Shown: positions 1 through 64,000 of the stretch, in pieces
Layout: the number at the start of each line of letters is the position of its first letter
How positions within the stretch are numbered: position 1 is the first letter of the stretch
The notes under the pieces: model-generated
What the model was told of the DNA's origin: nothing
Databases searched by the model: none
Seen by the model: only the letters and a program-made list of their open reading frames with translations
Origin: Xiphophorus maculatus
Taxonomy: Eukaryota; Chordata; Actinopteri; Cyprinodontiformes; Poeciliidae
Length of the DNA stretch: 64,000 nucleotides
NCBI RefSeq assembly: GCF_002775205.1
Contig: NC_036450.1
Location: 25,198,288-25,262,287 of the forward strand
Direction: 5' to 3'
Translations under genes and position numbers: made by a program

Positions 1-343
1 TAACATAGGTCACCTTTAATAAATGAATAATTAATCATTTATTTTCACCAGTTTACTAACTCTATTACATACCAAAGGCATTTAGCGACATGTCAAACCG
101 TTGCCTTTCAGGAAAGACGAAGCATTATTCAGTCAGCTGTCAAGTTTTATGAAAAACACCCCGAAAACTCCCGGCACATTCAAATTCAGTAAAACCCTCA
201 AATTGGCACCAGGTGTACTTTCTTCTCACCATGCAGTTATGAGGCTGATGATGTGCCGTATAAACACTGGACCTGTAAAATAATACCAAGAGGTGTAGCG
301 ACCCGCAGTGATGTTGCTTGTGGGTTGTTTTTGCTCTCTCCAG

Positions 344-3225
344 CAGGATGTGGAGTGTGACCTGAAGCTCAGCGAAGACCTGAACCTGATGGTCACCCGC
401 AACAGGACGACCATGAAGAGAGTAGCCAACCTGGTGCTGGCCGTCAACAAGCTGAACAAGTCCCTGTCTCTGTGTGGCAGAGACCTCAGCGATGTGGCGC
501 TCTGCGGCGCCATCATGGACTGCATGGTGGAAGGTTGGTAGTGAAATGCGCCATCGGGGGAATAAAAATAAAGTTCCTGGTATTTTCGACAAAAATTGGG
601 CCTGTCTTTGGAAGAAAAACACTAATCCTGAGTTTTCATGCGTCCTTTTCCTGAGATATCTAGTAGGGATGCAATGATTCACTTTTTTCACTTCCGATAC
701 CGATATCTAAGGTTTAGTATCGGACGAAGCCGATCTGATACAGAAAAAAAAGGCTGAATTGACCTAAAATGTTTTTTTTTTGTTTTTATTTTGAAACACA
801 GAAATGTGCAGAACTGAAATTTTATTTGGTAACTCTGCACCAATATTGTCACAATCTTGGTCAAACATGTAAACACAACAAATGTTCATTTGTTCAGTCA
901 GTTTTATAGAGTAGAACAGCCGATGTAAAATAAATAATAAAGCAACTGAAACTGATCAGATCAGTAGGTTGACTATTTTTGGTCAAACAACAAACTTTCT
1001 TTCAAATGACTCAGAAAGTGCAATTATGAATTTTAAATATAATGTAAAATAAGTAATGCAGCAAAACATAGAATTAGACTGACTAGATCTGCCCTTCTGA
1101 ATCGGACACATTGTCACAAATATTCTTTTTTTTTCAATATCTGGACTAGTCGAGACATTAATATTGGATTAATATTCCTAATATTTAACACTGCATTTAT
1201 CTAAGATTTTTATGGTCAATAGGACATTTACCTCTGTGGAAAAAAAAAATCTGATCTGTGTCAACACTTTCAAAATCTGTCCCTAAAGTCTTTTTTTTTT
1301 TGTTGAAAGATCTTGTCGTCTTTCTCTCCACAGAAACCGTTTTCCAGGAGGCATGGAACTCCTTCTCAGGGAAGCCGCTGTTCCAGCGGTGCAGCAGTGT
1401 GTGTGAGGTCACGGTGAGCGACGAGCGCCAAAAAGATTTAATCTTGACAACAAGAGAGATGAAGCTGCAGGCCATCACCCTGAAAGCCGGAAACTGTGAT
1501 CGCGAAGGTGACAGAAGAATGCAGGAAGTAGCATTTTGGTTTTTACAGATTGATAAACACAGTAAAAAAAAAAAAAAACATAAAAAATGATGGTAAAAGT
1601 GCTGCATTTACTCCTGGTACTTTAATTATTCCATATTTCCGTAAGTTGCTATTTTCCACCAAAATTCTACACCCATCGTCCCAAAAAGGCAAAGAAAACT
1701 TTCTTTCTTTTTTTTTTTTATTTTTACATTTTTGCTTTTAATTTTTTAAATAAAGGTCTCAGCTTAACACATTGGGTAAAAAGTAAAGCCCAAATGTTGC
1801 GTATGGTGACTTTCTTATAGGTCAGATGATTTTCTTTCCATCACCAAATGCAGACAGAAAAGTGTTTTATTCGTAATGTTCAGAATTGCACATTTTTTTC
1901 TAATTCAAATAAAAGGGAAAAAAACAGGAAGAAAAATATGGACTCATGAACCAAAAAAGTTCTTCTGACCTGAAAATGACAGGGTGATCCCATAACCTTT
2001 TGATTCTATTTTTGCCAGTGACGTATGAATGTGGGATGATGCTGGAAGTTTACTGTAATATAACCTTCAGTTTGTTTTCCTCACTCAGTGAACTTTAAGA
2101 TGTGCCACTACAGTCCGCCCTCCAGCATCAATTCTTTGACGGTTCTGTTATCCGTCTCTAAGAACCTGCACATTTCTTGCTCCATGGAAGATGGGAAAGT
2201 TTCGCTGATATTGGAGGTAAACACAAAATCATACAACAGCCATATTTTTATCCCTGAAAGGATTTTTTTTAACTCTTACAGTATAGTTCTGGCTTTGATT
2301 TTGCTGTATTTAAATGTGCACTTTTTTAAAATATGTTTTTAGGGACTGGTTCACTTTTATGCAATTACTTTTGGCAGATTTCAGCTTAAAGGAACATTTT
2401 AGGGTAAATAGAATCAACGTTCAACATGTGGACAGTGGCACTGTGGGATAAGAAGGGGGCCATGGCTCCTGCTTAAAATATGCTGAGTCATAATAATGTC
2501 ATAGAAAAGCATATAGTCATCTTCTTCAAAGACATAAATGTAAACTCATATAAATAAGAAAATACAAATTAAAAATAAATAAATAAAATTATATAATTTT
2601 TTTTTTGCTGTGCTCCCCTAAAATGTTTGGCCACTCCAATAAAATTTTTCTGATGTGATTAGGATTTGATTATAATGCCAATATTCATTTCTTAATAAAT
2701 AACAGTCATTTTATATTGATTTGTCTTTTGAGAGATTCCTATCTTGTTTTGCATCAGGAAAGGAAAGTTATTAGCTAAGTAAAAATAATTTAAAATCTAA
2801 ATCAGGCAGACTTGTGAAGAATTTTGGACTTAGCTGCGCGCACACTAAAGAATCAGAGCATTCCCTTTGCTCAACTTGTTCATTGTTCTTGATATTGACT
2901 CATCAGCCTGGGGGTAAATTATTACAGTGGTGAACAATATAAATGTGTACAATTACTTTATTCCAGCGTCTCTGTCCTCTGTGTCTGTTAGCAATACAGC
3001 CAGGAGTCTCTGAATGAGATCAACCAGGATGACGGCTTGGACCGCTTTCTCTTCTTCAAGACGACCCCCCCCGGTGGCTCCCTGGTCAGCTTCGAGTCGG
3101 TGAAGTTCCGCGGCTGGTTCATCAGCACTTCCTCTGTGGACGTCGACCCCTCGGTGGAGATGTGCCAGGCGGACACCTCCTTCAGGGTCACCTGCTTCAA
3201 CGTCAAGCACCAGGAGAAGAAATAG
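344..3225 (+). CDS. il1b: interleukin-1 beta, 3' four coding exons (partial)
   Basis: Secreted pro-inflammatory cytokine of the IL-1 family. Coding exons are 344-533 (347 is an alternative start, since two AG acceptors lie 3 bp apart), 1334-1507, 2089-2216 and 2992-3225. Every junction is GT-AG, the phases (1, 1, 0) join without a break, and the gene ends at a TAG stop. The first exon holds the pro-domain helix (TTMKRVANLVLAVNKLNKS). The later exons build the beta-trefoil, and the last contains the family signature GWFISTSS followed by VEMCQAD. These match teleost IL-1 beta in order and exon layout. The start codon and 5' exons lie left of the window. Known biology: the mature cytokine is released by non-classical secretion after processing and binds the IL-1 receptor. 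No obvious caspase-1 site is seen in the visible part, which is usual in fish. A teleost IL-1 family paralogue cannot be fully excluded. Confidence 0.87.
661..1180. mobile_element. degenerate hAT-like MITE in an il1b intron
   Basis: It starts TAGGGATGCAATGATTC and continues with GATACCGATATC-type motifs, the usual look of short fish hAT-like elements. The right end near 1180 (ACTGCATTTATCTA) is only a weak inverted match and I found no clear target duplication. Confidence 0.4.
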
Positions 3226-3790
3226 AAATTTAAGCTGTTTGTATTTCTTTGCTTCACCACTAGATGGAGCAATAATGTACTTATTTCCTGAGGTTGCGGT
3301 AAAGCGCCATTCTGAGTTTTAAGGTATAAAACGAAAATATCTTTTTTCAGGCAACAAAAAATGACTTGTATAATGTTCTCTGTTTTGCTTAGTGGGAAGT
3401 AATGTAAGAGGATATTCCTAAAAAATAATTGATGTAATGCTTTTTTTAGCATTTGGTCTAACGTTATGAATGTGTTATATTATCTACTTATTGTGTGACT
3501 ATGTTAATGTATTTTGTTAAATTTGTAATAATGTAAGAAGTTTATTTTGTATTCAAGTTTATTTTGGAAATGTGTGGATGTATATAACAATAATTATCTA
3601 TATACAATTCTGAATATTAATTTCATGCTATCAGTTCAGATAAATTACATGGATATATATATACAGTATGTATGTCTGAAATGAATTTTATATAAAAATA
3701 CACCTTTTTTCTTTTTGAATATTTGCATTTAAAATCTTTCTTCTGTCCTATTTCAAGTTTTGTTAAACCTGTATTTCTATACTCATATTC

Positions 3791-3796
3791 AATAAA
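3791..3796 (+). promoter_or_regulatory. candidate poly(A) signal of il1b
   Basis: AATAAA lies 566 bp after the il1b stop codon and is the first canonical hexamer I found downstream. The 3' UTR between them (3226-3790) is very AT-rich. The hexamer sits in a motif (ATTCAATAAATTAGAATAT) that looks like a dispersed fish repeat, so its use is uncertain. Confidence 0.4.
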
Positions 3797-4149
3797 TTAG
3801 AATATACTTTCTGACTAGGCTCATTTGTCAAACTGAAAGTACATTCAAAAATAACTTAAGCATAATTTGTCATTAAATCATAAAATATTTTTTTATTGTA
3901 CTATTGTATTGTCACCTTTTTAAAACAAAGGCATGAGCCATCTTTGCCAAGTGTTTTGTGTTTTTTTTTTCCTAAATCACTTTTTAGCAAAAATGACATA
4001 TGCCATTTTAGGACAGTGACAATATTCATTTAAATGTCATGTTTTTGTTTAGTTTAAGTACGAAATTGTCAGAAAACACAATGAAGGCCAGGAAAACAAC
4101 AGTCTGTGTGTGATTGAGCTGTGTAATGTGTTTCATTAACACATTACAC

Positions 4150-4382
4150 AGCTTTTAAAGCTCGTCTTAAAACCCATCTATTTTATTTGGCTTTTAACTC
4201 TAGCGGGATCTAGTTTTAAATTGTATTTTTTTTTTTTTTTTGTTTTTGTTTTTAAACTGTAAGTTTTTATTTTATGTTTTTTTTATTGTTATGTTGTGTT
4301 TTGATGTACAGCACTTTGTATCAGCTGTGGTTGTTTTAAAGTGCTTTATAAATAAAGTTGGTATGGTATGGTATGGTATGGA
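4150..4382 (+). repeat. LINE-type 3' tail with (GGTAT)n terminus
   Basis: The stretch contains AAAGCTCGTCTTAAAACCCA and AAAGTGCTTTATAAATAAAG, then four GGTAT units. This is the typical 3' end of a truncated fish non-LTR element. No coding part is attached. The clade is not determined. Confidence 0.6.
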
Positions 4383-5590
4383 GCAGTTAGTGAACTTCTC
4401 AACGACATCCTAATTTATTGAGTGGGTCTGTATTAGAGAGCACGATGGGCTCGAACTGGAGGAAGCTGGATATTTTTGGTGTTGCAGTGACCCCTGGTGG
4501 TGACATGTCATCCTAGACCTAGAATCAGCCAATTAACAACAGCTTTACATTTACTGAATATTCAGAACAAGAAGGCTTCGTTTTGTTGCCAGCGCCATGG
4601 ATTCTCCGCTGCAAACACAACAGAGAGCAGAGTTTGGAAATGCCTAAATGAGGGCATCACTATCAACTATGATATGGATTTTTATATTTCTCCTGAGAAC
4701 AGCGAAGAGACACTTCATATGTGCAGTAGTAGGTCATTTATGCAGACCTTCAGCACGAATTTCCTTTCAAATTTGAGCTTTTAAGGTTTATTTCATTAAA
4801 ACTGTGCTGAAGTAACATCAGTCAATATTCAGTCCACAGTCAGTGATGGTTTGGTACCGTGTCCTCCGCTTGTTCTGGTCCTCTGGGTTTTCTGAAGTCC
4901 AGGTAGCAGTATCGTATTGTTTATCAGTTACTACAAAAAAATTCACCGTAAGAATTTTGATCTATTGTCGTCTTGATAAATTTCAATTAATGATGTTAAA
5001 TAAAACAACAAAACTGATAATAATATTATCGGAAATGTTATTTTTGATATTATTTCTCATTAATATCAGTAAATTAAAAAAAACAATTGAATGCAGTTGC
5101 TGATATAAATCACACTTCTTTAGGTAAGTGTCCTGTTTGGAGCATTTTAACAGTATTTGTGTTTGTGGTGCTATGAAAGCTGCACCAGGCGACCACAGCT
5201 GTACAGCTACACCAAGAAGAAGTAATGAATAGTTCCTACTGTCTCTTTTATCAGTGTCATGATAGTGACACTAAATATTGCAATACAATTCTTAAGTCCT
5301 TGTCACCCACCACCAAGTCCACGGTCAACACAACCGTCTACAGAGAGATTTACATCACTTCCTGCTTCCTTCTGCTGATGGAGAAGCTGATTTCATTTTC
5401 CAGGTGAACTTGTTACTGGTCCACGCTGAATTTTGGGTTTTCATCATCTGTAGGAGACAATCATCTACCGTCTGTTAGAAGACAGATTTGTAGCGAATGA
5501 CTGACTGCCGTTGAGTGACCTGGTGACCTCGCTTCAGGATTACTTTCATAAAAGCAGATAAATAATGACCGAATGATCCCTGAATTTTAT
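4383..5590. other. intergenic, no gene recognised
   Basis: I see only short chance reading frames here, with no domain, splice pattern or clear repeat ends. An AT-rich part spans about 4970-5110. Confidence 0.5.
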
Positions 5591-5593
5591 TTT

Positions 5594-5707
5594 TTACAAA
5601 TGATTGTGGTTCCCTCCAGGCACTTTGTTGATTTCCTCCTCTGCCTCTTCCACAATGCGTTTAAGGTACAGCCCTCGCTCCAAAGAAAGAGCGTGCCTTC
5701 CTGTCAT
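5594..5707 (-). CDS. unrecognised 37-aa small ORF, possible spliced gene or retrocopy
   Basis: I do not recognise this ORF. On the minus strand an ATG at 5707 opens a short frame of charged, helix-like composition (LERGLYLKRIVEEAEEEINK) ending in TAA. Just upstream, at 5739, lies a good splice acceptor (tract TTTTTTCTTTCGGCAG), and an AATAAA-like hexamer follows the stop almost at once. Further upstream, 5820-5960 is relatively GC-rich with a CCAAT motif in CAGCCAATCAGAGGCGG, which could be a promoter. The ORF is too short for its coding status to be sure. It could be the last exon of a small gene, a processed fragment, or chance. Confidence 0.25.
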   Translation of the reverse strand: MTGRHALSLERGLYLKRIVEEAEEEINKVPGGNHNHL

Positions 5708-6476
5708 CCTACTCGTCTCTTTGAGTTGCAATTTTATTCTGCCGAAAGAAAAAAACCCCGATTTAGTGACTTTGAAGCTTTTGCTGCATTCATCGTCCGT
5801 GGAAACGCGCTCGACAGCCAGTAATCTCGATTTCAGCACTCTGCAAATTAAACGTCAACCTGTCCATACACTTTACAATGGCGGACTTAAAGAATCTCAG
5901 CCAATCAGAGGCGGCGTGGAGGACGCTCGGGGTCTCCTTATTGGCGGAGCCTCGGTGGGTCTGCATGGCGACACCTCAGGCTGCTTCTGAGAGAAACACT
6001 GCTGCTCCACATTCACATGGACGGCATGAAGCAGATTATACAGATGATGTGCATTTCCTGTTAGAAATGCAAAAGAATGGAGGAAAAAGAAACTCCATCA
6101 GATTGTGGAATCCTACATGTCATTTATTCCTTGTACTTCAAATGAATGTCATCTTTAATTCTGAAAGCTTTGTGTTTCACTTTGACTTTCTCAGAAAACA
6201 ATCGTTAACTTGGCCCCATCTCACTGAAACGAACACACAGGTTCTCCTTCCTAATGATTGCACAAAGCCGGTTTTTTTTTTCCATCAAGCGACTGTAAAG
6301 ACACAACAAGCACAAAAGAATACATCTATTAAACCTTAGAACCGGTTGTCGATTTCACCAAGTGAGGTTGTATGGAAGTTCAGGATAAGAGATCAAATCC
6401 CATCTCTGAATCTGACCACACATGTGGAGTCAGAAGAGGGAGACCAGCAGTGAACCTGTTGTCCAGTGTTACCACT

Positions 6477-6478
<2 letters not shown>

Positions 6479-6508
<30 letters not shown>
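6479..6508. repeat. (GT)n microsatellite
   Basis: A pure run of about 14-15 GT dinucleotides. Confidence 0.95.
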
Positions 6509-6513
<5 letters not shown>

Positions 6514-6863
6514 TGCCATGAACATTCCCAGCACATGGCAACAGGAGCTAAATATAGCCCCGGTAGCGTGGCTTCACAGCAGGATCATGCTTCTTCTCGC
6601 TAACAGAGGATCTCTCTCTGCCGCTGTCTCTCTGCTGCCTACAAACATGGTGCGCCTCCCTCTGGTCTCTCATCTCACTTTACTCCATCTTTGAAGTTAC
6701 TCCCAATCTGTCACGTTGGGTGCGTACGATGTGTGACCCTGTGCATCGTAGCTACAACTTAGCTAATGTTTTCCTTTACATAAAATGAGTTTTATTCATT
6801 TAAGCTAACATTAGCTTTTAAGCTAGTTTGGATTTAAAAGCCAAAACTAGCACACCGACTGAC

Positions 6864-7425
6864 TTAAAGGGCCAGCATTATGTAAAGTCAACTTTTTTGA
6901 ACTTTACGTGATGTAATAATGTTATTTCCTCATCAAGAACATAATTGGAGTGTTGCCATGATTCTTTCATGCATGTTTGAGAAATTATTTCTTCTCCATG
7001 GCAACCATTCAACTGTGTAAAACGCTCCTTCTCAGAGCTGCAGTTTCCAGGCTTCCGCCTCACAGCATCTCAATCAGCTCCTTCAGACTAACCAGGAGCA
7101 ATTAGCAAATACCTGGTGGAGCGGCGCAGCTACTGAACTCAGCATACGAGCTACTTCTCAGTGTAACGCTGGTAATAATGTTAATAGCGGATAGAGTTAA
7201 TAGGGGTGCCATGTTCTGATTACTTCCTGAAGGCGGAGTCTCAGAAAAAGCAGGAGTTTTTAAAGAGGAAGAGACCCAATTTGTAGGCATTAAATTACAA
7301 AGTCAAATTTCTGTTGAGTCATATTTGTTATATATATGCAGCATTTTACTGAAGATAACATAGCTACTTGATTGTGCAATAAAATGGCACTATGTGCCTG
7401 GAAATACCAAATACTGCCCCTTTAA
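6864..7425. mobile_element. TTAA-flanked MITE, copy 1
   Basis: The element is flanked by TTAA on both sides (6864-6867 and 7422-7425). Ends are AGGGCCAGCATTATGTA and, inverted, AGGGGCAGTATTTGGTA. It has no coding capacity. Related copies are at 35471-35914, 38831-39389 and 45708-46537, sharing blocks such as CTCCATGGCAACCATTCA. TTAA target sites with short terminal inverted repeats fit piggyBac- or Kolobok-derived MITEs (inference). Confidence 0.75.
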
Positions 7426-7435
7426 AAGATTTTTG

Positions 7436-7860
7436 CCAAACCAACTTGGCACTGAGTGGAAAAGTAATTGGACTCTAAACCAAATAACCGGTTGTGTCAC
7501 CCTTGGTAGCAACAACTGTCATCAATCACTGATGATAATGTGAAATCGGCCTTTTGCAACACAGTGGGGGAATTTCGGCCCACTCTTTTGTGTAAAAAAT
7601 GTTGTAGTTAGGTCAGTTTGGATGGTTTTCAAAAGGAACCAGTTTGTTTCAGGTTACATCACAGCATCTCAATCGGATTAGATCTTTAGTAAACTCTGTG
7701 GTATACTAGAGATGCTGGTTTTATTTTCCAGAAGGATTTGGCACCAACTCCCAAATTGTTTGAGCTTTATAGATGATTTTTTGAAACCGCGTTCCTCAGA
7801 ACATTTCTAGATTTGTCATCTGGTGTAGCTGGAAATGAAATTGTGTACACTACAAAAGGC
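7436..7860. repeat. degenerate Tc1-like/conserved fish repeat
   Basis: Phrases such as GTGTCACCCTTGGTAGCAAC, AATTTCGGCCCACTCTTTTG and CACAGCATCTCAATCGGATT are typical of a widespread fish and amphibian DNA-transposon-derived repeat. Ends are not clear. Confidence 0.55.
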
Positions 7861-9055
7861 AACACTGAAAAAACAAAACAGGGGATCCAGCTAAAAATAA
7901 ATAAATAAGTTGATTTGTTACAAGTAAATAGAGGAAGTTAATCAAAAATAAGTGTTACGTTTATTAAGTTGTCATGTTAAACAAATGTAAATAACGGAAG
8001 TTTGACTAACTTAATTTGATTACATCCAACAAATTAAATCTTTTTTTAAATTTTTTTATTTAAGTTACAGCTCCATTCTGTTTTCAGTGAATGCTGGACT
8101 GTTATTTTCCTGCACAGGTCCTTTCTCTCTTCACCAGAGCTAACAACACCAGCAACAAGCTAGCTTGTGAACTCAGCAGAGCCACTGACAGCTAAAATGT
8201 CAGCTACTTACCACAGGAAGTGGCATTAAAAAAAGACAACTATGAGGGTGAGCACTGAACTTGGTTTCACCTAAGAAACTCTTTACTAATCTGTTGATGC
8301 ACAGCTGCGGATTAACAAGATGATCTTAAAATATGATAAATAATATATTAGTAGTAGAACTTGTGGAGTGACCTAAATCATGCATGTGCACAAGCTTTAG
8401 AGCAGCTCATGACAGAGAGGGGAGGAGAGGAAAGATCTGCCTTTTCTTTTCCTTTGGCCAGATTCCAGAAACTCAAACTTTTATTAAATACTTTAATGCT
8501 TCCAGCAGATTTGCAGAAACGCAAAAAGAACCCAAGCGCAGAACTGTAAAATCGGAGTGGTTAAATGTGACTGACGCTTGTGTGATGGCGCTGAACTGCT
8601 GGGAGCATGTGGAATAATCCTGGCTTCGTTTGGCACCGTGCCTGGCGAGGTATTACGTTGCTCACGGCCTGCATAAGTCCCACTGTTGACGTGTGCGAGC
8701 CTGCACACACACCACTGCTGCAGCACTGAGGGGGTGGCGGGGGAGACGAACAAGGCAACAGGAGGTCCAGAACTCCCAGTTTGGAAATTAAACCAGCTGG
8801 AGAAAGAATGGAGCGAAAATAAAAACGGCATCCGTTGAGATGCTGTGGTGACTTCAGTAGAAAATAGTGACTTCTACTACTAGGCCAGTGGCATCTCTGG
8901 ACACTGGATGAATGTTTTCTAAGGTGTTGTGAGTAGAAGCTGAAATGCCCTTGAATACATGTAAAAATATCTTTCATTTTTATTTTGTACAATAGAAATT
9001 CACCAGCATCAGAAACGTCTTGCAACAACAGAGATGGAAGTGAACATTTATTACT
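7861..9055. other. intergenic, no gene recognised
   Basis: I see no exon or domain. Short frames on both strands near 8360-9080 overlap each other and match nothing I know. Confidence 0.5.
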
Positions 9056-9240
9056 AGGGATGCACGATATTATCGGCATAGTATTGTTATCGGCCTGTAA
9101 AATTTAATATCGGACATTGGCTATTCCGTCAAAATAACTCAGCAATGTAAAAGGTGTTGTTTTGCGATGCCTGCAGCACAACGTCATGACGTCACCAAGC
9201 AGTTACCATTTATTACCAACAATGCCTCTATCATCCCAAG
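9056..9240. mobile_element. hAT-like fragment
   Basis: It begins TAGGGATGCACGATATTATCG, a typical end of fish hAT-like MITEs, and has repeated TATCGGC motifs. No matching right end was found, so the end coordinate is approximate. Confidence 0.35.
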
Positions 9241-9870
9241 CCTACTTTACAATGTCTAAAGTTGTCTTGTGTGAAAAGTCAAAACTCCCAATTACAAGTC
9301 AAGTACAATTAAATACAACTGTATAATACAAACAGTATCAATTATACAGCAATTAGACATAACTAAATATCAGTTAGTTTGAATTCTGCTAGCTACAGTG
9401 AAACTAGACTTAACAGGAGCTTCATTCAGACTCTGATTCCAGTGAATGTGTCTGATAACGAGGTCTCAGAAAACGATCCTACATCTGGGAAATGCTTTAG
9501 CCGTGAAATCATCTGGGATTGTGTCTGTTTTCATTTTAGAGGAATTACCTAAGACCAGGAGTAAAAATACGGCTGCTGTACAACGTTCTCTGGAAATATC
9601 CGAGAGCCCCAGCGGTCTTAAAAACCCCCAAAAAACACTCAGCATGCCTGTGTAAGTCAGAGTGAGTCACTGTACGGCTACGTAATTCACCTTAAAGTCA
9701 AACAGATCGATTCCATCAATACAGTGCTGCGAAAGCCGGAGTATTTTTAAATCCTGTGGAAATGTAATCTTAGTCACAGCAGCAAACTGAGCTGGATGTT
9801 CCTGCACTGCAGCGCATTGCCTCATTGTGGACCATAAGTTGTGTTTCTGCTATATTTTGATATTTATTGA

Positions 9871-9985
9871 TACAGCTCTGGAAAAAATGAAGAGAACCTC
9901 ATTGTAAACCTCCTGGTTATTCCACCAAATATTGATTTCTGAACTCTTCCTGAGTTAAAACATAAGTACTGTTGCTTCTGAATGC
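9871..9985 (+). mobile_element. truncated ACAGCTCTGGAAAA-type MITE
   Basis: It starts TACAGCTCTGGAAAAAATGA and shares its first 100 or so bases with the complete copy at 45791-46165. The right part is lost. Confidence 0.55.
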
Positions 9986-10924
9986 TACTGGGGCAGACTG
10001 ACATTTTAAAGATTGGCAATAGACGATCGGCCAGAAAACTGCAATTGGTGCTCTCCTATTTATAGGCAAACTCATTAAAGTTCATATTGAAAGTCAATAA
10101 GGAAGCCAGATGTGTATTATTACACAACCCAAGGCTTTGAGAAGTTTAACTGAGCTTTTTTAGGCACCATCCACACAGGAATGTTTTGTTTCTGTAACAG
10201 GAAAGTTTTAAACCATTTCTACTTCGCTACCCCCCACAAGCTAACCCTCTATAGTTTTGAAACGGGTTACAGACTGGAGAGTTTATAAAATAAATAGTTA
10301 AAAATATATTGAGCCCAAAGGTAAATTAAATGTTGCTGTAAATTGCTTAGTTAAAGAGTTATTTTAGAGGTTGATGGCTGTGAACATTTTTGTCTTGTAG
10401 TTAATTAATTCTATAAACCAACCTGACAGAGAGAAAAGGCTCCACTTCATCGTTGCTCCACGCAGAAGACTCTACTTCCGCTTTGTTGTTCGCCATTCTT
10501 GTCTTCTCGTTGTTAACCGCTCACCTCGTGAGGAGGTTTTATGTCCTAAAATCTATGTTTAGCGCCACTTACAGGTCTGGGGGAGTAAAAGCAGTCTTTA
10601 GGTTGAGGTCGTGTGGGTGAAAATATTTCTGGGAACCGTCCCATGTGGATGTGGGGGGTCCGTGTATTTGAAACTGACATCCCATTAAAAAAAAAAGAAA
10701 GAAAAAATCCCATGTTGCCTTAGAAATGCAGTTTGAAATGCATACCGTTTTATCTGACTCCTGCAACTCTGCATGTTTGTAGTCAGTCAGCCCCTATCTG
10801 ATGTCACTTTCAAAAGTCTTGGAATCGATATGAACTATAGCACAGTAGAAGTATTTTAGTTGTTTTATTTTATTATTTTAGCTTAGTCCTTAGAAGACAG
10901 ACATTGTATTTAGTAAAAATTACT

Positions 10925-11285
10925 ATCCATCCTTCCATTTTCTGTACACCTTTGTCCCCAGTGAGGTCTGGAGGTGCTGGTGCTTCTCCAGCGAACGTTT
11001 CAGGTGAGAGACGGGGTCACCTGGACAGGTCACCAGTCTGTCGCTGGGCAACACAGAAACAGGACAAACAACCATGCACACACACACTCACACCTACTCA
11101 CACCCCCCCCACACACACACACTCAGACCTACTCACACACATTCACACCTAAGGAGAATTTAGAGAGACCAGTTAACCTAACAGTCATGTTTTTGGACAG
11201 TGGGAGGAAGCCGGAGTACCCGGAGAGAACCCACGCATGCACAAGGAGAACATGCTGCAAAGCAACAGTGCTACCAAATAACTAA
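10925..11285 (-). mobile_element. tRNA-derived SINE, copy 1 (diverged head)
   Basis: Read on the minus strand, this shares its body with 53846-54218: CGGCTTCCTCCCACTGTCC, CATGACTGTTAGGTTAACTG and a final AAATGGAAGGATGGAT tail. The middle holds a (CA)n-rich variable part (11079-11148). The tRNA-like head at the right end is shortened. Confidence 0.65.
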
Positions 11286-11427
11286 GTACATGATAGCATG
11301 AAGTATCTGATTGAAGAAATAAATCTTATTTTTGATAAAGTTCCAAAAGATTTTTAACATTTTTTTATGTTCTTTATATTTGTAATATAAGTCAATCCAG
11401 GCATAGGTCAATAATTCATCCTATAGG

Positions 11428-11610
11428 GGGCGCTGTGTGGTGCAGTGGTAGAGCGGGTGTCCCATAAACAGATGCTGTGGTCTCCAATGCTGTCTGGGGT
11501 TCGATTCCCGGACTTGAGAGGCTTGCTACATGTCTCTCCCCTTCTTTCTCTCTCTCTGACCATTTCCTGTCAGTAAAGCCAACAATGCCTCTAGTGCCAA
11601 AATAAATAAA
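11428..11610 (+). mobile_element. tRNA-derived SINE
   Basis: The head has a polymerase III A box (TGGTGCAGTGGTAGAGCGG) and a perfect B box (GGTTCGATTCC) about 55 bp apart. A CT-rich body follows (CTCTCCCCTTCTTTCTCTCT) and then an A-rich end. The A-B spacing and tRNA-unrelated tail mark a SINE and not a working tRNA gene. Confidence 0.7.
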
Positions 11611-12694
11611 AACAAAATGAAGTCTTCCTGTAGAACAAATTTTAGATTGTGACAGACTGACACTGATTCTTTAGTCAACACATTAGAATATGCATTCTGA
11701 GACTCATTTATAAGATAAAAAGTACTTTTTGGAAAATAAACTTTTATCAGCTATTAAACATACTTTTTAATAAGACATATTTCTATTGAAAATGTTGGGG
11801 GTTTTTTGTCTGACGTAATATTTTAATCCTATAAATGTCACGTTTCTATTAGCCAGAAGCAAAAGAAAAAAAAGAAAATCACCAAAAATAACAGAAATAA
11901 AATCTTGAAAACATCAGCCGTCAGTTTATTTATTGGAAAGAAATAAACTTTCCAATATCACTAAAATACAAGACTATGATTTTGTAGCTTTTAGCTCTTA
12001 GCATCATGCTTTAAAAGTTTGTCCTCCACACTGGTCTGTATTTGTGTTCTACTGGTGACGCCGTGGCTGGGATGGATCAGCTGACCTGCTTGTGAAGCTG
12101 AAACACAATGTTTCCTGGAAACAGCCTCTCTCTACCTGTCTGCACATAGCTGAGTGTGTTTCAGCTGGAGCTCAGCACAATCAGACTCTTGTACGACTCT
12201 GTTCCCTTCCCTCCGCCCCCCCATCCCTCCAGGCGGTGTGGATTCTTATGGCACAGCTGACTCCCAGAATCAGGAATGTTAAGTCAGTGGAGGCTCTCTC
12301 GCATTTAAACTCCCAGCATGCCCTGTCAGCACACGTACACCTGGGGGCCTGGCAGCTGCCAAAACTCACCCGCAGAACAACCGGCAAACCGGCTCTGACA
12401 ACAGGATCACCAGGAGAGGTGGGGGTAAGAGGATGGAATCGAATTACCCCTAACTACCCCCTACACCCCCGAACACCCCCTTCTTGTCCCTCACATGTTC
12501 AGCTGTACACGTTTTCGGTTGAGTGCACAGAGAGATGAGGCAGCGGAGAGTCATGGACGGCAGAACAAGCTCTTGTTGTTCAGAGCTTCAACAGTCCTGA
12601 TTAACTCTGGTGACAGCAGAGTTCATGTTCTCCTCGCAGGTCACAAGTTCTATGTTAAAGGAACCTAGAACTGGTCAAACATACCAACTGGAAC
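11611..12694. other. intergenic, no gene recognised
   Basis: The first half is AT-rich. A GC-richer part lies at 12090-12540 with open frames but no recognisable domain or convincing splice pattern. Confidence 0.45.
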
Positions 12695-12755
12695 CTACGG
12701 TGGCCGACAGGTGCAAATGCGCAGCAAAAGAGAAAACATGCAAACAAAAAAGAAG

Positions 12756-13038
12756 ACACCCCCGAATGAAATGCAGCAAATAAAAAGAGAGACGCAAACA
12801 CCCCCGAATGAAATGCAGCAAATAAAAAGAGAGACGCAAACACCCCCGAATGAAATGCAGCAAACAAAAAGAGAGACGCAAACACCCCCGAATGAAATGC
12901 AGCAAATAAAAAGAGAGACGCAAACACCCCCGAATGAAATGCAGCAAACAAAAAGAGAGACGCAAACACCCCCGAATGAAATGCAGCAAATAAAAAGAGA
13001 GACGCAAACACCCCCGAATGAAATGCAGCAAATAAAAA
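12756..13038 (+). repeat. 42-bp tandem repeat, 7 units
   Basis: The units start CACCCCCGAATGAAATGCAG and differ mainly at one site (CAAATAAAAAG or CAAACAAAAAG). They form the left arm of the foldback element. Confidence 0.9.
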
Positions 13039-13111
13039 GTGTTGAAAACGGAAGTGCTCCAGACCACTAGGGGGAGTCAAAGAAAATAGTATTCATTTCT
13101 ATGGGACCAGA

Positions 13112-13659
13112 TGCAAGATTCTTCTTCTTCTTCTTCTTCTTGGTATTTATTGGCGGTTGGCAACAAACTTACAGTAGCATTACCGCCACTTACCAGTATG
13201 GAGTGTGGTTCGAGATGGTCTATAAACTTTCACTTTCTACCTTTTCCCTCCATTAACTCCTGATTAAACATACCCCCACACATACACACCTGCTTATATT
13301 ATCCAACTTGCTTATAACTTTATATACCCCTCTTTGATATTCTTTACACATTCACACCCAACTTGCTCTACTCATATCCTATGAAATAGCTTTGTTTTTT
13401 TAAGATACCGAATAATTATTTGAATATGTCTACTCCCGAAATCTCTCCTCAAAAATTCTATTAAATTAAACCTTTCTTTAATACCTACACACTCTCTCAG
13501 CATGCATCTTCTCTCTTCTTCATACTTACAACACTCTAAAATAACATGCTCTATTGTTTCAGACTTCTCACAATAATCACACTTTCCAGATGCAAGATTC
13601 AGAGAGATACCTTTACTTTCTTTCAAATTTCTTTCTCTGAATCTTGCATCTGGTCCCAT
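13112..13659 (-). pseudogene. non-LTR retrotransposon 3' fragment with zinc-finger (zf-RVT-like) C-terminus
   Basis: A minus-strand frame at 13659-13372 encodes about 95 aa with CDYCEKSETIEHVILECCKY, the Cys/His pattern found after the reverse transcriptase in many non-LTR ORF2 proteins. Downstream of it the 3' UTR ends with CCAACCGCCAATAAATACC and a (GAA)n tail, read on the minus strand. The reverse transcriptase itself is absent, so this is a 5'-truncated copy. It lies in the loop of the foldback element. Confidence 0.7.
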
Positions 13660-13721
13660 AGAAATGAATACTATTTTCTTTGACTCCCCCTAGTGGTCTG
13701 GAGCACTTCCGTTTTCAACAC

Positions 13722-13920
13722 TTTTTGTTTGCTGCATTTCATTCGGGGGTGTTTGCGTCTCTCTTTTTATTTGCTGCATTTCATTCGGGGGTGTTTGCGT
13801 CTCTCTTTTTATTTGCTGCATTTCATTCGGGGGTGTTTGCGTCTCTCTTTTTATTTGCTGCATTTCATTCGGGGGTGTTTGCGTCTCTCTTTTTATTTGC
13901 TGCATTTCATTCGGGGGTGT
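13722..13920 (-). repeat. 42-bp tandem repeat, 5 units (right arm)
   Basis: Inverted copies of the units at 12756-13038. Two fewer units than the left arm and fewer variants show that the arms have changed length independently. Confidence 0.9.
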
Positions 13921-13981
13921 CTTCTTTTTTGTTTGCATGTTTTCTCTTTTGCTGCGCATTTGCACCTGTCGGCCACCGTAG

Positions 13982-15483
13982 TGCAGACTTCTGCTTTTAT
14001 CTCCTCATTCTGCAGCCTCTCTGCCGGGCGTCGGTCTGCTCCATCAGTTTTTGTTTTGTGTAACACAGAAGACTTTCGTCAGTTTTGTATGTTACGGTTA
14101 TGTAAGCGTGCAGCCGTGTGAATGTGAGGGAGACAGAGGAACGACACAGAGTCACTTCATCCAGTTTGTAGACCCTGGAGCCCGTTTAGACCAGGGTGTC
14201 CAAACTGTTGAACTGACCAAGGCAAGACTCGGTTTCTCTGTTGTTTGTGTCGTTTCATTTTTCAATAATTAGGCCTTAGTCATGTATAACACCTCTGATG
14301 TGTTTTGTATCCAGGAACCTAAGAAAAAGCTTAAAGACCCATTATTTAGCTTCTTAATATATTTTTTGAACATATAGATGTTTTAGATTCTGGTGTTTGT
14401 CAGAGTCACTCTCAGCTGAGCCGCAGTTGCCACTAAATACGTTTTGTTTTACCATACTGTACTTTCCATGGATGTTATTGCTGTTGTTATAATTTATGCT
14501 GCTGTTTGTTGTTTTTTCTTCTCTCTTCCTGCAGGTTTAGAGGCAGACTGCTAGGATGCTGACTTGTGTTCTCTCTGCTTCTCTCTCTCCTCTACTCCTG
14601 TCTTCTTTCTCTTTAAACCTTTTCCCCCTTTCACTTCTTTTTTTTTTTTCATGGCGAAAGTCGCAATGTTCCACTTGTGAAAGTAAACCTGCTGGTTCTC
14701 ACTTTGACACTCAGACAAATGGGCAACCATGATCCTCGACTAAGCTTGCATGACGGGGTAATGAAGAGGTCATTTAGTTTCATTTTATGTGTTACAGGCA
14801 CAAACAAAAGCTACGTCCACAGGAAGGTCCTGAATTCTCTTATTGATATTTCACAAACTCCCACAGTGCAAAGACTTTAGTAATTGTTTGAGACGTGGAG
14901 CACGATAAAGGAAACCTGGATGTTCTCGAGTCTCTTAAAGTCGCAGGAGAAGAAAAAACGTTCAACGTTCTAGGAAATGGTTTAGGGTTGTTTTAGGTTT
15001 TCACCCTATGAGAATATTTGAATAGCTGCAGCCAAAAAGCGATCAAATTGTTTACAGAAAACCAGTTTCTGAAAATTTGAAGCAGTTAATTAAAAAAAAC
15101 AAAAACAACAACAAACATTTTATAAAGAGATCCAACTGAATCAAACACTAATATTTACTTATTTAAGCTACAAATCATAAATTCTCCACAAAGTAGGAGC
15201 AGAAAAATAGATTTGTTCTCATTAACTGGAGCAAAAAACCTCTGAAAAAAATACCCTAAAAATCCTGTATTTATTCGGGTCATGTTGGTCTGATATTAAA
15301 TGTTATTTGATGAATGTAAAACTTTTAAGTTTGACATATAAAAACCTGTTATAGCAAGAAATATTTCCCACTGTAAATCACACGGTTTACATTTTCACTG
15401 TAATCTATGCATGAAAATTTAAATAATCGATGCAATCAATATATTTTACAAGCAGTAAACATAATTAGATCTATAAGTGGGCA
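13982..15483. other. intergenic, no gene recognised
   Basis: Mostly AT-rich with short poly-T and poly-A runs. No exon, domain or clear mobile-element ends seen. Confidence 0.5.
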
Positions 15484-15905
15484 GATCGATCCAAAATATC
15501 GATACCAAGTCTGTATCAATATCGGACTGAAATTGAGGTAAGACTTCTATTTCACATTCCCTTTTGAAATCCGTTTTTGTGTTGCAGTTTCTCAATTCTA
15601 CTTAAAAATCTGGTTTTTCTCTAAAATATTTTTTTTTTGCATTTGAATGAATTAGGGGGGAAAAAATGCACGCACATTTTAGCTTTTCTATTGTTTCTGT
15701 TTTTCGTTTTTTTAAGGCGTTTTGTAGATGCATATCAACGTCTCTCCAACGTTTTAACTGAATAAACCAAAAAGAAAAATACAGAAAAACAGCTAAAGGT
15801 CAGAAGTTTGATGATACAACCAATAACAAAAAGTATCAGTATCGATATCGACCCTGTATTTGCTTGGTATGAGATTGATACCAAAATAGGTGGTACTGCA
15901 CATTA
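15484..15905. mobile_element. dispersed repeat with ATCGATACCAAG ends, copy 1
   Basis: The left part has AAAATATCGATACCAAGT. The right part has GTATCAGTATCGATATCGACC and a terminal TTGGTATGAGATTGATACC. The same arrangement occurs at 36005-36418. Probably a non-autonomous DNA element. Confidence 0.5.
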
Positions 15906-17257
15906 AGTCATTATAGAAAAAGTGAAATAAAATAACACAGGTCCTTAATAACATAAAAATCAAAACACCAAACGGTAAATTTAAACTCGTTTTAATCAAG
16001 GAAATCTTTATAATTTCACTCTGGGAAAAAAAAAAAAATAATAAAAAGTCTGGAACTTTAAAATCACATCTTTGTTTTATGAAAATTTACTTTTTATTAT
16101 TATTTTTTTTCTTTAGTCAAGAAATTTAGATAATACATTTTCTTTTATACATATTTGAAAATATCTTTTGCTGGTCTTGCTTTAGAATATATGTAAGCAG
16201 ATTTATTTATTTATTTTTTATTTCAATATACTTCTCATTTGGGGGAGAAAAAAAAAAAAATCCATCAATGCATATCAGTCCAGACGTCGGATACAGCAGC
16301 TGTACCAGACATCCATCATGGCTCCGGCCCCTGGACCACAGAGAGCCTGGTGGTTGGGGGGGAAGAGAAAAACTCCTCGCCGTTTCTGATGTAGCGTTAG
16401 AAAGTTGGACCCTAGTGACCGTGCTGTTGTTGTGTGTTGTCCATCGTGGGGCCCGCTCCCCGCGTGTTTATAGCAGTGACCACCAGGGATGCTCTGGTGG
16501 TCACCCTACTGAAAACACTGTGGATTTTGCTTCGCTAAAACAATTGTATGTATAACATAAAACCCAGCTGATTTGCACTGTAACTGACTGCTGGAGTCAA
16601 AGCTTTAATTTATTCCATAACCCCCCCCCGCTGGACCCCCCTGTGCTGTGCGGATAATCCTCCCCCTGACATTTTGGATAATCTTTTCAACGAAGAGCCT
16701 GCAGATCTCAAACTGTACGTCCCTCTCTGGTTCTCTCTGGACCAGAGCAGGATGAATGCTCACCTTCTCCATAAACTCCAGCACAGGAAACATTTTAAAA
16801 AAAAAATCATCTTAAGCAGGTCCTCACTCTTTAAATAAGAACTATATGTTCCAAACTGGATGGTGGTCATTGGTTTCAGTTATTAAAAAACCAATCAGCT
16901 GGTTTTAATAGCACCTCTCTCTCTCTCTCCTCTTTTTTTAAACATAAAAGCATATTTCATCCTTTTTTTTTTTAAAACCAATGAGAAATATCTCATTTGC
17001 ACATTTTTTTCCACTTTCAGAGAATCACACAACCACTCCAACCTTTAACCCTGCAAACTTTTTTGAGATAATATACCAATAAGTCCCTGCACATGTACTT
17101 TTTACGCCACAATACTTTTTAGTAGGCTATTACAGCACGATTTGTCATGCACTTTTATCTGTCGCTTCTGCTTTTTTTTTCTTCTTTAATAAAAAATACC
17201 CCTAATGTCGCACATCTGCCGTGTGGCTTGGACTAACAGCTGCTGTGATTCTCCTGC
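15906..17257 (-). other. AT-rich stretch downstream of purb, probably including its 3' UTR
   Basis: No other gene is recognised. On the minus strand an AATAAA lies at about 16611-16616 (GGTTATGGAATAAATTAAAG), roughly 645 bp after the purb stop, and is a candidate poly(A) signal. A perfect 11-bp inverted repeat sits further on, at 16476-16504. Confidence 0.45.
16476..16504. repeat. perfect 11-bp hairpin
   Basis: GTGACCACCAG and CTGGTGGTCAC flank a 7-base loop (GGATGCT). Confidence 0.8.
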
Positions 17258-18151
17258 TCAGTCGTCATCCACGTCGTCCCCCTCGGACTCCTCTCTCCTC
17301 TCGTACATCTTGTCCCTCTGCCGCTCCTGGATCTCCTTCATCTCCTCGGCGTACCTGCAGAAGGCTCCTCCGAACTTGCCCCAGGCTTTGAACGGGATGG
17401 TGATAGAGTTCCTGTAGCTGGGCTTCACCTCGCTCACGCGCAGGAACACTCCGTATTTGTTGGAGCCGACGTCGAAAAAGAACCGCTTAGAGTCCACCAT
17501 GATGGAGGTGCCCTCCGGGAGCTCGCTGTAGCCCCCCGCGGCCGTGCCCCCTGTCAGCTCCTCGTCGTCTCCCCCGTAATCATCTATGAGCTTAGCCAGG
17601 GCGTCTCTGAACTCTATTAGCCCTTGCGCCGGAAGGGCAATGGTCTGGCCGGCCAGCATGCCACCCACGGGCCCCCCGACCCCAAAGCCAGGTCCGCGGT
17701 TTACGGTCTGCCGGATCCGCAGGAACCTACCCCGCTGGTTCTCCTTCAAGTCCAGGTAGTACTTGCGGTTTTCCCGGACAAGAAACTCGCTCTTTAGAGC
17801 TCGCCTCGGCCCACCATCTTCACCCGCGGTGGCCTGGGCTATTTGCTCCGGAGTGCTAGGCCCCAGCTGGGCGTAGTGCTCGATGAAATCCCCGAGGTAG
17901 TCACGGAACTCCGCCGCAACTGACAGCGAGAGGGTCAAGCGACTTTTGGAGCCCCCGGCCCCTACCTCGGCGATTTTAATGAACCTGCCTTTACTGTTCT
18001 GTTTGACATCCAAATAGAAGCGCTTGTTCTGAATGTCGAGGCGCTTAGACGCCAGCTCCTGGGTCTCCTGGTCCCGCTGAAAGTGCTGGAAGCCGCCTCC
18101 TCCTCCTCCGCTACTTCCACCGCGCTCACTCCCACTGTCGCCATCCGCCAT
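17258..18151 (-). CDS. purb: Pur-beta, purine-rich element binding protein
   Basis: Single-exon gene of 297 aa (ATG at 18151). It binds single-stranded purine-rich DNA and RNA and acts in transcription and mRNA control in nucleus and cytoplasm (family knowledge). The N-terminus [12 protein letters not shown] with a glycine run is typical of PURB. Three PUR repeats follow, at roughly residues 34-100 ([20 protein letters not shown]), 118-190 ([20 protein letters not shown]) and 212-285 ([20 protein letters not shown]). The acidic tail [11 protein letters not shown] is usual. The frame is open 45 codons further upstream, but MADGDSG matches the known start. Pur-alpha is less likely because of the N-terminus. 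Intronless structure is normal for this family, so it is not a retrocopy signal. Confidence 0.96.
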
Positions 18152-18239
18152 CTTCAGCTCCACCATTCGGCTTCTGCCCCCCTCTTTCTGAGCAGCAGCT
18201 CGCTGCGTGCAGTCGTCAGCCAGTGTCGCGCGTTCTCCC

Positions 18240-18385
18240 CTCACGTTCTCCACTGAAGCGCTGTGATTGGCCAAAACGCTTGCCACTTCGACAACTTCAC
18301 AAGTTTATGGCGTTTTTTATTGGTCAATAAATTTGCCTGCTATCGTCCATCTTTAATATCGCTGGTCAGCCATTGGTCCACAAAA
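18240..18385 (-). promoter_or_regulatory. purb promoter with three CCAAT boxes
   Basis: Upstream of the purb start, three CCAAT boxes (ATTGG on the plus strand) start at 18266, 18319 and 18372, exactly 53 bp apart each time. This fits an NF-Y type promoter. No TATA box was identified. Confidence 0.6.
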
Positions 18386-18854
18386 CAGTCGAAGTTATGT
18401 CAGCTAATTCGTACTTTTTTCAAACTTTTGATTTTATTTTATTAAAGTTGTAAAATCACAATAGTTGTGTAACATAATTATTTTTATTTTTAAAATACGT
18501 TTTTGAATAATAGGAGAAATAGTTTCTTCTTCAATAATAGCTACAACGTGACGTGACTGTCCAGTTCTTTAACTAAAGCCTGAAGTATTAGCTTCTGGAA
18601 ATATAAGTAACTATCAAATGGGCAGATTTTTTTTACACTTGTTTTCTAAACCATTGTGTTACTACATTGTTGTTGCATTACCCGATTTTGCAAGTGGATG
18701 TCGCTATTGTATACTCTTCACCCTCCACTTCTTCTCAGTCAAGTGTGACAGCATCCTCTCTGTAAGATTAAATGACAACTAAAATGTGGTTTGGTAATAT
18801 GCAAAAAGTCAAATTGACAAGAGCTCTCACAGTAGTAACACTGAATTTAAGTGT
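18386..18854. other. intergenic, nothing recognised
   Basis: AT-rich sequence without exon or clear repeat ends. Confidence 0.5.
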
Positions 18855-19075
18855 AGCTCAAGTCAGGTTTATTTGTAAAACACATTTCAGCAACAAGGCA
18901 GTTCAAAGTGCTTTACATAATGAAAACATCATAGTGATCAATTATGAAACAAGGAATAAACATTACATTTTGTCAAATACCATCAACAAAATTATCAGGC
19001 AAATATACATCAAATATATTGGTCAATGTTTCACTTTCTACTAATCAAAGGCAACTCTAACTAGACAGGTGGGTT
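18855..19075. repeat. dispersed fish repeat (AGGTTTATTTGTA type)
   Basis: Contains CAGGTTTATTTGTAAAACAC, AGTTCAAAGTGCTTTACATA and GACAGGTGGGTTTTTGAAG, phrases common in a high-copy fish retroelement tail. Ends are approximate. Confidence 0.5.
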
Positions 19076-20413
19076 TTTGAAGCCTTGTTTTTAAATTACT
19101 GTGTTTTGGTGGTTTTACAGTTTTAGATTATTTATTAGTATTATTTATATTCTTTGTTCAGATATATAAAAAAATAGAAGATTTGAAGTTTAATCTACTA
19201 TGTCATTTCATCAGGTTTTCCTCCCTGTAAGTCACAGTCCAGTACAAACCAGTAAATCAAGTTCCAAACTCTTACCTGCACAGCCAAGCATTGTGAAGGG
19301 CTTCGTTTCCATGGGAACCTTCATAAAGCCAACAACCTAGAAGCTGTCAGCTGGAAGTTGCTGGAACCTCAGTTTCAATTTCCATAATGGTGCAACAATT
19401 ACATAATTTCAAAATTGTAAGGGTGCTGGCCAAAAAAGCACACCCTGAAGCTTGACTGGATACCAATCAAAATGTCTTCTACAGAAAAGGTTTGTGGTCA
19501 AATGAGACAAAGTTTGAGTTGAAGTGATAAGAAGTATGAAAAAAATCGAGGCTTTCAAACATGATATTACTTTCAAGTGGTTAAAATAAAATAGCACACT
19601 TAAATACCACTCCGCATTTCAAAATCCTTTTTTTTTGTATGCCGCTCTTATAAAATTCAAATCAACAGCCGTAACACCAGAATGATGCAAGCTAATTATA
19701 AACAACGCTAACGATAGCAGCTATGTCACACACACAGAATAGCTTTGGAATGATGGAAGCCTCTGCTGTTGACATGTTGGTATGGTGGGCCCTTTAAAAA
19801 TCTATTAGGGCCCCAAAAAGGCATCAGTGCTACCAGCTGATGCCTTGTGTTCTCAGTGCAAACAAAGAGAAAACAAGTAAACAGCACAATTTTCAAATGA
19901 TTTTATTTCTTCTGGACAAATGTGATAATATGTAAAAAAAAAAAAAAAAGAAGAAAGGATTTGTCCTGTTTGTGTCGTCTTTTACGGCTCAGTTTTCAGA
20001 GACATTTTTGGCCATGAAACTCATATGAAAGGAACTTGATTCTTTTTTCACACATCACATACTTCACTGTTACGACAAAGAACATGTCTTTTTCAAATAA
20101 AAGTTACATACCGTAGCTTTAACATAAATCACAGCATAATAAAGAAGCACACCTGCACAATAGAGCCTACTTTCACTCTGCTGAGGAACCCGTTGACTCT
20201 GGCAGGAGCTGCTCACACAGAACTCGCGATGATTTTTCATTCATTTAAATTCATTTTCACAGTCACAATAACACTCCACTCTAAACAAACAGCTTCGTCG
20301 GTCCAGTTTTAAATAGATCAAAACTGTACAGAGGCAGATACACACTGTTCACATTATTGCACGCCACCCAGTTCAGGTTGGAGTTTTAGGTTTTTTAAAG
20401 TCTTTTGGTTCTA
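19076..20413. other. intergenic, nothing recognised
   Basis: No exon or domain found on either strand. AT-rich with poly-A and poly-T runs. Confidence 0.5.
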
Positions 20414-20845
20414 TGATTAACTAGAGATGCACTGACCTAATATTAATTATCTGTATTGGTCGCAAAATAGAAACCATTTGAAAGAAGGTTTATTTCAGTT
20501 TATTTTTTACATGTTTTACCAAGACAGTCTGCCTATTGTTTTTGTTAGATTCAGTTTCTTTATTATTTATGTTAAATTGGCTGTTATACTCACAACTGCA
20601 CTGACTGAACAGATTAAAGTTGTTTTTACGTGTTTGACCAAACTTGTGAAGCTGTTGGTGTGTTTGTGTGTGCTGTACCGGTGCAGAGTTATCAAATAAG
20701 TTTGCAATTCAGTACAATTATGTCTGAGTTGAAAAAAAAAGTTTAAAGTCGATTCAGCTGCACTGGATCGGTACTGGCCCATTCTTAACTTCAGATATCG
20801 GTATCAGAAGTGAAAAAAGTGGATTGGCGCATTTGTATGATTAAC
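20414..20845. mobile_element. hAT-type MITE with 8-bp target duplication
   Basis: A 416-bp element (20422-20837) is flanked by the direct repeat TGATTAAC (20414-20421 and 20838-20845). Ends TAGAGATGCACTGACC and, inverted, TACAAATGCGCCAATCC are imperfect inverted repeats. 8-bp duplications are diagnostic of hAT. It lies 73 bp beyond the ved stop codon. Confidence 0.85.
20559..20564 (-). promoter_or_regulatory. candidate poly(A) signal of ved inside a hAT MITE
   Basis: The first AATAAA on the minus strand after the ved stop is here, within the MITE at 20422-20837. No hexamer lies between the stop and the element. Confidence 0.4.
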
Positions 20846-20917
20846 AGGATGGCTTCAGTAGTTTTGTTAAAAAATAACAAAATCTGCTGGTTCTAAATTT
20901 GGTACCAACATCACCGA

Positions 20918-23645
20918 TCAGTAGTACTGGGGGTACGCTGGGTAGGTTCCTCTGAGGTGAGAGGCGGCGGCGGCGGCGGGCAGCATGACTCCTGGGAGGC
21001 TGCTGTACTCGTAGAAGGAGTCCAGCGGCAGAGCAGAGGTGCTGGATAGAGGCGAGCTGTACTGAAGGCTGTGAGGGTGAACGTAGGTCACGGGGGCGTC
21101 GGGGTCCGGCGCCACCACGGCGGCGGTGGCAGCGGCCGGGTGGTACCTGGGGTACGGGCCGGGCCTGTAGGCCTGCAGCTCGGGGTAATGCAGGAAGTGA
21201 GACCCAACGTTGGCCTGGCAGGCGTGGGCCAGGGCGTCCTGCACCGTCCTCTTCAGCTTCATCCGCCTGTTCTGGAACCAGTTCCTGATCTGAGACAAAC
21301 ATCACAGAGGGAACGTACGAGGCTGAAGCAAACGTGACGGATGATAAACAGCGTTTCACTGAAAAATCTATGTGAAGATGAAACATTTTACAAAAAAAAC
21401 TAAAAAAGCAAAAAGTTAAATGAAACTGACATTTATAAAATCAATTTATACATTCAGATTTGTTTGGTACCAATAATGAATAAATCCTTTTCCGTCCCAG
21501 GTACAGGAGGGACAGAAGAGGAAGTTGAACTTAGTTGAAAGTAAGTAATACTTTCAACAACTTACAAAATATTTTCACCCTGATTTATTATGAAGGTACT
21601 TGTAACCTGGTTACTATCTTATTTTTTTTGTAGTTGTGCCACCCTAAAATTTTTTACTGGCCAGCCTGGTCAAAACTGGTGATGAAAGTTTTCTGGAGAC
21701 ATCAATGCCAAATATAACCTGTAATATATGGAGTGCAAGTTTAAAGTGAGGAAATTAAAATAAAATTAAAGTTTTGGAACGGCTTAAAAAGTAACACATG
21801 AGTCCCAGACAGTGACTGCTTTACTGAAAAACAACCCACATATCTATTAAGTTCAAAGTAATTCAAAGAAAGTCATTTTCTAGGGTTCTGAACGTAACAT
21901 GAAAACGTTAAAGTTCTTAGCTGTTTTATTAAATGTTAAAATAGAGAACAAACAAAATGTAAAACATCAAAAATGAATCCTGTTAGATTAAAACACATTT
22001 TCCAAATGGTCATAACAAAAAAAAAACATGAACTGAACTTAAAGTATCAATCACTTCTAATTATGGTGCATAATTAGTGAAGACATTTAGAATCAATGTG
22101 TGTTAAAGGTTAAAGGTCAGAACAAGAATATGATCTGAGTTTTTTCTTAAGCTGTCTGCTGAGCAGCAGTGGAAGCTAGCTGAGGACGGTCACCTGCTTG
22201 TCAGAGAGGTTGAGCTTCTTGCAGAGCTCCGCCTTGTCCTGCGTTCCCAGGTACGCGTTCCTCTTGAACGCCCCCTCCAGGCTGCTGATCTGCTCCGCTG
22301 TGAAGGCCGTGCGGGGCCTCCTGCCCACCGGGGGCGACGGTGGAGACGTGCAGGAGGCGCTGTCGGCGTGGGCGGAGGGGGACTGAGGCTGACCGCCTTC
22401 GCTCTCGTAGCCGGAGGTCTCCTCCTCGGTGCTGAAACCGGCCTCACTTCCTGCTTACAGCCAGAGACGAGCAGGACAGGACTTTAAGGGAACCTTAACA
22501 ACGAGCAGACACAGAGCTGAGCGGCCACTGGTGGTGTTATATGAAGGGAAGCACATGGACCACTGTTTCTGTGAAGGTTCCCAGGAATTCTCAGTGGCGA
22601 CCACAAGGGGGGGCCAGAGGGTGACCATTGCCCCCTAGAGAGCCATGTTCAGTTCATACAAAGACAGTCATCTTCCTCAATCAAAACGTAAATGTGAAAC
22701 CCAATAAATACATTCTAAATATTTTTTTATTTTCACCTATGCCACCCGCAACTTTTTTACCTGGACTTGGACTTGCCACCCCAAAGAAAAATGTAGAAAT
22801 TATAAAGCAAATGTTGGCATATTTATGTGGTTCTGTGAGAAAAGACATATAATTATCTCATAGTTATTGCTTTGCAGATAAATATAGAGAATAGTATTGT
22901 CTTATAAAACTAAATACCAGTGAAAACCAACATGTTTTAATTCTAATTTGTAATATTGAAATCCTTAAATTGTTCCAGCTGATACCAAAAATCATATTAT
23001 ACTAGTTCACCAGAACAAAGACACTAAACTAAGTAAAATGTTGTTGAATGTTTCTGCAAAAGTGAAAAGCAAAAGTAAATTGATTACTATTAGAGTAGTA
23101 GAAATAACTATTAGCCTAAAAATGAATAAATAATCAAATAAATGAAAAATTGTAAATTCAGTAAGTAGCATATTTTAACTGTACTATTATTTATTAAAGT
23201 TAAGTGAAAAAAATATATAAAGCTTTAAGTTGTAAAAGAGAAATTTGATTAATAAAATAAAGCACAAAGTTGAACTATCCTGATGTTGACATTTTAAATG
23301 TGAAATCCAATATTTATTAGTACTTTTAGGAAAAGAGTCATTAGAATGTTTATGTTTTTTCCCCATAAAGTGCATAAATAAGCAGCAGATAGCAGTTCTG
23401 AACTCGCCGCCTTTAACGGTTTACAGAGTGAAACTCTCACCCTGATTCCTGGGAGACGTTCGGAGCTGAGGAGCTTCCTGACTGATGGTGTCAATGTGCT
23501 GCTGCTGCTGCTCCGGTTCTGGAATCTTCTCAGGTTTTGGTTTGCAGTAAAAACCCGGCAGACTCTCTGAATGTGTCCCCCAAACTGCTGGCCCCGCCGG
23601 CTTGCTGCTCTGAGCCAGCCACTCAATGGAGAAATGGCCCTTCAT
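20918..23645 (-). CDS. ved: VENT-class homeobox transcription factor (ved-like)
   Basis: Three coding exons: 23645-23441, 22450-22194 and 21289-20918. All junctions are GT-AG in consistent phase (1, 0), giving 277 aa. The N-terminus MKGHFSIEWLAQSS is the VENT-family start motif. A Ser/Pro-rich linker follows, then a homeodomain at about 111-170 (RRPRTAFTAEQISSLEGAF to IRNWFQNRRMKLKR, with the key Asn51 at residue 161). Homeodomain position 47 is Asn, where I recall Thr in the classic Vent/Vox proteins. The C-terminus is rich in Tyr, Pro and Ala. Such proteins are ventralising transcriptional repressors in the gastrula (family knowledge). The choice of ved over vox or vent rests on the TAF/QIRNWF homeodomain and is moderately sure; the VENT class is secure. 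Confidence 0.85.
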
Positions 23646-24276
23646 GCTTACTGAAGGTTCAAGTTTCTCAGTGAATAAGGAAAAAACCTTTTTGTTTCAT
23701 TAAAAGAAAAAAAAAAAGAAAAGTGAAGCTCAGCTCAGAGTCCAAGTCAGAGGAAAGTTCTCAGGACGGTCCCTTGCAAAGGTCAGAGAGTTATGATTGC
23801 GTCTCAAAGTGGGGGCCGCATTTATAGCAACCGTCCCCAACCGGAAGATCAAAGCGTGCTGCATCCCCTCCTTCAGTTTTCACAACTGGAGTAATTAAGA
23901 CGTCCCATTCAGTCTCAATGAGGCTGTTAGAGCCAGGCTCCAGCGAGTCTGGGAAGGACCCCCGCCTGTCCTCCAGCGCCCTCCTCCTTCCTGCCTGCAA
24001 CAGATAATAGACTCACCTCACCCCAGACCGTATGCAGCTCCTCCACAGCCGCACCGCCGTAAAAACACACGGAGCGGCGATTCTCTGCAGGGGAGACATT
24101 TCCACTCAGAACCGGTGTGGAAGCGTGTAAAGGTACAGCACCGAATTCATCTCAATTAGTCTGGAGTCAGGGTTCAACACTCTGGTTTTAATGCAAACCA
24201 ACCTGAAATGGAATTAATGTTGCATCTGTTTTGAGAATATGTGCTTCTTGTCGCTGATTTGGCTCTTATATAGGCT
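23646..24276 (-). promoter_or_regulatory. ved upstream region
   Basis: This is the sequence immediately 5' of the ved start. It is GC-richer at 23760-24120 than its surroundings. I could not place a TATA box with confidence, and it carries no repeat ends. Confidence 0.35.
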
Positions 24277-24277
24277 A

Positions 24278-24340
<63 letters not shown>
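24277..24340. repeat. (AT)n microsatellite
   Basis: Nearly pure AT dinucleotides with one short interruption (ATACAT). Confidence 0.95.
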
Positions 24341-24342
<2 letters not shown>

Positions 24343-24499
24343 ACAATTCTAAAACAGTATACAAGGAGAAAAGCAGTTTAAATAAAGTCAAAAAGTTCCA
24401 TGTGTGACAGCTAATATTTCCCACTTTCTTTGTTTTCATAGGACAGTAGAATCATCCACTGTTTATTTTAACCCTTAAGAACCTGTTAATCAGTTTAAA

Positions 24500-24720
24500 A
24501 AAAAAGAAGAACAATCTCATTTTAATTGGCGCCGGTCAGAATTTGTTGCTGATTAATCCCAGGGAAAATAATGACCGTTAGATGATCCCTGGGTGTCGAG
24601 CGGCTCATCATCATAGCCAGTAAATCAGGATCAGCTGCTTTAGAAAGACGCTTCCTGCATCTCCAAGTGAGAAGGAGTCATCGGGTTAATAAGCAACATA
24701 ATGAGCAGTGAGTGGTTTAA
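24500..24720. promoter_or_regulatory. possible conserved non-coding block upstream of ved
   Basis: Unlike its AT-rich surroundings this stretch is of mixed composition, without repeat ends, and dense in homeodomain-type sites (TTTTAATTGG, GATTAATCCC, GGTTAATAAG). It includes a bicoid/Goosecoid-type TAATCC. Regulatory function is inference. Confidence 0.3.
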
Positions 24721-24810
24721 CATACAGACAACAGTTAATCCTGAGATCATCCTGAGATTAAAGGCAGACTTTGTAAAGACTGATATTACTCATGCAAACA
24801 CACCACCCAC

Positions 24811-24850
24811 ACCCCTTCACACACACACACACACACACCTACACACACCT
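24811..24850. repeat. (CA)n microsatellite
   Basis: Runs of CA around 24815-24837 with short interruptions. Confidence 0.8.
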
Positions 24851-25526
24851 ATAGGATGCTGGCTGTGTGATCGAATTCAGCTGCTTCCATATTGTACGCA
24901 TACTTAAAGTATAACTAACCCCCAAAACCAACTTCTTTTTTTTAGCTGTTAAACTAGTTAAATAGACAAAAACTGCAAATGTCCAAAACAATGAGGTGAA
25001 ATGACCAGCAACCAGTACCACGACGGCATATTAGGGTTACTGTAGATAGGAAGAAAAAAAAAGAAAAAGTACATTTGCACCAAAAAACTCAGAAAGTTTG
25101 AGATTAATGCCAGAAATTTTCTAGAAAAATCTTGAAGTGTCAAAAGTCGAAGGATTTTTCTAGCAAATTTTCAGAAACTGGCAAAACAAAAGGGATGAAA
25201 ACAGTGAGCTCTGTTACCGCTTGATAGTTTCACATTAGTATTTTCTGTGCTCTGTATTCATATGAGGTTTTTTTTATACGAAATGCAAAAGAAAAGGGGA
25301 AAAGTGTGAACTTAAGCTACATTACTGCCTCTACTAGTGGACAAAGCAGGTAGACCTTTTAGAGATAATATCCCTGCATTGAGACTATACCGTCTTTTAA
25401 AAGACAGTAGGATTTGGATATAGATATCTTAAAATATGTTTAACTGATTGTTTAGTTTTTTAGTATTCTAATTGATTGAATTACAGATGATAATCCCAGT
25501 TGTGGATTAACTCTTACCACGCCGCC
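24851..25526. other. intergenic with a CAGAAATTTTCTAGAAAAA-type repeat
   Basis: The part 25030-25200 shares CAGAAA and TTTCTAGAAAAAT phrases with 37512-37872 and 59234-59880. The rest shows nothing I recognise. Confidence 0.4.
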
Positions 25527-25631
25527 ATGACGGACCAGAGTTCATTGCGGGGAAAAGCAAGTTGGCCTGGCGACGATGTATTATTGTTCGCAAATGCTGC
25601 GTGGATTCAACGTTGCTGTTCGATTTTAAAG
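25527..25631 (+). CDS. candidate orphan first coding exon (35 codons)
   Basis: A strong Kozak context (GCCGCCATGA) opens 35 codons ending at a consensus donor (TTTTAAAG then GTACGTTAAAG) in phase 0. It lies in a CpG-richer island (25500-25920) that also has a CCAAT box (GACCAATCACGTGC). I do not recognise the peptide (starts MTDQSSLRGKASWPG) and found no matching downstream exon. The Mutator-like element begins 300 bp downstream and may have separated it from the rest of a gene. It could also be chance. Confidence 0.25.
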
Positions 25632-25929
25632 GTACGTTAAAGTCAAACAACAGGCTCCGCCGTCGCGCGCGGCAAGAAGTCACGTATTTTCTGGCTCTCG
25701 ATATATTTCCGCGCGGTATCTGTGCGCGAGAACCGACCGGTGTTAAAAAGTTCTTACCGGGACACTTCAAAGGCAGTCGGCGCTTTGATATCGACAGGCG
25801 GGATGAGGGGGAGAGAGAGAGACGGCTCGCCTCGCAGCCTGGAAGCGATCAGTCCGTGTTCAGCCTGAGGACCAATCACGTGCAAGAATCCTTTCAGTTA
25901 TTTCATATTTCCCGCTCCAGGAAATAAAC

Positions 25930-26217
25930 ACCGCAGTGAAGTTAGTTTCAAGTTGGATATTCGATATTCGAGCTCCGCGGAGTAAGCGGCGTTTAGCTCA
26001 AGGTTGATCCGATTTATGAACGCTACTGTCGGCCAGCGGTTCTCCACCGCTCCCGGCCCGAGCTCCGCGGAGTAACCGACGTTTAGCTGAAAGTTGATCC
26101 GATTTCGGAACGCTACTCCCGGCCAGCGGTTCTCCACCGCTCCCGGCCGCAGCGCCCGAAGGTTCACTTAGGGACTATCAACAAATTACTGAACCTAACA
26201 TTCCTGTCAAAGAAATA
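25930..26217 (+). repeat. MULE left terminal inverted repeat with internal duplication
   Basis: It begins ACCGCAGTGAAGTTAG and matches the inverted right end. A block of about 90 bp (CGAGCTCCGCGGAGTAA to GCTCCCGGCC) is present twice, at about 25970-26058 and 26059-26148, where the right end has it once. It ends near TTCCTGTCAAAGAAAT. Confidence 0.9.
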
Positions 26218-26220
26218 TAA

Positions 26221-26935
26221 TGTTTTCTTCAATAGCTTCCAGGTCATGTGACCTATTGACTCAAAATCACTTTGGAATAATTATACTAGTCTCTTTAGAT
26301 GAGGCACAGTCATTTGTTTTCCATTTTAAATCATTTTCAATTTTTAAAGAATTTATTTCATCAAAATTGAGAGTTTTTCTTCAATAGCTTCCAGGTCATG
26401 TGACCTATTGACTCAAAATCCCTTTGAAATAATTCTAATAGTCCCTTTAATTGAGGCACAGTCATTTGTTTTCCATTTTAAATCATTTTCAATTTTTAAT
26501 TAATTTATTTCATCAAAATTGAGGGTTTTTCTTCAATAGCTTCCAGGTCATGTGACCTATTGACTCAAAATCACTTTGAAATAATTCTAATAGTCTCTTT
26601 AGATGAGGCACAGTCATTTGTTTTCCATTTTTAGCCATTTCCATTTTTTAGGAATTTTTTTCATCAAAATTGAGGGTTTTTATTCAATAGCTTCCAGGTC
26701 ATGTGACCTATTGACTCAAAATCACTTTGAAATAATTCTAATAGTCTCTTTAGATGAGGCACAGTCATTTGTTTTCCATTTTTAGCCATTTTCCATTTTT
26801 TAGGAATTTTTTTCTTCAAAATTGAGGGTTTTTATTCAATAGCTTCCAGGTCATGTGACCTATTGACTCAAAATCACTTTGAAATAATTCTAATAGTCTC
26901 TTTAGATGAGGCACAGTCATTTGTTTGCGATCTAA
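26221..26935 (+). repeat. MULE left subterminal array, 5 units of about 151-152 bp
   Basis: TTCAATAGCTTCCAGG recurs at 26228, 26380, 26532, 26683 and 26834. Each unit has AGGTCATGTGACCT, that is GGTCA and TGACC separated by 2 bp. Subterminal arrays are often transposase-binding regions (inference). Confidence 0.92.
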
Positions 26936-27817
26936 ATTAATTATAAATTTTTAAAAAAAGTTTAGACAGGAAATTGAGGACTTTAATTCTATAGTTTCCA
27001 GCTTATGTCACGTATGCATCTGCAGTCGGTCTTTCGTAACAGCATTTCTCTTTGTTTGATGTTCAAGACAGACTAAGGTGGAAAAAGGAAAGGTTTATTC
27101 ATCTCTGGAATAATATAAAGATAAACCAAAGGTACAATTGCAGCCTTAAGTAGTGTCTGCTCTGAAGGGTCAAACCACCTTTCATTAATTTATAATTTTA
27201 TGTCATCTAGATAAATGCATTTAAAAAAATGCAAACACACATATTTCTGTTTGTTTTTCATATTTTATGTATTACCGTTAAGCAATAAGCACCGTTGTGA
27301 AATACCACAAACTCACCACACACATTTACATGGCCTCTCCTGTAATATATAAATAGTGTTTGGACAAACAGGGAAAAATAAAACGAAAAGAGAGGTGAGT
27401 CACTCTAACTTAGCACTTATGACACTTAATAGACTGTACACAAAGTTTAGTTTTAGTAAACCGTAGCATTACTGTCGCTTGTTTTTCTCTAACAATTTTC
27501 TTCCCAACCCAGACAATCACCTCACTTTTCAAAGAGCAGTTGTGCAGAGCCTGGAACAAAAGGATCAATTGTAATTATTGAAATATCAAATAAATACTTA
27601 AAAATTATTGTGTGAAAATGGTTATTGATGCAAATCTATTTTTAAAGTGTAGTTAAAAATAGAGTAATTTTTAAAGGTATAAGGTGCAATAGGTGCTGTG
27701 AAAGTGCTCTCTATATATGTACATTTATAAGTATGTATAAGTACACATGGATAATATATAAAAAAGTATTTATGAGAAATCCTCATGAAACACACACGAT
27801 ACCAGTAGGTGGCGTTA
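26936..27817 (+). other. MULE 5' region upstream of the transposase gene
   Basis: AT-rich, without long frames. A LINE 3'-tail relic lies at the end (27800-27870, GTGGCGTTAATGCTCC then AAAGAAGAAGAAG), just before the transposase start. Confidence 0.5.
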
Positions 27818-29009
27818 ATGCTCCAAAGCTTGTTTTTCTTTTTGACAATCATCAAAGAAGAAGAAGTAGAAAACGAAGCGCACCTGAGAAAGCGTGTCAT
27901 AGCTCTTGTCAAAATGGGCCGTTTCAGGAAAGGACAGAGCGATAAAAATCGAAATCTTTGGGAAACAGCAGGAGGCATTGATGCCATAATTAAGTGTTTC
28001 ATTTCGTTGAAGTTTAGCGAGGCAGTGCCAACTTATGACCAATGGTTGTCTCTTGTTTTTTATCTATTTAAAAGTAATGATAAAAAATATTTTAAGTGGT
28101 TGAAGGTCATTTGGGCTTCAGATCGCAAAGGATTAAGGACGAAGGTGCTTAATACAGGTACTTTTTTTTTTTTTTTTTTTTTTGCTAGTTACAGTGTTGT
28201 TACAGTATTCTTTGCATATTTTTGTGTCACAAAGATGGAGAGCCATCTAATTCAAAATTAAATAAATAAATTAAAGAAACACAAAAGGAAAATATGTCTC
28301 TTAGAAAAACATGGTGTTTGTTGTGCATGATAAAGTGAAATTTTTTATTAGTAGTTATAATTTTCCTGTTAGGGGCTCTTATGAGCACCTATCAGTATCC
28401 TTCTAGGGTCTCATAAGATTTTTATTTAACATACATATATAATAAAAATGTACAATTAATATGTGTTATTTTGGATATGTTTCTCGTTAGGTAGCCAAAT
28501 CAGTGAGAAGGGCAATGTGCCAATGACGATGTTTGGAAATGGGACCCAAAATCAAGCAGAGAATAGTACAGGACAAGAACATTCTGTTTACTACACAGGA
28601 CAAAATACCATTCAGGACAGTGAACAGTCATTGGAAAAAGCTAAATTACATGTTAAACAACCACAGTCAGAACAGCAGACAGGATATAATGATGAAAATG
28701 ACGATATAACAGAGGATGCAAAAGTTCCAAAATCAAAGAAACCTCTCAAAAGAATAAAAAGGGACAGAATAGGCCAGGCAGTTGTTCAGCCCCATGAATG
28801 TTTGGACACACAGAGTAGTACAGCACAAGATGCGTACTCTGAAGACACAGGACAAAATACCACTGAGGACAGGGAGCCGTCACAGGACAAAGTAGAAGTC
28901 AATAAAAAACAGCCAGATTCACAACAACAGACAGGACAGGAGAAAACAAAAGAGGCTCAGAATGCGGACAGAACAGAGGAAAGAACAGAGGATCAGAGTG
29001 AAGAAACAA

Positions 29010-30090
29010 CACAGGAACAGAATGAGGAAAGAACAGAGGAACAGAACGAGGAAACAACACAGGAAAGAACAGAGGAACAGAATGAGGAAACAACACAGGA
29101 AAGAACACAGGAACAGAATGAGGAAACAACACAGGAAAGAACACAGGAACAGAATGAGGAAACAACACAGGAAAGAACACAGGAACAGAATGAGGAAACA
29201 ACACAGGAAAGAACACAGGAACAGAATGAGGAAACAACACAGGAACAGAATGAGGAAACAACACAGGAACAGAATGAGGAAACAACACAGGAAAGAACAC
29301 AGGAACAGAATGAGGAAACAACACAGGAACAGAATGAGGAAACAACACAGGAACAGAATGAGGAAACAACACAGGAACAGAATGAGGAAACAACACAGGA
29401 AAGAACACAGGAACAGAATGAGGAAACAACACAGGAACAGAACGAGGAAACAACACAGGAAAGAACAGAGGAACAGAATGAGGAAACAACACAGGAAAGA
29501 ACACAGGAACAGAATGAGGAAACAACACAGGAAAGAACAGAGGAACAGAATGAGGAAACAACACAGGAACAGAATGAGGAAACAACACAGGAAAGAACAC
29601 AGGAACAGAATGAGGAAACAACACAGGAACAGAATGAGGAAACAACACAGGAACAGAATGAGGAAACAACACAGGAAAGAACACAGGAACAGAATGAGGA
29701 AACAACACAGGAACAGAACGAGGAAACAACACAGGAAAGAACAGAGGAACAGAATGAGGAAACAACACAGGAAAGAACACAGGAACAGAATGAGGAAACA
29801 ACACAGGAAAGAACAGAGGAACAGAATGAGGAAACAACACAGGAACAGAATGAGGAAACAACACAGGAACAGAATGAGGAAACAACACAGGAACAGAATG
29901 AGGAAACAACACAGGAAAGAACACAGGAACAGAATGAGGAAACAACACAGGAACAGAATGAGGAAACAACACAGGAAAGAACACAGGAACAGAATGAGGA
30001 AACAACACAGGAACAGAACGAGGAAAGAACAGCGGAACAGAATGAGGAAACAACACAGGAAAGAACAGCGGAACAGAATAATGAAAGAAC
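29010..30090 (+). repeat. in-frame coding minisatellite of 24- and 36-bp units
   Basis: It alternates units encoding EETTQEQN (24 bp) and EETTQERTQEQN or EETTQERTEEQN (36 bp), more than 30 in total. All units are multiples of three, so the frame survives changes in copy number. Long reading frames on the opposite strand here are by-products. Confidence 0.95.
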
Positions 30091-31138
30091 AGAGGATGGA
30101 AATGATGACCAGAAATGTGCTACATCTAGAATAAATCCAAAAAAGGACAAAAAGAAACAACATAAACACAGCAAAAGTGACTACAGACAATGCAAGGCAG
30201 GCCCCCGTAATTTTAAAATAAAGATAACAAGAAAAAAATGGAAAAAAATCAAACCCAAACATCGCCACAGTCAATTACGTCACCCTTGGACTGAGATATT
30301 ATATGATCAATTCAACAAAATAAATCCATGTTGTACACTTTTCTTTAAATATCAACACGTGAAACTCAGCAGCAGCCGTAAAAAAAAGTGTCCATTTTTT
30401 ATTGCTCGTGCCAAATGCACCTTTAATGGATGCAATGCAATTTATACTTTTAGAAAGAAGAACATCCCTAAACCATTTGACAGCGAAATCTCTTTTATTG
30501 TGAAACGGCTTGGTTCGGTGACACACCGTAAAAAAGAATGGAGATTCAGACCAGCAAAATACTTAAAAAGAGGTAAGATAGCCAAAGCTGTAGCAGATGG
30601 TGTGAGTAAATACTACTATTCAAAGTTGAGGCAGACACCAATCCAAGAAATCACAGCGGGGAACATTACGAAAAGCCTCACTAAAGATGTTTTAAGAAAA
30701 ATTTCATCAGAATTAAAGAAGAGTACAAGACTCCATGATGACATAATACTTGAGCTCATGTTAACACAAAAACTGATTAAAGAAACAAGCATTAATTCAA
30801 ACTCCAAGGGATATTTCCAACAACTTCACATTGACCCTTTTGCAGTGCATTTACAAACAGACACCGGATTACAGATATTGGCCCACCATCTAAGAAATTC
30901 ATCACCTGTTACCCTCCATCTTGATGCCACAGGGAGTGTTGTACAAAAAATACCTGGTCAGGAAAAAAAAATTCTGTATTACGCTATGGTTTTGCCAGGG
31001 ATGGGCAAGGACAAACCTCCTTTGCCCATAACTGAGCTACTGACCAACAGCCATACTGTTCCTTCCATTTCACACTGGTTGATGGAATTTAACAGAAAAC
31101 TGACCCATCCATCCATCCATCCATCCATCTTCTTCCGC

Positions 31139-32727
31139 TTATCCGAGGTCGGGTCGCGGGGGTAGCAGCTTCAGAAGGGAGGCCCAGACTTCCCTCTCCC
31201 CAGCCACTTCTTCTAGCTCCTCCGGGGGAATCCCGAGGCGTTCCCAGGCCAGCCGAGAGACATAGTCCCTCCAGCGTGTCCTGGGTCTTCCCCGGGGCCT
31301 CCTCCCGGTGGGACGTGCCCGGAACACCTCACCAGGGAGGCGTCCAGGAGGCATCCTGACCAGATGCCCGAGCCACCTCAACTGGCTCCTCTCGATGTGA
31401 AGGAGCAGCGGCTCTACTCTGAGTCCCTCCCGGATGACTGAGCTTCTCACCCTATCTCTAAGGGAGAGCCCAGCCACCCTACGGAGAAAACCCATTTCGG
31501 CCGCTTGTATCCGCGATCTCGTTCTTTCGGTCATGACCCAAAGCTCATGACCATAGATGAGGGTGGGAACGTAGATCGACCGGTAAATCGAGAGCTTCGC
31601 TTTTTGGCTCAGCTCTCTCTTCACCACGACGGACCGGTACAGCGCCCGCTTGACAGCAGACGCTGCGCTAATCCGCCTGTCGATCTCCCGCTCCCTTCTT
31701 CCCCCATTCGTGAACAAGATCCCGAGATACTTAAACTCCTCCACTTGGGGCAGGACACCCCCCCTGACCCGGAGAAGGCACTCTACCCTTTTCCGGCTCA
31801 AGACCATGGCCTTGGATTTGGAGGCACTGATCCCCATCCCGGCCGCTTCACACTCGGCTGCGAACCGCTCCAGCGAGAGCTGCAGATCACGATCTGATGA
31901 AGCCAAAAGGACCACATCGTCTGCGAAAAGCAGAGATGAGATCCTAAGGCCACCAAATCGGACCCCCTCAACACCTTGGCTGCGCCTAGAAATTCTGTCC
32001 ATGAAAGTGATGAACAGAATTGGTGACAAAGGGCAGCCCTGGCGGAGTCCAACTCTCACCGGAAACGAGCCCGACTTACTGCCGGCAATGCGGACCAGAC
32101 TCTGACACCGGTCATACAGGGACCTGACAGCCCGTATCAAAGGGCCCGGTACCCCATACTCCCGGAGAACCCCCCACAGGGCTCCCCGAGGGACACGGTC
32201 GAACGCCTTCTCCAAGTCCACAAAACACATGTAGACTGGTTGGGCGAACTCCCATGCACCCTCCAGGACCCTGCCGAGGGTGTAGAGCTGGTCCAGTGTT
32301 CCACGACCAGGACGAAAACCACACTGCTCTTCCTGGATCCGAGGTTCGACTATCCGACGGACCCTCCTCTCCAGGACCCCTGAATAGACCTTGCCAGGGA
32401 GGCTTAAGAGTGTGACCCCTCTATAATTGGAGCACACCCTCCGGTCCCCCTTTTTGAACAGGGGGACCACCACCCCAGTCTGCCAATCCAGGGGAACTGC
32501 CCCCGATGTCCATGCGACATTGCAGAGTCGCGTCAACCAACACAACCCCACAACATCCAGAGCCTTAAGGAACTCCGGGCGGATCTCATCCACCCCCGGG
32601 GCCCTGCCACCGAGGAGCTTTTTAACCACCTCGGTGACCTCGTCCCCAGAGATTGGAGAGCCCAACCCAGAGTCCCCAGGCTCCGCTTCCTCAGTGGAAG
32701 TGGGGGGGAAGCGGTGCAGCACCAACA
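31139..32727 (-). pseudogene. Rex3 reverse transcriptase, 5'-truncated
   Basis: About 529 codons remain open on the minus strand. Landmarks are VDLEKAFDRV (RT motif A), LRQGCPLSPILF (motif B), LLFADDVVLLA (motif C, the YADD/FADD catalytic site) and a C-terminal region with LRWLGHLVRM and RGRPRTRWRD, usual in fish Rex/RTE-like elements. The endonuclease domain is missing because of 5' truncation, so the copy cannot move by itself. The frame is intact to its stop, in line with a recent insertion. Confidence 0.93.
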
Positions 32728-32839
32728 CTGTTTATAGTGGGGATGGTGTGCTGCTGACCTCTACTCGGGACATTGTGGGCCGGTGGGCGGAGTACTTCGA
32801 AGACCTCCTCAATCCCACCAACATGCCTTCCACTGAGGA
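32728..32839 (+). pseudogene. inverted 5' segment of the Rex3 copy
   Basis: On the plus strand this encodes RT-upstream residues (IVGRWAEYFEDLLNPTNMPS), the part that normally precedes the AEPGDSG region found on the minus strand at the other side of the break. Opposite orientation of the two parts is the mark of twin priming. Confidence 0.85.
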
Positions 32840-33099
32840 AGAAAACTGACCCACACTACCAAAATCAAAATAGCACAGATAGAAACCGACTACAGCTGGG
32901 CTCTCATTAATAGTGTGCTACTAGCCTTTAACAAGGAGGATATTTCAAAGTACCTAGACAGAGCGTTTGAGATTGTGCATGAACATAAAGTTGAAATGAA
33001 AAAGTTCACAGTATTGCACCTGTGCTCTGCCCATATTATGAAGGCTGTTACACAAGCTTTTGGGACAAAGACCCGTGATCGAGGCTTAAAAGAGTAAAA

Positions 33100-33536
33100 A
33101 AAATTAATTAAAAGTTGAAAATGATTTAAAATGGAAAACAAATGACTGTGCCTCATCTATACAGACTGGTAGAACAAGTTCAAAGTGATTTTGACTCAAT
33201 AGGTCACATGACCTGGAAGCTATTGAAGAAAAACCCTCAATTTTGAAGAAAAAAATTCCTAAAAAATGGAAAATGGCTAAAAATGGAAAACAAATGACTG
33301 TGCCTCATCTAAAGAGACTATTAGAATTATTTCAAAGTGATTTTGAGTCAATAGGTCACATGACCTGGAAGCTATTGAAGAAAAACACTCAATTTTGAAG
33401 AAAAAAATTCCTAAAAAATGGAAAATGATTTAAAATGGAAAACAAATGACTGTGCCTCATCTAAAGAGACTAGTATAATTATTTCAAAGTGATTTTGAGT
33501 CAATAGGTCACATGACCTGGAAGCTATTGAAGAAAA
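33100..33536 (-). repeat. MULE right subterminal array, 3 units of 152 bp
   Basis: GCTATTGAAG recurs at about 33219, 33371 and 33523, in inverted orientation to the left array. Each unit again has GGTCACATGACC. Confidence 0.92.
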
Positions 33537-33676
33537 CATTATATTATTTAATATTAAAATTATTGAAAATATTGTATATGACTTTAAAATTTTATAGATG
33601 CTATTTTGGCTCATGTAAAAGCATGAATTAGCACTGACAATTAGTTAGTTGGTTACAATTCAAGGCATTTATTAAC

Positions 33677-33873
33677 ATTTCTTTGACAGGAATGTTTGGT
33701 TCGGTAATTTGTTGATAGTCCCTAAGTGAACCTTCGGGCGCTGCGGCCGGGAGCGGTGGAGAACCGCTGGCCGACAGTAGCGTTCATAAATCGGATCAAC
33801 CTTGAGCTAAACGCCGCTTACTCCGCGGAGCTCGAATATCGAATATCCAACTTGAAACTAACTTCACTGCGGT
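33677..33873 (-). repeat. MULE right terminal inverted repeat
   Basis: 197 bp, nearly perfect inverse of the left end apart from the extra 90-bp block there. About 140 bp (33537-33676) with no left-end counterpart separates it from the subterminal array. Confidence 0.92.
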
Positions 33874-33882
33874 GAAATAAAC

Positions 33883-35104
33883 TACGAAATAATCAAGCAA
33901 ATGAACGAAATACTGTGTGTTTGACGTAGAATGTTAAATCTTGAAACTATTTAAATTAAAAAATACGTTATTGATCCCGTAAGGAAATTAAATAAATAAC
34001 ATTCATGATATGATCGTGCATTTTTACTTTCATTATATATATTTTTATGAATACATGTTTTATTTATTCATTTATTTTGGCGCTCTTGGGACAGAATTGT
34101 AAGACTCGTGCATGATTTATTTTGTAAAAGGAATTAAATATAGTTAGGTTAAAATAATCGGATGGTGTAATCTGTAGGGTCTTTTAGGGCTCAAGTAACT
34201 GAAAAGGCTTTTTTATACATTGTTTCCAGATTGATTCAACTAAAGGATATTGGTTCATTTTTGCTTTGGCATTATTAATGATTAAAAATAATGTAAAAAA
34301 TAAAATAAAATAACCAGAAATAATAATATTTCTGGATGAATGTTATGACGTAAAATTGCTTGATTGTTGTGAGGAGCCTCCCAACCCCACTAGGGACAGA
34401 GGTGTTATCCTATAAAACTGGAAGCAGAAGTATGATTTGTTAGGCGCTTTGTCAATAGGAGACATTATAATAATGAGAACATTTTTTCCTCCAATTCTGA
34501 GGAAATGCTGTTGTAATGCCAATGAAATTGAAACATTTAGACAGTCATATAAATACATTTTGTTTTGTCATCAGTGTCTTTGTCACCACTTGTTTCAGCC
34601 TTACTCCTGCCAGATGTAAGGGCAAAAATGTGACAAGTTGTTGCTTATTCACGAACCAATGTTCCAGTGTGATTAACACCAAAGTGTGGCTCTAGAATCT
34701 GTGCTTTTCTGCAATAATGGAGCCACTTTTTCCTCCCTATACACTTACAAAGCCAAATTTATGGGCTTTCATCTGATAAACTAACAAGAAGACCCTCTTG
34801 GTCATTGGTCATAAAAAAAAAAGATAATAATATATGTTCTAAATCTTTGTTTTCACTGTGTGAGGAGTCATTCTAGGATCAAAGTGGCTTACAGCAGGTT
34901 GCATTTTTGAATGTCAATCTAAAATTGTGGAGCTTGACCAAGTATCCCAAAGTAATCTGTTAGCTGTGTGTTTCTGTCAGTGTTTACCTTCACCGTCAAC
35001 CAGAAATGACAAAACAGGAAACTGCAGATTGTTGATTGGTCCAGTTTAGAGTTGAAAGGACTGCTGGTGATTGGTTTTAACTGTCACCTCCACCGCTGCC
35101 TGCC

Positions 35105-35137
<33 letters not shown>

Positions 35138-35470
35138 GTCTGTCTGGATGATAATGATGATGATGACGATGTAGTGTGGTGGGGTGGATGTCTGATAATC
35201 AGCCTCCTCCTCCTCCCACTCCTTAATCTGAGGACTGCAGAGACAGACGACAGGACAGGAGACCGTCTGGATTTTCTGCTGTTTCTAAACTCAACAAAGA
35301 ATCTGTGAAAACCAGACTAATCTGCAAATAAAAAAAAACAACAAACAATAAATCTACTAGTCATCATCACAACCATCTGGAGTTGTGATGATGTTCCTGA
35401 CCTTTTCTGTATTTCTCTGCCCATTTCCTGACCGATTTCCATACATAATGTTTACTAGTGCTGCAAAATC
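33883..35470. other. intergenic, no gene recognised
   Basis: AT-rich, then a mixed-composition part at 34960-35340 with two ATTGG motifs. I found no exon. A short TTTAATTTCCTTACGGGATC-type LINE-tail relic (inverted) lies near 33960. Confidence 0.45.
35108..35148. repeat. (TCTG)n microsatellite
   Basis: About eight TCTG units, with one TG interruption near the end. Confidence 0.9.
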
Positions 35471-35914
35471 TTAAATCAGCAGTATTATGTATTTTCCAGG
35501 CACATTGTGCCGTTTTGTAGCTCAATCAAGTAACTGTTTTTCCTTCAGTAATTATTAAAGTGCTACATATATCTAACATGACTTGAAAGAAATTTGACTT
35601 TGTAATTTAATGCCTTGAAATTGGGCCTCTGTCTCTTTTAAAAACATTTGCTCTTCCTGAAACTCCACCTTTTGTTTTTACCAGCGTTGCACTGAGAAGT
35701 AGCTCGTATAATGAGCTCAGGGGAGGAGCTTCATCCCTGAAGGCGGAGCTTGGTCCATCCAGGTGTTTTGTACAGTTGAATGGTTGCCATGGGAGATTAA
35801 AGGAGTTCTCAAAGATGCATGAAAGCAACACTCCAGGTATGTTTGTGGTGAGGGAATAACATTATAACATGATGTTATGCTCAAAAAGTCAATTTTGCAC
35901 AATACTACCCATAT
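35471..35914. mobile_element. TTAA-type MITE, copy 3 (inverted)
   Basis: It starts TTAA then ATCAGCAGTATTATGTATTT and carries GGTTGCCATGGGAGATTAAA, the inverse of copies 1 and 2. The right end near TTTTGCACAATACTACCC is decayed. Confidence 0.65.
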
Positions 35915-36004
35915 GAAATAATAATAATAATAATTCCAGATTTTGTCTAGTCCATGCCAAAACTGTCATTTTATGTTTTTGAACCATTCAGAACCATTTG
36001 GCTG

Positions 36005-36418
36005 GATTAATCCATAATATCGATACCAAGTCGGCATCAGTATTGGATCGATTCTGGCGTGCTAAGTTCAATACTTTTAGTTTCAGATTACCTTGTGAAT
36101 TTCTATTTGGTATTGTACCTGTACCTCAAAAAAGATTTTGTTTTGAGTTGCTCTCTAATGATAAAATTTTTCAACTTTGTCAAGCAAAAATGCGCACAAA
36201 TCATGTTAATATATTAGTAAAGTATCTTGTAGACACCTATAATCTTTGTCCAGATTATGTCCTGTTGGTTTGAAGAAAATAATTCAAAGGAAAAACAACA
36301 AAAACACCCAAAAGTCAGAAGTTTGACAATATATCAAAGTTAAATAAAAGGTATCGGTATCAGTATCAGTATTGGTGATACGGGCCGTGCATTTACTCGG
36401 TATCAGATGCATTTTGAA
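36005..36418. mobile_element. dispersed repeat with ATCGATACCAAG ends, copy 2
   Basis: It has AATATCGATACCAAGTCG at the left and GTATCGGTATCAGTATCAG then CTCGGTATCAGATGCA at the right, paralleling 15484-15905. Confidence 0.5.
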
Positions 36419-37511
36419 ATATGGACTAAAACGTAGAATGTCTTGCAGAAAGCAGCTACTTCTCCCTGAAAGATTTGCTCACAAAATAACAACTAGAAAT
36501 TTCCCAAACGGCAGCAGTCGTCTGGTTGCAGCTGTCTTTGTTTACATGTCGCCTTGTCCTCAAACGTGGAACATGGAGTCTGGTGAATGGCTAACATTCT
36601 TCTCTGAATGGTAACAGATTGTGAGTGAGATTGTGAGTGGTGTGTTTGTGTGTGAACACGTCTTATCCGTGACATCGATGGGTGGGGTGGGGGTGGGGGA
36701 CATTTATCCTCCTTCGGCCCCGCTTGCAGGCCACCGCTGTTGGCGGGGTGACGGACCCCCTTGCTGGGCCCCTCTTTGATTGGCTCCATTCTGAGCCTTT
36801 CATCTCTAATGGGCCTGTTTGCTGCTCTGTTATGGACACAAACGCACCTCGACCGCCCCTCCCTCTCTCAGCCCGGGAGGGGGACGCGTCCCGACAGATC
36901 GTCCCGACAGATCGCAGTCTCTGACTCCTTCATATCACTTCATGTGATTCCCCAAACTGAGCCAGAATAATCTCACCTCGACTCCTCCTCTCCATGAACC
37001 GTTTTACAAATGCTTTAAAGTCAGCAGCTTTCAACTCCGAGTTCATTTTACGCCACTCAAAACCTTCTTTAAGATGTTATTTGTGTAAAAAAAAAAAGTT
37101 TGTAAGGATTTTTTGCACATCTTTTCAAACTATAGGGTTATTCAAAGGTAATTTTAATGACCTGATACACATTTAAATGTGTAGTAATGATTTACTACAC
37201 TTTCTGATGCAGTCAAGCTCTTCTTCAATAAACATCCCAATATCTTTTATTATGTTGATTTAAAAGATGGGAAACTGTCCATTTGTTACATGTTTCTGTA
37301 TTTTCATTGGTTGATTCCAGGAGGATGTAAAGAAATCCGGCGGGTCGACAAACTTCAGATGCAGGAAAAAGTGTGAAAACAGCACAAACTCATTCAATGG
37401 CCATGTTCAAGTGATATGTTGACTGATTATTGACCAGAGGGACCGTAACGTGAGTCTGATCCTCAGGCCATTGATTAATTCATTTTCCCCATTTTCGGAG
37501 TTATCTATGAC
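36419..37511. other. intergenic, no gene recognised
   Basis: A GC-richer part at 36650-36970 has open frames on the plus strand, but I see no domain or clear splice logic. Confidence 0.4.
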
Positions 37512-37872
37512 AGTGTAGCAGGGCCATTGTAGAAAAGAAAAAAAAAAGTCAATTTCTGCCCCCCAAAAGTTGTTGAGATTAATCTCAGAAATTTTTCAGA
37601 AAAAACAAGGAAATATCTGAGCTCCAAAAGTAAAAAAAAAAAATGCTAGAAATACTCAAAAGTTTTGAGATTAATCTCAGAAATGTTCAAATGTTATTTG
37701 AAAAGTCAAAAAAATTACTAGAAAAAAAATATCCTAAAAGGCTTTTTAACTTTTGAAACTCAGAAATTTCCAAGTTTTTTTCAACAAAATTTCTGACATT
37801 AACCTCAAACCTTCAGACATTTTTAGTGGAAATGTACCCCTCTTTTTTTTCTGCCTACAATCGCTCTAAAAC
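37512..37872. mobile_element. MITE of the CTCAGAAATTTTTCAGAAAA type
   Basis: The ends GTAGCAGGGCCATTGTAGAA and, inverted, GATTGTAGGCAGAAAAAA are weak inverted repeats. The interior is full of TCTCAGAAAT phrases also seen at 59234-59559. Confidence 0.45.
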
Positions 37873-38199
37873 GCCATGGTAGTTTTCACTTCTACTTCCA
37901 CTGTTCTAGCTAATCTGTGTATTCCTCAGGTTGCCTTGACCAAAACCAGCCACGTTTCTACGGTTACTCTCCTGTTTGGTAGAATTTGCTCAGCAGCTTG
38001 TTACCCCAGACGATTATTGAACTTCTCCTCTCTGTTAGTGGGGAAGCGGCACTCTTTGGGTTCACTCCCAGAACCAGTACAGTGTCGCCCTTCTTTGCAT
38101 CAACCATTTAGAATAAACAGAACAAATGGGGAGGAGAAAAAACAGGCCAAGATGTGGCCTTTGACACAGAAAGCTGGGATCTGCCAAACACCTCAGAAG

Positions 38200-38600
38200 A
38201 TGGCCCTTTGATGCTGAATGGATTCCTCTATGCAGATCAAGGCGCTGATGGCGCCTAATAATCATTGATCTCCATTGCCGGCAGTCTCCAGCAGTTGCCC
38301 GCCCCGTCTGTAACACAGTCAGTTAAGGCCTCTACCCTCGTCCCATTGATCCCTATCAACCTCATCAAAGGCTCCCCGGGCTTTGATGGGGGCCAGTGAG
38401 ACCGGTCCCAGTGGATGAGCAGGCCCTGCGACTCCCTTCATCTGATGGGGCTGGATGGAGCGGGGCATTTAAATATGAGCCAGTGATTGCAGGGCTGGAA
38501 GACCGGCTGGCTGGGGAACACCTCCAATTACCGCAGCTGATAGCAGAGAGACCTGGCAGAGTCACTTTGGTTAAATGGTCCTTGTTTATGGAAGCTGTTT
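38200..38600. promoter_or_regulatory. possible conserved non-coding element
   Basis: Balanced base composition in an AT-rich, repeat-rich neighbourhood. There are no repeat ends and no stable reading frame, but there are transcription-factor-like motifs (CCTAATAATCATTGATC, GGGCATTTAAATATGAG). This is how vertebrate conserved non-coding elements often look. Function is inference. Confidence 0.3.
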
Positions 38601-38830
38601 GTTGTAGTCTGATGACAAGCTAATCTGTACATAGCTGAAATATTCAGTTTTTGTTCAGAATTTGATGTATTATTTCTGTAATGAGTTTGTTTCTCAAAAA
38701 TTGGAAAAACCTGGTAAAATGTATTGAGTCATATTTATTTATTCAATGTCTTGCAATCATATAATCTTATAACTGAGTTAGTGAAGTAATTTTGGAAACA
38801 AAGCTATAGCAGTCTCAGATTTTGCCTCCC

Positions 38831-39389
38831 TTAAAGGGGCAGCGTTATGTAAAATTGAACTTTACATCATGTTATAATGTTATTCCCTCATCAGAAACTT
38901 ACCTGGAGTTTTGTCTTGATTGTTTCATGCGTGTCTGAGGAATTCTTTAATCTCCATGGCAACCATTCAGCTGTGTAAAACGCCTGTGTGGACGTAGCTC
39001 CGCTCTTCGAGATGCAGCTAATCCTCTGAGCTGCATTTTCCAAGCTTACAAAACGTCGCTCTGCCACAACTCTCCCTCTCAGCTCCTTCAGACTAGCCAG
39101 CAGCAATTAGCAAACACCTGGTGGAACTGAACATCTGCTGAGCTCATTATAGGAGATACTTCTCAGTCCAACGCTGGTAGAGGGTCAATAGAGGAGCCAC
39201 TTCCTGAAGGCCGAGTTTCAGAAAGAGCAGGACTTTCTTAAAGAGACAGAGGCCCAATTTCAAGGTGTTAAATGACAGAGTCAAATTTCATTTATGTCAT
39301 ATTTTTTATTTGATTTTATAACAACTGAAGTTAGCATAGTTTCTAGATTGTGCTATGAAATTGCAATGTGTGCCTGGAAAACACTTTAA
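38831..39389. mobile_element. TTAA-type MITE, copy 2
   Basis: It starts TTAA then AGGGGCAGCGTTATGTA and ends ACACT before TTAA (39386-39389). It shares CTCCATGGCAACCATTCAG and CCTTCAGACTAGCCAGCAGC with the other copies. Confidence 0.75.
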
Positions 39390-42300
39390 GATTATAATAT
39401 TAGATGACCAATAAACAAACAAAAAATATACTTTTAGCAGAAACATGTCCTTAATGAAAGCATGTTTATTACCTGCTTTAAGGTTGTTAATTAATCTGAC
39501 AAACGAGCCTCATTGAAAGGCATAATTCATAGACATAAAATTAACGTATATTTACACTAACTTCGTCTGCTTGGCATCAGCGAGACGGGAGCTGATCTAT
39601 GTCACCTTTTGTTCACACATTCAGAGTCAAAGACAGACACATGGAACGCCTCGTCCAGGAACATCGAAGGAAACCGTTTTTCAAACCGGTTCCCTCGCTG
39701 GCCCAGCCTGCCACCACCAAGGTCGCCGTTCCTACAGCCGCAGAGGGACGTCGGACCTGCCTCTGCAGACCGGTCCATGCACAAGGAAGTGTGTGGACCC
39801 AGAGGAGATGGAGGTGTGAGGAGTGACGCCGCCTTTGATGTCAAACCGGTATTTAGAGGATAATGAGGCTGTTAGAAAGAGCAGAAGGAAACGCCTGCTA
39901 GTTCACACTCACGCCAAAAAACACGCTCTCAGGAAACTGAGGAGCTGACAGAAGTCTGCAGGAAGAAACCCGGTGAAAGGTGGTAGCAAAACATGAAGAC
40001 GGCACTGTCCAAAACGCGGCCCGGGAGACACTTGTGGCCCCTCCAAAATGAAATTAAAAAAAGGAGACGAATTTGACTCATCCAGGAGAGGTGGCTGATG
40101 CAGATAAAGACTTTTAAAAATCTTTAATCAGCTGATTTGAGTGCAACAAAAATGTTACAGTCATCTCCAATTGGCCACTAGCGGGGTACATGGACTCTAG
40201 ATATAATGGAGCCTGTGTTGCCACCTGTTGAGCTCATCACACTGACTGTTTGTCCCACTGTAAACCAGATGACGGCTTAGAGCTTCTACATATTTGCCGG
40301 ACAGTTCAGGGGCTGCAGAAGCAGCTGCTAGTTCTTAGAGATGTAATGAAAAATGCTGCTTTAGGTTGTAAAGGTTGCATCACTAAAAGAATCTCCACAG
40401 AGCCATCGATAACTACGTTGATGTGAGTTACAACAACATTTAATGTTCCTTTGGGGTCAATAAAGTATTTTTGAATTTGCTAAATTGACCCTCATAGGCA
40501 TCATATTTATTCCCTATGGGAGTTTTAAAAAATTGTGGATTAGTTATTAGAAGTTCTTCTGAAACTGGTCAACTCATAAAAGTAAAAACAAATAATAATA
40601 ATAATAAAAATACTTGGTTTACATTTAATTAAAGGGAATGCCAGAGTGTATCACTATTCAATAACCCTTTTGCTGCTAAATTATTGAATAAAAGCTCAAC
40701 AATAACAAAAATCTTTATTATCTTAGTGTTATTCAGGTTATTCAACCATCAGATTGGTGCAAAGTGCTATTTTAGCCGCCATTGTTATTCAGTTATCAAA
40801 TGTTTCAAGGAACTTCTTTAGAAAAGTGGACTGTGGACACTGACCTCAGCGCTGCTACATGTTTAAATTTGGGAGGCTATTATAGGCTTTAACAGCATCG
40901 CTAGCAGGCTAACTCCTTTTAGCTCAACTTGAACACAACAACAGTCTTTTCCATCCTCCAGTCATATCAGTTTTGAAGCAAAAGTTAACGCCCTTTGGGC
41001 CAAGAGAGCGGCTCCGAGGATGTAGCTTGTGCGTCAGATTTACCGGCCTACCAGAAACATGCAAATACAAATGTTCCGGCCAGAGCCTCTGCTTGTTAAA
41101 AAAAAATCCAATAAAAATTGTGTTAACATTTGTAGACACGCGAAATAAAATGTAAAAATTTTTCACACGTTTTCCAGGGATATCCTTGCATGTATGCACA
41201 TCTGCTTATCTTACATGTTGGAGCTGTTTTAATGAAGCTCTATAGAATATTTAATAGAAGTTTGTCAAATTTGCTGTTAAAGGGTCATTAAGAGACTACA
41301 TCCAAATTATGTAGTTTATTTGTCAAATATAGCAGGCTGGCAAACAATATTTTACTCTAATCTGGTGCATGATGGCTCTGAAGAACCAATCCTTTTACTA
41401 TTAAAATGAACTGTCATGACTGCGTTGTGGTTTCTGTGCAGAGAAACTGATGAGAACGGTGCTGAATGGAGGTCAATGTGACACAGGTGTGTTTGTGGGG
41501 AGAGTCGCTTAACGGAACCCTGTTTACACTAAACTGAGCAAAACGTTAACATTTACATGCGTAGCAAGGAAGTGCACCAAAAAGAAAAAGAAAACTGAAA
41601 CCACAAAAACCCTCGTTGGACAGAATGCTTGTTACTCTGCCGAATTTTAGTTTTCACTTTATTTCTGCGGAAGTAAAGCTGTGAAAAATGGAACATACTA
41701 AGATGTTCTGAATTTTTTTTTGCTTCCCAGATTCAAAGCTACTTACATGTCAGACAGTTCTGACCGCTGTGTATTACTCTGAGGAATATTTTAGTAAAAC
41801 TGTAGTTGGATTTAGAATTGTTCTGTTTCAACACTTCAGGGAGAGAAAACAGTGAATGAACCACAGGAACGCTGGAAACTGAGGAGGAGTTTGGGAATGT
41901 TTACTATAAGCACATAATACAATAAAATACAATTAAACTTTGTTTAAACTAATTACAAAAACAAACACACAAAAGAAACGCAATATATGTGCAAAACATT
42001 TGATTAATTTTAATTGAAATAAGTCACTCCACATTTTTAAAAAGCTATTGCTGCCCATATTTATGAACATTCATAAAGCTAACAAAAACAAAAAACATTC
42101 GAATTTATATTCTGAAAGGATTTAATCTATTATGTTGGATACTTTCACCTTATTGTTTTTCATTTTGGGGAAATTTCTAGTGAAAAAAATGTAAAAAAAT
42201 ACAGCAGTAACTCATTAAGGGGAGCTGCAAGCCATGCCGTGCTCATTCTTTTGAGGATGACATGTTTTAACAGCTTTATCAAAGCAATAAAATTTTTTTT

Positions 42301-42429
42301 TTTTTTTTTGTTTCATGATCAGCTGATTGTTTGTTAAAGCTCTGAAATCTGAGGTTTCAAACTGTCCAAGTGTAAAATGTGAAGCTGACCAGATCACTAC
42401 CACAGAGTACTGGGGCCCTACTGAGAAAA
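39390..42429. other. intergenic, no gene recognised
   Basis: A moderately GC-rich part at 39540-40060 has open frames without recognisable content. The remainder is AT-rich. Near 40441 a TTCCTTTGGGGTCAATAAAG phrase marks an old LINE tail. Confidence 0.45.
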
Positions 42430-42720
42430 AAGAATAAAACACAATTACGAGGATAAAGTTGAAATAATATGACAATAAAGTCATAATGACAAGAGAATAA
42501 AATTATATTACAAAATAAAGTTGAATTAGGTGAGAATAAAGTTGAAATAATATGTGAATAATGCTATAATACGAGAAATAAGTCATTATGAGTAAAGTTG
42601 TAATATTGTCACTTTATTCTTGTAATAATTCTACTTTACTTTCATATTATTGTGACTTTATTCTCATACGACATTTTTCTTGTAACATTATGACTTTATC
42701 CTTGTAATTTTAGGATTTTA
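42430..42720. mobile_element. AT-rich inverted-repeat element with AATAAAGT motifs
   Basis: The left half repeats AATAAAGTTGAAATAATATG and the right half repeats the inverse (CACTTTATTC, TGACTTTATTCTCA), a palindromic, low-complexity MITE type common in fish. It supplies AATAAA hexamers on the minus strand (for example 42657-42662) that could end polm transcripts. Confidence 0.5.
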
Positions 42721-42834
42721 AAAATTTTTCTCTCACAATGGTGCATCCAGCAGCAGGATCACAGAGCATGGAGTACCAGCTGGAGTTTTTCCAGTCGTCA
42801 GCAGAGCGCTCCTTGATGCTCCTGCAGGGATTCT

Positions 42835-50692
<7,858 letters not shown>

Positions 50693-52560
50693 TGCAATAG
50701 ATCCCAGACATATAGGCTCACACAAAGGATCAAAAAGTGTTAAAAATATATTAATCATCATATATTTCAGTTTATATGATCATTTCTTTATCGATCTTGT
50801 GTAAAATTCAGTTTTTTTTATTTTATTTTCTGTAAGTCATAATAAAATTACAAGAAGGTTTGAAATATTTCATTCTAAGTCTATATAATATGTGAGTTAA
50901 ACCCTGGATTTAGGTCCATCCACCTTCTCATCGCCTGCTTGGACCAGCTTCCCTGTCAATGCTATTAAAAAAAGTACATCCCCACACCATGATGCTGCTG
51001 TCATTGGGACAGGGTGGACAGGATTGAGTTTAATCTGGGATTAAATGAAACAAAAGTCATCAATATTTCATAAAATGTTTGAAGACAATTGATGACAGGA
51101 AGAAGGGGACTGAACGCAAATGTGGGCCACAATTTTTAATTACAAAAATGTTTACAACAATGTTTTCATTTTGTAAAACCTCACAATTATGGAGTACTTC
51201 AAGACGGTCTAGGCAAAAATAGCCAGTCAAACAAATCAAAATCTGCGGTTGCGAAATAACAAAATATGACAACAAATTCAAAACTAACTGAATGATAAAG
51301 AACAATTTAAATCATTTTGAAAGTTTCAACAGTGGTTCTGACCGAATAGATCAAAATGATGTCACTATATTTCAGAACGTTTAGTCACTCTAACATACTG
51401 GATTTCAAATGTTTAAAATGCCGACTCATAGTGACCCATTGTGTATTTAACACTGGGATTGAATCAGAATGTGTCGGTTTCTGTTTCTGTTGTTGCTTTT
51501 TGAGAACTGACCACAGACTCTTAATGAGGTTTAGGATCTGGGAAGTTTAGAGAACCACAATTTCAACATTTCAGCGATCAGATGCCCGAGCCACGCCGTT
51601 CTGACTTTTGCCTTGTGATAGAATTTCATCTTCCTGAAATGATCCCAGACCATGTGAATAGCAGGGCTGCCTGTGACTCTCGATTATTTATGAATCAATA
51701 AAATCAGCTTAAAAAAATTGCACATTCTAAAGATTTTTCCTTGAACCACCTAAACTTTTTCTGAACAATATTAGAAATACATTTTAAAAAAAGGCAGAAA
51801 CTGAAATAATTCAGTTTCTTTTTTGAATGAGAAAATAAACATTTGATTACCTAAAATATAATAACATGGCATTCCTTTAGTCTGAGCTTGATTTGTAGCA
51901 AAGGATGCTGGAGATAAAAATGATTTCTAGCTTCAACTGTGAAAAGCTCAACCCTTTCTGCTTGGCTGTACATCTATACAGTGTTGGGTTTATCTTTTTT
52001 ATCAACCAGTCAACAACTGGATAGTAAAAAATGCTATGTATGTATACTTCTCTCAGCAAATATATTTTTGGGGGTGAAGGAGTGCTGCAAACTCCATTTA
52101 ATGATTAGTTGTTATTTAATTACGATTAATTGTAATTAAACAACGATTAATTGTTGATTATTTCAACAATCAAATCATCATGATTAAGCCGATTAATCGT
52201 TTCAGACCCTACTATTACAGGACAAACCTGGAAGAAAACATATTACAAGCTGGAAAAGAGTGATATTTTGTTTTTGTTTTGTTTTTTTTTTTTAAAAAAA
52301 GGAAGAAACCCCCCAAAATAATTTAAATTCCACTCAATTGCAATTCTGTTACATAAAATACTCTGCTTATGGTTGCATAACATGGCAAAATGTGACGAAA
52401 AAAGACTAGTCAAAATGTATTCGGGAGATTATGAAGACATTCTGTTATATTTATAAGTTTAATGTAGGCCAAATGCAACAGAAACTGCATCTGACTATTT
52501 TAGCTCGGTGAAATGTGACTGAATTCGGTGAGGTGTGAAGTTGGTCAGCAGTTGTTGTTC
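50693..52560. mobile_element. intergenic remnants of DNA transposons
   Basis: 50905-51680 contains phrases of a widespread Tc1-like fish repeat (CCCACACCATGATGCTGCTG). 51665-52210 begins GCAGGGCTGCCTGTGACTCT and ends GATTAATCGTTTCAGACCCT, a hAT-like MITE type. No gene is recognised. Confidence 0.45.
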
Positions 52561-52584
52561 TCCGTCTCCTCCCCCTCGGTCTCA

Positions 52585-52594
52585 GTCATATGAC
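52585..52594. promoter_or_regulatory. palindromic E-box-like site upstream of gns
   Basis: GTCATATGAC is a perfect 10-bp palindrome 218 bp before the gns ATG, in a GC-rich region. It resembles the lysosomal CLEAR element (GTCACGTGAC) except for the central two bases. Functional meaning is inference. Confidence 0.35.
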
Positions 52595-52811
52595 ACCTGA
52601 CTCTTGACTCCACTTCCTCAAACTTTAAAGCCCGACTCCGGGATTCCAGGCACCGCGTGCGGCTCGTTCTCTCTGTCTCTCCCCGGAGCACGAACCTGAA
52701 CGCGGCCTTCATCTGAACGGCAGCGCCGGGGTGAGAGCGTGCGAGCGCAGCAAGGCCCGGAGCAGCACCGCGGAGGCTCCCGTAGCGGCTCGAGGTTCCC
52801 CCCGGGCAGGC

Positions 52812-55800
52812 ATGAGCGGAGGCAGGGGCGGCGGAGCTGCGGCACCCCGGCGGCGGAGCGGAGGACGCGCCGCAGCCGCAGCCCTGACGCTGCTGACGGC
52901 GTTGCTCACCTGCTGCGTCAGGTGCGCGGAGGGCGTCAAACCGAGCAACATCGTCCTCGTGCTGGTGGACGACCAGGACATTGTGCTGGGGGGGATGGTG
53001 AGTCGGTGCACCCGGAACCACATGCTTTATCGATTGCATTGATCCTGAGGGAGCTCGTGACAGCGGTGTGACATCATCATAAAAACTTCGCACGAACACT
53101 TTGAGCTTCAAACATAAACATCCTAAAGTGCAATATTATTATATTTACTCTGGGATCTGAAGTCCTGTAATCGCATGATCTCTAAGTGTTATCGATAAGA
53201 ATTGCCCACTTGGTTTCGGTGATTAATGACTAATCACTTTAACCGAGACTACTTATACATATATACTCAGTGTGAGCAGATGTTTATGCAGGTAGATCAG
53301 GAATGTCACACCTTTAACTGATTACCAGTAAAATGGAGATGATGAGTGATTAGTCTTACAACATTCTGACACGAGTGCATTTGGGGAATGCACGGATCTG
53401 GCTAATCTCCAGCGATATACCGATCTGTGGGTTTCTTTTCGGTCTGACCTGTTGATTACGATGTTTTTTCCCCCCAAAAGATGAAACGTAAAGAAAAGAA
53501 TGTGCTGCCAGTTTTTGATGATGGCTTTTCTGTCGAATTTTAAGCCACCACGAGATTACAATCAAAGCCCACAGTTCTAATGTTTGCAGGATTTGTATAT
53601 ATATAAAAATGCCTCGGAGTATATACTGCATGTTAGGCATGGCCCGGTAGGAAATTCTCAATGTATGGTAATCATAAATAAAAATGCCACAATGTTAAAG
53701 TATTGTGGTATTTACACAAAATCTAAAAATAACCCAGAGCATACACTGCAAAGACACAAAATCTCACCAAGTATTTTTTCTAGTTTAAATATCTTAGTAC
53801 ACTTGAAATACTACTGCTACTAATAATAATGATGATGATAATAATCCATCCATTTTCTAACACCCTTGTCCCTAGTGGGGTCAGGAGGTGATGGTGTCTA
53901 TCTCCAGCTAATGTTCTGGGCGAGAGGCGGGGGTCACCCTGGACAGGCCGCCAGTCTGTCGCAGCACAACACAGAGACATACAGGACAAACAACCATGCA
54001 CACACACACTCACACACTCACACTCACCCCTAGGGAGAATTTAGAGAGACCAATTAACTTAACAGTCATGTTTTTGGACTGTGGGAGGAAGCCGGAGTAC
54101 CTGGAGAGAACCCACGCATGCACAGGGAGAACATGCAAACTCCATGCAGAAAGACCCCGGGCCGGGAATCGAACCTAGAACAAAGCAACAGTGCTACCAA
54201 CTGCTCCACTGTGCATCTCCCATGATGATAATAATTATATTAATATTTAAGACAAAACTAGCAAGAAACTTTTCAGCAAGGTATAGGAGCTTGTTTTAAG
54301 TCAATAATTCTGGAATATTACGTTAGACTAATAATAAATTTTCTCCATGTTAAATGAAAAAAAATAATATAGGAGTTTGCTGCAAGTCCATTTTTTTATA
54401 TCATGCAGAAAAGTTACTTGTAAGTCAGTTTTATCTTCATATTTTTAGCGCACTAAGATATTTACACTAGAAATTAGACAAAAACACTCGATTAGATTTT
54501 ATTTTTTTCTTGTAACTTTCATTGAAAACAGAAAAGCTCGCCAACTTTAGTGTTAAAACTACATTAAAGATGGCATTACTTTTGTTTCCTCACCAAGACT
54601 CTGTTTTTTTTATTTATTTGGGACAATAAATATTGTTAAGCAGCCAAATTTGTTTAATTTATTGTAAGATATGCCACAAAACTATAGCAGCCATTTATTC
54701 ACTCAACAGAAACTGGTCTCTCAGGTTCTTTTCTGTTCATCTTGTTAAAAGTACTTTAAATTGTTCGAACTTAAGCTGCTTGGAAACGGTAACATTTTAA
54801 AACTTGGTACAGCAGCAGTAAGTCTCTGATGCCTACTGGACCTCTGAGCTTACTGTCAGTAAGGAACACTGGAACAATCGATCAAACATCACACTGTGTG
54901 TTCGTTGAATGGCTAAATTCTTACGCAGAGATGGCTAACACACTCCTTACTGGTTGGTGGCAGTGATGCTTCATATAGTTGTTTCCCAACCGTCATTAAA
55001 ATCAAGAAGAAGAAAGATCTTAATGCATGTACAGTATGACATTCCATTCACCTGTCCAGTGTCATCGACTTAAATTTACAAATTTAGACTCGCATACATT
55101 TTTAAAATTGACATCCTCAAACCGTACACCACCTGTTTTTGTTTTATGGAGCAAAAAACATTTACAAATCAATAGTTTTAGTACATTAGATGGAGGAAAA
55201 AAAAAGTTCAGGTTTATTTATTTTTGACCGGTTGATCACCAATCACACCAACGTATGGTCGATTGATCGCTGCATCTCTTTAACTTCTTTTGTCAGCTGT
55301 CTAGTGTGTCTGCATGCTGGGACACGAGCAGCTTTGCGTGTCTCACACTTCTCGTTTCATTTCGGCAGACGCCTATGAAGAAAACGAAAGAGCTAATAGG
55401 AGAAGCAGGAGCAACTTTTGTGAACGCTGTAAGTATTTCAGTCTTCTTACTGTTTCTTGTAATCTTGTATCTGGCAATAAACCACCAATAAAAGTGGTTT
55501 ATTGCCTCGTGGTAAACGCGCCATAATGGTGCGTTCACACCAATCTTAACTCTTTATTTCTTCTAGAAAAGAGAGGGATGCATTTTTTGGCAAAGCTAAT
55601 TATTAGCTTGCCGATATATACATGGCCTGTCTACTTCCCACAAATATAATCTTATTGATATGAAACTCACACCAGTAGTTTGTAGAATAGGTGTGATTAT
55701 GCAGAAAGGCTTACTATGTTAGCAGGGATACTTATTTTGGCACAGCAAATTATTAGCCTGCTGACATTTGCAAGCCCTGTTTTTCATCTCGAAATGTGTC

Positions 55801-58800
55801 AATATAGATATGAAAGTCGTACCAGTAACTTAGTGGTAACAGGACTGTAATCTTGTACATTTAAAGTGGTTTATTGCCTCGTGGTAAACGCACCATAATG
55901 GTGCGTTCACACCAAACATGCTATTATCGGAGCGTCCATCAGAAAACAGCGGCTAGAGCTGATGCGTCTGACACGCCTCCATATAGACTGTGAATGTAAA
56001 CCAGATGGGCAAAACGATAGGTGTAGAGCAAAACGTCAAGTGCCTGAATTCTAATGGTGGTTCACACCAAACACGTTACTTGCATCAAAAACGCCTCCGA
56101 AGCTTCAAGTTCGACGCTTGTGCACTTTGAATGCAGACGCTTGATGCCAAATGCTTGACAACTAGCATTTGGTGCGTCTGGTGTACATTGAAAGACTATG
56201 TGGAGGCGCGTCGAGGGCACGTCAGCTCTAGCCGTTGTTTTCCGTTGGACGACCTTGACGCGTCAAACGCTCCAAACGATTCAAAACGCGCAACGGCCTT
56301 CGATGAGCCTCCACATAGACTTTGACTGTTAACCAGACGCGCCTGACGCTCAAAACGCGTTTGGTGTGAACGCAGCAAAGTGGACAAGCGTCGAACTTGA
56401 AGCGTTGGGCACGTTTTTGACGTAACACGTTTGGTGTGAACGCACCTTTAGACAACCCCAAACCTTGACATTACCAGAACACAAAACTTCTCCTAACCTA
56501 AGTCTAAACTTAATCTACACCTTAACCCAGATACTAAATATAATGCCTCACAGCATTAGGATCAGGCTTCAGTATTCAGTATTCAGTATTTAGCTAATGA
56601 CAATAAATGATTTATGAGAAACTCTGAATTGCTTTTAGTGAGGCCAAGTAAGACATCTTCCCATAACAGCGTAGATTGTGCTTCTATGTTGTTGTGGATG
56701 AAGTCACACCGATTCTGCCAAAAAGCATCAACAAAGGGACAGCGGCAAAACAAGTGGACAACAGTTTAAGGATATGAATCACAAAACGTACAATTTACAT
56801 CAAATTCTTTCTTGAATATAGAGTTCTCATAAAAGGATTAGTGCAAACATCTGCGATAGCTTTTCATTTTAAACGGGTCGGATATTCTGATGAAGGAAGT
56901 GATGTTTTTGTGTTTTTGTAGTGTAAATTGTTCCAGTGCTATGCTAAGCATAACTTCTAAGCTTCCACTTCAGTCTCGTCACATAAAGAAATGAGTGATC
57001 AGAAATGATAATATTTAACATTAACACTGCCTGCTATAGTTTTCGTTTTGTAAACATCTTACACCGACTTAGCCATTTATCCGTGCTGCGGTAGGAAACG
57101 ACGAGGCAGCACAGGTGGTCAGAACAACGACTCATGTTAGATCTTTTACCTGGATACGGTGTGATCGATGATAAATTCTTGTTGAACTTCTGTCTTTTTT
57201 TCTGGGGATTTTTTTTTCCTCTCAAAATAGCCGAGGATTCTTCTGCAAAGCTGCTGGATGACATGTTTGGCAACACTAAAGCGGTTCCCTGCATTCTCAC
57301 ATAGGCTGCTCCAGCTCCGCTGTCGTAGGGACAGATACAGGAAATCCTTCCTGCCACATGCCATCTCACTGTACAATAAAAGCTAAATCATTGTTCTGCA
57401 CTAATCAGTCCAATTTTGCACAATTGCACTGTGGCACACTTGCTGTACATATATTTACATATACATACTGTATTTGCATTTTTTTGAATCTTTGCAAGGA
57501 CAGCTCTAAGTTGCTTTTTTATATTAACAGCATTTCATATTTTTACAATTTATAGACAACTACTACACAGTGGTAGTTGTTGTTGTGTCTTGTCTCTATG
57601 CTGTAACTGCGAAATAATTTCCCTGCTGGGATGAATAAAGTACTTCTATTCTATTCTATTCTCGTTTTCACAGGAAAACCACCTCTTTTTTTTCCAGCCA
57701 CAAAGTCTCACAGATGTGTTCACTTTGGTTTTTGTAAGTCAACAAGCTTACAAAAGATGGCTCTTTTTGTTTGTTAGGAATTCAGCAGGGACAGTGTGTG
57801 GTTAGTTTAAGCAAAACCACAAACATCTCAGTATTTGCCCTTTTTTTCCTCTTTCAATATGATAACTTGATTGTCCATTTTAGTGACACATCCTTATTTT
57901 TTTATACATATGTGCCTTTGAAGGCACTCAGTCGCCTTCCAATTAAAGACATCACGAAAAGCATGCGGATAGTACAGAATAAGAAAATGTTCTGTAGAGG
58001 TTCATCATTTATCTACATAGTAAATTGCGTGAGTTAAATCAGGAGATATCTTGTTTCGTGAGCAGTAGGTGTGTGACCAAACATCGATTAAATGACTCAG
58101 TTACTTCAGGGCAAAAAGGGAAAATATTTATCTACATCATCATATTTAGGATTATACAGGATGAAGAATATACTAACCCCAACTCTAAAATGTTTTGTTT
58201 GAGGTTCTAAAAATGGTGAAAGTTTAAGTTCTGCTGTTATTAAAAAATTAGAAATGTGAAACTTTATGGAACAAATTATCTATTTTTATGATTTTTGAGA
58301 TAACTATGAGATATATTTTTGAAAATTTAAATGCCGGATGCATGTAACAACTTAGAAATAACATTTTTGAATTATGTTATTTCTTTGGGTTGTGCTGAGT
58401 CGCTCTCTCCTTCGTCGCTCCTCCTGTGCAGTTCACGGTCACGCCGCTGTGCTGCCCCAGCAGGAGCGGCATCCTGTCGGGTCGGTACCCCCACAACCAC
58501 GAGGTGCGGAACAACTCCCTGTCCGGGAACTGCTCCAGCGCTCAGTGGCAGAAAGGACCCGAAGCCGAGGCGTTCCCCGTCTACCTCGGCAAGCAGAAGT
58601 ACCAGACGTTCTTCGGCGGGAAATACCTGAACCAGGTCTGGGTTTCCGTCCTGATTTATCCAAACAAAAACGTCTTAGAGCAAAACAAAAGGCTTTCAAC
58701 AAGCTCACCGACGGCTGTTCTGTGTGCTGAAGTTTGTAATGTTCGCATTAGGGGTGGGCATTTGTCGCATCGCTTGTCATTTATCGTGATACTTTTTTTT

Positions 58801-60127
58801 TTATCGTGATAAGAATTTTGATTTATCGTCACAATAAATCCAGTGAATGACGTTTAAAAAAAAAAAAACCAAAGCCATCCATCTTGTTTAAATAAATTCT
58901 CCACTGTTTATTCAATGAGCGTATCATTACATATCAATATATTTGAAAATATGATTAAATGCAGTTACTGTGAGAATTTTGGTGATACACATCATACTTT
59001 TGCTATGTGACTGGTGTCAAAAAGTTTGTGTTTTTGGGGCTACAGTCACAGCCATACAGTTATCTAAAAAATAAGTTCTTGTCACTTTTATTGTTCTGAA
59101 AGTGACGATCACGAAACACATTTTATGAATTAATTACTCACAGATGGATGTTTGAATGCCTTTATTTTTATGTATATATATATACATATGAGCCTACGTG
59201 TGTCACTTTGACTACATTAACCTGGTGGTGTACTGGGGCCACTGTAGATACAAAATAGTCATAGATTTTTCTAGAAAAACAAGGACATTTCTGAGCTCCT
59301 AAACTAAACATTTGCTAGGGATAAACTCAGAAATGTGTGAATTAATCTCAGAAATTTTCTAGAAAAATGCGGCCATTTCTGAGTTTGAAAAGTCAAAAAT
59401 TTGCTAGAAAAAACTTTAAAAAGTAAAAAAAAAAAACCATCAGATTTTTTGAAACAACTTTTCTTGTTGTTTTTCTAGGATATTTCTGAGCTTAATCTCA
59501 AAAAAGATTTTTGGCAGAAACTTACTCCTATTTTATTTTTTCTGTCTACAGTGGCCCCAATTCGCCATCGCATTCACCTCCAAATTGCACTCAGAAATTT
59601 TGAAGGTTTTTCTATAAATTCTCTGAACTAGTACAGTGGAAATTTGAGGGAAAAAAAAAACTTTTGGAAATTTTCTGAGCTTCAAAAGCAGAAAATTTTC
59701 GACTTTTGAAATTCAAAAATTTCCAAGTGCTTTTTTTTTCTAGAAAATCCCTGAGATTGATCTCAAAAAGCTTTTTTGGCAAAAATGTACCCTTTCTTGC
59801 TGTTTTTTTTTTTCTCTCCCCTACGCTGCTAATATGCCGCTGTATTAACCTCCAACCCGCGCTGTGTGCTCCATTTCCACCAGTACGGCACCAAAGCCGC
59901 CGGAGACGTCGACCATATTCCCCCTGGCTGGGACCAGTGGAACGCCTTGGTGAGTGCTGCGTTAAAACGTTCGTTTGTCCTGCGGTCCGTCGCGGCTCTC
60001 GCCTCACCAGCGCTGTGTGACCCTGCAGGTGGGGAACTCCCAGTACTACAACTACACTCTGTCTGTGAACGGCAAAGCGGAGCAGCACGGGGACAGCTAT
60101 GAGAAGGACTACCTGACCGACCTCATC
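52812..60127 (+). CDS. gns: N-acetylglucosamine-6-sulfatase, first five coding exons (partial)
   Basis: Lysosomal sulfatase that removes 6-sulfate from N-acetylglucosamine in heparan and keratan sulfate. Exons are 52812-52997, 55369-55428, 58432-58635, 59884-59949 and 60029-60127. All splice in phase 0 with GT-AG, giving the first 205 codons. Residues 1-41 are a basic/Ala-rich N-terminus with a hydrophobic signal (ALTLLTALL). DDQD at 53-56 supplies metal-binding Asp. CCPSR at 89-93 is the sulfatase motif whose Cys89 becomes formylglycine. GKYPHNH-like GRYPHNHEV and [11 protein letters not shown] are GNS landmarks. Later exons were not found up to position 64000, so they lie beyond the window. 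The ATG at 52812 is the first in frame. Arylsulfatases and sulf endosulfatases share motifs, but the linear match is to GNS. Teleosts may have two copies, and I cannot tell which this is. Confidence 0.93.
52998..53845. other. gns intron 1, first part
   Basis: No exon or clear mobile element recognised. Confidence 0.5.
53846..54218 (-). mobile_element. tRNA-derived SINE, full copy in gns intron 1
   Basis: Read on the minus strand: a tRNA-like head with A box (AGTGGAGCAGTTGGTAGCAC) and B box (GGTTCGATTCC), a conserved body (CGGCTTCCTCCCACAGTCC), a (GTGTGA)-rich variable part and an AAATGGATGGAT tail. The 11 kb copy (10925-11285) shares everything but the head. Confidence 0.75.
54219..55368. 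other. gns intron 1, second part, with a LINE tail
   Basis: Near 54955-55014, GGTTGGTGGCAGTGATGC and CCCAACCGTCATTAAAATC with GAAGAAGAAAG are a decayed copy of the same LINE 3' end found at 13112. The rest is AT-rich. Confidence 0.45.
55473..55912. repeat. hairpin and direct repeats in gns intron 2
   Basis: GGCAATAAACCAC (55473-55485) and GTGGTTTATTGCC (55494-55506) are a perfect 13-bp stem with an 8-base loop. The following CTCGTGGTAAACGC block recurs at about 55876. Between them are two diverged direct copies of about 160 bp (GCTAATTATTAGCTTGCC and GCAAATTATTAGCCTGCT). Confidence 0.8.
55894..56447. mobile_element. MITE with GGTGCGTTCACACC terminal repeats
   Basis: It starts GGTGCGTTCACACCAAACAT and ends with the inverse of GGTGCGTTCACACCAAACGT. 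The interior holds further inverted and direct copies of CGTTTGGTGTGAACGC-like motifs. No coding capacity. Confidence 0.75.
56448..57589. other. gns intron 2, nothing recognised
   Basis: No exon-like or domain-like sequence found. Some old repeat-like parts without ends. Confidence 0.45.
57590..57662 (+). repeat. LINE-type 3' tail with (TTCTA)n end
   Basis: ATTTCCCTGCTGGGATGAAT followed by AAAGTACTTC and repeated TATTC units, a common truncated fish LINE terminus. Confidence 0.55.
57663..58431. other. gns intron 2, last part
   Basis: AT-rich sequence up to the exon 3 acceptor. Nothing recognised. Confidence 0.5.
58750..58870. mobile_element. hAT-like MITE fragment in gns intron 3
   Basis: It begins TTAGGGGTGGGCATTTGTCG and has repeated TTTATCGTGATA, a frequent fish hAT-like type. 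Confidence 0.4.
59234..59559. mobile_element. MITE with TGGGGCCACTGTAGA ends in gns intron 3
   Basis: The perfect inverted ends TGGGGCCACTGTAGA (left) and TCTACAGTGGCCCCA (right) enclose AT-rich sequence with repeated TTTCTAGAAAAA. A related second block follows to about 59820. Confidence 0.75.
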
Positions 60128-62650
60128 GTGAGTCACAGTCACACCCTCACACCTGTGACTCCCGCTCACACTCAGCCTGGTGATCGGCAGCGTTTTGTGA
60201 AATCAGTGGTTGTTTACGCAAGAATTTACGGCAGAGCTGCACAAATCGGCTGCTGCAGAAATATGAAAAGCTCAGCGATGTGTGAAGTTAATCATCTGCC
60301 AGAGAAACAAGTTGCAGCAGTCGCTTTACTGAGCTTAATCAACACGTTGGGCATCTTTATGTAGTGATGAGGTTTCCTGCAGACACATGGTTTCCTCATC
60401 AGGTGATGGTTGATAATCCTTTGGTTTAACCAGAATAACCAGCTGCCTCCTCATGTGGGATTTGTGATCGGCAGTTTATACAAGAAGAAAAAAAGTTCCT
60501 ATAAAAGTAAAAAAAGAAAAGAACAATGTAAGGACAGGCCTTTTTGTGCTCTTGAAGAGCAGAATGAATCTGTCTTTGTGGGAATATTGCATTTTTTCCC
60601 TATTTCACTTCCTGGGTTTATTTATCAGGACTCGTTTCTACTTGGCTCTAAAACCATCTAGATGAAACCTCATGTGTTCAAGTTTATCCAGTTGTCTCCA
60701 TGTCATTCAGCCTGACTGTCACTGACCTTATGGAGCGCCTTTCACTCTTTACTCTTTCAGAGATTCTGTAGATTTGCTGCGTTTTTCAGATCCTTTGTCG
60801 TGACCCGGTTTGGGTCAAACAGCAGCCTCACTTTCCACTCTTACTTGGTTGTGTGTTTAAATTAAAAAATACTTTAGTTAACCCAAAAGGAAATTAAATG
60901 TTGTCACATCCAGAGTCAGTTTTGTAATGTACTTTACACATTAAAATTACAGTACATTAATAGGTAGACCAACAGGCCTGTGTGTATAAATTAATGAGTT
61001 GTTGGTTTAAAAGCGTCTGGCTGATGGCTGCATGCTAAAGGATGTGCTATAGCTTTACATTCTTAAATTTCTATAGACTTTATTACATATATTGTTAATA
61101 TTAAAAAGCATTCAGCAGTATTAACATACCTTGAGCTTGCTTGTACAATATGCATTTATAAGAAATGGATAAAAAAATAAATCTTTGTTGACCCCAAACA
61201 GTCGGGGCCCTGAGCTGCTGCCCCTGGTTCAGCTCATATGCAAGTATCTTCAAAGAGTCATTGAGATGTTAGAGTAGGGGATATGATGGTTTCAACTCCT
61301 GAGGGGTTCGGGGTCATAGTTCAGCTATTATTTGAGCTTTAGAGATGCTAATCCAGTTGTGAAAACAAAACCTTTTTGCCACGGTTGCGCATTATAACAA
61401 CTCTCCAAGAATACAAACAGTAGAAGCGAAAATTCTTCCAGCAGCACAGCATCCAAAACCGGCGGGAATAATTGTCCAAACATGCAACGCCTCAACCAAG
61501 GACACTGAAAGTAAAAAAAAAACAATCGGAGCAACATGCTGTTACCATGAGCGACAGAAATAAAAGGTTTTCACATCCCTCTAACCTTTTGATGTTCTGT
61601 TATGCGACAACCACCAACTTCATTGTATTTTATAATGGTGATCAGACTGAGTGTACAACTGAAGTTGATGGATGTAACACATGGTTTCCAAACATTGTTC
61701 TGAATCTGAAAGGCCATTGTTTTCAACCCGCTGATCCGGAACTTTGTGGAATCGTCTTTTTCTGATGCGAGGCTTTTAGGGAATGTCTCACCGATCAGCC
61801 TCCTACACTTACAGGCTGACATTTGGCTTATTGATCTTTGCAACATAACTCAATCTCACACTTAGTTCACACGTTATTTAACGCCATTTAAAAGTAGCTC
61901 AACTTTTATAATTGTCCCCACAAATGAACATCTCTGGGTTTCCCTGGCTTCCTTCCTGGCGTCCAAAAGCAAGGATGTCAGTTTTAATCACGCTCTCTAA
62001 ACTTCCCTTGCGTATTTTTGCGTGCGTCTTTCTTCTCTCTTAAAGTGACTGCAACACGCAAACTGAGATCAGTGGAAGGTGAAGGATATTTCACGCTGCG
62101 GAACGAGGAGCATGATTTCCAGCAGAAACCGTTTCCATTCTTTGCTAAGCGAGCGGTGACCGTTCTGGCATGTCGGCACGTGCTGCTGATGAAAATGTTG
62201 CAGATATGAAAACATTGGTTTGCATATCTAGAGCTGGTCCAGATCATCAGAGCGCTCGACGCTTAAACCAGAACCATAATCGTCTTGTCGGCTCATAAAC
62301 CAAACAGATGTGTATCTTGTTATCACAGGAAGTCGCGCTCCCTTATCTCCTGATAACGAGATAATGTTCTTGTTATCTCCAGGAAGCCACTTAAAACTTA
62401 CTCTTAAAGGGCAAGGCAGATCTCTGCGTCCACACAGTCCCACTCTGCAAGTGAAGATGCACCGATTTTTAACGGCCAAACAAACCGTTTCGGTGGGCGA
62501 GCTAAATTTAACCAAGAGAGAAATGCTAAAACAAATCACCCTGGTTCGTGACGGTGACTCGGAGCTTTGGCTTCTGAGAAAAAGGAAGTGCTGTGTGGCG
62601 CAAACTAAATCAGTACTGTCACGAACAGAAACGCAACATGCCAAAATAAA
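60128..62650. other. gns intron 5, first part
   Basis: No further gns exon is seen. A mixed-composition stretch at 61980-62640 contains a cluster of GATA motifs (62323-62395). Old LINE tail near 60865 (inverted AAAAAATACTTTAGTTAACC). Confidence 0.5.
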
Positions 62651-63385
62651 AAAGTATTCACCCCCTTTGGATGTTTTTGTCCTTTTTGTTGCTTTTACAA
62701 ATCAGTCATAATCAATAAAATGTTTTGCCAAACAAGCATCCTTTAATGCAGGTGTGTTCAAGCGTTTTGTACCGTGGGGCTGAAGTTGGCAAACTAACAC
62801 ATCTCCTCCACCTCCCCAGTTAAAAACGGCCAACAATTTTACTGTTCATTCTTGTCTTTTTCCTGCATTAAAATAAATATTCAATGCTTAGATGAAACAA
62901 CGTATAAAAGAACTAATTATTGTAAGTCAGAAAAAATGATCTGGGATGTTTGTCTTGATAGCGTACGTTCTCAGGCCGAAGCTTTTCCATTTCTGTTGGT
63001 CTAGAAAATATATTCAGCAACAAAATAGAGAACTCTATTATTGCTTTTATTGGCTTTTAACAAATGTGTGTGTAAAATAGTTCTTTTTTTTTAGTAAAAT
63101 GTTGCTTGATGTTTAAAAAGGTTGTCTTGCAGCTGAGCCTTTCCATTTAACAGGATAAAAATGAATCATTAAAAAAACTGCCATCCTAAATATTTGACCA
63201 AATTTGTAATATTCTGGAGCCAAAAGTGGCCCCAGGGCCTCACTTTGGACACCTGTGCTTTAATGTCAAAGTGAAAACTGACTTCTGTGTAATCACAATG
63301 AAGCCAGAGACAGGCGTCATTGTGAGACTACTAGCACCAATTGACTGGACCTCAGCTGAATTAGGTCAGTAAATTGAAATGGGGT
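62651..63385. mobile_element. Tc1-like repeat split by a hAT MITE
   Basis: The left part has AAGTATTCACCCCCTTTGGA and the right part CACCAATTGACTGGACCTCAG, both from a widespread fish Tc1-type repeat. The hAT-type MITE at 62741-63265 sits between them. Confidence 0.55.
62741..63265. mobile_element. hAT-type MITE with 8-bp target duplication
   Basis: The element 62749-63257 (509 bp) begins CAGGTGTGTTCAAGCG and ends TTTGGACACCTGTG. Flanks are the perfect 8-bp direct repeat CTTTAATG (62741-62748 and 63258-63265). Confidence 0.88.
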
Positions 63386-64000
63386 TAAAAAAAATAATAT
63401 TTTTTTTTTAGCTTATTTATATTTTTTTTGTTAAGAGGATGAATCCAGACTTATTTGCAGAGGAGCCAATGGTTACTCACACAGGAAATGAATGTTGGAA
63501 GGTGGTGCACCACCAGAGATCTTCCTGTGTGAAACACATGCTGAGAACCAAACGTGTCAGTTTCTGGTCAGAGCCTCGTTTTAATAGTTTGACTTTACAT
63601 GAGAGTTAACGTTCTGACAGAACAACATGTTGTGACAGAATGAACTAAACCTTTAGACTACAGCTGATAACATGACCGAAAGGCTTTTTGTTTCAAACTG
63701 AGAAGCAACAATTATTCCTGCTGCTGCTAAAATAATAGAACATATTAATTGTTGCACTCTGTATTTTTTTTTTATTATTTTTGGTTTGAACTGACAGACA
63801 TGAAGAATGAGGGAACACAGACGAGTCTGTTTTATCAGTTTGTTTGTCACTTTTATTTCTTAGCTAAAGTTATTCATAAAAATCTATAAAAAACTGGATC
63901 TGCTCCAGTCTGTCCGTCTGAATATTATTCTAAGGACATTGAACAGAAATATGGTGGTGATGAGGGAGTAAGCACTGTTCTCTGATTGGCTTGGTTTAAA
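63386..64000. other. gns intron 5, last visible part
   Basis: No exon found up to the window edge. AT-rich. Confidence 0.5.

Follow-up and report, generated by a model that had tools for sequence, protein, structure and literature searches.

What kind of transposon occupies this stretch of the Xiphophorus maculatus genome (NC_036450.1), and how much of its gene has survived? Within the window, by which we mean the whole 64,000-nt stretch analysed, the element extends from 25930 to 33873 and is flanked by a perfect 9-bp duplication, GAAATAAAC, which reads identically (9/9 letters) at 25921-25929 on the left and 33874-33882 on the right. It terminates in inverted repeats of 287 bp on the left (25930-26216, plus strand) and 197 bp on the right (33677-33873, minus strand), the left one containing a 90-bp internal tandem duplication (25969-26058 and 26059-26148), and these repeats are 100% identical over their outer 129 bp and 93.7% identical over the further 158 aligned bp. 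Inward of them lie subterminal arrays of a 152-bp unit in opposite orientations, with about 4.8 units at 26223-26955 (plus) and about 2.9 units at 33097-33536 (minus); such arrays were present at both sides in all six young copies examined whole, out of nine. An earlier note on this DNA had described near-identical terminal repeats of about 200-290 bp, a perfect 9-bp target duplication, opposed subterminal arrays and a huge hydrophilic repeat in the transposase, all of which we recovered, the last as a coding minisatellite of 12/24/36-bp units at 28944-30096 (plus).

The plus strand of the element carries part of a transposase gene. Exon 1 (27914-28157, 81 codons and one base) is an open frame kept in the sister copies on C1 and C5, and its end is placed by a GT donor and the reading phase. 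The following segment, 28158-28490, has GT...AG borders with agreeing phases and is likely a real intron of the gene. Exon 2 continues from 28491 to 31107 within an open frame at 28460-31165 and aligns with a relative. This exon includes the coding minisatellite, long in the window copy and short in the C1 and C5 copies, as well as the sequence LHLDATGSVV, which holds the presumed first catalytic Asp. The remaining section, 32854-33097 (plus), holds a presumed second Asp (TDYSWA), a CSAH motif and a stop at 33095-33097, upstream of the place where the last catalytic acidic residue would be expected, so that the copy, which had been taken to be complete, contains only the front half of a transposase. 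This front half matches the one-frame C15 relative with an E-value of 2e-15 across both Asp residues and the [C/D]xxH motif, and has weak relatives on C7 at about 35-50% identity. Pfam scans of the transposase parts (E up to 10) returned no match over threshold, the last 80 front-half residues giving a sub-threshold match to DUF3231 (E 0.066), and the front half, when searched against solved structures, met with two matches only, at E-values of 0.43 and 1.1. A structure model of 30179-31105 alone was of no use (mean pLDDT 36).

The earlier note had joined the two sections of the frame across 31107/32854 as a spliced transposase, but the intervening sequence is an inserted non-LTR retroelement fragment. 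On its minus strand, the segment 31108-32839 codes for a reverse transcriptase (frame within 31139-32731; E 3.6e-36 to Pfam RVT_1); it has a CCAT-type repeat at one edge and is bounded by a 14-bp target duplication, AGAAAACTGACCCA, at 31094-31107 and 32840-32853. Two sister copies, on C1 and C5, carry the empty site at the same place. Since the segment has all three marks (a reverse transcriptase domain, a target duplication and empty sisters), it is an insertion, and an intron is ruled out as its explanation. The ends and 9-bp duplications that suggested a well-bounded young element are real, but the window copy is a derivative that was broken again by a retroelement.

Searching the host genome with the terminal repeats, we identified nine young pairs with these ends, leaving out a tenth, older pair on C4, whose tips are exact and whose terminal repeat is 86% identical. 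Three of the nine (class A: the window copy on C8, C1:31987308 and C5:132917) contain the front half only. The other six (class B) contain a different gene part, followed by an Ulp1-type peptidase (Peptidase_C48, E 1.7e-6, 28.5 bits against a cut-off of 20.7) and a PHD finger (Pfam PHD, E 6e-10), which is free of stops in 3/6 B copies and absent from the window copy. The copies within each class are near-identical, and the two gene parts never occur together. A genome search with the front half gave 29 matches, in which the same three class A loci stand at 98-100% identity, one row at 76% extends the C5 copy, and 25 rows lie at 25-47%; its last 80 residues are 100% identical at these three loci and reach only 31-32% elsewhere (E 0.18 and 2.35). 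Conversely, all six matches of the B part fall in the six non-A copies. Searches of the host assembly found no copy with both parts and no full-length source element, and two scans of contigs from viruses were likewise without a relative.

Gene layout, together with weak sequence similarity, suggests that the B part probably represents the back half of the transposase begun in A. B begins and A ends right at an array boundary. In the C15 relative, the stretch similar to B residues 51-79 (E 0.03) lies downstream of the one matched by A; this short similarity, with its PLWSG motif, sits at the expected place, and a profile of the C15 relatives also aligned to B there, with 4/500 shuffles outranking B. 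Shuffled sequences did equally well in 14/500 trials of a local alignment test against this relative and in 5/1000 trials of a free-end alignment, in which a different part of the relative reached an equal score; another weak BLAST match of B falls out of order. Such weak sequence support leaves some room for B being a separate gene, either the element's own or cargo that it captured, in sister elements that share the ends. We consider this unlikely, given the placement of the PLWSG similarity, the direct abutment of both gene parts on the array, and the continuation of B into Ulp1 and PHD domains, a tail reported for Mutator transposases (PMC2836005).

An alternative reading would take A and B as a bipartite system, in which half-proteins, or their RNAs, cooperate in trans. 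It is favoured by the occurrence of two gene parts in several near-identical copies each, with the same ends and no joined copy found, by the open front half in the C1 copy, and by the matched B part, which is free of stops in six of six copies. However, the C15 relative suggests that about 55 residues between the halves are missing from either class, and both classes include damaged members: one A copy is frameshifted and the window copy interrupted, while one B copy is without most peptidase exons and another without the first 172 bp of its part. Moreover, the exon changes carry no detectable coding constraint in either class, as 6/6 scored substitutions in class A and 7/8 in class B change an amino acid, a ninth in class B being a stop/sense difference. 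With nearly all scored changes altering the protein, the two classes appear to be derivatives in decay, descended from a full-length source, and we regard a cooperating split transposase as very improbable.

We therefore favour, with reasonable confidence, a reading in which the window copy is a non-autonomous, twice-damaged member of a young cut-and-paste family that belongs to the Mutator superfamily and has Rehavkus-type anatomy, classes A and B both having been derived by deletion from a full-length source. The ancestral element would have had terminal inverted repeats of about 200 bp, arrays of the 152-bp unit inward of them, and a single gene of several exons, coding for a DDE-type transposase that ended in an Ulp1-type peptidase and a PHD finger. 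Class A, with the front half, and class B, with the probable back half, peptidase and PHD finger, would have arisen by deletions that stopped at the arrays. Both retained the ends, where, as at the arrays, a transposase would be expected to bind, and both could be moved in trans by the full-length source; the retroelement later entered the transposase frame of the window copy. Classes A and B would then illustrate how deletions bounded by arrays can split one transposon family into several kinds of derivative, with the source element lost or missing.

The target duplications of the sister copies bear on the insertion reaction itself. No young copy shows a duplication of another length, a result that the earlier note had named as one that would count against its reading: the 9-bp duplication is exact in 3/9 young copies and present as imperfect 9-mers in 6/9, and the six imperfect pairs match best with their own partners (32/54 letters, reached by 1/720 pairings). 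In these six copies, 21/22 mismatches copy the inverted element tip, a pattern recognised post hoc in few copies. The older C4 pair is without a duplication, matching at 3/9 letters only, with 1/6 mismatches fitting the tip pattern. Older copies with similar tips (33 short regions and 14 longer ones read) mostly have the tip inside longer, different repeats, and so do not bear on this pattern. We tentatively suggest, as a possibility that is itself rather doubtful, that the element-distal part of each duplication is overwritten by the reverse complement of the element tip, as though the element end had served in part as a template for repairing the insertion gap, such that the outside letters would become CGGT on the left and ACCG on the right. 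An equivalent alternative is a palindromic target, CGGTNACCG, with changed element-proximal letters. Patterned duplications of this kind may show how the insertion gap is repaired.

To which described group does the family belong? The ends, the 9-bp duplications, the arrays and the Ulp1-PHD tail of the sister copies support a young element with long ends that belongs to the Mutator superfamily, and to this extent the Mutator-like label of the earlier note stands; a canonical MULE in the narrower sense is less likely. When the transposase parts were scanned against Pfam with E up to 10, MULE (PF10551) did not come up, and the same scans gave no SWIM or FLYWCH match. Genome-wide, PF10551 gave five weak matches, all of them short of its cut-off (best E 0.16), and the profile matched in 4/14 control genomes. 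The closest described group is Rehavkus, likened here by anatomy and published descriptions rather than by proteins: the 9-bp duplication is present and perfect in 3/9 young copies, the terminal repeats of 197 and 287 bp lie within the 26-400 bp range, and a minisatellite sits beside the terminal repeat. The host falls outside the reported range of arthropods and annelids. MHC class II beta domains are not known outside jawed vertebrates, and two matches over cut-off in the host genome (E 1.6e-12 and 2.1e-9) support a jawed-vertebrate host.

A canonical, MuDR-type MULE could account for the peptidase, since hydra, lancelet and plants are reported to have Mutator elements with Ulp1, and the Ulp1 and PHD domains of Ginger1 and Mutator transposases are aligned according to a figure legend (PMC2836005), yet the unmatched MULE profile, the lack of SWIM or FLYWCH in the Pfam scans and the inverted subterminal minisatellites, which suit Rehavkus better, make this assignment fairly unlikely. 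Long ends and 9-bp duplications might also have arisen by convergence in a different DDE superfamily that has a [C/D]xxH motif, given that no profile matched over threshold, that fold-back anatomy may arise in several superfamilies (PMC4079207), and that Ginger1 also joins Ulp1 and PHD (PMC2836005). Ginger1, however, is described with an integrase-type core and 4-bp duplications (PMC2836005) that are CCGG/CCGT-specific, in contrast to the 9-bp duplications here, and such duplications, when combined with arrays, a PHD finger and ends about 200 bp long, suit Rehavkus; we thus hold such convergence to be quite improbable.

Rehavkus is described as a sister group of Mutator, reported from arthropods and annelids, with 9-bp duplications, ends of 26-400 bp, a PHD finger and a minisatellite by the end (PMC6446971), and in Rehavkus-1_TC of the flour beetle, 9.5 kb long, the inverted termini contain a 164-bp unit, for the most part as five and eight monomers (PMC10218199). 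The present family shares with them the 9-bp duplications, the terminal repeats, a few hundred bp in length, and the inverted arrays close to the ends, with a unit of roughly 150-165 bp (PMC6446971, PMC10218199), and differs in its vertebrate host (PMC6446971). A PHD finger, as in Rehavkus, is encoded by the class B gene, which probably belongs to the same transposase. The class B copies also encode an Ulp1 peptidase. A 2019 survey left open the true absence of Mutator-superfamily elements from vertebrates (PMC6446971). The presence of a recently active family of Rehavkus anatomy in the genome of a jawed vertebrate speaks directly to this supposed absence and provides concrete sequences. Vertebrate entries named MuDR do exist in Repbase, for zebrafish (MuDR-1_DR to MuDR-3_DR), but the survey could not align these with MULEs and considers them mis-identified (PMC6446971). 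With Ulp1-bearing MuDR/MULE elements of hydra, lancelet and plants, the family shares Ulp1 and, by the figure legend, PHD in the protein (PMC2836005), as well as 9-bp duplications, with which many MULE groups are listed (PMC6446971), but it differs from them in having subterminal minisatellite arrays and no Pfam MULE match. Finally, the Tetris/foldback elements of Drosophila resemble it in their long ends, which contain internal tandem repeats, in having duplications of 8-10 bp and in a source that was not found, but whereas Tetris is described as being without conserved coding capacity (PMC4079207), coding parts survive in the present family.

The copy in the window (25930-33873) is flanked on either side by GAAATAAAC, as read from the sequence, and has opposed arrays of a 152-bp unit inside its ends (4.8 and 2.9 units), bearing out the 9-bp target duplication and opposed subterminal arrays that the earlier note had ascribed to a young Mutator-like element. 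The long, near-identical terminal inverted repeats of that description also held up: they measure 197 bp at the right and 287 bp at the left, where a 90-bp piece is doubled, and are identical over the outer 129 bp and 93.7% identical over the next 158 aligned bp. Inverted matches inside the element reach up to 448 bp at 92%. Elsewhere in the window, a second fold-back-like structure (12695-13981) has inverted arms of 261-296 bp (97-100%) enclosing two arrays of a 42-bp unit in opposite orientation (12756-13039 and 13721-13920), with no target duplication obvious by eye, and a 334-bp unit is repeated about 2.2 times at 98% at 49916-50653, with long TA and AG runs.

The transposase frame opens at 27914 and is probably spliced at a putative intron (28158-28490), judging from its GT...AG borders and agreeing phases. 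Repeat and open-frame reading place a coding minisatellite within it (28944-30096), which is longer here than in the copy on contig C1 (open frame of 901 versus 607 residues). After 31107 the frame is broken by a 1,732-bp insert, past which it resumes to a stop at 33095-33097. This insert is a retroelement fragment with a minus-strand reverse transcriptase (Pfam RVT_1, 3.6e-36), bracketed by a 14-bp duplication and bordered at one edge by a CCAT repeat, and the C1 and C5 copies have uninterrupted sequence at this place. The reverse transcriptase, the duplication and the uninterrupted copies rule out the 31107/32854 gap as a spliced intron; the two conserved pieces between which the transposase had been taken to be spliced (30180-31107 and 32854-33097) are therefore one exon split by insertion.

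A terminal-repeat search of the 704-Mb host genome, which includes the window as C8:25198288-25262287, revealed at least nine places with both ends at 94% identity or more (40 of 159 candidates scored, 48 matches listed; copy counts are lower bounds). Three young copies, termed class A, carry the transposase front half at high identity (the window copy, C1:31987308 and C5:132917), and six sister copies, class B, carry another gene part (C5:17211531, C11:14426004, C19:26361941, C19:27259813, C20:21560323 and C20:25012477); no match in the genome searches had both together. With the minisatellite left out, class A pieces of the window copy match those of C1 or C5 at 99.0-100% identity; in BLAST, class B interiors reach 99.2-99.7% identity with the C11 copy. 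Array units, counted by BLAST in five copies, vary: 2/2 (C1), 2/3 (C5:132917), 10/6 (C19:27259813), 5/5 (C11) and 8/2 (C20:25012477). Because the copies differ by no more than about 1% and three have perfect duplications, we conclude that the family moved recently. Two matches to the MHC class II beta domain over the cut-off (E 1.6e-12 and 2.1e-9; 0/14 control genomes), a domain not known outside jawed vertebrates, support a jawed vertebrate host. The earlier note took the host for a fish, with which the genome size and contigs of 15-35 Mb would be compatible.

The remaining six of the nine young copies (C1:31987308, C5:132917, C5:17211531, C11:14426004, C19:26361941, C20:21560323) have unequal 9-mers beside their tips, the outermost ends of the terminal repeats. 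These 9-mers agree with their own partners at 32 of 54 letters, the sole pairing among 720 to do so (mean 16.7). Where partners differ (22 positions), the letter farther from the element matches the reverse-complemented tip in 21 cases. The pattern was noticed before testing in this sample of nine copies, and simulations allowing the best motif in each run gave at most 18 fitting positions across 20,000 runs; the outermost letter of the tip motif is ambiguous, GGGT scoring equal to CGGT. An older pair on C4 is off-pattern (1/6 mismatches fit). Two readings, gap repair templated by the tip, or a preference for palindromic targets with later change close to the element, are indistinguishable here. 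Older repeats (loci L110-L123, and 107 tip-like places in the genome) carry the tip sequence too, set within longer, different repeats of which two flank types were seen; the end of the young element may thus have arisen from what was an interior stretch of an older repeat.

The class B gene reads as nine exons beginning directly at the array, in the order putative transposase back half, Ulp1-type peptidase (PF02902, 28.5 bits against a cut-off of 20.7, E 1.7e-6; yeast Ulp1 comparison, 0.016) and PHD finger (PF00628, 6e-10). We take its first stretch for the back half and presume, by eye, the last catalytic Glu to lie in NCHVELWF. A single exon junction is out of phase as drawn, which may mean either a break in the gene at this point or a misdrawn exon boundary. 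The PHD exon has an in-frame stop in three of six copies and none in the other three; C20:25012477 lacks 172 bp at the start of its B part, and C5:17211531 has lost most peptidase exons.

Is B the remainder of A? Both classes have ends and arrays in common, A stops and B starts at the array boundary, and B runs on into a tail (Ulp1, PHD) known from Mutator transposases. The link by sequence is weak. In L017, a relative on C15, the stretch matching B residues 51-79 (E 0.03) lies downstream of the one matching A, but another weak match of B is out of order. The local alignment score of B with the downstream part of this relative is reached by 14/500 shuffles, and the free-end score by 5/1000, with another stretch scoring equally high; scored with a 12-row profile built from relatives, B aligns where expected and 4/500 shuffles score above it. 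In other fish transposases these motifs are ordered within one gene. Substitutions in exons are not significantly less frequent than those elsewhere in either class (A, 6/1963 exon bases versus 8/1231 others, p 0.17; B, 9/1618 versus 30/3041, p 0.13), and nearly all change amino acids (6/6 in A; 7/8 in B, plus one stop/sense difference). Though numbers are small, this pattern argues against a functional enzyme split between A and B, and favours A and B copies as derivatives moved by a full-length source, lost or not found.

The alignment of the A half with L017 (E 2e-15) brings LHLDATGSVV/VAFDATGSVV, ETDYSWALI/ISDFSLALL and CSAH/DVAH into register; a [C/D]xxH motif marks the Mutator and hAT group. 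L017 and a C12 locus (L016) have long open frames, distant kin of the transposase, that are nearly identical across the 441 residues compared and have no Pfam match; farther along, a segment (NTCAFD ... GHYVAFCKR) resembles, by eye, a domain of the ubiquitin-peptidase type, and further fragments of this family are present in the genome. Several weak front-half relatives, several with stops, also lie in C7:3034864-7872645 (L005-L008), four of them spaced about 17 kb apart (5408262, 5425152, 5442006, 5459318).

The only Pfam match in the transposase parts was DUF3231, below threshold, in the last 80 residues (E 0.066), and no MULE profile match across the genome passed the cut-off (best E 0.16). 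Family assignment comes from anatomy, on which we provisionally class the family as Rehavkus-like, in the Mutator superfamily. Hydra, lancelet and plant Mutator elements are reported to have Ulp1 (PMC2836005). In PMC6446971, Rehavkus is listed as an outgroup of MULEs and as coming from arthropods and annelids; its features there are a PHD finger, a minisatellite, ends of 26-400 bp and 9-bp duplications, and the real absence of MULEs from vertebrates is posed as a question. The passages of the Rehavkus literature consulted name no vertebrate Rehavkus, and PMC4438587 counts 'Mutator + Rehavkus' jointly, unseparated. The element described here shares with Rehavkus the 9-bp duplications, ends within 26-400 bp and a minisatellite (PMC6446971); the inverted termini of Rehavkus-1_TC contain a 164-bp unit (PMC10218199), and the unit here is 152 bp and lies in opposed arrays.
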